This document shows, piece after piece, positions 1-64,000 of a stretch of DNA of 64,000 nt; position 1 is the stretch's first letter, and every line of letters begins with the position of its first letter. Source of the DNA: Rhizobium sp. L43 (GTDB taxonomy: Bacteria > Pseudomonadota > Alphaproteobacteria > Rhizobiales > Rhizobiaceae); assembly GCF_002531725.1 (NCBI RefSeq), contig NZ_NWSQ01000016.1, forward strand, positions 124,001 through 188,000, read 5' to 3'. The notes beneath the pieces were generated by a model. It did no database searches. It was given only the letters and a program-made list of their open reading frames with translations, and was not told the origin of the DNA. The translations under genes were made by a program, and so were the position numbers.

Positions 1-417
1 ACCTATCTGCCCGATATGGCGGAAACCATTGCTCGGTTGATCGACCGGGCCGATCGGCTGCCGCCCTTTGCCGTCTATCATATGGATGGTTTCTGGGATG
101 CGGATGGCATGCAGATGGCCGAAACGATCAAGCGCGTTGCCGGCGGCAAGGCGAAGATCGGCCGTTTTCCCTGGTGGATCGTACCGCTCGCAGCCCCCTT
201 TATTCCGATGATGCGCGAGATCAACGAGATGCGTTATCTCTGGAAGATGCCGCTGCGGATGCGAAACGACAAGCTGGTTGCCGAACTCGGCAAGGAACCG
301 CAGACGCCGATCGACGAGGCGGTCAGGGCTTCGCTCGCGGCGCTCGGCTGCCTGCCCGAACCGCATCGCGACGTGGCCGCTGCCTTTATCGGGCATTCGC
401 CTGAGAATGCGGGTTAG
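1..417 (+). CDS. NAD(P)-dependent epimerase/SDR family protein, C-terminal part
   Basis: The reading frame is open from base 1 to a TAG at 415-417, so the gene starts upstream of the window and only about 138 C-terminal residues are visible. The segment resembles the substrate-binding end of extended SDR (epimerase-type) proteins: a PPFAVYHMDGFWDADGM stretch, a hydrophobic helix around WWIVPLAAPFIPMM, and an acidic tail. The Rossmann fold and catalytic YxxxK lie outside the window, so substrate and reaction cannot be judged. The stop overlaps by three bases the stop of the convergent kinase pseudogene. Confidence 0.6.
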   Translation, partial: TYLPDMAETIARLIDRADRLPPFAVYHMDGFWDADGMQMAETIKRVAGGKAKIGRFPWWIVPLAAPFIPMMREINEMRYLWKMPLRMRNDKLVAELGKEPQTPIDEAVRASLAALGCLPEPHRDVAAAFIGHSPENAG

Positions 418-1214
418 GTCTGCAACTCTGCCAGCGCGATCCGGGCGACCGTCAGGGCTTTTTCTGCCTGCTCGACATTGGGATCACCGAGGAACCAGGC
501 GGCGGAAAGGCCGGAATAGGCGGCGATCCATCGCAGCAGCCGCTTCGGCTCGAGCCGGGCCTCGGCAGAGACGATGGCGAGCTGGCGGCGGAAACGGACG
601 GGGTCGGTGATAACAGGCAATTCCTCGTTGGCGAAGATGTTGGCGAAATCGAAGCCGCGCTCGCCGTGGAGCCGCTTCGGATCGATCGCCAGCCAGCCGC
701 GCGCTTCGAAATCGAGGATATTTTCGTGATGGATATCGCCGTGGAGGACGGCGAGGTCGCGCGGATCGGCAAGCAGGGCATTGGCGATCGCCGAGCAATC
801 GGCAAGCGTGCCGCCATGTTTGCCGGCGGCCGGTTCGAGATCGCGGAACCAGCGACTGAGGGGAATGGGATCGGGAATCGGCTTTGCGCGCGGCGCATGC
901 AGCCGTGCCGCGGTGCGGCAGAGAATGCGGCTTGCTTCGTCATCCTCGCCGTCCATCGCCATGGCAAGCAGCGAGCGTTTGCCGGTTGCCCGTTCCAGCA
1001 ATACGGCGTCGCCTTCGTGGGCATAGACATGCACTGCGCCGTCGCCGTTCCACCATTACATCAGCAGCGCGCCATATCGTTCGTCGATATCGGTGGCGAC
1101 CTTCAACATGGCGGGCCTCTCCTGCCAGCGGACCGGCAACAGGCGGCTCGAATGGGTGATGATGGGGTCGCCGTCTGATATGAGCGACCAGCGATCGAGA
1201 TAGGGAGCGAACAT
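414..1214 (-). pseudogene. APH(6)/streptomycin-kinase-like phosphotransferase with an internal stop
   Basis: Read on the minus strand from ATG at 1212-1214, the frame encodes about 266 residues of an aminoglycoside/hydroxyurea kinase of the APH(6) type, broken once by TAA at 1056-1058 after residue 52. The part before the stop (MFAPYLDRWSLISDGDPI) and the part after it (WWNGDGAVHVYAHEGDAVLL) align with one continuous family profile, so the frame is intact apart from this codon. The downstream part keeps the Brenner-type catalytic motif LHGDIHHENIL and the IDPKRLHGERGFDFAN metal-binding segment. A GTG at 1032-1034 could allow a 206-residue product lacking the N-lobe. A single base change or a sequencing error would both explain it. 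Confidence 0.72.
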
Positions 1215-1302
1215 GGCGTCCTACATAGGGATCCCGAATGCAGAAATCCCACCCTTCGGCGGGATTTTGCGGTTTGTTGAGAGGCCTTTACTCCTCATTC
1301 GG

Positions 1303-1374
1303 CGTCATCCTCGGCCTTGTGCCGAGGATCTGCTGCACGGGCGGCAGATGCTCGGGACAAGCCCGAGCATGACG
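1303..1374. repeat. Palindromic intergenic repeat element
   Basis: A 72-base element opens with CGTCATCCTCGG and closes with CCCGAGCATGACG. Inside are two hairpins (CCTCGGCCTTGTGCCGAGG and CTCGGGACAAGCCCGAG). This build of an outer inverted repeat around inner hairpins is typical of dispersed intergenic elements in Rhizobiaceae. A related fragment (GGATGACGGAAGAGGAGGG) appears near 63918. A further hairpin with AAATCCC/GGGATTT arms lies at 1244-1267. Confidence 0.65.
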
Positions 1375-1408
1375 GAAGAGGAGTTGGCCGACTTTGCCAG
1401 CAATCTGG

Positions 1409-1434
1409 GAAATCCCGCCACAAAGCGGGATTTC
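1409..1434 (-). terminator. Terminator-like hairpin after the ene-reductase gene
   Basis: AAATCCCGC (1410-1418) and GCGGGATTT (1425-1433) form a nine-pair stem with a six-base loop, 20 bases past the stop of the minus-strand Old Yellow Enzyme gene. No long T tract follows, so the mechanism is uncertain. Confidence 0.5.
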
Positions 1435-1453
1435 GTCGTTTGTACCGAAAGAC

Positions 1454-2578
1454 TCAGGCGACTTTTTCAAGTGCGGGATAGTCGATATAGCCCTGGGCGG
1501 TGCCGCCGTAGAAGGTCGACTGGTCGGGCGTGTTGAGCGGCAGGTTCTTCGCCAGCCGTTCGACGAGATCCGGATTGGCGATGAAGGGCTTGCCGAAGGC
1601 GACGAGATCGGCGTGGCCGCTTTCGGCGGCATCGATCGCCAGATCGCGGTCATAGCCGTTGTTGACCATCCAATTGGCCTTGCCGCCGGCCTTTTCATAG
1701 GCCTGGCGCAGCGCCTTATAGTCGAAGGAGGGGTTGTCGCCCTGCTTGTAGTCCCGGTCGCCGCCGGTCTGGCCTTCGACGATGTGGATATAGGCAAGGT
1801 CGTATATGGCCAACCTATCGACGACGTAGGTGAAGGTCGCCTGCGGGTTGGAATCGTAGCTATCGTTCGACGGCGTGACCGGCGAAATGCGGATTGCGGT
1901 GCGGCCGGCGCCGATTTCCTTCACCACGGCATCGACGACCTCGAAGGTCAGGCGAGCCCGGTTTTCGATCGAGCCGCCATAGCGGTCGGTTCGGTCGTTG
2001 ATGCCGTCGCGCATGAACTGGTCGAGGAGGTAGCCGTTGGCGCCGTGGATTTCGACGCCGTCGAAACCGGCATCGATCGCTGCGCGGGCGGCCTTGCGGT
2101 AATCCTCGATGATGCCAGGAATTTCAGCCGTTTCGAGTGCGCGCGGCTCGGAGGTATCGGCAAAGCTGCCGCTGCCGTCGGCATTGACCAGGTAGGTCTT
2201 GGACTTGGCGGTACGGTTGGTCGAGGAGACCGGCTTGCCGCCGTCCGGCTGCAGCGTCATGTGCGAGATACGGCCGACATGCCACATTTGAACGACGATC
2301 TTGCCGCCGGCGGCGTGGACGGCATCGGTGACGCGCTTCCAGCCGTCGAGCGCTTCCTTGGTGTAGAGGCCAGGCACGTTGGCATAGCCTTGGCCCTGAT
2401 GGGTGATCGGGGTCGCCTCGGTGATGATCAGGCCTGCCGTGGCGCGCTGGCGGTAATATTCGACGTTGAGGTCGTTCGGAATCGCGCCCGGCGAACGGTT
2501 GCGTGTGAGCGGCGCCATGACGATGCGGTTCTTGACTGCGATGTCGCCGACCTTGGTGGGTTCGAAAAGCTTGGCCAT
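1454..2578 (-). CDS. Old Yellow Enzyme family ene-reductase (NemA-like)
   Basis: This 374-residue FMN flavoprotein belongs to the alkene reductase / N-ethylmaleimide reductase family, which uses NAD(P)H to reduce activated C=C bonds and some nitro compounds in the cytosol. Visible family marks are MAPLTRNRSPG (residues 21-31), IITEATPI (50-58), VVQMWHVGR (95-103), the substrate-binding HGANGYLLDQF with His178 and Asn181, and the DRYGGSIENR segment. The ATG at 2576-2578 is preferred because GGACC precedes it and it matches the family N-terminus; a longer frame would run into the MFS gene. It is the third gene of the minus-strand arsR-MFS-OYE cluster, 25 bases after the MFS stop, which suggests joint control by the ArsR protein in response to an electrophile or xenobiotic (inference). 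Confidence 0.88.
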   Translation of the reverse strand: MAKLFEPTKVGDIAVKNRIVMAPLTRNRSPGAIPNDLNVEYYRQRATAGLIITEATPITHQGQGYANVPGLYTKEALDGWKRVTDAVHAAGGKIVVQMWHVGRISHMTLQPDGGKPVSSTNRTAKSKTYLVNADGSGSFADTSEPRALETAEIPGIIEDYRKAARAAIDAGFDGVEIHGANGYLLDQFMRDGINDRTDRYGGSIENRARLTFEVVDAVVKEIGAGRTAIRISPVTPSNDSYDSNPQATFTYVVDRLAIYDLAYIHIVEGQTGGDRDYKQGDNPSFDYKALRQAYEKAGGKANWMVNNGYDRDLAIDAAESGHADLVAFGKPFIANPDLVERLAKNLPLNTPDQSTFYGGTAQGYIDYPALEKVA

Positions 2579-2603
2579 GATGGTCCTTTCTTTTGCGGGA
2601 GGA

Positions 2604-3770
2604 TCACTCGGCGGGGGCGAGGGCGGCCCGGCCCCGGGCGGAGAGATAGGTGAGCGTTGTCGCACCGAGACCGATCAAGGCCATCAGGGCTGCGGCGAGC
2701 GGAACGCGGGTGAGATCGAAGCCGGCGTCGATTACCAGGCCGCCCACCCAGGCGCCGAGCGCATTGCCGGTGTTGAAGGCGCCGATATTGATGGTTGAAA
2801 CCAGATTGGGCGCGTCCTTGCCGAAGCCGACGACGCCGACCTGAAGCGCCGGCACCGCGGCAAAACTTGCCAATGCCCAGAGGAAGAGGGTGATTTCAGC
2901 CGGGATGAAGAAGCGGCTCGTATAGCTGAAGGCGATCGAGGTGATGGCGATCGCGACGAAGACGCCGGCAAGTGTGACGCCGAGCCGCCAATCGGCAAGC
3001 TTGCCGCCGACGAGATTGCCGACGGTCAACCCGAGGCCGATCAGGAACAGCGTCCAGGTGACGCCTTCCGGCGAAACGCCGGTGACATCACGCAAGAGCG
3101 GTGCGATATAGGTGAAGAGGGCGAACATCGAGGCGGCGAAGAAGACGGTGGTGGAAAGCGCCAGCCACAGGCCGCCATTCCTCAGTGCTGCGATCTCGCG
3201 CAGGATGCTGCCGTTTTCCTGCTGCCTATCCCTGGGCAGGATGGCGATCAGGCCTGCTATGGTGACGATGCCGATGACGGTGACGACGCCGAAGGTGGCG
3301 CGCCAGCCATAGGCCTGGCCGATCGCGGTGCCGATCGGCACGCCGAGAACATTGGCAAGCGTCAGGCCGGTGAACATCAGCGCCACGGCGCGGGCCTTAC
3401 GGTCTTCGGCGACGAGGCCGGCGGCGACGACCGAGCCGATGCCGAAGAAGGCGCCGTGGCAAAGTGCGGTCACGATGCGGGCGATCATCAGGACCCAGTA
3501 GTCGCTCGCCAGAGCGCACAGCAGGTTGCCGGCGATGAAGAAGGCCATCAGCGCAATCAGGGCGGTGCGGCGCTTCAGCTTCGCCGTCGAAACAGCCATC
3601 ACGGGGGCGCCGATCGCAACCGCCAGCGCATAACCGGTGACCAGCCACCCGGCCTGCGGGATGCTGACAGAGAGATCGGCGGCGACTTCGGGCAACAGAC
3701 CCATGATGACGAATTCGGTGGTGCCTATCGCAAACGAGCTCAAGGCGAGAACGAGGAGGGCGAGGGGCAT
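2604..3770 (-). CDS. MFS transporter, DHA1-type drug/metabolite exporter
   Basis: A 388-residue polytopic protein with about twelve membrane segments. It starts MPLALLVLALSSFAIGTTEFVIMG, the usual first helix of the Bcr/AraJ/YdhP-like DHA1 exporters, and continues with GLLPEVAADLSVSIPQAG. A motif-A-like loop (AVSTAKLKRRTALI) sits between helices 2 and 3, and a motif-C-like glycine-rich segment (VLGVPIGTAIGQ) in helix 5. It follows the ArsR regulator after one base and precedes the ene-reductase. The substrate is unknown; export of a compound that the neighbouring reductase also handles is inferred from context only. Confidence 0.85.
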   Translation of the reverse strand: MPLALLVLALSSFAIGTTEFVIMGLLPEVAADLSVSIPQAGWLVTGYALAVAIGAPVMAVSTAKLKRRTALIALMAFFIAGNLLCALASDYWVLMIARIVTALCHGAFFGIGSVVAAGLVAEDRKARAVALMFTGLTLANVLGVPIGTAIGQAYGWRATFGVVTVIGIVTIAGLIAILPRDRQQENGSILREIAALRNGGLWLALSTTVFFAASMFALFTYIAPLLRDVTGVSPEGVTWTLFLIGLGLTVGNLVGGKLADWRLGVTLAGVFVAIAITSIAFSYTSRFFIPAEITLFLWALASFAAVPALQVGVVGFGKDAPNLVSTINIGAFNTGNALGAWVGGLVIDAGFDLTRVPLAAALMALIGLGATTLTYLSARGRAALAPAE

Positions 3771-3771
3771 T

Positions 3772-4065
3772 CTAAAGATCCTGCGTCAGTTGCTTCAGGA
3801 AGGCGGCAATCGTTTCTTCGTTGCGCTTGTAGAAGATCCACTGGCCGACGCGTTTGGTGGTGACGAGGCCGGCGCGATGCAGGGTTCCCAAATGAGCCGA
3901 GACCGTCGATTGCGACAGGCCGCAGCGCTCGAACTGGCTGGCGCAGACGCCCATTTCGAAAGGATGCTCCTGCGACGGGAAATGTTGCTCTGGATTTTTC
4001 AGCCAGCTCAGAATGTCCATCCGGGTGGGGTGGCCGAGTGCCTTGATAATCTCGTCTTTGTCCAT
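3772..4065 (-). CDS. ArsR/SmtB-family winged-helix repressor
   Basis: A 97-residue winged-helix regulator with ALGHPTRMDILSWL at residues 9-22 and the recognition helix LSQSTVSAHLGTLHRAGL at 50-67, followed by a wing (GQWIFYKRN). The ATG at 4063-4065 is preferred; the frame stays open upstream, but the extra residues run into the operator and do not fit the family. The metal-binding ELCVCDL motif of classical ArsR is absent. Instead Cys41 and Cys48 flank the recognition region, which could allow redox or electrophile sensing (inference). It heads the ArsR-MFS-ene-reductase cluster and has a palindrome immediately upstream. In Sinorhizobium the gene at this position beside the AbcR sRNAs is also an ArsR-type regulator (recalled synteny). 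Confidence 0.85.
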   Translation of the reverse strand: MDKDEIIKALGHPTRMDILSWLKNPEQHFPSQEHPFEMGVCASQFERCGLSQSTVSAHLGTLHRAGLVTTKRVGQWIFYKRNEETIAAFLKQLTQDL

Positions 4066-4094
4066 CGTGGTTCGCCGAACTATAAATCGTGTTT

Positions 4095-4110
4095 GATCGA
4101 TATATCGATC
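4095..4110. promoter_or_regulatory. Candidate ArsR operator
   Basis: GATCGATATATCGATC is a perfect 16-base palindrome ending 30 bases before the ArsR start codon. Its position and symmetry suit autoregulation by the dimeric repressor. Direct binding is inferred. Confidence 0.55.
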
Positions 4111-4181
4111 GTCAGACTTCGGTATGCAAATCACGGAGGCGTGAGGCGGCGAATTTTATCGAGTGAGCAAAATTTGGGCAA

Positions 4182-4293
4182 AAAAAAGGGCCACCGGAAA
4201 ACCAGGGCCCTTGTAATTGTGAAGGTCAAAAACCTCCAGAGGGGAACAGCTAATGCGGTGGTACTGGGAGAGAAACCACAAGATGCATCAGCT
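4182..4293 (-). ncRNA. AbcR-type trans-acting sRNA, copy nearest the arsR gene
   Basis: The minus strand encodes an sRNA of about 112 bases. It contains unpaired pyrimidine segments CTCCCAGTACCACCGC and TGTTCCCCTCTGGAGG, which match the anti-Shine-Dalgarno loops of the AbcR (alpha-r15) family. It ends in a strong intrinsic terminator: GGGCCCTGG-TTTT-CCGGTGGCCC followed by eight T. AbcR RNAs are Hfq-dependent repressors of ABC-transporter and other mRNAs in Rhizobiales. The core from about 4188 to 4261 is nearly identical to the second copy. The 5' end (about 4293) is estimated from the -10 box at 4300-4305. Which copy corresponds to AbcR1 or AbcR2 cannot be fixed here, so no symbol is given. 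Confidence 0.85.
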
Positions 4294-4299
4294 GAGAGA

Positions 4300-4356
4300 G
4301 ATATGGTGCTTCCCCAGGCAGGTTTCAATGCTTTTTTGTGCATGTCTGCTATGCGC
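4300..4356 (-). promoter_or_regulatory. Promoter and palindrome of the first AbcR-like sRNA
   Basis: On the minus strand TTGAAA (4323-4328) and CATATC (4300-4305) are spaced by exactly 17 bases. Just upstream, 4338-4356 holds the imperfect palindrome GTGCATGTCTGCTATGCGC, a T-N11-A-type LysR half-site pattern homologous to the palindrome before the second copy. LsrB/VtlR is the obvious candidate regulator because its gene is adjacent. Confidence 0.6.
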
Positions 4357-4402
4357 CGCACAATTTTTTTGCGGTGCGGTATTTTCCTGAGGGAGCAAGG
4401 CA

Positions 4403-4517
4403 AAAAAAGAGGGCCACTGGAAAACCAGGGCCCTTATAAGTGTGAAGGTCAAAAACCTCCAGAGGGGAACAGCTAATGCGGTGGAACTGGGAGGAAAAGC
4501 CACCATGTGCATCAGCT
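4403..4517 (-). ncRNA. AbcR-type trans-acting sRNA, copy nearest lsrB
   Basis: This is the second tandem minus-strand sRNA, about 115 bases long. It carries CCTCCCAGTTCCACCGC and CTGTTCCCCTCTGGAGG as probable target-pairing loops, and an intrinsic terminator made of GGGCCCTGG-TTTT-CCAGTGGCCC then TC and seven T (4402-4434). It shares the central and terminator segments with the first copy, but the 5' stem differs, as expected for paralogous AbcR RNAs with overlapping yet distinct targets. The 5' end (about 4517) is inferred from the -10 box. The terminator of this copy precedes the promoter of the other, so each should be made separately. Confidence 0.85.
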
Positions 4518-4523
4518 ATGTGC

Positions 4524-4597
4524 GATATGGTGGTTTATTGGGCAAACGGCAACCCTTATTTGCGCATGCCAGTCATGCGCCTTCTGCATAGTATGCA
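4524..4597 (-). promoter_or_regulatory. Promoter and two palindromes of the second AbcR-like sRNA
   Basis: TTGCCG (4547-4552) and CATATC (4524-4529) on the minus strand are 17 bases apart. Upstream lie GCGCATGCCAGTCATGCGC (4562-4580, perfect 7-base arms) and TGCATAGTATGCA (4585-4597, perfect 6-base arms). Both have the T-N11-A flavour of LysR boxes and sit between the promoter and the end of lsrB. The double site is stronger than that of the other copy, which predicts tighter LsrB control of this copy (inference). Confidence 0.62.
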
Positions 4598-4616
4598 AAA
4601 CGTCGACAAAACCGGC

Positions 4617-5513
4617 TTAAAAGTTCCAGTTTCTGGCCTTGCTGACGATGAAATCACGGAAGGCCTTCAGCTTAGCGGCATTCTTGATCTCGTCGGGATA
4701 GCAGAAATAGGTATCGAAGGAGGGAACGTCGGCATTGATCGCCAGCTGAATCAGCCCGGGGTCGCGGCCGACGATATAATCCGGCAGGCAGGCGACGCCG
4801 ATTCCGAGCAGGGCGGCGCGCTTGATCGAGGTCTGGCTGTTGATCTGCAGATGCGGAATACGCTTGTTGTCGGACGAGCGGCCGGCGACCTCGAGCCAGT
4901 TGACGTCGAGCAGATAGCTTGGCGCGGGCTCGCCGAAGGTAATGATGCGGTGATTGTCGAGATCCTCGATCTTCTGCGGCTCGCCATGGCGGTTGATGTA
5001 GGAGGGAGCGGCATAGACGTGCATGTGCACGGTAAAGAGCTTGCGCTGGATGAGGTCGGACTGTTGCGGCTGGCGCAGGCGGATGGCGCAGTCGGCATGG
5101 CGCATGTTTACATCCACTTCCTCGTTGTCGAGGATCAGCTGGATCTGCACATCGGGATAAAGCTGCAGGAATTCCTGGATTTTGTCGGTCAGCCAGCCCT
5201 GGCCGAGGCCGACCGTCGTGGTGACGCGCAGCTTGCCGGACGGCGTCTCATTCGTCTCGGTGAGCTGCATCTTCACGGTTTCGAGCTTCAGCAGCACGTC
5301 ATGGGCGGTGCGGTAAAGCAGCTCGCCCTGTTCCGTCAGAATCAGGCCGCGCGCATGGCGATGAAACAGCTTGGTGCCGACATCCTGCTCCAGCGCGCTG
5401 ACCTGGCGGCTGATGGCGGATTGGGACAGATGCAGTTTATCCGCCGCATGCGTGAACGAACCCGCCTCGGCAGCTGCGTGAAAAATACGCAGCTTGTCCC
5501 AATCCAATGGCAT
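4617..5513 (-). CDS. lsrB: LysR-family regulator LsrB/VtlR
   Basis: A 298-residue LysR-type regulator. It begins MPLDWDKLRIFHAAAEAGSF and has the winged helix ADKLHLSQSAISRQVSALEQ at about residues 24-43, then the periplasmic-binding-like effector domain. Sequence style and synteny (AbcR sRNAs downstream, trxB upstream, lrp beyond) identify LsrB of Sinorhizobium, the orthologue of Brucella/Agrobacterium VtlR, which activates an AbcR sRNA and affects redox balance, envelope and host infection. The ATG at 5511-5513 is chosen because GGGGGA precedes it; the frame allows five extra residues. It follows trxB after 22 bases, so co-transcription with the thioredoxin reductase is likely. Confidence 0.88.
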   Translation of the reverse strand: MPLDWDKLRIFHAAAEAGSFTHAADKLHLSQSAISRQVSALEQDVGTKLFHRHARGLILTEQGELLYRTAHDVLLKLETVKMQLTETNETPSGKLRVTTTVGLGQGWLTDKIQEFLQLYPDVQIQLILDNEEVDVNMRHADCAIRLRQPQQSDLIQRKLFTVHMHVYAAPSYINRHGEPQKIEDLDNHRIITFGEPAPSYLLDVNWLEVAGRSSDNKRIPHLQINSQTSIKRAALLGIGVACLPDYIVGRDPGLIQLAINADVPSFDTYFCYPDEIKNAAKLKAFRDFIVSKARNWNF

Positions 5514-5535
5514 TCCCCCACCCCTCATGCCGATC

Positions 5536-6510
5536 TTACTCCGCTGCCACGGCGACGGGCATGTGGCCCGTCAGATATCGCTCGGCTTCAAGTGCCGCCA
5601 TGCATCCCAGGCCGGCGGCAGTAATCGCCTGGCGGAACGTATCATCGGTCACGTCGCCCGCGGCATAGACCCCCTCCAGGCTGGTCGCGGTCGAATCCGG
5701 TGCGGTCCAGAGATAGCCGTTGTCCTTCAGTTTCAGTTTGTCCTTGAAAAGCTCGGTGGCCGGCGCATGGCCGATGGCGACGAAGACGCCGTCGATCGGC
5801 ATCTCGGTGATCGCCCCGGTTCTGACGTCGCGCAGGCGGGCGCCGGAGACGGATTGCGGCATCGGCGGCTTGGCCGGCGTGCCGGTGATTTCGGCGACTT
5901 CGGTGTTCCACACCACCTTGACGTTGTCCCTGGCGAACAAACGTTCCTGCAGGATCTTCTCAGCCCGGAAGAAATCGCGGCGATGCACCAGTGTCACCGA
6001 CTTGGCGATGTTGGAGAGATAGAGGGCTTCCTCGACGGCGCTGTTGCCACCGCCGACCACGATCACATCCTTGTTGCGATAGAAGAAACCGTCGCAGGTG
6101 GCGCAAGCCGAAACACCAAAACCCTGGAAATGCTGCTCGCTCTCGATACCGAGCCACTTGGCCTTGGCGCCGGTGGCGATGATCAGCGTATCGGCGGTCC
6201 AGACCTGGCCGCTGTCGGTGCGGGCGACGAAAGGACGCTGGTTCATGTCGACTTCGGTCACGACGTCGTTAACGATCTCGGCGCCCACATGTTTTGCCTG
6301 CTGCAGCATCTGTTCCATCAGCCAGGGACCCTGGATCGGATCGGCAAAGCCCGGATAATTCTCGACATCGGTGGTGATCATCAACTGGCCGCCCTGTTCG
6401 AGACCGGCGATCAGAACCGGTTTCAGCATGGCGCGCGCGGCATAGACCGCGGCAGTATAGCCTGCAGGTCCGGAACCGATGATGAGCACCTTGGTATGGC
6501 GGGCGGGCAT
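5536..6510 (-). CDS. trxB: Thioredoxin-disulfide reductase
   Basis: This 324-residue FAD/NADPH enzyme reduces thioredoxin in the cytosol. It shows the FAD-binding GSGPAGYTAAVYAAR (from residue 12), the redox-active CATC (Cys136, Cys139) in ACATCDGFFY, the NADPH-binding GGGNSAVEEALYL and the C-terminal FAD contact GVYAAGDV. The length is the usual one for the family. It is transcribed toward lsrB and divergently from the lrp-type gene; the 231 bases between them hold both promoters. Pairing trxB with the redox-linked regulator lsrB fits a thiol-homeostasis role. Confidence 0.95.
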   Translation of the reverse strand: MPARHTKVLIIGSGPAGYTAAVYAARAMLKPVLIAGLEQGGQLMITTDVENYPGFADPIQGPWLMEQMLQQAKHVGAEIVNDVVTEVDMNQRPFVARTDSGQVWTADTLIIATGAKAKWLGIESEQHFQGFGVSACATCDGFFYRNKDVIVVGGGNSAVEEALYLSNIAKSVTLVHRRDFFRAEKILQERLFARDNVKVVWNTEVAEITGTPAKPPMPQSVSGARLRDVRTGAITEMPIDGVFVAIGHAPATELFKDKLKLKDNGYLWTAPDSTATSLEGVYAAGDVTDDTFRQAITAAGLGCMAALEAERYLTGHMPVAVAAE

Positions 6511-6741
6511 GTCATTTCCTTTCGACTGGGCAGGAGGCGGCGGCTAGATGGCGATTGCGGCCGTTTCGCGGTCCATGCGCCATTTATGAACGTCCAATGC
6601 TTTTATTCAAGGGCAGCCTTGCGTTACCAACAAGCCAAATCGCCCGGATGTGCAAGAATCCGTCATCGGCGTGAAACATTCTTGCGTATTCCGCCGCTTT
6701 ATATAGAAGCTCCCCGCGGAGAATTAAAGAAAGGCCATGAT

Positions 6742-7209
6742 GTGGGTCGCGCCGAGCTCGACGTCATCGACATAAAGATACTCCGGGAATTGCAGGCCGA
6801 CGGCCGCATGACCAATGTGGAGCTCGCCGATCGCGTCGGCATCTCGGCGCCGCCCTGCCTGCGCCGGGTGCGCAAGCTCGAGGAAGCCGGCATCATCGAG
6901 GGCTACCATGCGATGCTGAACAGCCCGAGGCTCGGCTTCGATCTGGTTGCTTTCTGCATGGTCGGCCTCAAGCACCAGTCGGAAGGCAATCTCAAGGCGT
7001 TTGCCGCGGCGACTGCCGAATGGCCGCTGGTGCGCCAGGCCTGGATGGTCTCCGGCGACAGTGATTTCCTGCTGCATTGCGTGGCTGAAAATCTCACCCA
7101 CTTCCAGGATTTCGTCATCGAAGTGCTGACGGCGAACGAGCATGTCGATACCGTGCGCACCATGCTGACGATCCGGCAGGTGAAGAAGCTCGGACTTGTA
7201 GAAGTCTGA
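6742..7209 (+). CDS. lrp: Lrp/AsnC-family regulator
   Basis: A 155-residue protein with an N-terminal helix-turn-helix (MTNVELADRVGISAPPCLRR, residues 23-42) and a C-terminal RAM/AsnC ligand domain containing the GDSDFLL segment. Lrp-type proteins form octamers that control amino-acid metabolism. The start is taken as GTG at 6742 because AAGAAAGG lies seven bases upstream and the nearby ATGs are out of frame; the frame remains open far upstream only as antisense to trxB. Synteny with the lsrB-trxB-lrp block of Sinorhizobium supports the call. Confidence 0.85.
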   Translation: MGRAELDVIDIKILRELQADGRMTNVELADRVGISAPPCLRRVRKLEEAGIIEGYHAMLNSPRLGFDLVAFCMVGLKHQSEGNLKAFAAATAEWPLVRQAWMVSGDSDFLLHCVAENLTHFQDFVIEVLTANEHVDTVRTMLTIRQVKKLGLVEV

Positions 7210-7215
7210 GACAGC

Positions 7216-8562
7216 CTATTTGCGCACGGCATAACCGCCGCGGTTGATGCCGTGGCGCTGCAGCTTGTCGTAAAACGTCTTTCTCGGAATGCCAAGCGCC
7301 TCGATGGTGCGGCGCACGTCACCGTCATTGGCCGCGAGCGCATCGCGGATGATCTCCGCCTCGTAGCGTTCCAGCCGTTCGGGCAGCGTGCCGCCCGTCG
7401 GCTGCGGGGGCACTGATGCCGCTCCACCGCCTTCCACGCCCAGCACCACGCGTTCGGCATAGTGGGAGAGCTCACGGACATTGCCCGGCCATACATGGGT
7501 GGCGAGATGACGGCGAACATTCTCTGAGAGTTGGGGGACATCGCGGCGAAAACGCTCGGCGGCGCGGGCGGCAAAGTGAGAGAACAGCAGCGGAATATCG
7601 TCGCGCCGTTCTCGCAGCGGCGGAATGGAGATCGTCACCACATTCAGCCTGTAATAGAGATCCTCGCGAAAATCCCCGCGCAGATCGGGATCCCCGAGGT
7701 CGATCTTGGCGGCGGCGACGACGCGAAGATCGACCGGGCGCACCTCGTTGGTGCCGAGCGGGGTGATCTCGCGCATCTCCAGCACTCTCAACATCTTGAC
7801 CTGGGTGGCGACCGGCATGCTTTCGATCTCGTCGAGGAAAAGCGTGCCGCCGCTTGCATGTTCGATGCGGCCGGTGCGGCGCTTCTGGGCGCCGGTAAAG
7901 GCGCCCGCCTCATGGCCGAACAGCTCGCTTTCAATGACGGTTTCGGGGAGCGCCCCGCAGTTCAGCGCCACGAAATTGCCCTTCCGGCGGTGGCTCCACT
8001 GATGCAGGATCTGAGCGACCACTTCCTTGCCGCTGCCGGTTTCGCCGGCGACGAGGACGTCGACATCGGTATCGGCGATGTGGCGAAGGATGTTTCTCAG
8101 GTTTTCCATCACCGGCGTCTGGCCGATCAGCGGCGAATTTTCCTGCGCATCTTCGGCCGCCTTGCGCAGCATGCGGTTTTCCAGGACAAGCCGGCGCTTC
8201 TCGCCGGCGCGACGCACACTTTGGACGAGCCGATCGGCCGCAAAGGGTTTGGCGATGAAATCATAGGCGCCGTCCTGGATCGCCTGAACGGCCATCGGAA
8301 TATCGCCGTGGCCGGTCATCAGGATCACCGGCAGGTCGGCGTCAATGCCCTGCAGCGTGGCGAAGAGCTGCAGCCCGTCGATCTCAGGCATGCGGATATC
8401 GGTGATGACGGGGCCGCCAAAGTCCGCCGGCAGGTCGGCCAGCGCGGCCTTCGCGCCGTCATAGGCTGAAACGGAAAATCCGGCGAGTTCGAGCGTCTGG
8501 GCGGTGGCGCGGCGCAAATCCCTATCGTCGTCGATCAGCGCAACGGGCATCGGTGCGGCCAT
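7216..8562 (-). CDS. dctD: Sigma-54-dependent response regulator DctD
   Basis: A 448-residue NtrC-type activator with three parts. An N-terminal receiver domain has the DDD acidic pocket at 11-13 and phospho-acceptor Asp55 in TDIRMP. A central AAA+ domain carries the Walker A GETGSGKE and the sigma-54 contact motif GAFTGA. A C-terminal Fis-type helix-turn-helix covers [20 protein letters not shown]. Phosphorylated by DctB, it activates dctA for uptake of succinate, fumarate and malate, which is essential for nitrogen fixation in nodules. It lies four bases after dctB on the same strand, so the two form an operon. Confidence 0.95.
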
Positions 8563-8566
8563 GATC

Positions 8567-10438
8567 TCAAGCCTTCCTCAGATGAACCATGAAGCGGGTT
8601 CCGCTGTCATCGCTCTCGACCTCCATCCGGCCGCCGTAATCGCCGACGATATCCTTGGCGATGACCAATCCCAGGCCGAGACCGCTTTCCTTCGAGGTGT
8701 TGAACGGTGTGAACAGGCCTTTGCGGATCTCGGGCGAAATGCCGGGGCCGTTGTCGGCGACCGTCACCGTGACCATGCCTGAAACGGCGGATGTCCTGAT
8801 CTCGACGCGCCCCTCTTCGGCTTTCGGCGCCACCGCCTCCAGGGCGTTCTGAAGCAGGTTGATAAGCACCTGCTCGAGACGGATCCGGTTTCCCATGACC
8901 TGCAGCTCGGCAGGCGGCAAGTCGATGTCGAGCGTATCCATGCGGCCGGCAAATCGGCTGCGCAGCAGCAGCACTGCACCTTCGATGACGTCCTTCAATC
9001 CCGTCGGTTCGGCGTTGCCGCGGCCCTTGCGGGCAAAGGTCTTCAGCTCCTCGGTGATCGAGCCTATGCGCTCCGTCAGCGCCGCGATGCTTTCGAGATT
9101 TTCACCGGCGGGCGTCGTCTGGCCGCGATCGAGGAAGGTGCGGGCGTTATCCGCATAGGCGCGGATGGTTGCCACCGGCTGATTGATCTCATGGGCGACG
9201 CCGGCCGCCACCTGACCGAGAATGGCCAGGCGGTTCGCCTGCACCAGATCCTGCTGCACCGCCTGCAGCTTCTGCTCCGTGCTCCTGTGGCCGGTGATTT
9301 CAGCCTGCAACCGGTCGCGCGCCTGGCTGAGATCGAGAGTCCGCTCGACTACCCGCCGTTCCAGTTCCTCCCGCGCCTGCTGTTCCCTGAAAATCTTGAG
9401 GGTGACCGTCTGGCGGCGGCGCAACAGGAAGGCTGCGCCTGACAGCAGCGGCAGGAGCATAAGCAATGCCAGCATCCGGGCTTCGCGAATGCCCGCATCC
9501 ACCGACGGCCCCAGCGCCACCAGATGCTGCAAATGCCATGCTGTGGCGGGAACCGGCATTCCGACATCGAGAAAGCTAGTTTTTCCGGCGCCGCCCGGCA
9601 TGACGATCTCGACGACGTCGAGCCTGTCGCCAAGGCTTCGGACCGTATCGAGCGGCAGCGGTTGAAGCGGCGCATCGCCGAATTGCAGGCTTTCGCGGAT
9701 CGCCGTCAATCGATCGTCGGCGATCCGGTCGATCGTCATGAACCGCCAGGAGGGAATGCTGGTGATGAGGACGATGCCGCGATCGTCGATCACGTAGGAC
9801 GGCGCGTCCGAGGCTTTCCAATCCGCCTCGACGTCGTCGAATTCCACCTTGACCACGACGACGCCGAGCAGCCCGCTGCTGCCGTTGATCCGCTCGGATA
9901 TATAGAGGCCGGGTTTCTTGCTGACGGTGCCGAGCGCGAAGTGCTCGGCCTGTCCCAGCGCGACCGCCCCCTGAAAATATTCCCGGAAGCGATAGTCATT
10001 GCCGACGAAGCTCGTCGGTTCGCGCCAGTTGCTGGCCGAAACCGCCATGCCGTCCTTGTCGATGACATAAATGACGGCAGCCTTCGTGCCCGCCGCCAGC
10101 ATTTCCAGCTTCTGGCTGAGCCGCTCGAACGTGCCGGCTTCGTTTCCCGTCAGCGCCGAGGCGAGTGCTGCGTCTTGCGACAGCACGAAGGGAAGCGCCC
10201 GGTATTTTTCGAGAACCGTGCGCAGCAAAGCCGCATTCAGCCTCGCATCCATGCGGGCCTGTTCTTCGAGGGCCGCCTCGGCCTGGCGCCGTCCAATCTC
10301 GCCGCTTGCCCACAGACTTGCAGCGACGGCAAGAAGCGCGATCACCGCATAGGCCCACCACATCCGGCGGATGCGGTGCTGCAAAGGCAACGAAGACCAC
10401 GGCGGCGACAGGGACAAAGACATAGAGGATTTGTGCAT
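8567..10438 (-). CDS. dctB: C4-dicarboxylate sensor histidine kinase DctB
   Basis: A 623-residue membrane kinase. One transmembrane helix ([20 protein letters not shown]) near residues 27-46 is followed by a large periplasmic sensor region of tandem PAS-like (dCACHE) type. A second membrane segment near [20 protein letters not shown] leads to a coiled coil. The kinase core has the H-box [20 protein letters not shown] and the ATP-binding G boxes DNGPGISPE and [12 protein letters not shown]. It senses C4-dicarboxylates together with DctA and phosphorylates DctD. Its start codon lies inside the first DctD-type upstream site, so the kinase and dctA share one control region. Confidence 0.95.
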
Positions 10439-10481
10439 TTTTCCGCACGAGACGCAATTGTATTTGTGTGGGTTTCCGCAT
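10433..10481. promoter_or_regulatory. DctD upstream activator sites
   Basis: Two imperfect palindromes of the DctD type lie tandemly: GTGCATTTTTCCGCAC (10433-10448) and GTGTGGGTTTCCGCAT (10466-10481), 33 bases apart (about three helical turns). They sit roughly 75-120 bases upstream of the dctA -24/-12 promoter, the classical arrangement for this enhancer-dependent system. The first overlaps the dctB start codon. Confidence 0.75.
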
Positions 10482-10555
10482 TTCTGAATGCGTCGCCAAT
10501 GGCTCTGGAAATAATTAAATCATAAAATCAATGATTTAATTTGATGGGTTAAAAC

Positions 10556-10570
10556 TGGCACGGTGATTGC
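10556..10570 (+). promoter_or_regulatory. Sigma-54 promoter of dctA
   Basis: TGGCACGGTGATTGC matches the sigma-54 consensus TGGCAC-N5-TTGC exactly. It lies about 95 bases before the dctA start codon, downstream of the two DctD sites. Confidence 0.9.
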
Positions 10571-10663
10571 GAATGAGATGGCAACAACGGCTGAGCTGTT
10601 GGACTTGAAGCGAACGGCTCGGGAGGCCGGAGTTCGTTCCGGACGAGCCTTTAGGAGGACATC

Positions 10664-11995
10664 ATGATCGCAGCACCATTCGATGCAGTCACAGACAGCA
10701 AGGGCAAGAAGCCCTTTTATTCCCATCTTTACGTTCAGGTTCTCGCGGCCATCGCCGCGGGCATCCTGCTCGGCCATTTCTACCCGGAACTCGGCGCGCA
10801 ATTGAAGCCGCTCGGCGACGCTTTCATCAAGCTCGTCAAGATGATTATCGCTCCGGTCATTTTTCTGACGGTGGCGACCGGCATTGCCGGCATGAGCGAC
10901 CTGAAGAAGGTCGGCCGCGTCGCCGGCAAGGCGATGCTCTACTTCCTGACCTTCTCAACGCTGGCGCTCGTCATCGGCATGATCGTCGCCAACGTCGTCC
11001 AGCCCGGCGCCGGCATGAACATCGATCCGGCCTCGCTGGATCCCACCGCCGTTGCCAGCTATGCCTCGAAGGCGCATGACCAGAGCATCGTCGGCTTCCT
11101 CACCAACATCATCCCGACGACGATCGTCGGCGCCTTTGCCGATGGAGACATTCTGCAGGTGCTGTTCTTCTCGGTGCTGTTCGGCATCGCGCTCGCCATG
11201 GTCGGCGAAAAGGGCGAGCAGGTCGTCAATTTCCTCAATGCCCTGACGGCTCCGGTCTTCAAGCTCGTCGCCATCCTGATGAAGGCCGCCCCGATCGGCG
11301 CCTTCGGCGCCATGGCCTTCACCATCGGCAAGTACGGCATCGGGTCGATCGCCAATCTCGCCATGCTGATCGGCACCTTCTACATCACCTCGCTGCTCTT
11401 CGTCCTCGTCGTTCTCGGCGCCGTCGCCCGCTACAACGGCTTCTCGATCCTGGCGCTGCTGCGTTACATCAAGGAAGAGCTGCTGCTGGTTCTCGGCACC
11501 TCGTCTTCGGAAGCCGCCCTTCCAGGCCTGATGAACAAGATGGAAAAGGCCGGCTGCAAGCGCTCGGTCGTCGGCCTCGTCATCCCCACAGGCTATTCCT
11601 TCAATCTCGACGGCACGAACATCTACATGACGCTGGCGGCCCTGTTCATTGCCCAGGCAACCGGCATCCAGCTCTCCTGGGGTGACCAGATCCTGCTGCT
11701 CCTGGTGGCGATGCTGAGCTCCAAGGGTGCCGCAGGCATCACCGGCGCCGGTTTCATCACGCTTGCCGCGACCCTTTCCGTCGTGCCCTCCGTGCCGGTC
11801 GCCGGCATGGCGCTCATCCTCGGCATCGACCGTTTCATGTCGGAATGCCGGGCGCTGACCAACCTCGTCGGCAATGCGGTCGCAACGATCGTCGTGGCAC
11901 GCTGGGAAAATGAGTTGGATACCGCGCAGCTTGCGGCAGCGTTGGGCGGTCAGGCCGACGACACGTCGGCTGCCGGGCTCCAGCCGGCCGAATAA
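10664..11995 (+). CDS. dctA: C4-dicarboxylate/proton symporter DctA
   Basis: A 443-residue DAACS-family symporter of the inner membrane that imports succinate, fumarate and malate. It shows the family's first helix ([20 protein letters not shown]), the serine-rich hairpin [14 protein letters not shown], the binding-site region [18 protein letters not shown], and the final motif [25 protein letters not shown] six bases before the ATG gives a strong ribosome site. It is transcribed from the sigma-54 promoter upstream and is divergent from dctBD. A bidirectional terminator separates it from the convergent lpcC gene. Confidence 0.96.
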
Positions 11996-12030
11996 TCGGC
12001 CAGACTGCTCATAGTCTTGAAAATCTGCAG

Positions 12031-12062
12031 CGGCCCGTTCTCCAACGGGCCGTTCTCTATTT
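12031..12062. terminator. Terminator between dctA and lpcC
   Basis: CGGCCCGTT (12031-12039), a CTCC loop and AACGGGCCG (12044-12052) form a nine-pair stem followed by TTCTCTATTT. It lies between convergent genes and may serve both, though the T tract favours dctA. Confidence 0.75.
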
Positions 12063-12067
12063 CCGCT

Positions 12068-13117
12068 TCAGCCGCGGTTGTCGCCGAGGAGGCTGTTGTA
12101 AACGGCGCCGATCGCGCGTGCTTCCTTCTCCAGCGCGAAATTCGTCCTGACATGGCGCAGTGCATTCTCGCCATGCGCGATCGCCAGAGCGGGATCGGCG
12201 ATATAGGGCGCGATGGCCCGCGTCAGCGCCTCGCCATCGCCGGCCGCGACGACCGAACCGGTCTCGCGCCCAACGATGAGCTCGGCATAAGCGCCCGCGT
12301 CCGATGCCACCACCGCCGTGCGCGAAGCCATGGCTTCGAGCGGCGTCAGGCCGAAGCCCTCGTTGCGGGAAGGGGCGACGTAAAGCGTCAGACGGCGATA
12401 CCAAACCTTGATATCGGGAACTTCGCCGAGGAAGAGGATCCGGTCGCTGAGCCCGGCGGCGGCAACATCCGCCTTGAGCTTGTCGGCGAATGCCGTGTGC
12501 TCCGCCGTCACGCGGCCGGAGACAACAGCCGTCCATTCCGGATTCTGCGGCAGCAGCTCGATCATCGCCCGGACGAAGAGATCGGTGCCCTTCTGATGGC
12601 GCACGCGGCCGAAACAGCCGATAAGATGGCGGCCGGGCAGGCCGGTGGCGGCAATACCGTCTTCTGCCGTTTCCGGCGGATGGAACAGGGCAAGGTCGAC
12701 GCCGTGCTGGATGACCGTGTGCGGCACCTCGAGGAACGAGCCGGAACGGTCGCTGGTCGCGATGACGGCGTCCATGCGGCGGATCAGCCATTTGGTATAG
12801 GCGGTGTGGCGGCGTTGGGCGGCCGAGGTGAAGAGCAGCTTCAGCGGCATGCGCAGGAGATGCCGAAGCAGGATGCCGACGGCCATCTCGTTGTTGCGGC
12901 GGGCGTGCCAGACACGCCGGCGCCGGCGCGCCGGCGGGCGCCAGAGGCCGAGGAGCTGGCGCCACTGAAGTTTCGGCAGGCCCTCCGGCAGGCCGGGGCC
13001 GAGGGTGGCGATCCCGATGCCGAGCCGGATCTGGCAGGGGATGAGCTGGACGATGGTCGACGTGACGCCGGAGAGCCGGCGCTTGAAATTGGGCGCGATG
13101 ATCTCGACGTCACGCAT
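12068..13117 (-). CDS. lpcC: Lipopolysaccharide core glycosyltransferase LpcC (GT4 type)
   Basis: A 349-residue GT-B glycosyltransferase. The N-terminal part is basic and short (EIIAPNFKRRLSGVTSTIVQ). The C-terminal nucleotide-sugar domain shows GCFGRVRHQKGTDLFV and the GT4 signature PSRNEGFGLTPLEAMA with the EX7E glutamates, followed by DAGAYAELI. The whole protein resembles the R. leguminosarum mannosyltransferase LpcC that transfers mannose from GDP-mannose to Kdo of the LPS core. ATG at 13115-13117 is chosen; a TTG three codons upstream is also possible. It follows greA after 36 bases on the same strand. Confidence 0.82.
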   Translation of the reverse strand: MRDVEIIAPNFKRRLSGVTSTIVQLIPCQIRLGIGIATLGPGLPEGLPKLQWRQLLGLWRPPARRRRRVWHARRNNEMAVGILLRHLLRMPLKLLFTSAAQRRHTAYTKWLIRRMDAVIATSDRSGSFLEVPHTVIQHGVDLALFHPPETAEDGIAATGLPGRHLIGCFGRVRHQKGTDLFVRAMIELLPQNPEWTAVVSGRVTAEHTAFADKLKADVAAAGLSDRILFLGEVPDIKVWYRRLTLYVAPSRNEGFGLTPLEAMASRTAVVASDAGAYAELIVGRETGSVVAAGDGEALTRAIAPYIADPALAIAHGENALRHVRTNFALEKEARAIGAVYNSLLGDNRG

Positions 13118-13153
13118 ATCAGGCAAGGGATGGGTCTCGTCTGTGGCGGGCGA

Positions 13154-13630
13154 TCAGCCCCAGGAAACCTGGAGGATTTCGTAGGCCTTGGAGCCGCCCG
13201 GCGCGTTGACCTCGATGGAATCGCCGACTTCCTTGCCGATCAGCGCACGGGCGATCGGCGAGGAGATGGAGATGCGGCCGGCTTTGACGTCGGCTTCCTG
13301 GTCGCCGACGATCTGGTAGGTCTTTTCTTCCTCGGTGTCCTCGTCGACGAGCTTCACCTTGGCGCCGAACTTGATCTTGTCGCCCGACATCTTCGTGAGG
13401 TCGATGACCTCGGCGCGCGCCGTCAGGTCTTCCAGCTCGCTGATGCGGCCCTCATTGTGGCTCTGGGCTTCCTTGGCGGCGTGGTATTCGGCGTTTTCGG
13501 AAAGGTCACCATGCGCACGGGCTTCGGCGATCGCCTCGATGATTCGGGGACGCTCCTCCTGCTGACGCCAGCGCAGCTCTTCCTGCAGCTTGACGAAACC
13601 ACCCGGTGTCATCGGTACCTTTTCAACCAT
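13154..13630 (-). CDS. greA: Transcription elongation factor GreA
   Basis: A 158-residue cleavage factor that rescues backtracked RNA polymerase. It has the N-terminal coiled coil with the acidic tip in [21 protein letters not shown], and a C-terminal FKBP-like domain ending [25 protein letters not shown] (read in two parts by the family profile). The start [11 protein letters not shown] at 13628-13630 matches the family; the frame extends five codons upstream. It precedes lpcC. A terminator-like hairpin lies in its leader. Confidence 0.95.
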
Positions 13631-13688
13631 TTTTCTGTCCTTCAATCCTTGTATCCGCCGGTCCCTGCATCAGCAAAGTCAGGTACAC

Positions 13689-13724
13689 ACAAAAGAAAAC
13701 AGGTCCCGAAGGGGAGCTTCGGAA
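13689..13724 (-). terminator. Intrinsic terminator-like hairpin in the greA leader
   Basis: On the minus strand GGTTCCGAAG, loop CTCCC and CTTCGGGACC form a ten-pair stem followed by TGTTTTCTTTT. It lies about 60 bases upstream of the greA start codon. No minus-strand gene precedes it (the upstream gene is on the plus strand), so it most likely terminates the greA leader itself, as an attenuator or as the 3' end of a short leader RNA. Confidence 0.6.
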
Positions 13725-13860
13725 CCGTGCCACAATCCTAGTTAAGTGCTTATAGCAGATCGCCAAGGCCGATTTCCAGAAAATTCGCATGAACTAAACG
13801 CAACCCGCCGCGGCATCCGATGGTGCGCCTGAAAAATGGGCGAGGGCGGGATTGCTCGGA

Positions 13861-13891
13861 TTGACTTTGTGCTCCGGAACATATAGTGAAC
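13861..13891 (+). promoter_or_regulatory. LexA-type SOS box overlapping the promoter of the radical SAM/UdgX operon
   Basis: GAACATATAGTGAAC at 13877-13891 fits the alphaproteobacterial LexA site GAAC-N7-GAAC exactly. It contains the -10-like TATAGT (13882-13887), 15 bases after a -35-like TTGACT (13861-13866). Bound LexA would cover the promoter. Transcription would begin a few bases before the ATG at 13898, giving a nearly leaderless mRNA. Confidence 0.72.
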
Positions 13892-13897
13892 ACTCTA

Positions 13898-15130
13898 ATG
13901 AAGAAGTCGCTCACAGAACGCCTGGCCATCCTTTCCGACGCCGCGAAATATGACGCTTCCTGCGCTTCCAGCGGCACGGTGAAACGCGATTCTCACGCAA
14001 GTGGCGGGCTCGGTTCGACCGAGGGATCCGGTATCTGTCATGCCTATGCTCCGGACGGGCGGTGCATTTCGCTTCTGAAAATACTGCTGACCAATTTCTG
14101 CATCTACGATTGCGCCTATTGCGTCAATCGCTCGTCGAGCAATGTCGAACGGGCGCGCTTTACGCCCGAGGAGGTCATCTGGCTGACGCTGGAATTCTAC
14201 CGCCGCAACTATATCGAAGGCCTGTTCCTTTCCTCCGGCATTATTCGTTCGTCAGATTACACGATGGAAGAGATGGTCCGCATCGTCCGCGAACTGCGTG
14301 TGACCCACAATTTCCGCGGATATATCCATCTGAAATCGATCCCCGAGGCGTCGCCGCGTCTGATCGAGGAGGCGGGGCTTCATGCAGACAGGCTGTCGCT
14401 CAATATCGAGTTGCCGACGGATAACGGCATCACCCGCTTTGCGCCGGAAAAGAAGCCTGCCAATATCCGGCGATCGATGGGGGATCTGCGGCTGAAGATC
14501 GAGGCCGCCGGCGAACCGACGCTGCAGACGAAGAAGCGTCAGCGTTTCGTGCCGGCCGGCCAGAGCACACAGATGATCGTCGGCGCCGATGGCGCGAACG
14601 ATGCGACGATCCTTGCGACCAGCGGCCGGCTTTATAGCAGCTACGGGCTGAAGCGCGTCTACTATTCCGCCTTCAGCCCGATCCCGGACTCGTCGAAAAA
14701 CCTGCCGCTGATCAAGCCGCCGCTGATGCGGGAACACCGGCTCTATCAGGCCGACTGGCTCTATCGATTCTACGGTTTCGGCATTGACGAGATCACCGCG
14801 AACCAGGCGGATGGCATGCTCGATCTCAGCCTCGACCCCAAACTTGCCTGGGCGCTCGCCAACCGGGCAGAATTCCCCGTCGATATCAACAAGGCCGAGC
14901 GTGAACGGTTGCTGCGCGTGCCCGGTCTCGGCACCAAGACCGTCAAAGCGATCGTTTCGGCGCGGCGTTTTCGCCGGTTGCGGCTCGATGATCTCCAGCG
15001 GCTCGGCATTTCGATCAAGAAGGTTCAGTCTTTCATCTCGGCGGAAGGCTGGTCGCCGCGCCGATTGATCGAGCGCCCCGACCTTCGCGCCATGTTCGAA
15101 CCGCAGCCCGAACAATTGTCGTTGCTGTGA
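13898..15130 (+). CDS. Putative DNA modification/repair radical SAM protein
   Basis: A 410-residue radical SAM enzyme of the family always linked to a UDG-like partner (TIGR03916 type). The 4Fe-4S cluster cysteines are Cys68, Cys72 and Cys75 in LLTNFCIYDCAYCVNR. Additional conserved residues are ASCASSG (20-26) and the GSTEGSGICHAY segment. A C-terminal helix-hairpin-helix (LLRVPGLGTKTVKAIVSARR) suggests DNA contact. ATG 13898 is preferred over GTG 13886 because the latter lies inside the SOS box and the family begins MKK-like. The stop overlaps the start of the UdgX gene. The exact reaction is unknown; a role on damaged or modified bases is inferred from the partner and the LexA-type site. 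Confidence 0.85.
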   Translation: MKKSLTERLAILSDAAKYDASCASSGTVKRDSHASGGLGSTEGSGICHAYAPDGRCISLLKILLTNFCIYDCAYCVNRSSSNVERARFTPEEVIWLTLEFYRRNYIEGLFLSSGIIRSSDYTMEEMVRIVRELRVTHNFRGYIHLKSIPEASPRLIEEAGLHADRLSLNIELPTDNGITRFAPEKKPANIRRSMGDLRLKIEAAGEPTLQTKKRQRFVPAGQSTQMIVGADGANDATILATSGRLYSSYGLKRVYYSAFSPIPDSSKNLPLIKPPLMREHRLYQADWLYRFYGFGIDEITANQADGMLDLSLDPKLAWALANRAEFPVDINKAERERLLRVPGLGTKTVKAIVSARRFRRLRLDDLQRLGISIKKVQSFISAEGWSPRRLIERPDLRAMFEPQPEQLSLL

Positions 15131-16587
15131 TGCGCCGGGTCGTGCTTGCAGGACGCGGGGAGCTTGCCGAATGGCGTGACGCCGCGCGCGCTTTCGCGGT
15201 CGCCGGCATCCTGCCGGAAGAGATCGATTGGCGCGAAAAAAGCGAGGAGGCGGACCTTGCGTTTCAACGCGACGCCATGCCGCCGGCGCCTATCATGGCA
15301 CGCAAGCCGATGACGGTGCCGCCCGCCTTCATCGATCTCGCGGAGACAGTTCTCTGCCATTCCGACGCGGCGCGTTTTTCCCTGCTTTACCGTCTGCTCT
15401 GGCGGCTGCAACTGGACCGCCAACTGCTTGAAGTGGCTTCCGACGAGGACGTCGCCCGTGCCAGGCTGATGGCGAAAAACGTTCGGCGCGACGCGCACAA
15501 GATGACGGCCTTCGTTCGCTTCAAGGAGGTTGGTGCGGTGTCGGTGGGCCGTCGAAAATTCCTCGCCTGGTTCGAGCCGGATCACCATATCGTCAGGCGC
15601 ACAGCGCCCTTCTTTCAACGGCGCTTCACCGACATGGACTGGCTGATCGCGACGCCCAAGGGATCGGCCGCCTGGGACGGCGAGCGGCTGACGATGAGCG
15701 ACGAACCGTGTGAAAAACCCAATCTCACCGATGCTACCGACGAACTTTGGCGCACCTACTACGCCAGCATTTTCAATCCGGCGCGGTTGAAGCTGAAGGC
15801 GATGCAGGCGGAGATGCCGAAAAAATACTGGAAGAACCTGCCGGAAGCCGATCTCATCCCTGGGCTGATCGCATCGGCGGAGAGCCAGGTGCGGGCCATG
15901 GCTGCACGGGAGGCGACCCAGTCGTTGCCCTTTCACGATCGCCTGCAGGAAGCCGCGCGCAGCATTCCGGCCGAGCCCGAAGCGCCGGCGGGCACGCTGG
16001 AAGCACTGCGCGCGGAAGCTGCCGCCTGCACCCGCTGTCCGCTTCATGCGAAGGCCACGCAAACCGTATTCGGGGAGGGGCCACGCGATGCCGAGGTGAT
16101 GTTCGTTGGCGAGCAGCCGGGCGACCAGGAGGATATTGCCGGGCGCCCCTTCGTCGGTCCGGCCGGCAGGCTGCTGGATCAGGTGATCACTGAAGCGGGC
16201 ATTGATCGCTCAACGCTTTACGTCACCAATGCCGTCAAGCATTTCAAATATGAGCCGCGCGGCAAGCGTCGCATCCATCAGAAGCCCAATATGGGCGAGG
16301 TGAAGCATTGCCGCTGGTGGCTCAATCTGGAGATGGCACTGATCAAGCCGAAGCTCATCGTTGCGATGGGGGCGACGGCGCTCGCGGCGCTGACCGATAC
16401 GAAACAGCGGCTTCAGGATGTCAGGGGGAAAGCGATCGCGATCGATGAGGAGCGAACGCTCTTCGTGACGGTGCATCCATCCTATCTGCTGCGTATTCCC
16501 GATGAGCGGCTGAGAGCGGAGGAACTGGCACGATTTCGCGAAGATATGCTGATGGTTCAGCGCCTTATGGTGGCCGCTGCATACTGA
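15130..16587 (+). CDS. UdgX-family uracil-DNA glycosylase with N-terminal DUF4130 domain
   Basis: A 485-residue fusion. The first roughly 270 residues form the DUF4130 domain (TIGR03915 type), including [20 protein letters not shown]. The C-terminal part is a family-4-like UDG with four cluster cysteines (CTRCPLH early), motif [10 protein letters not shown], the UdgX-specific loop KRRIH at residues 379-383, and motif B HPSYLLR near 449. In UdgX the loop histidine forms a covalent bond with the abasic sugar after uracil release, leaving the protein attached to DNA. ATG 15130 overlaps the previous stop (TGATG), so translation is coupled. GTG 15127 is an alternative start. Confidence 0.9.
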
Positions 16588-16625
16588 TTCAGAAGCCTCC
16601 GGTGGTGCCCCAATGCCAAGGCTGG

Positions 16626-16650
16626 CGCCATCGCTCATCGAGCGATGGCG
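16626..16650. terminator. Hairpin between the UdgX gene and carB
   Basis: CGCCATCGCTC (16626-16636), loop ATC and GAGCGATGGCG (16640-16650) make a perfect 11-pair stem between two convergent genes. There is no clear T tract on either strand, so it may be a bidirectional terminator or an mRNA-end stabiliser. Confidence 0.55.
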
Positions 16651-16659
16651 TTCCGTATC

Positions 16660-19600
16660 TCAGGCGAAATAGCTCTGCAGCGGCCGCACTTCCAGATTGC
16701 CGGCCTTCAGCGCCTTGATTGCCTGGGCGGCGGCTTCGGCGCCTGCCATCGTCGTGTAATAGGGCACCTTCTGCATCAGCGTCGCACGGCGCAGCGACTT
16801 GGAGTCGGAGATCGCCTTGTTGCCATCGGTGGTGTTGATGACGAGCTGGACCTGGCGATTGCGGATCGCGTCCTCGATATGCGGGCGGCCTTCCAGAACC
16901 TTATTGATCTTGGTGGCAGTGATGCCGTTTTCGCCGAGGAAGCGGGCGGTGCCGCCGGTTGCCAGCACCTTGAAGCCCTGTTCGACGAGGATGCGGATCG
17001 CCGGCAGCACGCGCGCCTTGTCCTCGTCGCGCACGGAAACGAAGACCGTTCCGTCACGCGGCAGTTCGACGCCGGCGCCGAGCTGCGACTTGGCGAAGGC
17101 CAGCGCGAAATCGGTATCGAGGCCGATGACTTCACCGGTCGAACGCATTTCCGGGCCGAGCAGCGTGTCGACGCCGGGGAAGCGGGCGAAGGGGAAGACA
17201 GCTTCCTTGACGGCGATATGCTTCAGCTTGCGCGGATCGGGCTTTTCCCCATAGGCGGCGAAGGTCGCGTCGAGTTTCTCGCCGGCCATCACACGGGCGG
17301 CGATCTTGGCGATCGGCGCGCCGATGGTCTTGGCGACGAAGGGCACGGTGCGCGAGGCGCGCGGATTGACTTCGAGAACGTAGACGGTGCCGTCCTTGAT
17401 GGCGAACTGGACGTTCATCAGACCGCCGACATTGAGCGCCTTGGCCATCGCCTTTGCCTGGCGCTCCAGCTCGTCGAGCAGTTCGACGGGCAGCGAGCGC
17501 GGCGGCAGCGAGCAGGCGCTGTCGCCGGAATGGATGCCGGCTTCCTCGATATGCTCCATGATGCCGGCGACATAGACGTCGGTGCCGTCGGAGAGGCAGT
17601 CGACGTCGACTTCGATGGCATGAGAGAGATAGCTGTCGAAGAGCAGCGGGTTCTTGCCGAGCAGGGTGTTGATCTGGCCGGTCTTATCGTTGGGATAGCG
17701 CTGCTTGATATCCTCCGGCACCAGTTCCGGAACCGTATCGAGCAGGTAGGTCTGCAGCTGACCTTCCGAATGCAGGATCTGCATGGCGCGGCCGCCGAGC
17801 ACGTAGGACGGGCGTACGACCAGCGGGAAGCCGATTTCGGCGGCGACCAGGCGGGCCTGTTCGACCGAATAGGCGATGCCGTTGTTCGGCTGGTTGAGAT
17901 CGAGCTTCATCAGCAGCTTCTGGAAGCGGTCGCGGTCTTCGGCAAGGTCGATCATATCGGGCGCGGTGCCGAGGATCGGGATGCCGTTCTTTTCCAGCGC
18001 CTCGGCAAGCTTCAGCGGCGTCTGGCCGCCGAACTGGACGATGACGCCGACGACTTCGCCCTTTTCCTGCTCCGCGCGCAGGATCTCGATCACGTCTTCA
18101 GCGGTCAGCGGCTCGAAATAGAGGCGATCTGATGTGTCGTAGTCGGTCGAGACGGTTTCCGGGTTGCAGTTGATCATGATCGCTTCATAACCGGCATCCT
18201 TCAACGCGAAGGCGGCATGGCAGCAGCAATAATCGAACTCGATGCCCTGGCCGATGCGGTTCGGGCCGCCGCCGAGGATGACGACCTTTTTACGGTCGGA
18301 CACTTCGGCCTCGGAGCGGGCGGCGCCGACGAAGGGCGTCTCATAGGTCGAATACATGTAAGCGGTCGGCGAGGCGAATTCGGCAGCACAGGTATCGATG
18401 CGCTTGAAGACCGGGCGGACGTTCAAGCTGTTTCGGAACTCGGCGATCTGCTTCGGGCGCTTGCCGGTCAGTGTTGCCAGGCGCGCATCGGAAAAGCCCA
18501 TGGCCTTCAGCATGCGCAGGTTGGCGGCATCTTCCGGCAGGCCGTGCTCGCGGATACGGGCTTCCGTGTCGACGATGTTCTTGAGCTCGGCGATGAACCA
18601 GGGATCGATCTTGCAGCCCTCGTGCACCTCTTCGATGCTGAGACCCATGCGCAGCGCCTGGGCGACCATGCGCAGGCGATCCGGCGTCGGCGTGCCGATG
18701 GCGGCGCGGATGGCGTTGTGGCTGGATTCGCCTTCCTCGGAGTCGGGAATCTCGATCTCGTCGAGGCCGGTCAGGCCGGTTTCGAGGCCGCGCAGCGCCT
18801 TCTGCAGCGATTCGGCGAAGGTGCGGCCGATCGCCATGACTTCGCCGACCGATTTCATCGCGGTCGTCAGCACCGGCGAGGCGCCGGGGAATTTCTCGAA
18901 AGCGAAACGCGGGATCTTGGTGACGACGTAGTCGATCGACGGTTCGAAGGAGGCAGGCGTGGCGCCGCCGGTGATGTCGTTGTCCAATTCGTCAAGCGTA
19001 TAACCGATGGCGAGCTTGGCGGCGATCTTGGCGATCGGGAAGCCGGTGGCCTTGGAGGCCAGCGCCGAGGAACGCGACACACGCGGGTTCATTTCGATGA
19101 CGACGAGACGGCCGTCTTTCGGATTGACGGCGAACTGGACGTTCGAGCCGCCGGTCTCGACGCCGATCTCGCGCAGCACCGCGATCGAGGCGTTGCGCAT
19201 GATCTGGTATTCCTTGTCGGTCAGCGTCAGCGCCGGGGCGACGGTGATCGAATCTCCGGTGTGGACGCCCATCGGGTCGATGTTCTCGATCGAGCAGATG
19301 ATGATGCAGTTGTCCGCCTTGTCGCGGACGACCTCCATCTCATACTCCTTCCAGCCGAGCACCGATTCTTCGATCAGCACTTCGGTCGTCGGAGACGCGT
19401 CGAGGCCGCCGCCGACGATCTCGAAGAATTCCGAGCGGTTGTAGGCAATGCCGCCGCCGGTGCCGCCGAGGGTGAAGGAGGGGCGGATGATGGCGGGCAG
19501 GCCGACATGGTCGAGCGCCTGGGCGGCGATCGCCACGGCATGGTTCATGTAGCGCTGCTTACGGTCGCTCTCTCCGAGGTTCCACTGGTTTTCCAGCTCG

Positions 19601-20148
19601 TCCAGCGCCTTGTCGAGTTCGGATCCGGAGAGGCTCTCGCGCAGCTTGCTGCGCTCAGCCTCGTGCGTCTTGCGGTCGAGGTCCTTGATGTCGGTGGCGT
19701 TGGCCAGCATCGAGCGTGGCGTTTCCAGGCCGATACGGCCCATCGCCTCACGGAACAGCGCGCGATCCTCGGCCATGTCGATGGCGGCGGGCTTTGCGCC
19801 GATCATTTCGACATTGTAGCGATCGAGCACGCCCATGCGCTTCAGCGAAAGCGCGGTATTCAGCGCCGTCTGGCCGCCCATGGTCGGCAGCAGCGCGTCC
19901 GGGCGCTCCTTGGCGATGATCTTGGCGACGACCTCGGGGGTGATCGGCTCGACATAGGTGGCGTCGGCCAGGCCCGGATCGGTCATGATCGTCGCCGGGT
20001 TGGAGTTGACGAGGATGACACGGTAGCCTTCCTCCTTCAGCGCCTTGCAGGCCTGGGTGCCGGAATAATCGAACTCGCAAGCCTGGCCAATGACGATCGG
20101 TCCCGCGCCGATGATGAGGATCGATTTGATGTCTTGGCGCTTCGGCAT
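16660..20148 (-). CDS. carB: Carbamoyl-phosphate synthase large subunit
   Basis: An 1162-residue enzyme that makes carbamoyl phosphate from bicarbonate, ATP and ammonia supplied by CarA, feeding arginine and pyrimidine synthesis. It has two ATP-grasp halves, each opening with a GAGPIVIGQ / GGGPNRIGQ loop, and the C-terminal MGS-like allosteric domain ([16 protein letters not shown]). It is about 90 residues longer than the E. coli enzyme. Part of the excess is a charged insert near residues 150-200 ([20 protein letters not shown]), which I recall as normal in Rhizobiales. carA lies 6 kb away on the same strand, so the two subunits are not co-transcribed. Confidence 0.97.
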
Positions 20149-20473
20149 GGGCGATATCCATTTCTAGCTGCGCAGAAAGCCGGCCAGGGTGGGAGATCAC
20201 CGGGTCGGGTCGCGCATTGAGGGTCTTTTCAGGCTAGAAGCGGCTTATAGGCAAATGTATTTGCAAACGGAACCCCATAAATCGCGGAATCGACAGGAAT
20301 CCAACACGCCGCGAAAGCCCATTCCCCGTCGGGCACGACCAGCACCCGGATTTCGCCGCCACGTCCTCGCGGAGGCGGGGCTGATTGCCCGGATGATGTC
20401 GCTGGAATTCCGGCCGCCGACGGATATATAGATTCCTTAAAGTGCAGCAGAGGCATTGCCGGGGAGAGCGAAG

Positions 20474-21394
20474 ATGGAATGGAGAGGCCGGCGTCAGTCC
20501 GACAATATCGAAGATCGCCGCGGCGACCCGGGCAGCGGCGGTTTCGGCCGCGGCGGCGGCTTCAACTTTCCGTCCGGCGGCGGCGTTCGCCGCGCCGGCG
20601 GGCGCTTGAGCATCGGCACGATCATCTTCCTCGTCGTCATCTATTTCATCTTCAAGGCGATGGGCATCGACCTGATGCAGATGCTCGACACCGGCGGCGT
20701 GACGAGCGGCCCAGGCTACGAGGAGAGCCAGTCGGGCGGAACGCGCACACCCGCCAATGACGAGATGACCGCCTTCATGCGCACCGTTCTGGCCGAGACC
20801 GAGGATACCTGGCAGGGCATCTTCCAGGCGCAGGGCCGGACTTACGAGGAACCTCGCCTCGTGTTGTTCTCGGGCTCAACGGCATCGGCCTGCGGCTCCG
20901 CATCATCGGCAACAGGTCCGTTCTACTGCCCGGGCGACCATAAACTCTATCTCGACACCGAATTCTTCCAGGAGCTTTCCGACCGCTTCGGCGCGTCGGG
21001 CGATTTCGCCGAGGCCTATGTCGTCGCCCACGAGGTCGGCCATCACGTGCAGAACCTGCTCGGCATTCTGCCGAAGTTCAACCAGGCCCGCCAGCGCATG
21101 AGCGAGGAAGAGGCCAACAAGATGTCGGTGCGAGTCGAGCTGCAGGCCGATTGCTTCGCCGGCATCTGGGGCAAATATACCCAGCAGAAGGGACTGCTGG
21201 AGAGCGGCGACCTGGAGGAAGCGCTGAACGCCGCCCAGCAGATCGGCGACGATACGCTGCAGAAACGCTCGCAGGGTTACGTCGTGCCCGAGAGTTTCAA
21301 CCACGGCACCTCGGCGCAGCGCGTCAGATGGTTCAAGCGCGGTTTCGACAGCGGACAGCTGACGGCTTGTGATACGTTTTCGGGGCCGGTTTGA
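20474..21394 (+). CDS. Neutral zinc metallopeptidase, YpfJ type
   Basis: A 306-residue membrane-anchored protein. The N-terminus is Arg/Gly-rich, followed by one transmembrane segment (IGTIIFLVVIYFIFKAMGI) near residues 48-66 and a soluble domain with the zinc motif HEVGH at 186-190 (AHEVGHHVQNLLG). Further family marks are FYCPGDHKLYLDTEFF and LQADCFAGIWG. ATG 20474 follows GGGGAGAGCGAAG; the frame also extends six codons to a TTG. The substrate of this family is unknown. It is divergent from carB and stands alone. Confidence 0.85.
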   Translation: MEWRGRRQSDNIEDRRGDPGSGGFGRGGGFNFPSGGGVRRAGGRLSIGTIIFLVVIYFIFKAMGIDLMQMLDTGGVTSGPGYEESQSGGTRTPANDEMTAFMRTVLAETEDTWQGIFQAQGRTYEEPRLVLFSGSTASACGSASSATGPFYCPGDHKLYLDTEFFQELSDRFGASGDFAEAYVVAHEVGHHVQNLLGILPKFNQARQRMSEEEANKMSVRVELQADCFAGIWGKYTQQKGLLESGDLEEALNAAQQIGDDTLQKRSQGYVVPESFNHGTSAQRVRWFKRGFDSGQLTACDTFSGPV

Positions 21395-21472
21395 CGGGGA
21401 TAGCGGCTTCTCCGGCGTTGGGGGTGATTGCCCTTCGCTTGCGCTCGGCGCATTCGCTCCTGTCGTCGCTCA

Positions 21473-21502
21473 CCCCTCATCTGCCTGCCGGCAGATGAGG
21501 GG
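21473..21502. repeat. Palindromic intergenic repeat
   Basis: CCCCTCATCTGCC, loop TGCC and GGCAGATGAGGGG form a 13-pair hairpin. It belongs to the family of CCTCATC/GATGAGG rhizobial intergenic repeats that recur near 35070, 43690 and 51140. It lies between convergent genes and could also act as a terminator. Confidence 0.6.
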
Positions 21503-21545
21503 GCCGCACGGCACAACGTTCAGTCCCTTTCGATCCGCCCTCCAC

Positions 21546-22538
21546 CTACTTCTCACTGTCCATATGCTGCAGCATATGCTCGGGATAACGCCCGCCGGCG
21601 GCCGCATCCTTCGGCACGGCGCGTTCGATGGCGGCGAAATCGTCTGCTGACAGGTCGACCGCGCGTGACCCGAGCGCCTCGCTCAACCGATCGCGGCGGC
21701 GGGCGCCGATGATGGGGACGATATCCCCGCCCTTGGCGGCGACCCAGGCGATGGCGATCTGGGCGACCGAGACGCTCTTTGCCTCTGCGATCTCGCGCAG
21801 CTTCTCCACCAGAGCGAGGTTCTGCTCGATATTGCCTTCCTGGAAGCGCGGGCTGTAGGCGCGGAAATCGCCGGCCGTGGCTTGGCCTTTCTGCCAGTGG
21901 CCGCTGATCAGGCCGCGCGAGAGCACGCCGTAGGCGGTGATTGAGATGCCGAGTTCGCGGGTCGTCGGCAGGATCTTCTCCTCGATGCCGCGCGAGATCA
22001 GCGAATATTCGATCTGCAGGTCGACGATCGGGGCAACAGTGGCGGCGCGGCGGATCGTCTCGGCGCCGACTTCCGACAGGCCGATATGCCTGACATAACC
22101 TGCCTTGACCATATCGGCGATGGCGCCGACCGTGTCTTCGATCGGCACGTTCGGATCGAGGCGGGCCGGGCGATAGATATCGATATGGTCGACGCCGAGG
22201 CGCTGCAGCGTGTAGGCGAGGAAATTCTTTACCGCGACCGGGCGGGCATCGATGCCGCTCCAGCCGCTTGCGGGATCGCGGAGCGCGCCGAACTTGACGC
22301 TGATGACGGCATTCTCGCGCCTGCGGCCTTTCAATGCCTCGCCGATCAGCATCTCATTGTGGCCCATGCCGTAGAAATCGCCGGTATCAAGCAGGTTGAT
22401 GCCGGCATCGAGCGCGGCATGGATCGTCGCGATGCTTTCCGCGCGGTCGGAGGGGCCGTACATGCCCGACATGCCCATGCAGCCGAGGCCGATTGCCGAG
22501 ACTTCGGGTCCGGTCTTTCCCAAACGATAGGTCTGCAT
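21546..22538 (-). CDS. Aldo/keto reductase
   Basis: A 330-residue NADPH-dependent TIM-barrel oxidoreductase of the AKR superfamily. It shows the N-terminal LGKTGPEVSAIGLGCMGMSG, the catalytic Asp and Tyr in LLDTGDFYGMGHNEMLIGEAL, a Lys in VISVKFGAL, a His-like position in DHIDIYRPARLD, and the cofactor loop near IIGARRRDRLSEALG. In most members the last barrel position reads YQ.HR; here it is YRPARL, a usual variant. The natural substrate is unknown. It is a single gene facing away from the tetracycline-type exporter. Confidence 0.88.
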   Translation of the reverse strand: MQTYRLGKTGPEVSAIGLGCMGMSGMYGPSDRAESIATIHAALDAGINLLDTGDFYGMGHNEMLIGEALKGRRRENAVISVKFGALRDPASGWSGIDARPVAVKNFLAYTLQRLGVDHIDIYRPARLDPNVPIEDTVGAIADMVKAGYVRHIGLSEVGAETIRRAATVAPIVDLQIEYSLISRGIEEKILPTTRELGISITAYGVLSRGLISGHWQKGQATAGDFRAYSPRFQEGNIEQNLALVEKLREIAEAKSVSVAQIAIAWVAAKGGDIVPIIGARRRDRLSEALGSRAVDLSADDFAAIERAVPKDAAAGGRYPEHMLQHMDSEK

Positions 22539-22911
22539 TGTCTTCTCCTTCGTCCTCGCCGCGAGCGGCGCGCTGTCGATATGGTTCTACCGCATTCGCG
22601 TTCGAGCGATAATCGGACGGCATCGAACAGGCTGTGCGGGGAAATGCACAATGAGCGATCCTTCGAGTGATCTGGATGCCGTTGCGTCCATTGCAAGGGA
22701 ACGTCGCCCGGTGATCTGCTGGGCGGCCGTCGGTCTCCTGAAGCTGGAACGGCAGTGCCCGCCCTGCGGTTGAAGCGTCTCGTGAACTTCCCGTGCAGCA
22801 TGATCAAAAACTTTGAAATGTTCACGGATTGTTTCGGTCTCTTTTCTGAGCTATGTCACTTTCTCGGCGACGAGATCGTCTTTTCAGAACCAACCGCTGT
22901 AGAGATGCCTC
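22539..22911. other. Gene-free stretch of 373 bases
   Basis: Contains the divergent promoter region of the aldo/keto reductase and the Tet-type exporter. A 40-codon frame (22651-22773) preceded by GGGGAA is the only candidate gene, and nothing supports it beyond its being open. No repeat or hairpin stands out. Confidence 0.5.
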
Positions 22912-24156
22912 ATGCTTGATCCCAAATTCGTTCGCCGCGGCCTTTTCCTGGTCTTCGTTATCCTCTTCCTCGACATCATCGGCATCGCCATCATCATGCC
23001 GGTGCTGCCCGCCTATCTGGAACAATTGACCGGCGGCAGCGTCAGCGATGCGGCAATCGATGGCGGCTGGCTGATGCTGGTCTATGCCGGCATGCAGTTC
23101 CTGTTCGCGCCGCTGCTCGGAAACCTATCCGACCGTTTCGGCCGCCGGCCGATCCTTCTGCTGTCGGTGCTGACCTTTGCGATCGACAATTTCATCTGCG
23201 GCATCGCCACCAGTTTCTGGATGCTGTTCGTCGGGCGCGTGCTTGCCGGCATCAGCGGCGGCAGCTTCGCCACCTGTTCGGCCTATATCGCCGATATCAG
23301 CACGGAGGAGAACCGGGCGAAGAATTTCGGGCTGATCGGCATCGCCTTCGGCGTCGGTTTCACCATCGGCCCCGTGGTCGGCGGTGTTCTCGGCGAATTC
23401 GGCCCGCGTGTGCCGTTCCTTGGTGCTGCGGCGCTGTCGCTTCTCAATTTCATCGCCGCCTGCTTCCTGCTGCCGGAAACGCTGGAGGCAAAGAACCGCC
23501 GCCGGTTCGAGTGGAAACGCGCCAATCCGCTCGGCGCGTTGCGCCAGATGCGTAATTATCCCGGCATCGGCTGGGTCAGCCTTGTGATGTTCCTGTTCTT
23601 CCTGGCGCATGCCGTCTATCCCTCGGTCTGGTCGTTCGTCTCGACCTATCGCTACGGCTGGAGCGAGGGGCAGATCGGCCTGTCGCTCGGCATTTACGGC
23701 ATCGGCGCGGCTGTTGTCATGGGGCTCGTTCTGCCGCGGATCGTGCCGGTGCTCGGCGAGTGGAAGACCGCTCTGCTCGGCCTCTGCTTTTCGGCGGTCG
23801 GGCTCACCGGCTATGCCTTCGCCTGGGAGGGCTGGGTGGTCTACGTCATCATCGTTGCGACCGTCATGGAAAACGTCGCCGATCCGCCGCTGCGCAGCAT
23901 CGCCGCCGGCATGGTGCCGCCGTCGGCGCAGGGCGAGCTGCAGGGCGCGCTGACCAGCCTCAGCAGCATCACCACCATCCTTGGACCGCTGATCTTCACG
24001 CAGATGTTCGGTTATTTCACGCGGCCCGAGGCCCCGCTCACCTTTGCCGGCGCGCCCTATCTGACCGCCGCCCTATTCATCCTGGTGGCCGCCGGCGTGT
24101 TCCTTGTCCGGGTTCGGGTTCGTGAGCCGGTCGAGGCGCTGGAAGCGGCGGGTTGA
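22912..24156 (+). CDS. MFS efflux transporter of the TetA (DHA1) type
   Basis: A 414-residue inner-membrane antiporter with twelve predicted helices. Motif A is clear (GNLSDRFGRRPILLLS, after helix 2), and motif C in helix 5 reads GVGFTIGPVVGGVLGEFGP. The first helix (FLVFVILFLDIIGIAIIMPV) carries the Asp that is conserved in class A-C tetracycline exporters. It is a Tet-like chromosomal gene; whether tetracycline is exported cannot be read from the sequence. No TetR-type repressor gene is adjacent, which argues against a classical tetracycline-resistance cassette. Confidence 0.82.
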   Translation: MLDPKFVRRGLFLVFVILFLDIIGIAIIMPVLPAYLEQLTGGSVSDAAIDGGWLMLVYAGMQFLFAPLLGNLSDRFGRRPILLLSVLTFAIDNFICGIATSFWMLFVGRVLAGISGGSFATCSAYIADISTEENRAKNFGLIGIAFGVGFTIGPVVGGVLGEFGPRVPFLGAAALSLLNFIAACFLLPETLEAKNRRRFEWKRANPLGALRQMRNYPGIGWVSLVMFLFFLAHAVYPSVWSFVSTYRYGWSEGQIGLSLGIYGIGAAVVMGLVLPRIVPVLGEWKTALLGLCFSAVGLTGYAFAWEGWVVYVIIVATVMENVADPPLRSIAAGMVPPSAQGELQGALTSLSSITTILGPLIFTQMFGYFTRPEAPLTFAGAPYLTAALFILVAAGVFLVRVRVREPVEALEAAG

Positions 24157-24176
24157 TCGATCAGCAATGCTGATGT

Positions 24177-24197
24177 GATGATGAATTTTTCATCATC
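24177..24197 (+). terminator. Terminator-like hairpin after the Tet-type exporter
   Basis: GATGATGAA, loop TTT and TTCATCATC form a nine-pair stem 20 bases past the stop, followed by TGCCTGTTTT. Confidence 0.5.
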
Positions 24198-24297
24198 TGC
24201 CTGTTTTGGGGTAGTTCTTCGCCGGGCTTTGATCTAAGTCGGAATGATATTTTGCCGCGAGCGGCGGCGACGCGATTTCAATCACAGGACTAGTGTC

Positions 24298-25701
24298 ATG
24301 GACACGCCGATCGACGCGCGCAGGCTTGCGCCGACAACCGATAATCGTTGGGGCGCGCATTTCCGTGCAACGCTGGCGCTCGGCATTCCGCTGATCGGCG
24401 CGCAGCTTGCCCAGCTCGGCATCAACACCACGGACGTGATGATCGTCGGCCGCCTCGGCGCCGAACATCTGGCGGCGATGGTGCTTGCGGCGCAATTCCT
24501 GTTCACGATCCTGATCTTCGGCTCGGGCTTTGCCATCGCCGTCATTCCGATGGTGGCGCAGGCCTATGGCCGCGGCGACGTTATCTCGGTGCGCCGGGCG
24601 CTGCGCATGGGTCTGTGGGTGGTGATCGCATACTGGGTCATCATGCAGCCGGCCTTCTTCAATTCGGAGCAGATCCTTCTGTTCGCACAGCAGAAGCCCG
24701 AGGTGGCCAAGCTCGCCCACGGCTACATCATGATCGGCCAGTTCGGCGTGTTGCCGGCGCTGCTCTTCAACGTCATGCGGGCGCTGGTCAGCGCCATCGG
24801 CAAGGCGGGCATCATCCTCAACGTCACCATCGCCACGCTGGTGATGAATGCCATCTTCGCCTATATGCTCGTGCTCGGCCATTTCGGCTTTCCGGCGATG
24901 GGGCTCGAGGGCGCGGCGATCGTTTCGGTCGTCGTGCAGACGGCCGGCTTCCTCTTCATCCTGGCTTTCGTGCAGCGGCGGGAAGAGACCCGGCGCTACG
25001 AGATCTTCGTGCGGTTCTGGAAGCCCGACTGGCATGCGCTGCTGGAAGTCATCCGGCTTGGTTTCCCGATCAGCGTCACCATTCTTGCCGAGGTCAGCCT
25101 GTTCACGGTGGCCTCGCTGCTGATGGGCTATATCGGTACCATCGAGCTTGCCGCCCACGGCATTGCCCTGCAATGGGCCTCGATCGCCTTCATGATCCCG
25201 CTCGGCCTCAGCCAGGCGGCGACAGTGCGCGTCGGTGTCGCGCACGGGCAGGGCGATTATGATGGGCTGGTGCGGGCGTCGATCATGGTGCTCATCCTCG
25301 CCTGCGCAATTTCGGCGGTGGGCTCGGTGCTCTTTGCCACCATGCCGCAATTCCTCGGCAGCTGGTTTCTCGACGTCAACTCGCCCGAAGCGCCTGAGGT
25401 GCTTGCCTATGCCGGGCCGCTGATCGTCGTTGCCGGGCTCTTCCAGCTGGTCGACGGGCTGCAGGTGATCGCCAACGGATTGCTGCGCGGCCTCAAGGAC
25501 GCGCGCGTGCCGATGATCATGGCGCTGATCGCCTACTGGCCGATCGGCTTCTTCCTGGCCTGGGCCTTTGCCTTCCCGCTGGGCTTCGGCGGCATCGGCA
25601 TCTGGTTCGGCTTTCTCGTCGGGCTGGCAGCGGCCGCCGTCATGCTCTGCGCGCGCTTCTACCTTCTCCTTCGCCGGGAGGCGGAACTGGCCCGCGCCTG
25701 A
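24298..25701 (+). CDS. MATE-family multidrug efflux transporter
   Basis: A 467-residue polytopic protein with two MatE halves. The first begins LALGIPLIGAQLAQLGINTTDVMIVGRLG and the second LLEVIRLGFPISVTILAEVS (each shown in part); twelve membrane segments are expected. Such NorM-type proteins export cationic compounds with Na+ or H+. ATG 24298 fits the family N-terminus; the frame extends 18 codons upstream in Arg-rich, untypical sequence. The gene is independent of the MFS exporter, from which a hairpin separates it. Confidence 0.88.
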   Translation: MDTPIDARRLAPTTDNRWGAHFRATLALGIPLIGAQLAQLGINTTDVMIVGRLGAEHLAAMVLAAQFLFTILIFGSGFAIAVIPMVAQAYGRGDVISVRRALRMGLWVVIAYWVIMQPAFFNSEQILLFAQQKPEVAKLAHGYIMIGQFGVLPALLFNVMRALVSAIGKAGIILNVTIATLVMNAIFAYMLVLGHFGFPAMGLEGAAIVSVVVQTAGFLFILAFVQRREETRRYEIFVRFWKPDWHALLEVIRLGFPISVTILAEVSLFTVASLLMGYIGTIELAAHGIALQWASIAFMIPLGLSQAATVRVGVAHGQGDYDGLVRASIMVLILACAISAVGSVLFATMPQFLGSWFLDVNSPEAPEVLAYAGPLIVVAGLFQLVDGLQVIANGLLRGLKDARVPMIMALIAYWPIGFFLAWAFAFPLGFGGIGIWFGFLVGLAAAAVMLCARFYLLLRREAELARA

Positions 25702-25715
25702 GCCCGCCTTTGCCG

Positions 25716-26036
25716 TCAGGTCGCGACGGGCTTGTAGCTGGCGATATCGGCGCGAATGCCGAGACGCGCAAACATTTCCTGCGGATCGAAATTGGCGGCC
25801 TTGTGGGCCGCTGCCACGGCTGCCCGCGCGTGCTCGACGACTTCGGTGTTTTCCCATTCGGCAATGGTTACGAAATTGAATTCACCGGGGCCGGCGACCT
25901 GCTCCAGCACCCTGTGATCGATGAAGCCCTCCTGCGCCTCCAGCAGCTTGTGGGTCATTATCACTTTGACGAGAAATTCCTCTCGCGCCGCCGCCGGCAC
26001 GATGAACTTGTCGACTCGATAGAAAGCTCGGTTCAT
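25716..26036 (-). CDS. Antibiotic biosynthesis monooxygenase (ABM)-domain protein
   Basis: A 106-residue single-domain protein with the dimeric ferredoxin-like ABM fold: alternating strands around VDKFIVPAAAREEFLVKVI and FNFVTIAEWENTEVVEHARA. Members act as cofactor-free oxygenases, heme-degrading enzymes or have unknown roles; nothing here picks one. It is convergent with the MATE gene, ending 15 bases from it, and lies upstream of carA's terminator on the same strand. Confidence 0.75.
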   Translation of the reverse strand: MNRAFYRVDKFIVPAAAREEFLVKVIMTHKLLEAQEGFIDHRVLEQVAGPGEFNFVTIAEWENTEVVEHARAAVAAAHKAANFDPQEMFARLGIRADIASYKPVAT

Positions 26037-26114
26037 CCATTTTCTCCTGCATCAGATGTCTGCAGGCAGATCTGTAGTTCCTCAAGTTAAGTTGAGGTCA
26101 ATATGAGGATAAAG

Positions 26115-26142
26115 AAAAAGGCCCGGTTGAACGGGCCTTTTT
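26115..26142. terminator. Intrinsic terminator of carA
   Basis: AAAAAGGCCCG, loop GTTGAA and CGGGCCTTTTT form an 11-pair stem flanked by A and T tracts on the two sides. It works in either direction and lies just past the carA stop. Confidence 0.9.
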
Positions 26143-26163
26143 CGAAATCGGTATTGCTTGAAA

Positions 26164-27375
26164 TCAGCGTTCGGCAAGCGCCGGTTCGCCCTTCTTCTCG
26201 CGCACCATGTTGATGAAGCGGCGGAAGAGATAGTGGCTGTCCTGCGGGCCGGGAGAGGCTTCCGGATGGTGCTGGACGGAGAAGACCTGCTTTCCGAGGA
26301 CGCGCAGGCCGCAATTGGTGCCGTCGAAGAGCGAAATATGAGTCTCTTCAACGCCATCGGGCAGTGACTTCGAGTCGACCGCGAAGCCATGGTTCATCGA
26401 GACGATCTCGACCTTGCCTGTCGTATGGTCCTTGACCGGGTGGTTGGCGCCGTGATGGCCCTGGTGCATCTTTTCGGTCTTGGCGCCGAGGGCGAGACCC
26501 AGCATCTGATGGCCGAGGCAGATGCCGAAGACCGGGATATCAGTCTTAACAAGCGTCTTGATGACCGGCACGGCATATTCGCCGGTTGCCGCCGGATCGC
26601 CCGGGCCGTTCGACAGGAAGATGCCGTCCGGCTGCATGGCGAGCACGTCTTCGGCGCTCGTTGCGGCCGGCACGACCGTCACCTTGCAATCGAGGCCGGC
26701 AAACAGCCGCAGGATGTTGCGCTTGACGCCGTAGTCGAGGCAGACGACGTGGTATTTCGCATCCGCCGCGCCAAGTTCACCGTAACCTTCGTTCCAGACC
26801 CACGGGGTCTCTGTCCATTGCGAGGACTGGCCCGACGAAGCGACCTTGGCAAGGTCGAGACCTTCGAGGCCGCTCCAGGCCTTGGCTTCGGCCTTCAGCG
26901 TCTCGATGTCGAAGACGCCGTTCGGATCGTGGGCGATCACCGCGTTCGGAGCGCCGTTCTCACGGATCCAGGCGGTCAGCGCGCGGGTATCGATGCCGCA
27001 GAGACCGATGACGCCACGTGCCTTCAGCCATTGGTCGAGATGCTTGGCGGCGCGGTAGTTCGAAGGGTCGGTGATGTCGGCCTTGAAGATGACGCCGACG
27101 GCACCGTGGCGGGCGGCGGGCGTCAGGTCCTCGATGTCTTCATCGTTGGCGCCGATATTGCCGATATGCGGAAAGGTGAAGGTGACGATCTGGCCGAGAT
27201 AGGAGGGGTCCGTCAGGATTTCCTCATAGCCGGTCAGCGCCGTGTTGAAGACGACTTCGGCCGGCACCTTGCCGGTGGCGCCGATGCCCTTGCCTTCGAT
27301 GACCGTGCCGTCGGCAAGGACGAGCAGGGCGGTCGGCTTTTCGATTGTCCAGGGTGCTGTTGCGGTCATCTTCAT
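26164..27375 (-). CDS. carA: Carbamoyl-phosphate synthase small subunit (glutaminase)
   Basis: A 403-residue class I glutamine amidotransferase that supplies ammonia to CarB. The N-terminal CPSase_sm domain includes ALLVLADGTVIEGKGIGATG and VVFNTALTGYEEILTDPSY. The C-terminal triad region has the nucleophile Cys in FGICLGHQMLGLALG and His/Glu in VQHHPEASPGP. ATG 27373-27375 is chosen, with a second ATG two codons later also possible; both follow GGAAACGGG. The frame extends further in Arg-rich non-family sequence. It is followed by a strong terminator. Confidence 0.96.
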   Translation of the reverse strand: MKMTATAPWTIEKPTALLVLADGTVIEGKGIGATGKVPAEVVFNTALTGYEEILTDPSYLGQIVTFTFPHIGNIGANDEDIEDLTPAARHGAVGVIFKADITDPSNYRAAKHLDQWLKARGVIGLCGIDTRALTAWIRENGAPNAVIAHDPNGVFDIETLKAEAKAWSGLEGLDLAKVASSGQSSQWTETPWVWNEGYGELGAADAKYHVVCLDYGVKRNILRLFAGLDCKVTVVPAATSAEDVLAMQPDGIFLSNGPGDPAATGEYAVPVIKTLVKTDIPVFGICLGHQMLGLALGAKTEKMHQGHHGANHPVKDHTTGKVEIVSMNHGFAVDSKSLPDGVEETHISLFDGTNCGLRVLGKQVFSVQHHPEASPGPQDSHYLFRRFINMVREKKGEPALAER

Positions 27376-27642
27376 CCCGTTTCCGGCGGCTGGTGCGCGC
27401 GTTGCCGCGGCTGGCCGCCTTTTGATCTCGCAGGCGTGTGGACGCGGCAATGCCGCGCGCTTCAGGCCTGATCACGAATTTTGGTGCAGGTGGCGGTAAA
27501 TAGCCACGCAATCGCTTAGCGTCAATCTTTCTAGCCGAGATCGCTGTCGTTTTCCTGCGCTTTATCGCAGCGACCGCGCAATTTATTTGATCCGCCGCAT
27601 CAGCGTGGTTTATGAAGCGGCATCAAAACAGGAGTGAAGACC

Positions 27643-28095
27643 ATGCTGCGCGATCAACTCGCCACCCAGCTGAAAGAGGCGATGAAGGCTAAGAATGCCG
27701 AGCGGCTTTCCACCGTCCGGCTGATTCAGGCCGCGGTCAAGGACCGCGATATCGCCAATCGCGGCACCGGCAAGGAGCAGGCGAGCGATGACGAGATCCT
27801 GCAGATCCTCGCCAAGATGGTGAAGCAGCGCGACGAATCGGCGAAGATCTACGAGGAGAATTCCCGGCCGGAACTTGCCGCCAAGGAGCGCGCCGAAATC
27901 ACCGTCATTCAGGATTTCATGCCGAAGCAGCTTTCGGACGGCGAAGTGCGCGCCAACATCTCGGCGATCATCGCCGAGACAGGTGCCGCAGGCGTCAAGG
28001 ACATGGGCAAGGTGATGGCGGTGCTGAAGGAGCGTTATGCCGGCCAGATGGATTTCGCCAAAGCGTCGGCGACCGTCAAGGAACTGCTGAACTGA
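27643..28095 (+). CDS. GatB/YqeY-domain protein
   Basis: A 150-residue helical protein of the YqeY family, related to the tail of the GatB amidotransferase subunit. It shows LKEAMKAKNAERLSTVRLI, the central IQDFMPKQLSD, and GVKDMGKVMAVLKERYAGQMD. Members are thought to bind tRNA, but their function is unsettled. ATG 27643 follows AGGAG by eight bases; a GTG three codons earlier overlaps that ribosome site. It is divergent from carA; the 267 bases between them hold both promoters. The sequence just downstream (CGCTGCACACTTTTGCG) is a short dispersed motif seen again near 39155. Confidence 0.85.
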   Translation: MLRDQLATQLKEAMKAKNAERLSTVRLIQAAVKDRDIANRGTGKEQASDDEILQILAKMVKQRDESAKIYEENSRPELAAKERAEITVIQDFMPKQLSDGEVRANISAIIAETGAAGVKDMGKVMAVLKERYAGQMDFAKASATVKELLN

Positions 28096-28181
28096 TGCGT
28101 CTTTTATTTTTACGCATGTCTCGGCAAAAGCGTTTCACGCTTTGCCTGGCAAAACCGCTGCACACTTTTGCGTGACAAGCT

Positions 28182-29102
28182 TTAGCTAACGCGTCTCGCC
28201 TGTGGTTCGTCCCGAACCGCAGGCCCGAGCACCGCTTCGGCGGCGGCATCGATGATGGCGAATTTCGCCGCCTGATAATTCCAATATTCCATGATGAAGC
28301 GGCCCGACAGCCAGAAGTCGCCCTTGCGGGAAGGTTCGGTCCAGCCGACGCTCCCCATCGTCGCTGCCTGGGTCAGAAGCCGCTTCAGGTGGGTGTTGGA
28401 GATCATGAACTGTTCGCGGATTTCTCTCAGCGACAGAGGACCGAGCACGACGCGTTCGGCCGTCCGGGGAAATTCCGGAAGGCGCGAGATCAGGTAGTCC
28501 ATCACCAACCCGCCGGTGTTCGCCCAGTTGAAGAGGTTGAAGGTGGGGCCCGGACTGCGGACCGCTTCACTCCCGATGATCGCCCTTGCGATCAGCGGCT
28601 GGATCGCTGCCATCATCGCCGGGGGATCGGCGGTGATCTTGTCGGCGCGTTCACCGCCGTCGAGGCTGTCGAGGATCATCATATGGGCGACGAGCCATCG
28701 GGTGAAATGCTGTTCGGCGATCTCAGTGGGTTCCAGATAGCGTGTGCGCTTGTCGGGGCCGGGAACCGGTCGCAGGAAGCGATAGGCCAGCATCTCCTGC
28801 ATGAAGGCCGCGGCCGTGTTGCGGCTGGCAATGTCGTTCCTGACTGCGAAATCGATGAAGCGGCCGGAATAGAGGCCGCTGCTCCTGCCGTCGTCGGGAT
28901 GACCGTAGTGAAGGGCGAAACCGGCATGGGCCATCAGCCAGCGCTGCTGCGCGGCAAAGATCGAGGCGATACGTGGGCTCTCGCGGTAGATCGAAAGCAT
29001 CTGATCGGCGCAATGCAGGATCGCAGAAAGAAATCGATCGTCTGCTGCAAGATTTTCCGCGGTAAAAGCCATTGGAGAGGTCCAGGAGTTCGGCGCATAC
29101 AT
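28182..29102 (-). CDS. Uncharacterised protein with winged-helix-like C-terminal half
   Basis: I do not recognise the family. The 306 residues carry no signal peptide and no membrane segment. Two stretches look like helix-turn-helix units: DIASRNTAAAFMQEMLAYRF (about 90-110) and LSLREIREQFMISNTHLKRL (about 222-241), the latter followed by a wing-like GSVGWTEPSRKGDFWL. Two winged helices in one chain suggest a transcription regulator. ATG 29102 is used; a second ATG ten codons downstream is possible. It stands alone between yqeY and dnaG. Confidence 0.6.
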   Translation of the reverse strand: MYAPNSWTSPMAFTAENLAADDRFLSAILHCADQMLSIYRESPRIASIFAAQQRWLMAHAGFALHYGHPDDGRSSGLYSGRFIDFAVRNDIASRNTAAAFMQEMLAYRFLRPVPGPDKRTRYLEPTEIAEQHFTRWLVAHMMILDSLDGGERADKITADPPAMMAAIQPLIARAIIGSEAVRSPGPTFNLFNWANTGGLVMDYLISRLPEFPRTAERVVLGPLSLREIREQFMISNTHLKRLLTQAATMGSVGWTEPSRKGDFWLSGRFIMEYWNYQAAKFAIIDAAAEAVLGPAVRDEPQARRVS

Positions 29103-29740
29103 CTTTCATGCAAGCGTCGCCTGTCAACGGTTTTGTCAATAAGCGGTTAATTTCAAAGGAGAGTTGTTGCAAAGGGAGCCAGAATTTAAGAAGGCAGGAG
29201 CTGGGGGCGCTCCTGCCTTCTTGCTCTTTGCTTCCGCCGGCAAACGCAGGGCCGAGGCCCAAGCCGGAGGGTATTTGCAAAGGCACCCTTGCGAAGCGGC
29301 GCCGGGGGTAGGGATGGTGCTTCGCTCGGGGATCGCTTTGTTGAGATCGAACCTATTGCGGGCTGGCGGCTTATTCAAATTACAAAAAAATAATGATTGG
29401 CGAAAACGGCGGTTCGAGAGGCCTCAAAGCGGCGGCTGAACAGCGGCCTCCAAGACGGCGATGCCCAAGCGACGGAATTGATAAATCCCTGTTTCTAAAC
29501 GTTTTAATCCGGAAATCCCGAAGGCTGCGGCTCTTCGTGGAGCACTCGCGACGGTGTCTTTCCCGATCCGCGAGGACAATAATGTCGCACCCCTGTCGCA
29601 GGGGCGATAACGTGTTGTTGATTGGATAACCGACGTCTTGGGCAACCGGTGCACTTGCCTGTGAATAGCGGGTTTTGATGACAAGTTTCGTGGCATGGAG
29701 CGGCAAACCAGCTTATATGAAGCTTGGCCAAGAGGTATAA
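29103..29740. other. Gene-free 638-base stretch upstream of dnaG
   Basis: No convincing gene is present on either strand. The region holds the strong 29188-29222 hairpin (listed separately), a smaller CCCCTG-TCG-CAGGGG hairpin at 29590-29604, and an AT-rich tract near 29380-29395. The dnaG promoter should lie in the last 100 bases. Confidence 0.55.
29188..29222. terminator. Strong hairpin of unclear role upstream of dnaG
   Basis: AAGAAGGCAGGAGC and GCTCCTGCCTTCTT form a perfect 14-pair stem with a seven-base G-rich loop. TTGCTCTTTGC follows on the plus strand. It could end an unannotated transcript from the 29103-29187 side. Confidence 0.45.
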
Positions 29741-31750
29741 ATGCGCTTTTCCAACACCTTTCTCGATGAGATCCGCGACCGCGTTCCGATTTCGAACGTG
29801 ATCGCGCGCCGCGTCAGCTGGGATAAGCGCAAGACCAACGTGTCGCGCGGCGATTACTGGGCCTGCTGCCCGTTCCACGGCGAGAAATCGCCGAGCTTCC
29901 ACTGTGAGGACCGGAAAGGCCGCTATCACTGCTTCGGCTGCGGCGTCACCGGCGACCATTTCCGCTTCCTCAGCGAACTCGAAGGCTTGAGTTTTCCCGA
30001 GGCGGTGCAGCAGATCGCCGACATGGCCGGCGTGCCGATGCCGCTTGCCGACCCTGTCATGGAGAAGCGCGAGAAGGAGCGCGGCTCGCTGATCGACGTC
30101 ATGGAAATGGCGACACAATTTTTCCAGGATCAGTTGCAGACGGCGAATGGGGCGAGGGCGCGCGCCTATCTGCGCGACCGCGGGCTGACAGGGCGCACCA
30201 TCGAGACCTTCCGTCTCGGCTATGCGCCTGACAGCCGTAATGCGCTGAAGGAATTCCTCGCCGGCAAGGGCGTGCTCAAAGAGCAGATCGAGGCCTGCGG
30301 CCTGGTCGTCCATGAAGACGTGCCGGTTTCCTACGATCGCTTCCGCGACCGCATCATGTTCCCGATCCTTTCATCGCGGGAAAAGGTGATCGCCTTCGGC
30401 GGCCGTGCCATGTCGGCCGATGCGCCGGCGAAATATCTGAACTCCAACGAGACGGAGCTCTTCCACAAGGGCAATGTCCTTTACAATTTCGCCCGCGCGC
30501 GCCGTGCGATCCAGGGGCCCGGCCGCGGCGATCCGCAGGACGACACTGCGAGTGGCACCATCATCGCCGTCGAAGGTTATATGGACGTGATCGCGCTCTA
30601 TCAGGCCGGCGTCGAGAATGCCGTTGCGCCGCTCGGTACGGCGCTTACCGAAAACCAGCTCGAACTGCTCTGGAAGATGGTGCCGCAGCCGGTGCTCTGC
30701 TTCGATGGCGACGGCGCCGGCATCCGCGCCGCCAATCGCGCCGCCGAACTGGCGCTGCCGCATCTGAAGCCCGGCCGTTCCGTCCGCTTCGCGCTTCTGC
30801 CCGATGGCAAGGATCCCGACGATCTGGTGCGCGATGACGGCCGCGCGCCGTTCGACAAGGTGATGAGCCAGGCAAAGCCGCTTTCCGAGATGTTGTGGAG
30901 CCGGGAGGTCAACACCGGCAAGTTCGATACGCCTGAGGCACGCGCCGAGCTCGAAGCGCGGCTGAAGCAACTGGTCGCCGTCATCGCCGACGAGAATGTG
31001 CGCCGCCACTATCAGCAGGATATTCGCGACAGGCTGAACGCCTTCTTCCAGCCGCAGTTCCAGAACCGCAACAATGGCGAACGCCGCGGCGGCTTCAACG
31101 GCAATGGCAATTACCGCGCCGGCCGCGACAATGCCGGCAAGGCAGGGCCGAAAAGCCCCAGCGTCATTTCCGACCGGCTTGCCCGCTCAGGCCCCGTGCG
31201 CGGCCACCGGGACAATACGGCGTTGCGCGAAAGTGTGCTGGCGCTGACCGTCATCAATCATCCCTCGCTGATGATCGACGATTATGACGAAATCGCCGCG
31301 ATCGACTATGACAGCCGCGAGCTGCAGCGGCTCTGGTCGGCGATGCTGGGAGCCGCCGCTGCCGTCGCCGGCCCGCATCTGACGCGCGAATATCTGACCG
31401 AACGGCTGGAGTTCGAGGGCTTCGGCGCGCTGATCAAGAGCCTCGATCAGCAGGTGCGCAATGCCCGGCTCTGGACGGCGACCGAGGAGGCGGCGATGGA
31501 GGATGCACGCGAAGGCTACCGCCAGGCGCTGGCCTTCCACAAACGGGCGAAGGCGCTGCGCCGGCAGAAGATCGAACTCGAGCGCGAGATCGCGTTGGCG
31601 ACCGAAGCCGGTGACGGCGAGGCGATCGTTCAACTGATGCGGGCGCAGCAGGAAGTGCATTTCGAAGGGGTGCGCCTTGAGAACCAGGAGGCGATCATCG
31701 ATGGCTTCGGGGTGCTTTCCGGCCGTGTCAAAGGGGCGGCGAACCACTGA
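29741..31750 (+). CDS. dnaG: DNA primase
   Basis: A 669-residue primase that makes RNA primers for DNA replication. It has the N-terminal CHC2 zinc finger ([13 protein letters not shown] then [10 protein letters not shown]), the catalytic TOPRIM domain with the acidic motif [11 protein letters not shown] and the [16 protein letters not shown] segment, and a C-terminal helicase-interaction region after a Gly/Asn/Arg-rich linker (about residues 445-470). Its TGA overlaps the recQ ATG by one base. It is not next to rpoD, which lies 5 kb downstream. Confidence 0.97.
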
Positions 31751-33618
31751 TGTCGCTGACCGAACGGAACGAACCGGGCTTTTCCGCCTCCGATGCGCTG
31801 TTTTCCGCCGGCCGCGCGCCGCTCGATATCCTCAAGCAGGTTTACGGCTATTCCTCCTTCCGCGGCAAGCAGCAGCAGGTGGTCGAGCATGTGGTTTCCG
31901 GCGGCGATGCTGTGGTGCTCTTCCCCACGGGTGCCGGAAAATCGCTGTGCTTCCAGATCCCGGCGCTCTGCCGTGACGGTGTGGGCATCGTCGTTTCGCC
32001 GCTGATTGCGCTGATGCGCGATCAGGTGGAGGCGATGAAGCAGCTCGGCATCCGCGCCGCAGCGCTCAATTCGTCGCTGTCGCGCGAGGAATTCGTCGAG
32101 GTTCGCCGCGCGCTTTCGGCAGGCCGGCTCGACCTTCTCTACGTGACGCCCGAGCGCATTCTGACCGATGGGTTCCGTGACCTGATCGCCAACGAGAAGA
32201 TCGCGCTGTTTGCTATCGATGAGGCGCACTGCGTCTCGCAATGGGGTCATGATTTCCGGCCGGAATATCGTGCGCTCGGCCGACTCGGCGAACAATATCC
32301 CGGCGTGCCGCGCATCGCCCTGACGGCGACGGCCGATCCGCATACGCGCGACGACATCATCGAGCGGCTGGGACTCGATGCTGCGGAGATCTTCACCACC
32401 AGCTTCGACCGTCCGAATATTGCCTACGAGATTGTCGAGCGCGACCAGCCGCGACAGCAGCTCCTGCGGTTTCTCTCCGGACACAAGGGCAATAGCGGCA
32501 TCGTCTATTGCCTGTCGCGCGCCAAGGTCGAGGATACGGCCGAATGGCTGAACGGGCAGGGCATTCGTGCGCTCGCCTATCATGCCGGTATGGACAGGGC
32601 GGTTCGCGACGCCAATCAGGATGCGTTCCTGAAAGAAGAGAATCTTTGCCTGGTCGCCACCGTCGCTTTCGGCATGGGCATCGACAAGCCGAATGTGCGT
32701 TATGTCGCCCATCTCGACCTGCCGGGCTCGGTGGAAGCCTATTACCAGGAGACCGGGCGCGCCGGGCGGGACGGCCTGCCGTCGGAGGTCTGGATGGCCT
32801 ATGGCATGGCCGACGTCATCCAGCGCGGCCGGATGATCGACGAGGGCAGTGCCGCCGCCGAGATCAAGCGGGTCGAACGCGCCAAGCTCAACGCCTTGCT
32901 GGCGATCTGCGAGACGGCCTCCTGCCGCCGCCAGGCGATCCTTGCCCATTTCGGCGAGGCGCATGCCGGCCAGTGCGGCAATTGCGACACCTGCCTGAAA
33001 CCGGTCGAGACCTGGGAGGGCACGGAGGCCGCAATCAAGGCGCTGGCTGCGATCTATCGCACCGGCGAGCGTTTCGGCGCCGGCCATGTCGTCGACGTGC
33101 TCCTCGGCAACGTCAACGAAAAGACCGAGCGTTTCGGCCACACAGAGATGCCGGTCTTCGGCGCCGGCAAGGATATTCCGGCGCGTGTCTGGCAATCGGT
33201 CTTCCGCCAGCTGCTCGCCATGGGGCTGATCCGCGTCGACCACGAAGCTTTCGGCGCGCTGAAGCTGGAGCCGGAGGCGCGCGCCGTCTTCAAGCACGAG
33301 CGGCAGGTGTTCTTCCGCAAGGACCGCCCGGCTTCGGAGCGGCGCACGAAGAAGGCGGAACGCAGCGAACGCAAGTCGGCACTCTCAGGCGCCGACGGCA
33401 CTCTGTTCGAAGCGCTGAGAGCCGAGCGCATGGCGATCGCGAAATCGCTCGGTGTGCCGCCCTATGTCGTCTTTCCCGATACGACGCTGATCGCCTTCGC
33501 CACGGAGAAGCCGCGCAGCCGCAAGGAGCTGCTCGCCATATCAGGCGTCGGACAGGCAAAGCTCGAACGCTACGGCGATCCCTTCCTGGAGATCATCCTC
33601 TCGCACGACAGGGATTGA
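31750..33618 (+). CDS. recQ: ATP-dependent DNA helicase RecQ
   Basis: A 622-residue 3'-5' superfamily-2 helicase for recombination repair. Visible motifs are Walker [13 protein letters not shown], the DEAH box [19 protein letters not shown], motif [12 protein letters not shown], the RecQ zinc cysteines (CETASCRRQ to CGNCDTC), a winged-helix region, and an HRDC domain at the C-terminus ([20 protein letters not shown]). The start overlaps the dnaG stop (TGATG), so the two are translated from one message. Confidence 0.96.
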
Positions 33619-33714
33619 ACAGCTGACGGCTGATCGCGGTCCCGCGCTGAAGAAGACAAGCCGGTGGCGATATGCTAACCCGGCTGGGACGGAAATCTTC
33701 ACGAAGGGCCGCCC

Positions 33715-34902
33715 ATGACCTCACAATTCCTCTCCCATCTCCGTAACGAGATTTCGGCGCTGAAGGATGCCGGCCTCTACAAGTCCGAACGCGTCATCAC
33801 CTCGAAGCAGTCCGGCGAAATCGCCGTTGTTTCCGGCGAGCGGGTGCTGAATTTCTGCGCCAACAACTATCTCGGCCTTGCCGACAACGCGGAACTGGCC
33901 GAGGCCGGCAAGCAGGCGCTTGATCGCTACGGCTACGGCATGGCCTCGGTGCGCTTCATCTGCGGCACGCAGGAAGAGCACAAGCAGCTCGAAGCGCGCA
34001 TCTCCGCCTTTCTCGGCATGGAAGACACGATCCTCTATTCCTCCTGCTTCGACGCCAATGGCGGACTGTTCGAAACACTGCTCTCCGAAGAGGATACAAT
34101 CATCTCGGACGCGCTAAACCATGCCTCGATCATCGACGGCGTCAGGCTTTCGAAGGGCAAGCGCTTTCGCTACGCAAACAATGATATGGCGGCACTCGAA
34201 GAGGAATTGAAAAAGGCCGAAGGCAGCCGCTACAAGCTGATCGCCACCGACGGTGTATTCTCGATGGACGGGATCATCGCCAATCTCGGCGGTGTCTGCG
34301 ATCTCGCCGAGAAATACGGTGCCATGGTCATGGTCGATGACAGCCATGCGGTGGGTTTCGTCGGCAAGAACGGCCGCGGCTCGCCGGAACATTGCGGCGT
34401 CGAGGGCCGGATCGACATCATCACCGGCACGCTCGGCAAGGCGCTCGGCGGTGCATCGGGCGGTTATACCGCGGCGAAAGCCGAAGTCGTCGAATGGCTG
34501 CGGCAGCGCTCGCGGCCCTATCTGTTTTCGAACACGCTGGCGCCGGTTATTGCGGCGGCCTCGCTGAAAGTGTTCGACCTGATCGAAAACGGCGACGCCT
34601 TGCGCAAGCGCCTGTCCGACAATGCCGACCTCTTCCGCAGCGAAATGACCAAGCTCGGCTTCACGCTCGCCGGCGAAGGTCATCCGATCATCCCGGTCAT
34701 GCTGGGTGACGCCAAGCTCGCCCAGGATATGGCGGGCCTGATGCTGAAGAAGGGCATCTATGTCATCGGCTTTTCCTTCCCGGTGGTGCCGAAAGGCCAG
34801 GCCCGCATCCGCACGCAGATGTCGGCGGCGCATTCGCGGGCGGATGTCGAGCGGGCGATTGCCGCCTTTGCCGAGGCAGGGCGGGAATTGGGTGTGATTT
34901 GA
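33715..34902 (+). CDS. kbl: Glycine C-acetyltransferase (2-amino-3-ketobutyrate CoA ligase)
   Basis: A 395-residue PLP enzyme of the alpha-oxoamine synthase family that cleaves 2-amino-3-ketobutyrate with CoA to glycine and acetyl-CoA. It shows [12 protein letters not shown], the [10 protein letters not shown] substrate region, [16 protein letters not shown] (the cofactor-binding Asp and His) and the PLP lysine in [14 protein letters not shown]. It is followed, beyond an intergenic repeat, by tdh, which makes its substrate from threonine. The pair forms the threonine-to-glycine route. Confidence 0.96.
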
Positions 34903-34914
34903 GAATGGGTTTGC

Positions 34915-35116
34915 CCCTCTTCTCCCCAGCGGGGGTCCGAAGGACGGGTCGAGACCCGCGGCTCGACCCCGGTCGGTGACCCGAAGGGTCGGATGAGAGG
35001 CGAGCGAAGCGAGGTTTCGAGCGGCGAGCGAGGAATAAATTCTAGTTTAGACGGCGTGCCGTGCGGCCCCCTCATCCGCCCTATCGGGCACCTTCTCCCC
35101 GCTGGGGAGAAGAGGG
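34915..35116. repeat. RIME-like mosaic element between kbl and tdh
   Basis: A 202-base insertion bounded by perfect 20-base inverted repeats (34915-34934 and 35097-35116) that read CCCTCTTCTCCCCAGCGGGG and its complement. Inside are further short palindromes and the CCCCCTCATCCGCC motif shared with other repeats in the window. This fits rhizobium-specific intergenic mosaic elements. It separates two genes of one pathway, and its ends could form a long hairpin in the kbl-tdh transcript. Confidence 0.75.
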
Positions 35117-35156
35117 AGTCGAGAGGACGGCGCCAAATAAATGTGGGGATGGTTGA

Positions 35157-36194
<1,038 letters not shown>

Positions 36195-36204
36195 GGAGGA
36201 CGAC

Positions 36205-36552
36205 ATGATTTATGAAGGAAGCTGCCATTGCGGCAACGTGGCTTTCGAGGTCGAAGGCGAATTCACCGAGGCGCTCGATTGCAACTGTTCGCTCTGCCGC
36301 CGGCGCGGCGGGCTTCTCGCCTTCGTGCCGCGTGACAAGCTGGTGCTGAAGACGCCCGAGGCTAATCTCTCGACCTATACTTTCAACTGGCATGTCATCC
36401 GGCATCACTTCTGCGCCAATTGCGGCATCGCGCCATTCGGTGAGGGCGTGGGCCCGAACGGTGCGGCGATGGCCTCGATCAATCTGCGCTGTATTCCCGC
36501 GGTCGATCTCGGGGCGCTGACGGTGACGGCCTATGATGGCAAGGCAAAATAA
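36205..36552 (+). CDS. GFA/CENP-V-fold zinc protein
   Basis: A 115-residue protein with the glutathione-dependent formaldehyde-activating enzyme fold. Zinc ligands are visible in SCHCGNVAFE, CNCSLCRRRGGLL and HHFCANCGI. Few members have a proven reaction. GGAGGACGAC precedes the ATG, and the gene starts ten bases after tdh, so it is probably the last gene of the threonine operon, though a link to threonine breakdown is only positional. Confidence 0.82.
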   Translation: MIYEGSCHCGNVAFEVEGEFTEALDCNCSLCRRRGGLLAFVPRDKLVLKTPEANLSTYTFNWHVIRHHFCANCGIAPFGEGVGPNGAAMASINLRCIPAVDLGALTVTAYDGKAK

Positions 36553-37020
36553 CCAATATTCGTCGGTCAGGGGCGAATAGATCGCCGGCAGGACTGCAAA
36601 AATGGCCGAAACACCTGCAGCAGCAGGCAAAATTCTTGCTGCCCTTGTCTTTTGTTCGCCGCCTCTTAAATAAGGTTCGCAATCGCTGCCGCGGTTCAAA
36701 GCCTGTGGATAAGGCTTTTTCCGATTTTTCGTGGGCTTTTTTTTGTGGAAAAGCTTGACGAGAGCAAAAAATGTGGGAATCACCGTTCGACTTGTTGAAA
36801 CGGTGAACTGGGTCAAGGCGGATCGCGCAACCATGGCCGGAAATCCAAAAGCAAAAAAGCTTTGCTGTCCGGTGCCGGCTATCGTGGTTAATCAGGCTTT
36901 AAATGTCATCCCGTTAGGTGGGCAAAGGTGATTCGAGGGCGGCGCGAGCGACGCGTCTGGCCCTGAGACGGCCCATTCACCGTAGCGAGATTGGATAGCG
37001 TCAGGAAGGCGACGATATAA
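36553..37020. other. 468-base leader region of rpoD
   Basis: No gene is supported here. The region has AT-rich tracts (GGCTTTTTTTTGTGG near 36735) and short inverted repeats, as expected for several promoters of the housekeeping sigma gene, but I could not fix a -35/-10 pair with confidence. A ribosome site (CAGGAAGGCGAC) lies just before rpoD. Confidence 0.5.
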
Positions 37021-39078
<2,058 letters not shown>

Positions 39079-39104
39079 GGGACGACAAGATCTCTACGAT
39101 TGCG

Positions 39105-39137
39105 AAAGCCGGGCTTCATGTCCGGCTTTTTGCTTTT
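39105..39137 (+). terminator. Intrinsic terminator of rpoD
   Basis: AAAGCCGG, a nine-base loop and CCGGCTTT are followed by TTGCTTTTTG, 27 bases past the rpoD stop. Confidence 0.88.
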
Positions 39138-39320
39138 TGTCTTTGCGCCACTGCCGCACACTTTTGGGCGACGCACTAATACCAATGATCCTGGCGGCTT
39201 TCTTGTCGCTCGGGGGTGACAAGATTATAGTCCGGCCACGGGGGAAGAAATCGATCGCGATGCGCGAGCGAGGACCGATGCATGCCCGTGTCGGGCGAAT
39301 CCTCCGTTGGGAGGTGCGAA

Positions 39321-39614
39321 ATGACCACTTACATCGTGTTGATCAACTGGACGGACCAAGGTGTGCGCAACGTTCGCGACTCGTCAAAACGGCTGGATGC
39401 GGCGAAGAAACTGCTCGGCGACATGGGCGGCTCCTTCAACCAGTTCTTTCTGACGATGGGCGGTTACGACATGGTGGCTGTCTGCGAAGCGCCTGACGAT
39501 GCCGTCATGGCGCGGTTTGGCCTCTCGCTGGCGATGGGCGGCAATGTCCGCACCCAGACACTGAAGGCATTCCCGGAGGCCGCCTATCGAGAGATCATCG
39601 GCTCGCTTGGTTGA
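39321..39614 (+). CDS. GYD-domain protein
   Basis: A 97-residue single-domain protein named for its GGYDMVAVCEAP segment, with a ferredoxin-like alternation of strands and helices (MTTYIVLINWTDQGVRNV at the start). The family has no settled function. GGGAGG lies seven bases before the ATG; an open extension upstream lacks a ribosome site. It stands alone after the rpoD terminator. Confidence 0.8.
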   Translation: MTTYIVLINWTDQGVRNVRDSSKRLDAAKKLLGDMGGSFNQFFLTMGGYDMVAVCEAPDDAVMARFGLSLAMGGNVRTQTLKAFPEAAYREIIGSLG

Positions 39615-39792
39615 TTGCGACGTTGATCGCGACAAGGGACCGCTATCGGCGATCATAAACGTTGCGCAACTCGCGTCAGACTGGCACTGTCGCCCTGTCC
39701 TTAATTCCTCGTGGCGCATCGGCAGGCTCTTGATGAAAGCGTTCCTGGGTTTCATGACCGCCTTCGATTGCCCGACGGCTGTTTCCTGAGCG

Positions 39793-40533
39793 ATGGAACT
39801 GACGTGGGAAAATCGGGATGAAGGCATCGAGCGGGGCGCTTTCGCCTCGTTCGCTCTGCATGCCGTCATGCTTGCGCTGCTGCTCCTGCTGCTTCCGCGA
39901 CCTGAGCCGCCGACACCGCTGCCGGACAACGGCATTACCGTCGATATCGTTCCCGAGGTGGCCAAACCTTCAGCAATAGCGCAGCCGGTCGCGACGCCTG
40001 CGCGCATTGCGACAAAGCCGGATGTGAGTGCGCCCGCCCGAGAGATCGCTCCGCCGCATCAGGAGCAGGCGCCGGCGGTTGTGACGTCGCCCGAACCGGC
40101 TTCCGTCCCTTCGGTGCCGCCGAAGCCTGATGCATTCGTTGAGGCGGGCCAGCTGTTTTCGGAGACGGTGTTATCGGATCCGCGCAGCCGGCGCGCCCGC
40201 GAAGCGCTGCGTGGCCTTGCCGGCGGCGAGCGCAATCTGCAGCTTTGCGACCTGGAGGCGATGGAGCAGGTCCGCCGCGCGCGGCCGGATATGCGGCCCG
40301 ATACGCTCGCGCCCTATGCGATGGCGGCGGAGAAGGTCAGCGGCAACAGCGTCGAGGTGAGGGGCGGCGCCATCAGGACCGAGAAAGCGTGGTTCAACAT
40401 CCAGTTCAGGTGCGAACTCGATGCCCGCTCCGGCAAGGTCGCTTCCTTCGCCTTTCTCATCGGCAGCGCCATTCCGAGGGATGAGTGGCAGGCACATGAT
40501 CTGGTGGCCGACGACGGGCCTGCCGACCAATGA
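39793..40533 (+). CDS. DUF930-domain membrane-anchored protein, first of a pair
   Basis: A 246-residue protein with a short cytosolic N-terminus, one transmembrane helix (HAVMLALLLLLLPRP, residues about 24-37), a Pro/Ala-rich linker (about 40-110) and a C-terminal DUF930 domain. The domain is marked by LQLCDLEAMEQVRRARPD, GGAIRTEKAWFNIQFRCELD and IGSAIPRDEW. The TonB-like layout (inner-membrane anchor plus periplasmic proline arm) suggests reach across the periplasm; function is unknown. The neighbouring gene is a longer paralogue, indicating tandem duplication. Confidence 0.75.
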   Translation: MELTWENRDEGIERGAFASFALHAVMLALLLLLLPRPEPPTPLPDNGITVDIVPEVAKPSAIAQPVATPARIATKPDVSAPAREIAPPHQEQAPAVVTSPEPASVPSVPPKPDAFVEAGQLFSETVLSDPRSRRAREALRGLAGGERNLQLCDLEAMEQVRRARPDMRPDTLAPYAMAAEKVSGNSVEVRGGAIRTEKAWFNIQFRCELDARSGKVASFAFLIGSAIPRDEWQAHDLVADDGPADQ

Positions 40534-40612
40534 ACCCCCATCGTTGCTGCGATCACGAGGTTTTTTCCTTTTGTGGCTTGATGCTGCCGGTTTTAGAGGC
40601 CACATCGCTGCT

Positions 40613-41674
40613 GTGACAGACGAAGTGGTACAAACGGAAGCGCATCACGAAGCGGGAAACCGGCGGCCTGAAATCCGCTGGGGCGTCGTCGCGTCCGTTG
40701 TCGCCCATATTCCTATCGTCGCCCTTCTTATTTTCGGGCTGCCAAAGATCCAGCCGAAGCCAGCCGAGGATGAGAGCGTGAAGGTGGAACTCGTTCCGCC
40801 GCCGGAGGAGAAAAAAAAGCCGGAAGAGAAGAAACCCGAGGAAAAGCCGCCGGAGCCAAAACCACCGGAAGAGGCAAAGAAGCAGCCGCCGCCACCTCCT
40901 CCACCGCCACCGCCACCGCCGCCGACGGCCAAGAAAGTGCCTGAGCAGGCGAAGCCGATGGAGACCCTGAACCCTGTCATCGAGTTTGGCGATAAGAATA
41001 GCGGCCCCGAAAAATCGTTGGCGGGAAAATCTTCTCAAGGCCAAGCCAAACCCGCAGCAACTCCGCGGGAGCACGATGTGGAACCGGAGCAGATGCCGAC
41101 ACAGGCTGCTGCGGAAAAACCTGAAACTGAAACGCCTGCTTCAAAGCCTGTCCCAGATGATGTGAAGCTTCCAGAGGTTGCGACAACAGACGTTTCTCCG
41201 AAGCCCAATGGGCCGCCGACAGACGTGTCTGGCGAAGCCACGACCAGTATCGAGCAGGCCAAGCCGCCGGAGCAGAAGACTGCTGACAAGCCGAAAGCGG
41301 TCGCTAAAAACAACGACCTGCCCAAGGCAAAAACGCTGTTTTCGCGCATGGGAGATGGCAATTTGTTTGCGCAGACCGCGATCGATGGCCTTCCGCGCAA
41401 AGAGCGAGTGGCCACGCTTTGCACTACCGAGCTTCAGGGCCAACTCGTTCATGGTTCGCCGAGTTTTTTCCCGTCCGCATTGCCTAGTTTCGGGTTGCGA
41501 AGCGGGACCGTCCTTGATGTGCCGGATGCCGCCTTTGGCACAGCTAAAGGCTGGTACCAGGTTCGCTTCCGTTGCGAGTTGGATGAGGACGCCACGAAAG
41601 TCGTGTCGTTTGCCTACGAAGTTGGTGGATTGATCCCCCGCAGTCAGTATGCGAAATATGAAATTCGTGACTAG
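40613..41674 (+). CDS. DUF930-domain protein with long proline-rich arm, second of a pair
   Basis: About 353 residues from the GTG at 40613. One transmembrane helix (GVVASVVAHIPIVALLIFGL) is followed by a charged Pro-Glu-Lys segment, a run of 13 prolines, a long Pro/Glu/Thr-rich spacer, and a C-terminal DUF930 domain (LCTTELQGQLVHGS then WYQVRFRCELDEDATKVVSFAYEVGGLIPRSQY, read in parts). The architecture is that of TonB/TolA-type energy-transducing arms. The start is uncertain: no good ribosome site is seen, and the frame continues upstream over the end of the first paralogue. Confidence 0.7.
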   Translation: MTDEVVQTEAHHEAGNRRPEIRWGVVASVVAHIPIVALLIFGLPKIQPKPAEDESVKVELVPPPEEKKKPEEKKPEEKPPEPKPPEEAKKQPPPPPPPPPPPPPTAKKVPEQAKPMETLNPVIEFGDKNSGPEKSLAGKSSQGQAKPAATPREHDVEPEQMPTQAAAEKPETETPASKPVPDDVKLPEVATTDVSPKPNGPPTDVSGEATTSIEQAKPPEQKTADKPKAVAKNNDLPKAKTLFSRMGDGNLFAQTAIDGLPRKERVATLCTTELQGQLVHGSPSFFPSALPSFGLRSGTVLDVPDAAFGTAKGWYQVRFRCELDEDATKVVSFAYEVGGLIPRSQYAKYEIRD

Positions 41675-41781
41675 TCCTAGCGATGCTGGATTGCGTCTCA
41701 TCGGGAACAAGCCACGCGCAAGGAACCGCATCTAGCCTCTTCTCATGGCCGTGATGGTTACGGTGAAGAAGGGACAATGAT

Positions 41782-41943
41782 ATGTCGAACGAGATCGAGC
41801 GTTTTCTTGGGCGTCAGGACGAAGCCGTGAGCGCGTTGTTCCTGGAAAACAAGGGCGACGAGCTGACCGATATTCTGGTGGCGGCACTGGAAGAAGCTTT
41901 CGAGATCCTTCTCGAAGCAGCGCCCGCCGAAACGTTTCATTGA
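41782..41943 (+). CDS. Small acidic hypothetical protein coupled to the kinase gene
   Basis: A 53-residue frame starting MSNEIERFLGRQDEAVSALF, with a helical, acidic composition (ELTDILVAALEEAFEILLEA). GAAGGGACAA provides a ribosome site. Its stop TGA at 41941-41943 overlaps the TTG start of the APH(3')-like gene (TTGA), so translation of the two is probably coupled. No family recognised. A real gene is suggested by codon use, ribosome site and coupling. Confidence 0.6.
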   Translation: MSNEIERFLGRQDEAVSALFLENKGDELTDILVAALEEAFEILLEAAPAETFH

Positions 41944-42728
41944 TAGTTTCCGACAAATTGCCTGCTGGCCCGCTTGCGGCACGCCTGTCCGGTTACCGGA
42001 TGGAGCAGGATGCGCTCGGCCGGTCGGCGGCAAGCGTCTTCCGGCTGGAAGGCGAGGGCTTGCCGGTCCTTTATCTGAAGGTCGAGCAGGCGGGGCCGTT
42101 TGGCGAGCTGGCCGATGAAGCAGCCCGGCTCGGCTGGCTCAAGGCCTCCGGTCTGCCGTGTCCCGATGTCATCGCCAGGGAAAGCGACGGCGAGCGCAAC
42201 TGGCTGTTGATCAGCGCCCTGCCGGGAACCGACCTTGCCAGCGCATTGGCGCTGACGCCGCTTGCGCGGGTCGAACTGCTGGCCGCAGCCCTTCTCGACC
42301 TGCATCGTCTGCCGATCGCTTCCTGCCCTTTCGATCATCGGCTGGAGAGACGTATTGCAACGGCAAAAGCGCGGATGCAGGCCGGCATCGTCGACGAGAC
42401 CGATTTCGATGAGACGCGGCTTGGAAAGAGTGCCGAAGCCCTGTTTGCCGAGCTCGAAACCAGGAGGCCGGGCCGCGAGGATCTCGTCGTTGCCCATGGC
42501 GATGCCTGCCTGCCGAATTTCATAGCTTCGGGAGACGGGTTCTCCGGCTATATCGACTGCAGCCGCCTCGGCGTCGCTGACCGTTATCAGGATATCGCGC
42601 TTGCCTGCCGCAGCATCGCTTCCAATCTCGGCGAGGCGCTGGTGCAGCCATTCCTTGATCGTTACGGCATGCCGGCCACGGAGCCGGCGAGGCTCGGCTA
42701 TTATCAGTTGCTCGATGAGTTCTTCTAG
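41940..42728 (+). CDS. APH(3')-family phosphotransferase
   Basis: A 262-residue kinase-fold protein. It shows the catalytic loop VVAHGDACLPNFI, the metal site YIDCSRLGVADRYQDIALA and the substrate-side LDRYGM segment of aminoglycoside 3'-phosphotransferases; the usual IDCGR reads IDCSR. The N-lobe is normal (SVFRLEGEGLPVLYLKVEQ). Such chromosomal copies in rhizobia may or may not confer resistance to kanamycin-type drugs. The start is taken as TTG 41940, which overlaps the stop of the small upstream gene and has no ribosome site of its own. Confidence 0.82.
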   Translation: MIVSDKLPAGPLAARLSGYRMEQDALGRSAASVFRLEGEGLPVLYLKVEQAGPFGELADEAARLGWLKASGLPCPDVIARESDGERNWLLISALPGTDLASALALTPLARVELLAAALLDLHRLPIASCPFDHRLERRIATAKARMQAGIVDETDFDETRLGKSAEALFAELETRRPGREDLVVAHGDACLPNFIASGDGFSGYIDCSRLGVADRYQDIALACRSIASNLGEALVQPFLDRYGMPATEPARLGYYQLLDEFF

Positions 42729-42795
42729 GCTGCAATGATTGCGCGATGTGCATGCGGCTGGCACAGTGCTTGGTGATCGGACCTGCGGACAGACG

Positions 42796-43602
42796 ATGGC
42801 GAAAAACCAGTTCAGGATGTTGCGCTCTCTTCTAACAGGCGTCGAAGCGGTGGAAGCGGAAACGCATCACAGCTTCAGCAGGCACACGCATGAGCAGTTC
42901 GGCATCGGCCTCGTCTCATCAGGGGCACAGAAGTCGCTCAGCGGCCGCGGCATGGTGGAGGCAGAGGCCGGCGACATCATCACGGTCAATCCGAACGAGG
43001 TGCATGACGGCGCGCCGATCGGAAAGGGACGATCCTGGCGCATCCTCTATTTCGATCCCGCGATCGTCACCGGTCTGTCGCGGGAGATCGGTGAAGACGG
43101 GGCAGGGCGATCGGAAATCCCGCATCCCGTCATCCGCAACAGCGCGATCGCCGCCCGCTTCGAGATGCTGTCCCGGGTGGTGACCGGCGATGGAGCGGCC
43201 GACGGGCTGCTCTGCGAGGAATTGCTGCTGCAACTCGTCGCCGATGTCATGCGCGAGCGCGGCGGTAGTGAGCAGAGGCCGCCGGTGCCGGCGTCGATCC
43301 GCGCGGCCCGAGAGCGGATCGATGACGATCCGCTTGCGGCCATATCGCTTGCCGATCTCTCCCGGGAAAGCGGGCTCAGTCGCTTCCAGGTGCTGCGCGG
43401 TTTTGCCAAGGCGACGGGATTGACGCCGCATGCCTATCTCGTCCAGGCCCGCATCCATATTGCAAGGCGGCTGATCGCTCAGGGCATGCCGCTGGCCGAA
43501 GCCGCCTTTGCCAGCGGCTTTGCCGACCAGAGCCATATGACGCGCGTCTTCGTTCGCAAATACGGCCTGTCGCCGCGCCTCTATGCCGACGGCTTTCTCT
43601 GA
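42796..43602 (+). CDS. AraC-family regulator
   Basis: A 268-residue protein with an N-terminal AraC-binding cupin (HHSFSRHTHEQFGIGLVSSG and DIITVNPNEVHDGAP) and a C-terminal double helix-turn-helix (ISLADLSRESGLSRFQVLRG, then LAEAAFASGFADQSHMTRVF). ATG 42796 matches the family start. It lies upstream of an EamA exporter on the same strand; AraC/EamA pairs of this kind are common, with the regulator controlling the exporter. Confidence 0.88.
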   Translation: MAKNQFRMLRSLLTGVEAVEAETHHSFSRHTHEQFGIGLVSSGAQKSLSGRGMVEAEAGDIITVNPNEVHDGAPIGKGRSWRILYFDPAIVTGLSREIGEDGAGRSEIPHPVIRNSAIAARFEMLSRVVTGDGAADGLLCEELLLQLVADVMRERGGSEQRPPVPASIRAARERIDDDPLAAISLADLSRESGLSRFQVLRGFAKATGLTPHAYLVQARIHIARRLIAQGMPLAEAAFASGFADQSHMTRVFVRKYGLSPRLYADGFL

Positions 43603-43617
43603 GCGCCCAGCCACCCG

Positions 43618-43769
43618 CCCTCGTCCTTCGAGGCTCCGGCCTCTGGCCTGCGCGCCTCAGGATGATCCTTGGGGGCACCTCAGGATGAGGGCTGATCGTG
43701 GGTGCCGCGGGCCGCCACCTCTCTCCAGCCTCATCCTGAGGCGGCCCCGTAAGGGGCCTCGGAGGACGG
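43618..43769. repeat. Intergenic mosaic repeat between the AraC and EamA genes
   Basis: The element opens CCCTCGTCCTTCGAGGC and closes GCCTCGGAGGACGGGG, forming imperfect outer inverted arms, with inner palindromes such as CCTCAGGATGA / TCATCCTGAGG. It is a second repeat family, distinct from the CTTCTCCCC type between kbl and tdh. Confidence 0.65.
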
Positions 43770-43872
43770 GGCTGGCCGCGGCGCTTTGGTTCTTTGGTTT
43801 ATGCCTGCAATTTCGTTCAAGACCTTGAACCATCCCTGCTGTTTCCTCGGCGCATCCAACAGGAGACGCGGA

Positions 43873-44772
43873 ATGTCGAGACAGGTTCAAGGTTATCTCT
43901 ATCTGGCGCTGGCCATGCTGACGGTGGGAAGCACTGTTATCGCGAGCAAGCTCATCGCATCGGGCCTGCCGCCGTTCAGCGCCACCGCCTTGCGCTTCGC
44001 CATCGCTTTTCCCGTCTTTCTCGTGCTGATGCGGGCGACCGGCGCGCGGCTGCCGAAGCTCTCCAGGCGTGACGGCCTCATCCTCATCATTCAGGCCGGA
44101 GCCGGCAGCGTCGGTTATACGACGCTGCTGATTTCCGGCCTCAGCCTGACCTCGGCGGCGGATGCCGGCGTCATCATCGGCACGCTGCCGGTGGTGTCGG
44201 CCGCAATCTCCATCCTGCTGCTTGGCGAACGGCCACAGCGTGGCCTGCTTCTGGCCGTGGCGCTGGCGACGGCAGGCGTGCTGTCGATCGCCCTCACGCC
44301 GGAGGCGGCCGGCGGATCGCTCTCCGGCAATGCGCTGATCTTCCTGGCGGTTATCTGCGAGGGATTGTTCATCCTGCTGAACAAGAGGCTGAAGACGGAG
44401 ATTGCGCCGCTTGCCCAGTCGACGCTGATGACCGGCATCGGCTTCATCGTCGCCGGCATCCCGGCAGTCTTCGAAGCGCCTCTTGCGCACGCTATTTCCG
44501 CAAGTGCTGTCGCCGCCGTCGTCTATTATGCGCTGGTGCCGACCGTCGGCGGCTTCCTGCTGTGGTATGCCGGCGCCGAAAGGGTGAGCGGCACGGAAGC
44601 CGCGCTCTTCACCGCGCTTGCCCCGGTTTCCGCCGTCATGCTTGCCTTTATCATCCTTGGCGAGCCGGTCGGGCTCAACCAGATCGCCGGCATCGCCTGC
44701 GTGCTTGCCGCCGTGCTCGGGCTGGCTCTTGCCGGGCGGCGTGCTGCGATGAAAGCGACAGGCGGAGGGTAG
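43873..44772 (+). CDS. DMT-superfamily (EamA) exporter
   Basis: A 299-residue inner-membrane protein with ten predicted helices in two EamA repeats: YLYLALAMLTVGSTVIASKL at the N-terminus, and NALIFLAVICEGLFILLNKR opening the second half. The end of the second repeat has ALAPVSAVMLAFIILGEPVG. AGGAGACGCGGA precedes the ATG. The substrate is unknown; metabolite or amino-acid export is typical. Probably controlled by the AraC protein upstream. Confidence 0.85.
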   Translation: MSRQVQGYLYLALAMLTVGSTVIASKLIASGLPPFSATALRFAIAFPVFLVLMRATGARLPKLSRRDGLILIIQAGAGSVGYTTLLISGLSLTSAADAGVIIGTLPVVSAAISILLLGERPQRGLLLAVALATAGVLSIALTPEAAGGSLSGNALIFLAVICEGLFILLNKRLKTEIAPLAQSTLMTGIGFIVAGIPAVFEAPLAHAISASAVAAVVYYALVPTVGGFLLWYAGAERVSGTEAALFTALAPVSAVMLAFIILGEPVGLNQIAGIACVLAAVLGLALAGRRAAMKATGGG

Positions 44773-44900
44773 ACCGAGCGCTTCAGCCATTCCGATGCGA
44801 TATGGCAGGTCTTTCACGAACTTCGCGCCGGCGTACCCTTGGGCAGGCGGCATGCCCGCCCTATCTCCATGGGGCCGATATCTCCTGGAGACGAACCACC

Positions 44901-45299
44901 ATGTCAGACAAGACGATCAAGATCCCGGGGCCGGACCATCCGATCACCGTCGAGCACAATCCCTCCCGCGTCGTCGTTACGCTCGGCGGCAAGACGATTG
45001 CCGATACCCATAATGCGCTGACGCTGCGCGAGGCCTCCTATCCGCCGGTGCAGTATGTTCCGCGGAAGGATGTGGACATGTCGCTGCTTCAGCGCACCGA
45101 CCACAGCAGTCATTGCCCCTATAAGGGCGATGCCTCCTATTACAGCATCATTGCCGGCGGCGAGCGCTCGAAGAATGCCGTCTGGACCTACGAGGCGCCG
45201 AATGCCGCGGTCAGCAATATCAAGGACCATCTCGCCTTTTATCCCGACCGCGTCGACGGCATCGAGGAAATGGCCTCTCCGGAAGCCGGCGCTTTCTGA
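44901..45299 (+). CDS. DUF427-domain protein
   Basis: A 132-residue protein of the DUF427 family, with the marks HPITVEHNPSRVVVTLGG, YPPVQYVPRKDVDM, SHCPYKGDASYY and AWTYEAP-like WTYEAPNAAVSNIKDHLAFYP. Members form a small beta fold, often next to transport genes; function is unsettled. TGGAGACGAACCACC supplies the ribosome site. It is about 130 bases after the EamA gene and may be co-transcribed. Confidence 0.85.
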   Translation: MSDKTIKIPGPDHPITVEHNPSRVVVTLGGKTIADTHNALTLREASYPPVQYVPRKDVDMSLLQRTDHSSHCPYKGDASYYSIIAGGERSKNAVWTYEAPNAAVSNIKDHLAFYPDRVDGIEEMASPEAGAF

Positions 45300-45370
45300 C
45301 GACGCGCCGGCCGTTCCGGCGGAACATGTTTGCCGCCGGGCCGTTAGGCTGATCTAGCGGGGGATGTGTC

Positions 45371-45601
45371 GTGCCGAAATTCTACTTTCAGCTTTTCGAT
45401 CGGGACGGTGTCGGGACCGAGACGGGATATGATTTCGACACCATCGAGGCTGCGAAAGCGGAGGCGCGGCGCGTGCTCGCCGAGATGGCCGCCGAAGGCC
45501 TGCCGACGGCACCGCTCAACATGCTGTCGGTCGAACTCTTCGATAAAAGCCGGCGGCCGCTCGCGGAAATCCGGCTCGTTCTCGAAGAGATAGCGAAATA
45601 G
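45371..45601 (+). CDS. DUF6894-type small protein, first copy
   Basis: A 76-residue protein from a GTG preceded by GGGGGATGTGTC. It starts PKFYFQLFDRDGVGTETGYD and continues DTIEAAKAEARRVLAEMA, the pattern of small rhizobial proteins annotated DUF6894 (beta strand, then a helix with EA.ARREA-type spacing). No function known. A second member lies 160 bases away on the other strand. Confidence 0.65.
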   Translation: MPKFYFQLFDRDGVGTETGYDFDTIEAAKAEARRVLAEMAAEGLPTAPLNMLSVELFDKSRRPLAEIRLVLEEIAK

Positions 45602-45762
45602 CCGCGATCGACATGCCCGCCTTTGGACATGCCCCGTCTGCGAATGCCTGTCGACCCAGCCAAAGCAGTCGCAAAACTATGTCAAATTTAATTGCCGGCT
45701 GTGAAGGCGGGTCTTAGCGTCGCGTCCATCGACCGAGTCGGATTGACCCTAAACGGCAGTGG

Positions 45763-46008
45763 CTAGCGTAAGTCGTCGAGCCATTCATTGTTGAAGACGA
45801 GGCTGGCAACCGTGACCGGATCGCCGTTCTCGTTGCGAACGGTGATGGCGATTGTCATGCGATCGCCCGCAGGCAGTTCGTCGCGGGCCACATCCAGCAG
45901 GATGCGGGTCACCTCTTTCGGAATGTCTTCACGAGATCTGAGCTCGGTGCCGTGCTCATCGCGCGTGGGACCTTCGCCGTTGTGTAGATCGAAATAGTAG
46001 CGAGCCAT
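45763..46008 (-). CDS. DUF6894-type small protein, second copy
   Basis: An 81-residue protein that begins MARYYFDLHNGEGPTRDEHG, the most typical DUF6894 N-terminus, followed by LRSREDIPKEVTRILLDVAR and a C-terminal strand pair. ATG 46006-46008 is preferred; the frame stays open for 70 codons upstream in untypical sequence. It is divergent from the Crp/Fnr-type regulator, whose start is 134 bases away. Confidence 0.7.
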   Translation of the reverse strand: MARYYFDLHNGEGPTRDEHGTELRSREDIPKEVTRILLDVARDELPAGDRMTIAITVRNENGDPVTVASLVFNNEWLDDLR

Positions 46009-46141
46009 GTTTTTTCCCTGCGCGTCAGAGGGGAAATCACAGATGAAGACAATTGTTCCCGAGGCCAGGCATTGATTCCTATAGAAAATACAGGTCGCAT
46101 CGAGATGATCCGGAGCACTTACGATAGCGGCGGGCAGGATT

Positions 46142-46861
46142 GTGATTGAATCCCTGCTGCTCAATCTTGGAAGCCGCGATGTGCTGTCGGCGGAAGAGGA
46201 AAGCCTGCTCAGATCGATCATCGTCAAGGACAGGCTGTTTGCGGCCGGCGAGGATCTTGTCTCCGAAGGGAGCCGGCCGCCCTACAGCACGCTGCTGCTC
46301 GATGGTTTTGCGGCGCGATACAAGCTGATGGCCGATGGCAGCCGCCAGATCACCGCATTGCATGTCGCCGGCGATTTCGTCGATCTGCACGCTTTCCCGA
46401 TCAAGAAGATGGATCATGGCATCGTGGCGCTGTCGTCTTGTCATGTCGGCTTTGCCGATCACGCCGACCTCAGGGCGATCACCGAGCGCATGCCGCACCT
46501 GACCCGGCTGCTCTGGCTCGACACGCTGGTCGATGGCGCCATCCATCGGGAATGGATCGTCGCCATGGGCCGGCGCTCCAAACGCGCCCATATCGCCCAT
46601 CTCGTCTGCGAACTCTTCGTGCGGCTGCAGGTCGTCAAGCGGACGCGGGGCGCAAGCTTCCAGTTTCCGTTGACGCAGATCGAGATGGCCGACGTGCTCG
46701 GCGTTTCCGTCGTCCATCTCAACAAGACGCTGCAGGCGCTGAGGCGGGAGGGGGTGTTCGCCTGGGAGAACCGAACGATCACCATCGTCGACTGGGAGCG
46801 CCTGCAGGAAATCGCCGAATTCGACCCCGGCTATCTCAGCATCTCCAGGGAACCGCGCTAA
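46142..46861 (+). CDS. Crp/Fnr-family regulator
   Basis: A 239-residue regulator with an N-terminal cyclic-nucleotide-binding-like beta barrel (GFAARYKLMADGSRQITALH, GDFVDLHAF) and a C-terminal winged helix with FPLTQIEMADVLGVSVVHLN as the DNA-reading unit. It lacks the N-terminal Fnr cysteine cluster, so oxygen sensing by an Fe-S centre is unlikely. The start is GTG 46142. The target genes are not evident; the divergent DUF6894 gene is one candidate. Confidence 0.82.
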   Translation: MIESLLLNLGSRDVLSAEEESLLRSIIVKDRLFAAGEDLVSEGSRPPYSTLLLDGFAARYKLMADGSRQITALHVAGDFVDLHAFPIKKMDHGIVALSSCHVGFADHADLRAITERMPHLTRLLWLDTLVDGAIHREWIVAMGRRSKRAHIAHLVCELFVRLQVVKRTRGASFQFPLTQIEMADVLGVSVVHLNKTLQALRREGVFAWENRTITIVDWERLQEIAEFDPGYLSISREPR

Positions 46862-47010
46862 GACCGGGTCGGAAGGCCGAGACATCACACAATTCGGTGA
46901 CACCGGCTCATGGTGATTGACAATTCGTCCATTCGGGCAGAACACCGCTCCGATCTTCTGAAAAACTCTTATGAAGGCCGGCGCGACCGCAGCCGGCCGG
47001 TGACATCGCA

Positions 47011-48231
47011 ATGGACATATCCCAAAGCCCGGGGAGCGTTCTTCGCCACCCCGGCTATCTGAACTTCGCCGCCTCCCGCGTCTTTTCCTCACTTTCCTTT
47101 CAGTCCATCGGCATCGCCATGGGCTGGATGATCTATGATCAGACGCACAGCGCCGTTGCGCTCGGCCTCGTCGGCTTCTGCCAGTTCCTGCCGATGGCGG
47201 TGCTGACCTTCGTCGTCGGCCATATCGCCGACCGGTTCGACCGGCGGCGCATCGGTCTCATCTGCCAGCTGATCGAGGCGCTGACGGCGCTGGTGCTGGC
47301 GATTGCCACCTGGCAGCAATGGCTGACGCCGGCCGGCATCCTGGCAGCCGTCACCGTGCTCGGCGCCGTCGTCGCCTTCGAGCGGCCGACCATGGCGGCG
47401 CTGCTGCCGAATATCGTGCCGGCCGCGATGCTGCAGAAGGCGGTCGCCACCTCCACCTCGATGATGCAGACGGCGCTGATCATCGGCCCGTCGCTCGGCG
47501 GCCTGCTCTACGGCCTGAACCCCGTCGCGCCCTTTGCCATCGCGGCGCTGCTGTTTGCCGTCGCGAGCTTCAACGTCATCTCGATCCGCATGCAGTGGGC
47601 GCCTGCCAAGCGCGAGCCGGTGACATTAGCCTCGGTCTTTGCCGGCGTCTCCTTCATCCGCAGCCGGCCCGTCATGCTCGGCACCATCTCGCTCGATCTC
47701 TTCGCGGTGCTGCTCGGTGGCGCCACCGCGCTGCTGCCGATGTTTGCTAAGGATATCCTGCATGCCGGCCCCTGGGAGCTCGGCCTGCTGCGCGCCGCAC
47801 CGGCGATCGGCGCGCTCGCCATGTCGATCGTGCTTGCCCGCCGGCCGCTCGAGAGCAATGTCGGGCGCAAGATGCTCGTCGCCGTCGCGGTGTTCGGCGT
47901 CGCCACCATCGTCTTCTCGCTGTCCACCAATATCGTGCTTTCGGTCGCCGCACTGCTCGTCGTCGGCGCTTCCGATACGGTGAGCGTCGTCGTGCGCAGC
48001 TCGTTGGTGCAGCTCTTGACGCCGGACGAGATGCGCGGCCGCGTCAGTGCCGTCAACTCGCTGTTCATCGGCACCTCCAACCAGCTCGGCGAATTCGAAT
48101 CCGGCATGATGGCCGCCGTGCTCGGGCCGGTCGCCACCGGTCTCGTCGGCGGGCTCGGGACCATCGTCGTCGTGCTCTTATGGATGCGGCTCTTTCCCGA
48201 TCTCACCAAGGTCAAGACGCTGCAGGGCTGA
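47011..48231 (+). CDS. MFS transporter, enterobactin-exporter-like (MFS_3) type
   Basis: A 406-residue polytopic protein. The N-terminus (LRHPGYLNFAASRVFSSLSF), the motif A-like loop GHIADRFDRRRIGL and the AFERPTMAALLPNIVP segment place it among MFS_3/EntS-like exporters. The C-terminal half has the MRGRVSAVNSLFIGTSNQLG segment typical of the group. Substrate unknown. A triplicated 15-base repeat follows 12 bases after the stop. Confidence 0.82.
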   Translation: MDISQSPGSVLRHPGYLNFAASRVFSSLSFQSIGIAMGWMIYDQTHSAVALGLVGFCQFLPMAVLTFVVGHIADRFDRRRIGLICQLIEALTALVLAIATWQQWLTPAGILAAVTVLGAVVAFERPTMAALLPNIVPAAMLQKAVATSTSMMQTALIIGPSLGGLLYGLNPVAPFAIAALLFAVASFNVISIRMQWAPAKREPVTLASVFAGVSFIRSRPVMLGTISLDLFAVLLGGATALLPMFAKDILHAGPWELGLLRAAPAIGALAMSIVLARRPLESNVGRKMLVAVAVFGVATIVFSLSTNIVLSVAALLVVGASDTVSVVVRSSLVQLLTPDEMRGRVSAVNSLFIGTSNQLGEFESGMMAAVLGPVATGLVGGLGTIVVVLLWMRLFPDLTKVKTLQG

Positions 48232-48243
48232 AACATGCCCGCC

Positions 48244-48288
48244 GCGTTGAAAGTGGGTGCGTTGAAAGCGGGTGCGTTGAAAGTGGGA
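48244..48288. repeat. Three tandem 15-base repeats
   Basis: GCGTTGAAAGTGGGT occurs three times head to tail, with one change in the second unit (AGCGGGT) and one in the last base of the third. It lies between two plus-strand genes. Such short arrays can change copy number by slippage. Confidence 0.85.
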
Positions 48289-48337
48289 GGCGGTCCCGTT
48301 AGGGTCCGCGCGAACCATTAACCTGCGGGGGCCGCGT

Positions 48338-48937
48338 GTGACGACATGTTTTCTAACCTATGCAATGGCGGCGGTTTTCGCCTTGGCGCCGGCTGCCGCA
48401 CTGGCCGAATGGCAGGCGGTGGAAGAGGTGCGGCCCTATTCGATCTCCGGCAAGTCAGGCGCCGAACTCTACGAATCGATCGGGGCGCGCGGGCCCAAGG
48501 CCGGGGTCACGGGCCGGGTGATCGCGCATACGACCTTCAAGCTGACCTGGACCCGGAAATACGAACCGCAGGGCAATGCCTGCGTGATCACGACCAACCG
48601 GCCGAAGCTCATCATCACCTATACGCTGCCGAAGCCGGCGGCTGCGCTGCCGGCGGTCGTCGAGAGCAGCTGGGAGAGCTTTATATCAGGCGTTGCGGCG
48701 CATGAGCGGGTGCATGGCGAAACCATCAAGGAGATGGTCAAGGAAATCGAGACGGCGAGCATCGGCCTCACCGTTGCTGACGACCCCGATTGCAAGAAGA
48801 TCCGGATCGAGCTCACCCGCCGCCTCGGCGAGATCTCCGCGAGACAACGCCAGCGCGGTCGCGACTTCGACAAGGTTGAAATGGGCGACGGCGGCAATAT
48901 CCAGCAGCTCATCCTCAAGCTGGTGAATGGGCCCTGA
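48338..48937 (+). CDS. DUF922 putative secreted zinc protease
   Basis: A 199-residue protein with a signal peptide (FLTYAMAAVFALAPAAALAE, cleavage near residue 23) and the DUF922 domain. The HExxH motif is AHERVHGETIK with His122, Glu123 and His126; VRPYSISGKSGAELYESI is the usual domain opening. It is predicted to act in the periplasm or outside; substrate unknown. The start is GTG 48338. Confidence 0.8.
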   Translation: MTTCFLTYAMAAVFALAPAAALAEWQAVEEVRPYSISGKSGAELYESIGARGPKAGVTGRVIAHTTFKLTWTRKYEPQGNACVITTNRPKLIITYTLPKPAAALPAVVESSWESFISGVAAHERVHGETIKEMVKEIETASIGLTVADDPDCKKIRIELTRRLGEISARQRQRGRDFDKVEMGDGGNIQQLILKLVNGP

Positions 48938-49046
48938 TTGGGCCGAGCTGATAGGTGGCGCGGTTAACCGCTCGCCGGCGGACTGGACCCGCTTGGCAAG
49001 GCTCCTATCTCCTCCGCAATAACAGACACGCGAGAGGAGGAATGCA

Positions 49047-49400
49047 ATGTCCTATGTCGATGGTTTCATCGTCGCGGTGCCGAAGGAGAATGTCGAGGCC
49101 TACAAGAAATTCTCGACCTTCGCCGGCACGATCTGGAAGGAATATGGCGCGCTCGAATATGTCGAATGCATCGGCGACGACGTGCCCTATGGCGAGCTGA
49201 CCTCCTTTCCCCGCGCCGTGCAGGCCAAGGATGACGAGGTGGTGGTGTTTTCCTGGATCGTCTACGGCTCGCGCCAGGAGCGTGACGATATCAATGCCAA
49301 GGTGATGGATGATCCGAGGCTCAAGGGCGACCAATGGCAGATGCCGTTCGACGGCAAGCGGATGATCTATGGCGGCTTCGAGGAGATGCTCAGGCTCTGA
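49047..49400 (+). CDS. DUF1428 (YbaA-like) protein
   Basis: A 117-residue cytosolic protein of the YbaA/DUF1428 family, beginning MSYVDGFIVAVPKENVEAYK with the conserved ALEYVECIGDDVPYGELTSF and the end RMIYGGFEEML. The fold is a dimeric ferredoxin-like barrel; function unknown. GAGAGGAGGAATGCA is a strong ribosome site. Confidence 0.88.
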   Translation: MSYVDGFIVAVPKENVEAYKKFSTFAGTIWKEYGALEYVECIGDDVPYGELTSFPRAVQAKDDEVVVFSWIVYGSRQERDDINAKVMDDPRLKGDQWQMPFDGKRMIYGGFEEMLRL

Positions 49401-49475
49401 CGCGGTGTTCAGCGTTGACTTGTTGGTCAGGGCGCGCCAACTCGCGGCGATAAGATTCCGAGATGGGAGAGCGCC

Positions 49476-49895
49476 TTGCCCCAGACGATCCTTACCCTGC
49501 CCACACGCGGACAGGGCCTTTACGAATTCACCGACCAGGCGGAGGCCTTCGTCAGCGCGACTGGGGAGGAGGGGCTTCTCACCGTCTTCGTGCGCCACAC
49601 ATCCTGTTCGCTGCTGATCCAGGAAAATGCCGATCCGGATGTGCGCACCGACCTTCTTTCCTTTTTCCGCCGCCTGGTGCCGCCGGCCTCCGATCCCTCG
49701 ATGGGCTGGATCGTGCACAGGGACGAGGGGCTGGATGATATGCCGGCGCATATCAAGGCGGCGCTGACACAGGTCTCGATCGGCATTCCGGTCGCGCGCG
49801 GCCGGCTGATGCTCGGCACCTGGCAGGGCCTCTATCTCTTCGAACACCGCGATCGCCCGCACCGGCGCGAAATCGTGCTGCATCTCAGCCCCTGA
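49476..49895 (+). CDS. YjbQ/UPF0047 family protein
   Basis: A 139-residue protein with the conserved GLLTVFVRHTSCSLLIQENA, the HIKAALTQVSIGIPV segment and GTWQGLYLFEHRDRPHRR. The His, Cys and acidic residues form a metal-type site, and some members show weak thiamine-phosphate synthase activity. The start is a TTG after GGGAGAGCGCC. It ends just before the small exported proteins but is probably not part of that group. Confidence 0.85.
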   Translation: MPQTILTLPTRGQGLYEFTDQAEAFVSATGEEGLLTVFVRHTSCSLLIQENADPDVRTDLLSFFRRLVPPASDPSMGWIVHRDEGLDDMPAHIKAALTQVSIGIPVARGRLMLGTWQGLYLFEHRDRPHRREIVLHLSP

Positions 49896-50023
49896 AAGGA
49901 TTAATCCTTCTGAACGCAAACTGAATGTGCGGTTCGAACGCGGTTCAGTTTGCCGCGGTTACTGTCGAGACAATCCCTGAAGGGAGAGTCGTAAAGACAA
50001 AGAACAAACCGACGGAGATACCC

Positions 50024-50326
50024 ATGACGCATTTCCTCACCAAGGCTTGCCTCGCCGCAGTGCTCGCCCTCGGCGCCGTTCCGGCCACCGTTTCCACGGC
50101 AGCCGCGGGACCGCAGACGAACTTCGTCGTCGAGGCGCAATACCATCGGCCGATCCGTGGCTGCTCGCCGATGCATGCCGTGAATAAGGCGCGTGATTAC
50201 GGCCTGCGCAGAGCGCATGTCACCCGTATGTCGCCGCGCGTCGTCGTCGTTGCCGGGCGCGACCGTCGCGGCTGGGACAGAATGGTCTTCGCCAATGTCC
50301 GCGGCTGCCCGCTGATCCGCCGCTAA
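50024..50326 (+). CDS. Small basic exported protein, first of a pair
   Basis: A 100-residue protein with a signal peptide (FLTKACLAAVLALGAVPATV, cleavage after TAAA near 26) and a mature domain with RGCSPMHAVNKARDYGLRRA, a central PRVVVVAGRDRRGWD and the end FANVRGCPLIRR. The mature part is strongly basic and has two Cys that could form a disulfide. The next gene is a paralogue with the same layout. ATG 50024 follows GACGGAGATACCC. No named family recognised. Confidence 0.75.
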   Translation: MTHFLTKACLAAVLALGAVPATVSTAAAGPQTNFVVEAQYHRPIRGCSPMHAVNKARDYGLRRAHVTRMSPRVVVVAGRDRRGWDRMVFANVRGCPLIRR

Positions 50327-50494
50327 GATACTAAGGCGGCAAGCGCCGACGAGCCCTTGCCGCCGTTTTGCCTTGACGGCGCCACTTTCCGGCGTCTTTT
50401 CTCTAATCCGTATGAGTGATTCCCAATGACGCTTCGGCGTGATGCGGGGGGAGCGCGGCGCGGCCGCACCGACTATAAAACGAAAGGTTTTTCG

Positions 50495-50845
50495 ATGATG
50501 CAGTTTTTGGCAAAGGCGGGTCTTGCCGTCATGCTGGCAGCCGGCACCCTTGCCGGCACGGTGGCGCCTGCCGCCGCCCAGTTGAATATCATTATCGGCG
50601 ATCAGGAGCGTGATGCGCCGCGGGATTACCGCCGTCCGCCTCCGGGCTTCGAAGGCCGCCGGCCGCGCGGCTGCGATCCGCGCCTTGCCGAAGACATGGC
50701 CCGCGATTACGGCTTCCGCCGCGCCCGCGTCGTCGATATCACACCGCGCCGCGTCATCGTCCAGGGCTGGACACGTCGCGGCCCCGGCGAAATGAGCTTC
50801 GGCAACGTCCGCGGCTGCCCCGCGCTGCGTCGCGGATATCAATGA
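50495..50845 (+). CDS. Small basic exported protein, second of a pair
   Basis: A 116-residue paralogue of the protein encoded at 50024: signal peptide MMQFLAKAGLAVMLAAGTLA, an extra Asp/Arg/Pro-rich stretch, then RGCDPRLAEDMARDYGFRRA, PRRVIVQGWTRRGPG and FGNVRGCPALRR. The two Cys occupy the same positions. ATG 50495 follows CGAAAGGTTTTTCG. Tandem duplication is the simplest origin. A terminator follows. Confidence 0.75.
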   Translation: MMQFLAKAGLAVMLAAGTLAGTVAPAAAQLNIIIGDQERDAPRDYRRPPPGFEGRRPRGCDPRLAEDMARDYGFRRARVVDITPRRVIVQGWTRRGPGEMSFGNVRGCPALRRGYQ

Positions 50846-50887
50846 AATACCGCCTGCCCGTCTAAACGACGTGCGGCGCTGCAAAAG

Positions 50888-50930
50888 CCGCCTTTGCCAG
50901 TCTCCCCGATCGGCAAGGGCGGTTTTCTTT
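50888..50930 (+). terminator. Intrinsic terminator after the paired exported proteins
   Basis: CCGCCTTTGCC and GGCAAGGGCGG pair (one G-T) around a 13-base loop and are followed by TTTTCTTTT. Confidence 0.8.
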
Positions 50931-51012
50931 TGCGCTCAGTTTGACTGCGCCCTTTCCTCCGGCGTCGTCCTCGGCCTTGCCCCACGCCTCTTTGGCTCGC
51001 GCCCCAACGGCT

Positions 51013-51151
51013 GCCCCTCACCCTAACCCTCTCCCCGTAAAAACGGGGCGAGGGGACGTGCCCTGCGGGAGCGAGGTGGGAACGGAGAGGTCGCGGCATG
51101 GTCCCTTCGCCCCGTCTACGGGGAGAAGGTGCCGGCAGGCGGATGAGGGGC
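51013..51151. repeat. RIME-like intergenic element
   Basis: The element opens GCCCCTCACCCTAACCC and closes GCGGATGAGGGGC. Inner hairpins are CCCCGTAAAAACGGGG and CCCCGTCTACGGGG. It has the CTCTCCCCG / CGGGGAGAAGG motifs shared with the element between kbl and tdh, and lies between convergent genes. Confidence 0.75.
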
Positions 51152-51199
51152 GGCCCCGGCCGCCCCGCGCGCCTGAAAAGACACGCGGCGCCCTCATTT

Positions 51200-51940
51200 C
51201 TACTGCTCGATCGCGAAGGTTACGGTGACGCTGACATTGTAGTTGTTCTCGCCGCCCTGGACGGGAACGGCAGAATCCCCGGCCTCCTTCATCATCGTGG
51301 CGCGATAGACCGGCTGCGGCATGGCGCGCGGCACATTCTCGTTGATCTCGAGGATGCGGCCGAGCTTGACGCCGGCGGCTTCGCTCAGCGTCTTCGCCTT
51401 CTTGACCGCCTCGGCGACGGCGTTCTTGCGCGCCTCTTCGAGCGCCGCTTCCGGCTTGTCGTTGGTGAACTGGATGTCGCCGCCCTGGTTGATGCCGAGC
51501 GTGACGGATTGGTCGATGACCTGGCCGAGCTTGGCGAGATCGCGCAGTCTGACGGTGACCGAATTGATCGTCTGGTAGCCGATCAGCTGCGGTTGCTGCT
51601 GCTGGCCGTCGACCGGCTGCGGATAATTATATTGCGGCTGGATGGAAAAGCCGGAGGTCTGCAGATCGCGCTCGGCAATGCCGCCGTCCTTCAGCGCCTT
51701 CAGCACCTCGTTCATCGCCTTGTTGTTCTCGTCGAGCGCTTCGCGGGCGGTCTTTGCCTGCTTGACGACGGCGAGATTGACGATGGCCATATCCGGAGCC
51801 ACGGCCGATTCGCCATCGCCCGTCACCGAAATCACCGCCTCGCGCGGCTTTGCCTCCTGCGCCAAAACAGGCGCTGCGCTGCCAAGCGGCAGAGCCAGAA
51901 GGGCAGTCATCAGAAGTGTCTTGGAAAGAATCGGCGCCAT
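51200..51940 (-). CDS. SIMPL-domain (DUF541) exported protein
   Basis: A 246-residue protein with a signal peptide (LLMTALLALPLGSAAPVLAQ, cleavage near residue 28) and a DUF541/SIMPL domain (AVISVTGDGESAVAPDMAIV, then LQTSGFSIQPQYNYP). A poly-Gln stretch sits near residue 115. Related periplasmic proteins (YggE, BP26/Omp28 of Brucella) form oligomeric rings and are linked to oxidative stress. The gene stands alone. Confidence 0.88.
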   Translation of the reverse strand: MAPILSKTLLMTALLALPLGSAAPVLAQEAKPREAVISVTGDGESAVAPDMAIVNLAVVKQAKTAREALDENNKAMNEVLKALKDGGIAERDLQTSGFSIQPQYNYPQPVDGQQQQPQLIGYQTINSVTVRLRDLAKLGQVIDQSVTLGINQGGDIQFTNDKPEAALEEARKNAVAEAVKKAKTLSEAAGVKLGRILEINENVPRAMPQPVYRATMMKEAGDSAVPVQGGENNYNVSVTVTFAIEQ

Positions 51941-52122
51941 GTTTCATTCCCTAGTTGTCGTTTCCCGGATGAACTTTCTGTCGGTTGATTGTGAAGCTAT
52001 TGCGGCGGAGAAGATAGGCGCATGCGCATCGCGAGAAAAATGTCTGAGATGCCTGCGTTAGAGCTTGCGCCGGAAGGGCGTCGGCTGACCCTTAAAAGCG
52101 GAAAACGGCTGGACCGGAACCG

Positions 52123-52581
52123 ATGGGTCGCTATCCTATGGCGATCATCGATGAGGAAACCATGTTCGAAACCCTTGATCCCGTTCCGCCTGAGATCGCA
52201 ACTGCGATTTCCGACGGCCTGACTGCCTTCAACGAGAGCGCTGAGATCAGGCGTGAGGCGTTCGCCATCGTCTGGCGAGAGAATGGAGGGCTTACTGCCG
52301 GAATAACGGCGTCCGTTTCCTTCTCGATTCTTTTCATCGGCAATCTGTGGGTGGCAAAATCGCTGCGGTTGAGTGGCATCGGCACGAAGTTGATGGCGGC
52401 GGCGGAAGAAGAAGGGCGCCGCCGCGCCGCCGTAACGGCCTGCGTCGACACGCTCTCGACCCAGGCGCCGGACTTTTACCCGAAGCTTGGATATGTCGAA
52501 TTCGGCAGGATCAGCGGGCATGCCGCAGGCCGGCCTGTCGACCGGATCTGGTTCCGCAAGGAATTCTCCGTCGCAGCCTGA
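52123..52581 (+). CDS. GNAT-family acetyltransferase
   Basis: A 152-residue GNAT protein. The acetyl-CoA region is LRLSGIGTKLMAAAEEEGRR (in place of the usual R/Q-x-x-G-x-G/A pattern), preceded by the beta strand ILFIGNLWVAKS and followed by VDTLSTQAPDFYPKLGYVEF. The substrate is unknown. ATG 52123 is used; later ATGs at 52138 and 52162 are possible. Confidence 0.8.
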   Translation: MGRYPMAIIDEETMFETLDPVPPEIATAISDGLTAFNESAEIRREAFAIVWRENGGLTAGITASVSFSILFIGNLWVAKSLRLSGIGTKLMAAAEEEGRRRAAVTACVDTLSTQAPDFYPKLGYVEFGRISGHAAGRPVDRIWFRKEFSVAA

Positions 52582-52619
52582 TCAGGACCGTTGGCATGAC
52601 CGATGTCGGCGAAGTGCGC

Positions 52620-52800
52620 GAGAGGAATAGGGGGTGCCGTGGCCACCCCCTCTGCCCTGGGGAGATCGGCAAGAAGCCATGCCTCGCCCGAAATCTACGG
52701 TTCAGTCACGGCCGTTAGTTTGGGGAAGCCATCGCGCCCAGCCAATCTCCCTCCTTGTGGGGGAGATGCCCGGCAGGGCAGAGGGAGCTCACATGGCACG
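52620..52800. repeat. Intergenic repeats in the gap between the GNAT and lipoprotein genes
   Basis: Of the 357 gene-free bases, this part carries two palindromic patches: AGGGGGTG/CCACCCCCT with CTCTGCCCTGGGGAGAT (52629-52670), and CTCCCTCCTTGTGGGGGAG with GCCCGGCAGGGC (52748-52780). Both resemble degenerate copies of the rhizobial repeats seen elsewhere in the window. No gene is supported. Confidence 0.5.
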
Positions 52801-52938
52801 CCGGTAAAGCTGCAAGCAAACAATTGCATAAACCAACGTGGCGACGCGACCGCTTCCCAAATCCGTGATAGCAAATAAGGCGGGTTAAGGAACAAGCGGC
52901 GGCCGCACAGCACACGGTGTGGCCGGCAAGGGGGCAGC

Positions 52939-53490
52939 ATGCGATTCATGGCAATTCTTTCGATCGGCCTCGCCATCGGCCTGGCGGGCTGCTCTCAAGT
53001 GGCGGAAAAGGCGGAGAACGCCGCCAATCGCTCTTACACCAGCTATGCGCTGGGCAAGCCCTATGCGGAGATCGCCAATCTCGGTCAGTCGCCGATGGCG
53101 CGGCTTTCCGGTTCCGAAGCGACCTTCGGGCCGATGATCGGCGCGACGCCGTTGACAAACGGCATGACGATCTACCGGCATATGGCGCCCGCCGCCAGGA
53201 CCGAGACCGGCACGAATTTCGTCGGCCTGGTCGGCAGCTCCACCGTTTCTGAGAATAACCGGCTTTCCTATTTCCTGGTGGGCGCCGACGGGATCGTCAA
53301 GGATTGGGCCACAGGCTCGGTGCAGGGCAGCGCCAGCGACTGCGTGCAATATATCGGCGGCATCATCAACCGTTGCAACGACATGCGGCAGCTCCAGGCC
53401 TCGCTCGCGCTATATGATATCAGGGTGGCGACCAAGGGCGGCCAACCCATTTCCAGCTGGGGCGAACCGGCTGCACCTGTCGTGAACTGA
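52939..53490 (+). CDS. Putative lipoprotein of unknown function
   Basis: A 183-residue protein with a type II signal peptide and lipobox LAGC (Cys18), so it should be lipid-anchored. The mature part has a SYTSYALGKPYAEIANLGQS opening and an NNRLSYFLVGADGIVKDWAT segment, similar in style to small outer-membrane-assembly or SmpA-like folds, though not close enough to name. Two further Cys (SDCVQYIGGIINRCND) may pair. The ATG is preceded by AAGGGGGCAGC. Confidence 0.7.
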   Translation: MRFMAILSIGLAIGLAGCSQVAEKAENAANRSYTSYALGKPYAEIANLGQSPMARLSGSEATFGPMIGATPLTNGMTIYRHMAPAARTETGTNFVGLVGSSTVSENNRLSYFLVGADGIVKDWATGSVQGSASDCVQYIGGIINRCNDMRQLQASLALYDIRVATKGGQPISSWGEPAAPVVN

Positions 53491-53901
53491 GGGGAGGGCC
53501 GGCCGGGATAAGGTCGTTTGACTTATCCGCTGGCCAGCGGACGCGTTGACGGCTAGGCGCCGAAATCATCCATGAAGGATGGATGGATGGCGGGCTTGCG
53601 TTCTTCGCGTGCGTCGCGAAAACGCTGGGGAACAGCGCCGAGACCGCTGACGAAACGGCTCAGGAGCCGGCGATTGAAAAGTTTCTGTATGGCACTCATG
53701 GCAGTTCACTCATTCTTTTTTTTGTTAGCCGGCAGCATATATTTTGCTCAAGCTGCCGTCGCAATGGGCAATTTGGCATGACAGCTATGCGCACGTGTGC
53801 ATGGCGATCACATTGACGTTAAGAGGACCTGTCCAGGGCGCTCGACCGCTATAAATTGTGCTCTTCGGCTAAAGCCATGCCCCTGCAAAGGAGAAGCTCA
53901 G
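53491..53901. other. 411-base stretch without a firm gene
   Basis: The only candidate is the small minus-strand frame at 53553-53699, listed separately. Base composition becomes less GC-rich from about 53700 onward (an AT-rich patch TTCTTTTTTTTGTTAG at 53713), the left edge of the accessory-looking stretch. Confidence 0.45.
53553..53699 (-). CDS. Candidate 48-residue basic protein
   Basis: A minus-strand frame from ATG 53697-53699 to TAG 53553-53555. The product begins MSAIQKLFNRRLLSRFVSGL, is basic and partly amphipathic, and ends FMDDFGA. It looks more protein-like than the overlapping plus-strand frame, but the ribosome site is weak and no family is recognised. Offered as a candidate only. 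Confidence 0.3.
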   Translation of the reverse strand: MSAIQKLFNRRLLSRFVSGLGAVPQRFRDAREERKPAIHPSFMDDFGA

Positions 53902-54096
53902 ATGAACCGATTTTTCGCACTTATCGCGACCGGAACGCTGATCAGCCTTGCCACGATCACTTCGGCCTGCACCTCCACTAGCCCCGATCAGACGTCGTCG
54001 ATCGGCGGCGGTTATTATTATCACGAGAGTAGCTCGCTCAACCCGGCTTGCGCCGATGGGTTTAGGCCCAGCGATGGGCGTTCTTGTAGTTATTAG
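53902..54096 (+). CDS. Micro-lipoprotein-like exported protein, intact copy
   Basis: A 64-residue protein: signal peptide NRFFALIATGTLISLATITS, a lipobox-like SAC (Cys23), a Tyr/Ser-rich middle (SSIGGGYYYHESSS), and the end NPACADGFRPSDGRSCSY with two Cys. AAAGGAGAAGCTCAG provides the ribosome site. A near copy at 56730-56918 has lost its start codon. No named family recognised. Confidence 0.7.
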   Translation: MNRFFALIATGTLISLATITSACTSTSPDQTSSIGGGYYYHESSSLNPACADGFRPSDGRSCSY

Positions 54097-54262
54097 GCGT
54101 ATTCGGTGGCAGATCTGAGCGTATCCCCAATGGCGAACGCGGCCTTTGAGGAACCGGATTTTTGTGCGGGAAGGCCAGCCTGTGCGGATTGGTTCAGTCT
54201 ATATCCTCTACAGGCTTGATATAAGTATGTGAGAGATAGCGGCGTTCTCGCCGCCTGATAAA

Positions 54263-54562
54263 TCAAGGCAGAGGTCTGCGGCTTCCAAAAATCTTGGCAA
54301 ATGCTGTAGCAACGGCATGCAGAGTCAGTGCGAGAACGGAAGGTTTTTGAACGATCGGAGGCAGGCCCATCACCAGCCGCTGCGTGGGAGTTAGCCTCAC
54401 GGTGTCGACCATTGTCCATGCATTGCCGGCATCGACGTCAACAAGACCTTGGGAGCGCGCTTGCTTCACGATTTCATCGTCGGCGAACCCAAGGCCGTCA
54501 AGTTTCCCGCCCTTGGCGGCGACGGCGCGAAGGAGTTCTTCAATCGTCTGCGGAGATTGCAT
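54263..54562 (-). CDS. Hypothetical 99-residue protein
   Basis: Begins MQSPQTIEELLRAVAAKGGK with a helical acidic N-terminal half (FADDEIVKQARSQGLVDVDA), then a TPTQRLVMGLPPIVQ segment and a hydrophobic helix LALTLHAVATAFAKIFGS. It could be a small membrane-associated or toxin/antitoxin-like protein; no family recognised. It lies between the micro-lipoprotein and the protease gene. The ribosome site is weak. Confidence 0.5.
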   Translation of the reverse strand: MQSPQTIEELLRAVAAKGGKLDGLGFADDEIVKQARSQGLVDVDAGNAWTMVDTVRLTPTQRLVMGLPPIVQKPSVLALTLHAVATAFAKIFGSRRPLP

Positions 54563-54813
54563 TTTGTGCCCTATATCCTCAACCCAAGGGCTGGGGTATC
54601 AGGTTGCAAATTTCGCGTAAATCGTGCGGTGCAGCAATGGCGCCGAAACTACCAAAAATGGTTAGCCGGCAAGGTTAAGCGAAGCCGCTCTGAGGGCTTT
54701 CATCCGGCGGCAGCTTAGATCACTCAACTGCAACTCCATTAAGGCTGACTGCAAGAGATGGTTGAAAAGCACCCGCCGGAAGTTCTAGTCTCCGACTGGC
54801 TGGGGATATTCAG

Positions 54814-56019
54814 ATGGCAACCTTGTCTCGCGTCTTTTGGAGCAGTTTCTTTTCCGCTGTTTTTGCTTCCCTATGTCTTGCCGGCGGCCCGACGTCATCG
54901 GGGACCGGCTTCGCAGTAACCACCGATGGGTGGCTGCTGACCAATGCGCACGTCGTCCAGGGATGCACGCGCATCGAAGTGAAGGGCAAGGGTGATGCCG
55001 CCGACCCGCGGATCGACGCCACGAACGATCTGGCTTTGGTGAGGGTCAATGCTGCCGAGCCTTTGAAGCCTCTTGTGTTCCGTCACGCACCAACGCGCCT
55101 CGGCGAGGACATCCTAGCCATAGGCTTTCCCCTGGCGACGTTGCTGTCGGATTCAGTTAAGGTCACCACAGGCAACGTCAACGCGCTTGCGGGGCTTCGA
55201 AACGACACCCGCTACATACAGATTTCGACACCGATCCAGCCCGGCAATTCAGGCGGGCCGGTCGTTGACCGCGATGGCTTTCTCATGGGCATCACCAGCG
55301 CGACGCTGTCCAAGGGACTCGCGGACGAGATCGGCATCACGGCGCAGAACGTGAATTTCGCTATCCGTGCCTCGGTTGCCGACCTTTTCCTCCAGTCCCA
55401 AAACATTACCGGGCAATCTGGAGACCGCGCAGCGGATCAGCAGCCGATCTCGACCGCTGACCTGGCCGACAAGATCACGCCCTCGGTTTTCCAGATACTC
55501 TGCTACGGCGAGAAACAGGAACAGGCGTCGGCCAACATGCCAAGCGCCACGACTAATCTACCCGCACCGCCAACTGCCTCGTTCATCGATGCTCGCGGCT
55601 ATGACGCGATCGGCTTCGACTACCGAGCCGTTAAGGATGTTACTTATTCAGGATGCCGCGAGATTTGCGAAGGCGACGGCCAATGTAGGGCGATTACCTA
55701 CAACACCAAGCACGGCGTTTGCTTTCTGAAGAACAATATTGTCGCCCTGATAAGGAATTCGGATGCGGTGGCCGCCTATGCATCGTCAAAGGCAGCCGAT
55801 GTGATCGTGTCTGATTTCACGAGCTATTCCGGCATCGATCTCCCCGGCGGAGACTATAAGCGCTTAAGAGGCAGCAACTATTTACAGTGTTTCACTGCCT
55901 GTATCGGCGACAATGCTTGCAAGGCATTTTCCTATGTTCCCAAAAAATCCGAATGCTGGCTTAAGGACACGATCGGCCGGCCTAAGGCGACTAAAGGTGT
56001 GGAGTTGGGGATTAAGTAA
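54814..56019 (+). CDS. Trypsin-like serine protease with two C-terminal PAN/Apple domains
   Basis: A 401-residue exported protein. An N-terminal hydrophobic segment (FWSSFFSAVFASLCLAGG) acts as signal peptide. The S1C-type protease domain has a complete triad: His46 in TNAHVVQG, Asp72 in NDLALV, Ser146 in QPGNSGGPVVD. After a linker (about 200-245) come two PAN_4-like modules with paired Cys: YSGCREICEGDGQCRAITYN and QCFTACIGDNACKAFSYV, each ending in a CFLK / CWLK motif. No PDZ domain is present, unlike DegP. Protease plus PAN suggests a periplasmic or surface enzyme binding glycan or protein. Confidence 0.8.
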   Translation: MATLSRVFWSSFFSAVFASLCLAGGPTSSGTGFAVTTDGWLLTNAHVVQGCTRIEVKGKGDAADPRIDATNDLALVRVNAAEPLKPLVFRHAPTRLGEDILAIGFPLATLLSDSVKVTTGNVNALAGLRNDTRYIQISTPIQPGNSGGPVVDRDGFLMGITSATLSKGLADEIGITAQNVNFAIRASVADLFLQSQNITGQSGDRAADQQPISTADLADKITPSVFQILCYGEKQEQASANMPSATTNLPAPPTASFIDARGYDAIGFDYRAVKDVTYSGCREICEGDGQCRAITYNTKHGVCFLKNNIVALIRNSDAVAAYASSKAADVIVSDFTSYSGIDLPGGDYKRLRGSNYLQCFTACIGDNACKAFSYVPKKSECWLKDTIGRPKATKGVELGIK

Positions 56020-56266
56020 AAACAGTGAACGCCCTCACCGAGCCGACTCGCTCGCAACGCGATGACGAAACCGCCTCCAAATTGTCTATCCGGCGTTAAC
56101 TTCCACCGTGGTCAGGTCTTCGATGGCGCCGATACCTGGGGTTACAAGCAATGTCCACGGCAGAACGCCAGTCAAAACTGGTTCATGGAGCGTCTCATTT
56201 CCGGCGTGGGCCGTGCCGCAATAAACATCACCGCTTTGGACACCTGCTTGGCGTCTAAGTTATCAC
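56020..56266. other. Short gene-poor stretch after the protease
   Basis: A plus-strand frame from 56062 is open but has no ribosome site, and most of its length is antisense to, or upstream of, the small minus-strand gene at 56267. I see nothing else. Confidence 0.4.
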
Positions 56267-56476
56267 TCAGTGAAGTCCTTGCAGTCTGTTCCGACGCTCC
56301 GCCAGCAGTTCATGTTGAACCAGATTCCTGGCATTGTCCGAAAGACCATTCGGCCCCAACAGACCAAGTTCGGTAAACCGCGCTTCGATTTCCTTAGGAA
56401 TGCTATCCGCTTCGTGTTGGCAAAGGCGCACAAGCCACTTCCATTCGTCGCTAGTCATATCCCTGTGAACGACCAT
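56267..56476 (-). CDS. Hypothetical 69-residue protein
   Basis: The product begins MVVHRDMTSDEWKWLVRLCQ and continues as a charged helical protein (ELGLLGPNGLSDNARNLVQH). GGGAGGGGGTAG precedes the ATG by nine bases. Composition and ribosome site favour a real gene. No family recognised; the LGLLGPNGLSDNARNLV part has the feel of a short winged-helix remnant. Confidence 0.5.
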   Translation of the reverse strand: MVVHRDMTSDEWKWLVRLCQHEADSIPKEIEARFTELGLLGPNGLSDNARNLVQHELLAERRNRLQGLH

Positions 56477-56729
56477 GAATTGCTACCCCCTCCCGAGAAC
56501 AACGACATCCATTAATCAGTACCACAACTTCGATCGAAAGGCAGGTGGCTCGACGATCAGGCTGAAGGACGAACGCGAAGTTTCCGATCATTCTCGGTAA
56601 GTCTCCACAGCCGATAGTTGGCAACGGTGGCGCATACTTCTAGCCGCAGTCCGGCGCGCGATCTTGCAACAAATATAGAAGTCTGTTTGCGCGGAAGAAA
56701 AGCCACATCCCTCCGAGGGAGAAGCTCAG

Positions 56730-56918
56730 ATAAACCGATTTTTCGCATTTATCGCGACCGGCCTGATCAGCCTTGCCACGATCACTTCGGCCTGCGCCTC
56801 GTCCGGAAGTCTCGATCAGACTTCATCGATCGGCGGCTACTATCATGAGGGTCGTCCACTGAACCCGGCCTGCGCGGACGGGTTTAGACCCAGCGACGGG
56901 CGGTCCTGCAGTTATTAG
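56730..56918 (+). pseudogene. Micro-lipoprotein copy with ATA in place of ATG
   Basis: This 62-codon frame matches the protein at 53902 along its whole length: NRFFAFIATGLISLATITS, SAC lipobox-like site, DQTSSIGGYYHEG, and the identical end ADGFRPSDGRSCSY. The ribosome site GAGGGAGAAGCTCAG is also conserved. The codon at the ATG position is ATA (56730-56732). The frame has no stop or frameshift, so either the loss is recent or ATA serves as a weak start. Confidence 0.75.
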
Positions 56919-57054
56919 CGGGCGCGATACTTGCCATGATCACTTTGGCGCATATGTTCTCTACCATATAGTTTTGCGAGTGTGTCTTTAGCGTTACAGC
57001 TATTTGTTGAGTTGGGCCGTATCTAATATGTTGCAAGACATGGGGTAAACGAAG

Positions 57055-57681
57055 ATGAAGCTAACGATCGCCACCATTTTTCTAGCACTTGTCGCAACGA
57101 GCGCGTTTGCAGCGGATGCCTTGCAGGACGTCCCGGCCGCACCTGTTGCGGCTGCGCCAGCTTTCAGCTGGTCAGGCCCGTATCTTGGTATCGATGGCGG
57201 CGCCAGTTGGCTGAACGGTGACTTCAGCGTCGGCGGCGCCAGCGATTCTCAGGATTTCAACGGCGGCGTCTTCGGTGGATTTGCGGGTTACAATTTCCAG
57301 TTCGACAACAACATCGTTGTCGGTATCGAGGGCAATCTCGAATACAATTGGAACGAAGAGGAAGCGCTGGGGGCGGACGTTGGGACCGATTGGGCCGGCG
57401 CTGTTCGTGGTCGTGTCGGCTACGCCTTTGACAGAGCGCTGCTTTATGGCGCAGCTGGATGGACCGCCACGCGTGGATACGTGGACCTGCCGGGATTCGA
57501 CAAGGAAACGGAGACCTTCAACGGTTACACTGTCGGCGCTGGCGTCGACTTTGCCATCACCAACAACATCTTCGCGCGTGGAGAGTACCGATATAACGAC
57601 TTCGGCGAGAAAGACATTCTCGGCGTTGATGTCGACCTCGACCAGCACGAACTCAAGTTCGGAATCGGCGTGAAGTTCTAA
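57055..57681 (+). CDS. Outer-membrane beta-barrel protein (Omp25/Omp31 type)
   Basis: A 208-residue porin-like protein with a signal peptide (LTIATIFLALVATSAFAADA, cleavage near residue 20) and an eight-strand barrel pattern: SWSGPYLGIDGGASW, GVFGGFAGYNFQFDNNIVVGIEG (in part), YAFDRALLYGAAGWT, and the C-terminal HELKFGIGVKF ending in aromatic Phe as required for BAM recognition. Such proteins are abundant small barrels of Rhizobiales outer membranes. A terminator follows. Confidence 0.88.
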   Translation: MKLTIATIFLALVATSAFAADALQDVPAAPVAAAPAFSWSGPYLGIDGGASWLNGDFSVGGASDSQDFNGGVFGGFAGYNFQFDNNIVVGIEGNLEYNWNEEEALGADVGTDWAGAVRGRVGYAFDRALLYGAAGWTATRGYVDLPGFDKETETFNGYTVGAGVDFAITNNIFARGEYRYNDFGEKDILGVDVDLDQHELKFGIGVKF

Positions 57682-57707
57682 AAACTGTCCGTCGATCAGC
57701 AGTAGAA

Positions 57708-57731
57708 AAGCCCCACAAAAAAGCGGGGCTT
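57708..57731 (+). terminator. Terminator of the outer-membrane barrel gene
   Basis: AAGCCCC and GGGGCTT pair around ACAAAAAAGC, then TATTCTG. It lies 27 bases past the stop. Confidence 0.7.
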
Positions 57732-57844
57732 ATTCTGCGTTTCATGGCAACGACGTCATTTGATGCAGCTCGCTGCGGTGGATGCCAAACTGAATTCAAC
57801 TCTCGCGCGCCGAGCGAACGGCACCTGATGCGGAGGAAGGTGAT

Positions 57845-57883
57845 AAAGCATCGCGGGCCTTGGAAAGAGGCCCGCGATGCTTT
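57845..57883 (-). terminator. Terminator of the DUF1236 gene
   Basis: AAAGCATCGCGGGCC and GGCCCGCGATGCTTT form a perfect 15-pair stem with a nine-base loop, just past the minus-strand stop. Confidence 0.8.
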
Positions 57884-57887
57884 CAAG

Positions 57888-58175
57888 TTATTGGATGACC
57901 TCAATCACCGCGCGGGTCTTCGGATTGACGAGCACGCGCTTTTTGTTGACGACCACATAACCGTAATCAGGTTGATCGGGGATTGTGTGGATCTCGACCG
58001 TGTCAGGAAGCGGCGTACCGACTACGACGTCACCTTCAAAGGTGACGGATGGCGTTTCCTGTTTTTGGACATAGGTCTTGACCTCGCCAGGGACGACGAC
58101 CGTCGTCGTCTGCGCGACCGCCGCTCCTCCGAGTGACAGAAAAACCGATACCGCAGAGATGACCAGTGCTTTCAT
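57888..58175 (-). CDS. DUF1236-type exported protein
   Basis: A 95-residue protein with a signal peptide (MKALVISAVSVFLSLGGAAV, cleavage after VAQ) and a mature domain of the DUF1236 type: VEIHTIPDQPDYGYVVVNKK then RVLVNPKTRAVIEVIQ. ATG 58173-58175 follows CTGGGAGGATAAC. Function unknown; rhizobial genomes carry many copies. Confidence 0.8.
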   Translation of the reverse strand: MKALVISAVSVFLSLGGAAVAQTTTVVVPGEVKTYVQKQETPSVTFEGDVVVGTPLPDTVEIHTIPDQPDYGYVVVNKKRVLVNPKTRAVIEVIQ

Positions 58176-58362
58176 GTTATCCTCCCAGGATCTTGAGTGT
58201 CCCGGTGAACGCCTCCGATAAGATATAGTTCCTCCGCTACACGGAATGCCTGTGGGCATGTTTAAATAGTCACATCCACTTTCCGGGTCAGATTGACGCA
58301 TTCTGGAGGCGCAGGTTTTCGCCATCCCTCTTGGTACGTCCGAGCTCGCGGAATAACGCTCG

Positions 58363-58635
58363 CTACTGCGTCGGGAAGCGGCTCAGCATCCGGTCGTGGA
58401 CATTCTCCTCGCCGACGATCATCGCCGCAAGCGAGATGGCTTTGTCGCGGTCTGCGGCTTTCGTGATATAGCCTTCGAGCAGGACGACAGGGCCGAGCAT
58501 CCGGATCTCGATGGCGCTGCTGTCGATGTCCGGATTTGCGGACAGGGCTGCCTCGATGGTTGCGATCGTCGATGCTGAACTGTGGCCTTGCGAGCAGCGC
58601 TCTTCGTGATTGTAGTTGTCGGGGCCGAACTTCAT
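58363..58635 (-). CDS. BON-domain protein
   Basis: A 90-residue protein that consists of one BON domain (ATIEAALSANPDIDSSAIEI, GPVVLLEGYITKAADRDKAI, then AMIVGEENVHDRML). No signal peptide is seen, unlike OsmY-type periplasmic proteins, so it may be cytosolic. ATG 58633-58635 follows AGGAGGAGACT. It precedes the DUF1236 gene on the same strand by 190 bases. Confidence 0.82.
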   Translation of the reverse strand: MKFGPDNYNHEERCSQGHSSASTIATIEAALSANPDIDSSAIEIRMLGPVVLLEGYITKAADRDKAISLAAMIVGEENVHDRMLSRFPTQ

Positions 58636-58931
58636 AGTCTCCTCCTGATCCGCCCTCCACGGATCTTCAACATGCCTCAAGGCTAATATGAGCAGCAGGG
58701 CCTGGAGTTGCCAGTCCGACTTAAGTCCGCCTTTCTCTCGGTATCATCCGCTTTAGATGCCTCCCCAGCCCTGTTGAAGGGCACCAGATTGTCGATCCAT
58801 AGGGGGAATGAATAGCAATGCAAACGGTCGGAATAGTGGACAGGCACACAAGTGAAGACTTCGCGCCGCTGGGCCGTTCATCGAAGGTTAATGCCTGTTA
58901 ACCCAGACTCACAGCCTGAAAGGATGCGCCG

Positions 58932-59243
58932 ATGAAGATGCTTTTTTCGTCACTCGCAGCCATAGTGTTGGCTGCATCTTTCGCTCTGCCGCTGAACGCC
59001 ACACCGATCGTGGTGCCGAACGCAGTACATGTGCACACCGGCGACGTCGAGCAGGTCAAACACCGGAAACATCATAAATGGCACGCGAATCGCCACTGGG
59101 AACGGCGGCACGCCTACCGCGACTGCAGGTATTACGGCTCGTGCTACCGTCAGCGGTATTACGGCCATCGCGACTATTACGGCTACCGCGACGATTACCC
59201 CTATCGTCGTCGGTCAGGTGTGACCGTGTACTTTGATTTTTAG
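58932..59243 (+). CDS. Small exported protein rich in His, Arg and Tyr
   Basis: A 103-residue protein with a signal peptide (FSSLAAIVLAASFALPLNAT). The mature part has HRKHHKWHANRHWERRHAYR and a YYGHRDYYGYRDDYPYRRR repeat-like tract. Such proteins occur widely in Rhizobiales with no known role; metal or heme binding through His/Tyr is a guess. AAAGGATGCGCCG gives the ribosome site. Confidence 0.7.
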   Translation: MKMLFSSLAAIVLAASFALPLNATPIVVPNAVHVHTGDVEQVKHRKHHKWHANRHWERRHAYRDCRYYGSCYRQRYYGHRDYYGYRDDYPYRRRSGVTVYFDF

Positions 59244-59339
59244 TCGGTATTGCCGCGGACACCAACCTTGGCGCCCCACTAGCGCGCCGTCGGCATCACC
59301 GGCCGGCGGCTTTTCCGCCCTTTGCCGTTGTAGTAAAGA

Positions 59340-59630
59340 GTGCAGATGAACAGCACCTCCATCCATCTCCGAAAGAAACGCGCGCGCCATCGGGGCGCAC
59401 CGGCTTCGTTCGGGAACGAAGGTGACTATGGGAAAGCGCTTTTTGCGCGCGACCAGTTCGAGGCTATGGCGGCTCGCCTGCGCCAGCTAAAAGGCCGCTT
59501 CATCCTGTCGATAAACGATGTGCCTGAGATCCGCAGGCTGTTCGATGGGTGTCTAGTTCACCCTGTCGAATTGACCTATTCGATCGGTGGGGGAAAGGGT
59601 ACGAATGCGAATGAGTTGATCGAGGGCTAA
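59340..59630 (+). pseudogene. C-terminal fragment of a D12-class DNA adenine methyltransferase
   Basis: About 96 codons. From GNEGDYGKALFARDQFEAMA through LKGRFILSINDVPEIRRLFD to VELTYSIGGGKGTNANELIE the frame matches the C-terminal third of phage-type Dam methylases. The SAM-binding N-terminal part is missing, and the DPPY catalytic motif that should stand before FGNEGDYG is not there (APAS instead). It is a decayed remnant, most likely of a prophage or mobile element. Confidence 0.72.
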
Positions 59631-59697
59631 AGGAAGATTGATAGTGCGGATGTTCTGGATGGCCTTGGCCGCGCGCCATTCGCAAGGGTTCCAATGA

Positions 59698-60549
59698 ATG
59701 GCTGCGCACCATTTTGTCCCTCGATTACTCTTGCAACAATTCTCGCACGATGGGGTCCATCTTAACTTGATGGAAAAAGACACTCGTCGCATCTTTGGGG
59801 GCACCGTAGCAAGGTCCTTTTCGCTACGTGACTTCCACCGAATCGTGCCGGACGGATTGCCTCAATTCGGCGATCTTCCAGAAGAGCAGGTTGTGCCTGA
59901 TGTGGAACAGGTGCTCGATAGATTCTTTGAAACACCCGCTGGAGATATCATCAAGAATGTCGTTCAGAGTGAACGCCTGGATCTGCAGCCCGAGCAACGG
60001 TTCGAACTCGTGAAATTCGTTGTCTTGCAGTGGTATCGAACGCCTTCGAGGTTTCTAAAGCAGCAGGAGCACCTGCGCAGGCTCATTCCGACATTGCCTC
60101 ACCCCACAAACAAGATGCGTCCGCTCGGAAAGGCAGCTGATGGCGAAGACTCTTTGAGGGATATGAGGTTGGTCGCGATGCCAATTGAAGTCGTCAACCT
60201 GGCCGCAGTCCTGCAGCGCGCCGATCTTTATCTCTACAAGCTGCATGAAAGCGAGTTCTTATTGGGGGATGATCCGGTTTCCGTGGTCAATAAAAGAAGT
60301 CGACCTGCTTCGAACGTAGTAGCGCCTTTCTCCATCACTTGGCATGGGTCCGAAGTCTTTCTGCCAATATCGCCTCAGTTGGGTATCTATCTTGCAACGG
60401 GGATGGACGCGAAAAGGGGCGATATCGGCAGAACAATAAGCGAGCCAATTATCTTGGGTGCTTGTGATCGAGCGCCATTAAATCAGCTTCAATTCAGGAA
60501 CGCATCACTATACGTGGCGTCCAAAAGCGGGGAGTTTCCCGACATCTAG
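59698..60549 (+). CDS. DUF4238-domain protein
   Basis: A 283-residue protein beginning AAHHFVPRLLLQQFSHDG, the diagnostic HHFVPR opening of DUF4238 proteins, with LVKFVVLQWYRTPSRFL and a LLGDDPVSVVNKRSRP segment. Members are often found in accessory or defence-like contexts; biochemical function is unknown. Codons are less GC-rich than in the surrounding core genes, and the gene lies between a methylase remnant and a tRNA, which suggests horizontal acquisition. Confidence 0.8.
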   Translation: MAAHHFVPRLLLQQFSHDGVHLNLMEKDTRRIFGGTVARSFSLRDFHRIVPDGLPQFGDLPEEQVVPDVEQVLDRFFETPAGDIIKNVVQSERLDLQPEQRFELVKFVVLQWYRTPSRFLKQQEHLRRLIPTLPHPTNKMRPLGKAADGEDSLRDMRLVAMPIEVVNLAAVLQRADLYLYKLHESEFLLGDDPVSVVNKRSRPASNVVAPFSITWHGSEVFLPISPQLGIYLATGMDAKRGDIGRTISEPIILGACDRAPLNQLQFRNASLYVASKSGEFPDI

Positions 60550-60685
60550 CAATTATAAGATCTGTCACCTCCATCGAGCCACAGGTCTCAAAACATCCTT
60601 TGAGGGCACTTCAAAGGTTTCTCAAAATTCCGGAACCTAGTGTCAAAATTCCGGAATTTCGCGTCCGGCTACAGCCTGGAAAAAG

Positions 60686-60761
60686 TGGTGGGCCCGGAGG
60701 GACTCGAACCCCCAACCAAGCGGTTATGAGCCGCCGGCTCTAACCATTGAGCTACAGGCCC
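60686..60761 (-). tRNA. tRNA with anticodon CAT, probably tRNA-Ile2
   Basis: A complete cloverleaf on the minus strand: acceptor GGGCCTG / CGGGCCC with encoded CCA, D arm GCTCAATGGTTAGAGC, anticodon stem and loop CGGCTCATAACCG with anticodon CAT, and T arm GGGGGTTCGAGTCCCTC. Overall it resembles the isoleucine tRNA whose CAT is modified to lysidine-AT rather than elongator or initiator tRNA-Met. The identity depends on TilS recognition and is inferred. Confidence 0.9.
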
Positions 60762-60982
60762 TCGGCGCCGGATGTCCAGCGCCTTGGTGCCGGAGGCCGG
60801 CACCGTGATGCCGGGGCAATGGTTCCCGCAGCATCGGTTCGCTCTAACGCAAATTGCAGAGAGCCACAAGCGGAGAGCGCAAGCATCTGTGGACGATGCA
60901 TATTTCATCGATGCCGGCACTGGAACCTTGCCGCGCGGGCGACAATTAGTGAGATCGTGTTCGATGAAGAAGGCGATTGCTG

Positions 60983-61351
60983 ATGGTGGCTTTGAACAGT
61001 GCCGTGGTGCTCATCGTGGAGGACGAACCGGTGATCCGGTTCAATGTCCTCGATGTGCTGGAGGATGTCGGCCATGTGGCGCTGGAGGCGGCGAATGCCG
61101 ATGAGGCGCTGGTGGTGCTGAAGGGCCGGCAGGATGTCGATATCCTGTTCACCGACGTCAACATGGCCGGTTCGATGGACGGTCTCCAGCTTGCCAAGCG
61201 GGTGCGAGCGATGCGGCCGAACATCGGCATCATCATCACATCTGGCATGGTGCGGCTCGACCCGATGGCGCTGCCCGCCAATGCCGCCTTCCTGCCGAAG
61301 CCCTATATGCACGACGCACTGATCTCGACGATCGATTCTCTGATGACGTGA
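60983..61351 (+). CDS. Stand-alone response regulator receiver protein
   Basis: A 122-residue single receiver domain. The acidic pocket is VEDEPV, the phospho-acceptor Asp is in ILFTDVNMAGSMDG, a Thr-like switch is in IIITSGM, and the conserved Lys is in FLPKPY. There is no output domain, so it may act by protein contact or in a phosphorelay (CheY- or Sma0114-like). No kinase gene is adjacent. ATG 60983 is preferred over TTG 60977. Confidence 0.85.
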   Translation: MVALNSAVVLIVEDEPVIRFNVLDVLEDVGHVALEAANADEALVVLKGRQDVDILFTDVNMAGSMDGLQLAKRVRAMRPNIGIIITSGMVRLDPMALPANAAFLPKPYMHDALISTIDSLMT

Positions 61352-61471
61352 CGGGATTGGCTGATGAGATGACAGGCGCGCGCAGCCGCAAAACGGGGAC
61401 TGGTTTTGCGGCTGCGCGCGAGGCGCCGGGAGACATGCTCGTCTTCGGGTGCAGCGGAGGGGGTCGCGCCC

Positions 61472-61663
61472 TCAGCCGAAGCTGCTCTTCAGCGCCTCGT
61501 TCTCGTGGTGAGCCTTCTTTTCGTAGATCGTGAACAGCGCCATCGAGAGGAGATAGGAGAGGAAGGGATCGCCTATCTGGGTGGCGATGTCGCGGGATGC
61601 GAGAACATGGCGCTCCAGCATGCCGATGTCTTTCTGTGTCGCGGTTTCAACGATGCGTTTCAT
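61472..61663 (-). CDS. cinS: Small quorum-sensing regulator CinS
   Basis: A 63-residue protein encoded directly after cinI; its ATG overlaps the cinI stop (ATGA at 61660-61663), so translation is coupled. It begins MKRIVETATQKDIGMLERHV and ends in a charged helix. Position, size and coupling fit CinS of R. leguminosarum, which antagonises the repressor PraR and links the cin system to rai and rhi quorum sensing. Confidence 0.85.
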   Translation of the reverse strand: MKRIVETATQKDIGMLERHVLASRDIATQIGDPFLSYLLSMALFTIYEKKAHHENEALKSSFG

Positions 61664-62325
61664 GCTGCCATCTCCAGGAATTGCGTCACGACCGAGCGGG
61701 CCGGCACGTGTCTGATATAAAGGGGTAGGGTCAGGCCGAGGGCGGCGCGCATCTTGCGCAGCACGCGGTCCGACACTTCGAAGGCGCCGCAGCAGACGGG
61801 ATACTTGCCGTAGCCGTCTGCGCGGCCGAGTTCTTCCACTTCGGCGCCCGCACGTTTGTAGACGCGCTTGAGATAGGGCTCGTAGTTGGAAATCATCGTA
61901 TGGATGCCGTGGTCGAGCGCGCATTCGCAAAGCGCAAGCAGCATCATCGAGAAGGCGCGGCCGGCATCGATATTGGGGAAATCACTGGCGATCGCCTCCT
62001 CGTCGATGCACATGCGGGTGCCTTCCCAGATGCCCGGGGCGATGAGATCGGCGGCATCGGGGAATGTCTCGCGGAAGACATCGTAGAGAAGGGTCGGGCC
62101 GGTCGTCGGCATCAGGCGCATGCCGCCGTAAAGGCGGGTGCGGCTGTCGTTGCACCAGACGAGATAGGCGGGAGCCAGCGAATCGTAGCTGTCGCGTTCG
62201 TAGGGGCCGACGACGGGAACGTCCCAGCCGAGCGTCTCGGCGAAAACCTTCTTGCGCAGGCGAAACATCTGATCGAGTACGGCAGCGTATTTCTGATACT
62301 CATGTGCCTGAATGATAACGAACAT
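61660..62325 (-). CDS. cinI: N-acyl-homoserine lactone synthase CinI
   Basis: A 221-residue LuxI-type synthase. Conserved residues are visible in FRLRKKVFAETLGWDVP, the Asp-Tyr region DSYDSLAPAYLVW, GGMRLMPTTGPTLL, and the acyl-binding WEGTRMCIDEEAIASD. CinI of R. leguminosarum makes 3-hydroxy-C14:1-homoserine lactone. ATG 62323-62325 follows GGAGGGCAAA. It is transcribed with cinS and lies 211 bases after cinR. Confidence 0.95.
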   Translation of the reverse strand: MFVIIQAHEYQKYAAVLDQMFRLRKKVFAETLGWDVPVVGPYERDSYDSLAPAYLVWCNDSRTRLYGGMRLMPTTGPTLLYDVFRETFPDAADLIAPGIWEGTRMCIDEEAIASDFPNIDAGRAFSMMLLALCECALDHGIHTMISNYEPYLKRVYKRAGAEVEELGRADGYGKYPVCCGAFEVSDRVLRKMRAALGLTLPLYIRHVPARSVVTQFLEMAA

Positions 62326-62402
62326 TTTGCCCTCCAGCGTTTGCAAGTCCGTGGAAAGCAGAATGGTTCAGACGGGCCGGATCGGAAATTCCCTCAGATA
62401 GG

Positions 62403-62419
62403 CCCCCCCAGATGAGGGG
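62403..62419 (-). promoter_or_regulatory. Candidate CinR binding site upstream of cinI
   Basis: CCCC-AGATGA-GGGG (within 62403-62419) is an inverted repeat 78-94 bases before the cinI start, in the only gap between cinR and cinI. It is the sole symmetrical site seen there. It differs from the classical lux box, so the assignment rests on position. Confidence 0.4.
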
Positions 62420-62536
62420 ATTAGCCCAAAAGTATGATGAATCGGATCAGGTGCAGCCGGGGCGCGGCAAGGACCCCGACGCGCCGGCTTTGTGAATCGG
62501 GGCATCGTGCTTTCCGAAACTGACTTGATTTTCGGG

Positions 62537-63262
62537 CTAGGGATTGATGATGCGCAATTGCACGGCCCGCGAGGCGGCGGCCGAGATCGTGGCGCAGCCG
62601 AGCTTGAAGCGGGCGGTCTTCAGATAATCGCGCGTGGTATGCTCGGATATGCCCAATATGACCGAGATATCCTTGTAATCCTTGCCGAGCGCCGTCCAGT
62701 GCAGGCACTCGATTTCGCGCGGCGACAATGCCGGCACCGGATCGTTCTCGCCGTGCAGCTCATAGACGGCCTTGCGGTGGATCAGATGGGCGATCTCGAT
62801 CCATTCGTTGCGGCAGCGGCGCACCAGTTCGGCCCATTCGTCGGCCGGTATGCGGGCATTCACCGATAGCAGCGCGCGGCGCTGCGCCTTGTCGGCGACG
62901 GGAATGGAGTAGCCGTTGCCGCCGATGCCGTGCTTCTGGGCGTCGACCAGCATGGCATAGGCCTCCGGCGTCGGCTCGACCTCGCTCCAGTCGAAGGGCA
63001 GCTGGCGTTCGAAGCCCTGCTTGACGATCGGATCGACCTTCACATAGCTGTTCAGGAGATAGCGGGAGACCCAGGCATCCGGATAGGTGGTGCGCACGAA
63101 GGGCGAATCGATCTTGGCCGCGATCGTCTGGGCGAGATGGTAGGTGACGAAATCGAGGCCATATTCTGCCTGGAGAATGCGGATGGCGGCATCCACATTG
63201 ACCGCGGCCTTGATCTGTTCGAATGCGGGTTCGAACTTTTCGCTATAGGTATTCTCGATCAT
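62537..63262 (-). CDS. cinR: LuxR-family regulator CinR
   Basis: A 241-residue quorum-sensing regulator with an N-terminal autoinducer-binding domain ([38 protein letters not shown], including Trp, Tyr and Asp ligand positions) and a C-terminal GerE helix-turn-helix ([20 protein letters not shown], then [20 protein letters not shown]). It activates cinI. ATG 63260-63262 is used; GTG two codons upstream is also possible. Confidence 0.93.
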
Positions 63263-63386
63263 TTCCACTGCCCCAATTCCCTCAATCCTACCGTGAGGAC
63301 CGTCTTAAATACAAGGCACCCCCACATATGCGGGGAATGACAATCCGGGCTCCGTCTGCTAGCGCCTTTCCACGAGGAGACCTCAT

Positions 63387-63581
63387 ATGGACAGCAAGAG
63401 ACCATTCGAGATTGCCGAATGCCAACAGGCCGCCAAGGGCCTGAGATCCAGCTGGCAGGACATGGCGGGCTCCGAAGCGCTGATCCGCGCCCTCGTTGCC
63501 GAGCGCAACGGCGACACCCCGCTGGCGCTGTTCTGGACCGAGGTCCACCGGGCGCTTTGCAAGGAACACAACGTCTTCTGA
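63387..63581 (+). CDS. Small hypothetical protein divergent from cinR
   Basis: A 64-residue protein beginning MDSKRPFEIAECQQAAKGLR, helical and with one Cys early and one late (ALCKEHNVF). CGAGGAGACCTCAT is a strong ribosome site. It shares a 124-base divergent control region with cinR. No family recognised; regulation by or of the cin system is possible. Confidence 0.65.
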   Translation: MDSKRPFEIAECQQAAKGLRSSWQDMAGSEALIRALVAERNGDTPLALFWTEVHRALCKEHNVF

Positions 63582-64000
63582 CATGGCCCGCCCCGGCGGA
63601 TTTCAGGCTTTTCCCCGATATAAACAGGATCGTCCGGGCATCGGAATCGACGCCGCGGCGCCCCTGGCGGCGCGTGAATCAGTGCTTCGCGAACGAGCAC
63701 GTTTTCAGTCTCATCCGTTTCCGATTTTGCAAAGAGAGTGTCGAGCGGCAATGTCGCGGGCGGGTGGAGGCAAAGCACTTATCCCATGGATTTATGCAGA
63801 TATGCTTGATGAAGAGTTTCCAGCGGGAGCAGGGAGGTTGGCGGAAACGGTTATACTGTGCCATTGCTGCCAGGCGGCAGCGCCCATCACCCGCTAGTCG
63901 TGGTGCCTGCCGCTTGGGATGACGGAAGAGGAGGGAATCGAGACGCTGCCCCAAATCTCTTCTCCCCTCGGGGCTATGGCATTCACACATTTAAAATTGC
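63582..64000. other. Gene-free right end of the window
   Basis: No frame here has a convincing start and composition. A fragment related to the 1303-1374 repeat (GGATGACGGAAGAGG) lies at 63918-63932, and TCTTCTCCCCTCGGGG near 63958 resembles the edge of a mosaic repeat running out of the window. Confidence 0.45.

Follow-up and report, generated by a model that had tools for sequence, protein, structure and literature searches.

Systems of the kind described here are already on record. In Bacteroidetes, an SOS-regulated COG1573-COG4277 operon has been presented as a 'UDG base excision repair' operon, and the passages that treat it cite Verrucomicrobia and Alphaproteobacteria for the same pair (PMC8565304, which relays the content of Erill 2016 for Verrucomicrobia and da Rocha 2008 for Caulobacter); that such a gene pair is under SOS control has thus been published before. 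SplB-like radical SAM photolyases, in turn, have been associated with DUF4130 (PMC3765255). A literature search joining UdgX with radical SAM found nothing, and among the matches listed for leaderless, LexA and SOS, as far as their titles and abstract openings go, none dealt with this operon. Here we analyse a window of 64,000 nucleotides from Rhizobium sp. L43, in which an SOS box lies six bases upstream of a radical SAM gene that is followed by a DUF4130-UdgX fusion gene. The features of the locus are as follows.

13861..13866, + strand: TTGACT, -35-like element (sequence)
13877..13891, + strand: LexA (SOS) box GAAC-ATATAGT-GAAC, alphaproteobacterial direct-repeat type (sequence and orthologue conservation)
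13882..13887, + strand: TATAGT, -10-like element within the SOS box (sequence)
13898..15130, + strand: radical SAM gene, TIGR03916 rSAM_link_UDG, 410 aa, stop TGA at 15128-15130 (profile match)
13961..14065, + strand: N-terminal cysteines C22, C47 and C56, invariant in 46 aligned proteins
14099..14122, + strand: CX3CX2C radical SAM cluster motif (C68, C72, C75), PF04055 over cut-off, invariant
14876..14968, + strand: helix-hairpin-helix-like, putatively DNA-binding region, residues 327-357 (HHH_3, weak PDB match)
15128..15132, + strand: TGATG stop/start overlap (sequence)
15130..16587, + strand: DUF4130-UdgX fusion gene, 485 aa from ATG 15130 (open reading frame and profile matches)
15154..15849, + strand: DUF4130/TIGR03915 domain, residues 9-240 (213.6 bits, cut-off 112.25)
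15853..16557, + strand: UdgX domain TIGR03914, residues 242-476 (353.8 bits, cut-off 189.95)
16108..16122, + strand: UdgX motif A GEQPG (sequence; motif per PMC10359453)
16264..16278, + strand: UdgX R-loop KRRIH, its final residue at the position of the DNA-cross-linking histidine (sequence)

The SOS box and its distance from the start codon

The site GAACATATAGTGAAC at 13877-13891 on the + strand is, as an earlier note on this DNA had claimed, an exact alphaproteobacterial LexA site, borne out by its sequence and by its conservation in orthologues. The two further points made there also held, as the box overlaps the -10-like TATAGT, and the radical SAM ATG at 13898 follows after six bases (ACTCTA) with no purine-rich ribosome site in between. 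The mechanical open reading frame offers an alternative GTG at 13886, inside the box, which was rejected as the start because orthologues, whose short-gap class varies from 1 to 7 nt, do not preserve its frame relation to the ATG. The genome encodes a LexA (G000:C92:47698-48411, over cut-off) whose gene carries its own box. Genome-wide, GAACN7GAAC occurs at 99+90 sites compared with 70+75 for the reversed pattern, an enrichment that is only moderate. Another of these sites (C15:40854) is located 14 nt upstream of a mechanically picked 103-aa GTG open reading frame; a near-start box may not be confined to the radical SAM operon in this genome.

The earlier note had proposed looking for the box upstream of orthologues. 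Two partly overlapping sets were used: a first of 112 loci, comprising all 22 class genomes over cut-off (our own included) and 90 others, taken from the top-scoring end of the 134 further family genomes over cut-off; and a second of 81 loci, comprising one viral contig and the 80 highest-ranking of the confirmed matches, which numbered at least 585. In the first set an exact direct repeat was sought up to 120 nt from the start-proximal KYD motif, and GAAC-N7-GAAC was present in 111 of 112 alphaproteobacterial orthologues, while control GAAC repeats with spacers of 5, 6, 8 or 9 occurred in 0-1 of the 112 loci. The second set contained the exact box in 78/81 loci, and two of the three misses were one base off. 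The proposed check therefore supports the box in both sets, although the loci are mutually related and the orthologue counts are therefore not independent events. Outside the class, CTGT-N8-[A/C]CAG was found upstream in 30 of 35 loci, 25 of them with ACAG (mononucleotide shuffles predict 0.13), and was absent from the other five; the picked GTG start overlaps this box in four loci. CTGT-N8-[A/C]CAG is another LexA-type box, and CTGT-N8-ACAG is given as that of most beta and gamma species (PMC3323433).

The box lies unusually near the gene. In the first set its distance from the start codon was 1-7 nt in 76 of 111 loci, 14 nt in 18 and 17-38 nt in seven. In the same genomes lexA boxes lay 40-66 nt from the start in 25 of the 26 gaps read (exceptions concern L189, where the start is mis-picked and the gap is 4, L185, where the picked start is upstream of the box, and L202, which lacks an ATG), exact recA boxes 113-128 nt (10/28 genomes) and uvrA boxes 96-208 nt (25/28), with no exact box upstream of 18/28 recA genes, 3/28 uvrA genes and one lexA gene (L197). 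Thus, the near-start layout is not common to these three other SOS genes. The boxes also differ in composition, position 6 being T in 90 of 110 GAAC-oriented operon boxes versus 1 of 28 lexA boxes.

The putative -10 element is similarly constrained. The best -10-like hexamer most often starts 12 nt upstream of the start codon, as it does in 42/111 loci where shuffles predict 2.5, and it starts 11-17 nt upstream in 85/111 (20.0 predicted), whereas a hexamer at 12 nt was seen at 1/26 lexA, 0/28 recA and 2/28 uvrA genes. The 12-nt distance occurs both in loci with gaps of 13-16 nt (14/24) and in those with gaps of 1-7 nt (27/76), and in the gap-14 class a separate TATA motif 3' of the box replaces the one inside it; the operator thus appears to have shifted between gap classes while the -10-to-ATG distance was held. 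Further upstream, TTGAC at box position -16 is invariant in all 15 loci with a 6-nt gap, the window locus included, and conservation of this -35-like element is much weaker in the 2-nt gap class. Median anti-Shine-Dalgarno (SD) pairing is -2.3 kcal/mol in the short-gap class versus -6.4 for lexA, -7.6 for recA and -3.8 for uvrA. SD motifs are present in 6/76 loci with gaps of 1-7 nt, 5/24 with gaps of 13-16 nt and 4/11 with other gaps, against 12/26 lexA, 4/28 recA and 4/28 uvrA genes; it is by pairing energy alone that the operon stands apart from recA and uvrA, since a plain SD count fails to separate them.

Alphaproteobacteria commonly make leaderless mRNAs, with 375 in C. crescentus and 171 in S. 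meliloti (PMC4117421). In the window the first T of the -10 element lies 16 nt from the ATG, which predicts a leader of about 4 nt, and 'near-leaderless' is thus the apt word here; strict leaderlessness is better predicted for orthologues whose gap is 2 or 14 nt. There is good support for a predicted transcript with no leader or an ultra-short one. The damage-inducible leaderless transcript that the earlier note had predicted is supported, on comparative grounds, by the conserved closeness of the box and the restricted -10-to-ATG distance, while the 16 nt of this locus predict a short leader rather than strict leaderlessness. Outside the class many of the boxes stand 13-17 nt away from the start codon, in some cases with a ribosome site, and leaderlessness is therefore not general there.

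The radical SAM protein and the DUF4130-UdgX fusion

The radical SAM protein scored 572.1 bits against TIGR03916 in the family scan (curated cut-off 343.5), and we take COG4277 to be the family to which it belongs. TIGR03916 is noted as a family paired with TIGR03915/TIGR03914, and in the window it adjoins just such a gene. The region of C22, C47 and C56, which is of low confidence in the structure model, may possibly form an auxiliary metal or Fe-S site. The helix-hairpin-helix-like region reached 26.4 bits for HHH_3, slightly below the cut-off of 27, and weakly matched PDB 2duy (E 0.0085). The best fold rows for the model were lipoyl synthase, HydE and biotin synthase; spore photoproduct lyase was not among the 50 rows, which excludes nothing.

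Gene 2 had been read in the earlier note as UdgX, which is correct for the C-terminal half (TIGR03914) but misses the N-terminal half, DUF4130/TIGR03915. The UdgX half carries GEQPGDQ (motif A), KRRIH (R-loop) and HPSYLLR (motif B), and thus has GEQPG, R-x-H and HPSxLLR alike; its best solved relatives include the M. smegmatis UdgX entries 6ail and 6ajo. The cross-linking R-x-H was retained in 97 of the 97 first-set UdgX picks reaching the loop (L066 and L107 left out), which supports the predicted covalent uracil-binding protein. The TGATG overlap suggests translational coupling of the two genes. Of the 99 loci with a picked downstream UDG-type open reading frame, 65 have the gene-2 start at -4 or -1 counted from the radical SAM stop; these mechanical picks include one truncated (L066) and one false match (L107). 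No UDG was picked in 13/112 loci, those listed being DUF4130-only, beyond the flank or located elsewhere. In the second set the UdgX pattern matched in 53 of 60 gene-2 picks; the non-matches include four that are DUF4130-only, three confirmed by family scan (L273, L274, L341), two that still keep R-x-H (L292, L320) and one that is degenerate (L313).

For DUF4130, Foldseek returned no match at E 0.001 (best E 0.039). Most of the top VIA-align rows were RecJ, Cdc45, family II PPase or PAP phosphatase, the best with Z 6.9, rmsd 4.8 and 176 aligned residues; because the rows fall below Z 8, this DHH-superfamily resemblance is a lead only. The DHH catalytic motif is the hallmark of the DHH/RecJ phosphoesterase superfamily. 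It is absent from the DUF4130 consensus and invariant columns of 50 sequences.

A proposed SOS switch and its alternatives

We propose, with a probability of roughly 0.78, that the locus is a LexA-repressed SOS promoter with the operator built into the core promoter, driving a near-leaderless radical SAM and DUF4130-UdgX operon. The spacer of GAAC-N7-GAAC would supply the -10 element, with the start codon at or a few bases past the transcription start. We infer that LexA binds this site in Rhizobium, where it would cover the -10 element and start region and keep the operon silent; DNA damage would remove LexA and induce an mRNA, leaderless or with a leader of about 4 nt, that is translated without a ribosome-binding site. 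The products would be a DNA-directed radical SAM enzyme and a translationally coupled DUF4130, here fused to UdgX. By family resemblance, radical SAM-DUF4130 would be the core SOS repair pair, most likely acting on a damaged base, and the fused UdgX an accessory that excises uracil, shields the abasic site via a covalent histidine bond and anchors the complex at the lesion.

It could be argued that the box is a chance match. Indeed GAACN7GAAC occurs twice in the window, as chance predicts (2.02 expected), and the pattern alone is thus at chance level. The box is taken as real because it is conserved in orthologues, at a restricted position in all but one of the first set, and this rules out chance as its origin; we give that explanation practically no weight. 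Alternatively the box may be real and transcription may start further upstream with an ordinary leader, LexA acting as a roadblock near the start codon. Consistent with this, a sigma-70 consensus scan of 13640-13960 found no site, although the scan allows spacers of 16-18 nt and TTGACT and TATAGT are separated by only 15 nt. The seven loci with gaps of 17-38 nt point the same way. The restricted -10-to-ATG distance, the weak ribosome-site pairing, the TTGAC kept without exception 16 nt ahead of the box in the 6-nt gap class and the downstream TATA element that substitutes for the in-box one at gap 14 all argue against an upstream start, which we consider unlikely.

The operon may instead serve UdgX, SOS inducing a covalent trap for uracil or abasic sites and radical SAM-DUF4130 playing a secondary part, such as release or repair of the trapped site. 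The unbroken retention of R-x-H favours this possibility, as does the presence of UdgX over cut-off in 131 of 133 DUF4130-positive family genomes (UdgX list read by eye). The pairing of radical SAM with DUF4130 is near-constant: DUF4130 is over cut-off in 133 of 135 family genomes with the radical SAM protein over cut-off, and in the other two the gene is broken by a contig end or contains stop codons. Among 19 genomes picked for a UDG missing from its usual place or an unusual-looking layout, DUF4130 lacks the UdgX fusion in seven, five of which have no UdgX over cut-off, and six of these seven retain the SOS box. The standalone UdgX of this genome, in contrast, has no exact box in the 300 nt upstream; in genus g240 the radical SAM gene retains its box, whereas none with an exact match precedes three separated DUF4130-UdgX genes; and in Acetobacter nitrogenifigens (L313) both UDG-domain motifs are lost and the box is kept. 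Because operons with an unfused DUF4130 mostly keep the box, and the separate and standalone UdgX genes examined have no exact one, the evidence suggests that SOS control goes with the radical SAM-DUF4130 pair and that UdgX is an optional fusion; an operon serving UdgX is the less probable reading. That the operon serves DNA modification or phage defence instead of repair, as the NCBI family name 'DNA modification/repair' might in part suggest, is very improbable, as its conserved control is SOS, neither protein matches a PADLOC model at E 0.01 (and a defence system was rejected on that ground), and of 52 pattern matches in viral contigs only a single one proved to be a relative. PHROGs gave weak domain-level matches only.

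A bolder form of the proposed SOS repair operon is possible but doubtful. Radical SAM-DUF4130 would be a core SOS machine for radical-based direct repair, with a RecJ-fold-like, motif-less DUF4130; UdgX, as an anchor fused to it in some cases, would mark uracil or abasic sites covalently for this machine; and the promoter would have been rebuilt repeatedly as a leaderless switch, operator equalling core promoter, as LexA specificity changed.

Significance and comparison with known systems

The radical SAM protein is tied to SOS in nearly every alphaproteobacterial locus examined, and to a second LexA motif outside the class; a DNA-lesion substrate is therefore a concrete and testable expectation. 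The wide recurrence of this arrangement across the class marks the enzyme as a regular component of the DNA-damage response. UdgX is in use for base editors and uracil mapping, and its fusion to DUF4130 and coupling to a radical SAM enzyme suggest where its natural role may be sought. The near-leaderless SOS promoter also offers a clean system for following leaderless transcript behaviour under DNA damage.

Compared with M. smegmatis UdgX, whose entries are its top sequence relatives among solved structures, the UdgX domain described here shares GEQPG, KRRIH and HPSxLLR; solved UdgX chains have 205-229 residues, whereas in the window a radical SAM gene is followed by a DUF4130 fusion that has UdgX as its C-terminal half. 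The SplB-like proteins of PMC3765255 are likewise radical SAM proteins in SOS neighbourhoods with DUF4130 and uracil-DNA glycosylases. The window protein, in contrast, is a TIGR03916 member with a helix-hairpin-helix-like C-terminal region, and the models listed for it at E 0.001 include none for spore photoproduct lyase. The closest described system, the LexA-controlled operon of PMC8565304, similarly pairs a COG1573 uracil-DNA glycosylase with COG4277; DUF4130 and a leaderless layout go unmentioned in its relevant passages, and the term 'UdgX' is absent from its text. What this study adds is a near-leaderless design that is conserved and that recurs with two different LexA motifs, together with SOS control that appears to follow radical SAM-DUF4130: in contrast with the published operon, most of the alphaproteobacterial loci examined here have the operator within a few bases of the start codon, and the box recurs as a CTGT-type outside the class.

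Operon layout and conservation of its SOS box

The operon opens with a radical SAM gene whose product matches TIGR03916 (572 bits against a profile cut-off of 343.5), a family titled 'putative DNA modification/repair radical SAM protein', and is 98.3% identical to a radical SAM protein on a Rhizobium leguminosarum plasmid, which points to a most probably rhizobial origin of the window. The flanking genes are ordinary, with greA divergent upstream and carB convergent downstream. The second gene, which overlaps the first in TGATG, had been called UdgX in the earlier note; this name fits only its C-terminal part, which follows a TIGR03915/DUF4130 domain, matches TIGR03914/UdgX and contains GEQPG, KRRIH and HPSYLLR, the motifs that define UdgX in PMC10359453. 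The promoter region reads as the note described it, the box overlapping a -10-like element and the ATG following six bases later, and the two core-promoter elements are 15 nt apart.

Promoter features read from the sequence
13861-13866, core-promoter element TTGACT
13877-13891, SOS box GAACATATAGTGAAC
13882-13887, core-promoter element TATAGT
13898, + strand, ATG of the radical SAM gene, six bases 3' of the box

GAACN7GAAC occurs twice in the window against 2.02 expected, and the box in the window alone is thus no more than chance would supply; orthologues were therefore examined. The other match (GAACCGCGTTCGAAC, 49932-49946, minus strand) is consistent with chance. Of 289 class genomes, 22 (the window's own among them) scored above the TIGR03916 cut-off, as did 135 of 297 genomes of the family. 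The first set of 112 loci comprised all 22 class loci together with the 90 higher-scoring ones among the other 134 family loci. With the exception of L013, all of these loci (111 of 112) have an exact GAACN7GAAC or GTTCN7GTTC no more than 120 nt from the conserved KYD motif; GAAC repeats with a spacer of 5, 6, 8 or 9 were found in 0-1. One locus (L040, genome G447) has the reverse box GTTC-N7-GTTC, unique in this set, with the ATG still 2 nt away. The second set, made up of the 80 best among at least 585 confirmed matches (mostly from named organisms) and one viral contig, had the exact box in 78/81; L275 and L290 were one base off, and L331 is from Xanthomonas. Conservation upstream of orthologues, which the earlier note had proposed as a check, is therefore evident in both sets, which share some genomes. 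Two radical SAM orthologues (L104, genome G516; G483:C41:99644-100774) contain in-frame stop codons and are apparently decaying.

Across the phylum 103 of 397 genomes scored above the TIGR03916 cut-off, and all 35 of these that lie outside the class were examined. CTGTN8[A/C]CAG was present upstream in 30 of them against 0.13 expected, 25 having the ACAG version; according to PMC3323433, CTGT-N8-ACAG is the LexA motif in most species of the beta- and gammaproteobacteria, groups to which these genomes presumably belong. Box and start were separated by 13-17 nt in 21 loci and by 2 nt in a single one; four loci have a picked GTG start that overlaps the box. Some long-gap loci have an AAGGAG-like ribosome site, indicating that leaderlessness is not universal outside the class. 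The five loci without the CTGT-type box were L375, L396 and three from one family (L377, L389 and L400). Instead, L377 and L400 contain the palindrome GGTCTCAT-N3-ATGAGACC, with an imperfect copy in L389, and the radical SAM promoter of L331 (Xanthomonas dyei) has GTCTCA-N5-TGAGAC. These palindromes, located ~50-90 nt upstream of the KYD motif, may be sites of another LexA or of another repressor.

Spacing of box, promoter and start codon

Of the 111 boxes of the first set, 76 lie 1-7 nt from the start codon (34 of them at 2 nt and 15 at 6 nt) and a further 18 lie at 14 nt. The -10 element of the short-gap class lies inside the box spacer, and the 14-nt-gap loci have a new TATA motif 3' of the box. 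Between the two classes the operator has shifted by about one helical turn, the distance from -10 to start being kept. With hexamers picked by our own simple scoring and expectations taken from shuffles, the first base of the best -10-like hexamer is 12 nt ahead of the start codon in 42/111 loci (2.5 expected) and 11-17 nt ahead of it in 85/111 (20.0 expected). At 12 nt such a hexamer was found at lexA in 1/26, recA in 0/28 and uvrA in 2/28. Such constancy would be expected of transcription that begins on the start codon or directly beside it. A T occupies box position 6 in 90/110 loci against 1/28 lexA boxes, consistent with the spacer doubling as the -10 element.

The comparison genes were read in 29 genomes of the first set. 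Boxes of lexA lie 40-66 nt from the start in 25 of 26 readable gaps, the remaining one reflecting a mis-picked start; recA has an exact box in 10/28 (113-128 nt) and uvrA a box in 25/28 (96-208 nt). Median anti-SD pairing was -2.3 kcal/mol in the short-gap class against -6.4 for lexA, -7.6 for recA and -3.8 for uvrA. The plain SD-motif count (6/76 against 12/26, 4/28 and 4/28, respectively) sets the short-gap class apart from lexA only. The near-leaderless transcript predicted in the earlier note gains comparative support from the start-proximal -10 conserved among orthologues; the window's own promoter predicts a leader of ~4 nt. Leaderless mRNAs are common in Alphaproteobacteria (375 in C. 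crescentus and 171 in S. meliloti; PMC4117421).

An SOS-like box that differs by one base from the one described here (GAACATACAGTGAAC, G000:C15:40854-40868) is separated by 14 nt from an uncharacterised 103-aa ORF with a mechanically picked GTG start; a near-start box may thus occur elsewhere in this genome.

The gene that SOS control follows

Of the 135 family genomes positive for radical SAM, 133 also have DUF4130 over cut-off; in G454 a contig end truncates the gene, and in G483, one of the genomes with stop codons noted above, no DUF4130 was listed. UdgX is over cut-off in 166 of 297, which on reading by eye comprise 131 of the 133 DUF4130 genomes and 35 without over-cut-off DUF4130. Nineteen genomes were probed in which the second gene was missing at the expected site or had an unusual position. 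DUF4130 was unfused to UdgX in seven, five of them without UdgX over cut-off; six of the seven keep the box, the exception being L013. Three genomes of genus g240 have DUF4130-UdgX at another location, where it lacks an exact box, and a radical SAM gene that keeps its own; this probably reflects one event. The standalone UdgX of the window's genome (L407, G000:C11:95235-95810; loop KRRLH) has no exact box in the 300 nt upstream. Four named loci have a DUF4130-only second gene. In Acetobacter nitrogenifigens (L313:4287-5648) the UDG half has neither GEQPG nor the cross-linking histidine any longer. Its DUF4130 half seems intact and the SOS box is kept, and the locus would be a natural UdgX-dead operon. 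As the box persists in most of these operons with unfused DUF4130 and no exact box precedes the separated and standalone UdgX genes examined, SOS control, judged from these sequences, follows radical SAM-DUF4130, with UdgX a frequent passenger.

A nucleoside-deaminase-like gene lies downstream of the radical SAM gene in L107 (genome G314), with a weak TadA match (44 bits, cut-off 150), and in L134 and L136 (G408 and G309) an ORF whose end closely resembles it directly precedes DUF4130-UdgX.

Protein models, mechanism and known systems

The best alignments of the radical SAM model (pLDDT 78.5) were to lipoyl synthase and HydE, with Z as high as 17.0 (226 residues, rmsd 3.2). Three invariant extra cysteines (C22, C47 and C56) could hold a second cluster, and the helix-hairpin-helix-like C terminus, just under the Pfam cut-off, suggests DNA binding. 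For the DUF4130 model (pLDDT 85.8) no confident structural relative was found; most of its VIA-align matches were to the RecJ, Cdc45 and pyrophosphatase folds, with Z values of 5-7 that are too low to be trusted, and the DHH motif is absent.

Beyond the domains, motifs, operator, spacing, conservation and gene pairing described above, we envisage that LexA would occlude the -10 and start region until DNA damage releases it, that translation would then be leaderless or from an ultra-short leader, and that DUF4130-UdgX would be made by coupled synthesis. The favoured interpretation is that radical SAM-DUF4130 would act as a pair that repairs base lesions by radical chemistry, UdgX serving as covalent anchor or shield.

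In the literature searched, as far as its excerpts extend, nothing was found on the near-leaderless architecture or its conservation, or on SOS control tracking DUF4130 rather than UdgX. An association of DUF4130 with UDGs and with radical SAM proteins of the SplB-like kind has been noted (PMC3765255), and SOS regulation of a COG1573-COG4277 operon is reported for Bacteroidetes, with Verrucomicrobia and Alphaproteobacteria cited for the same regulation (PMC8565304).
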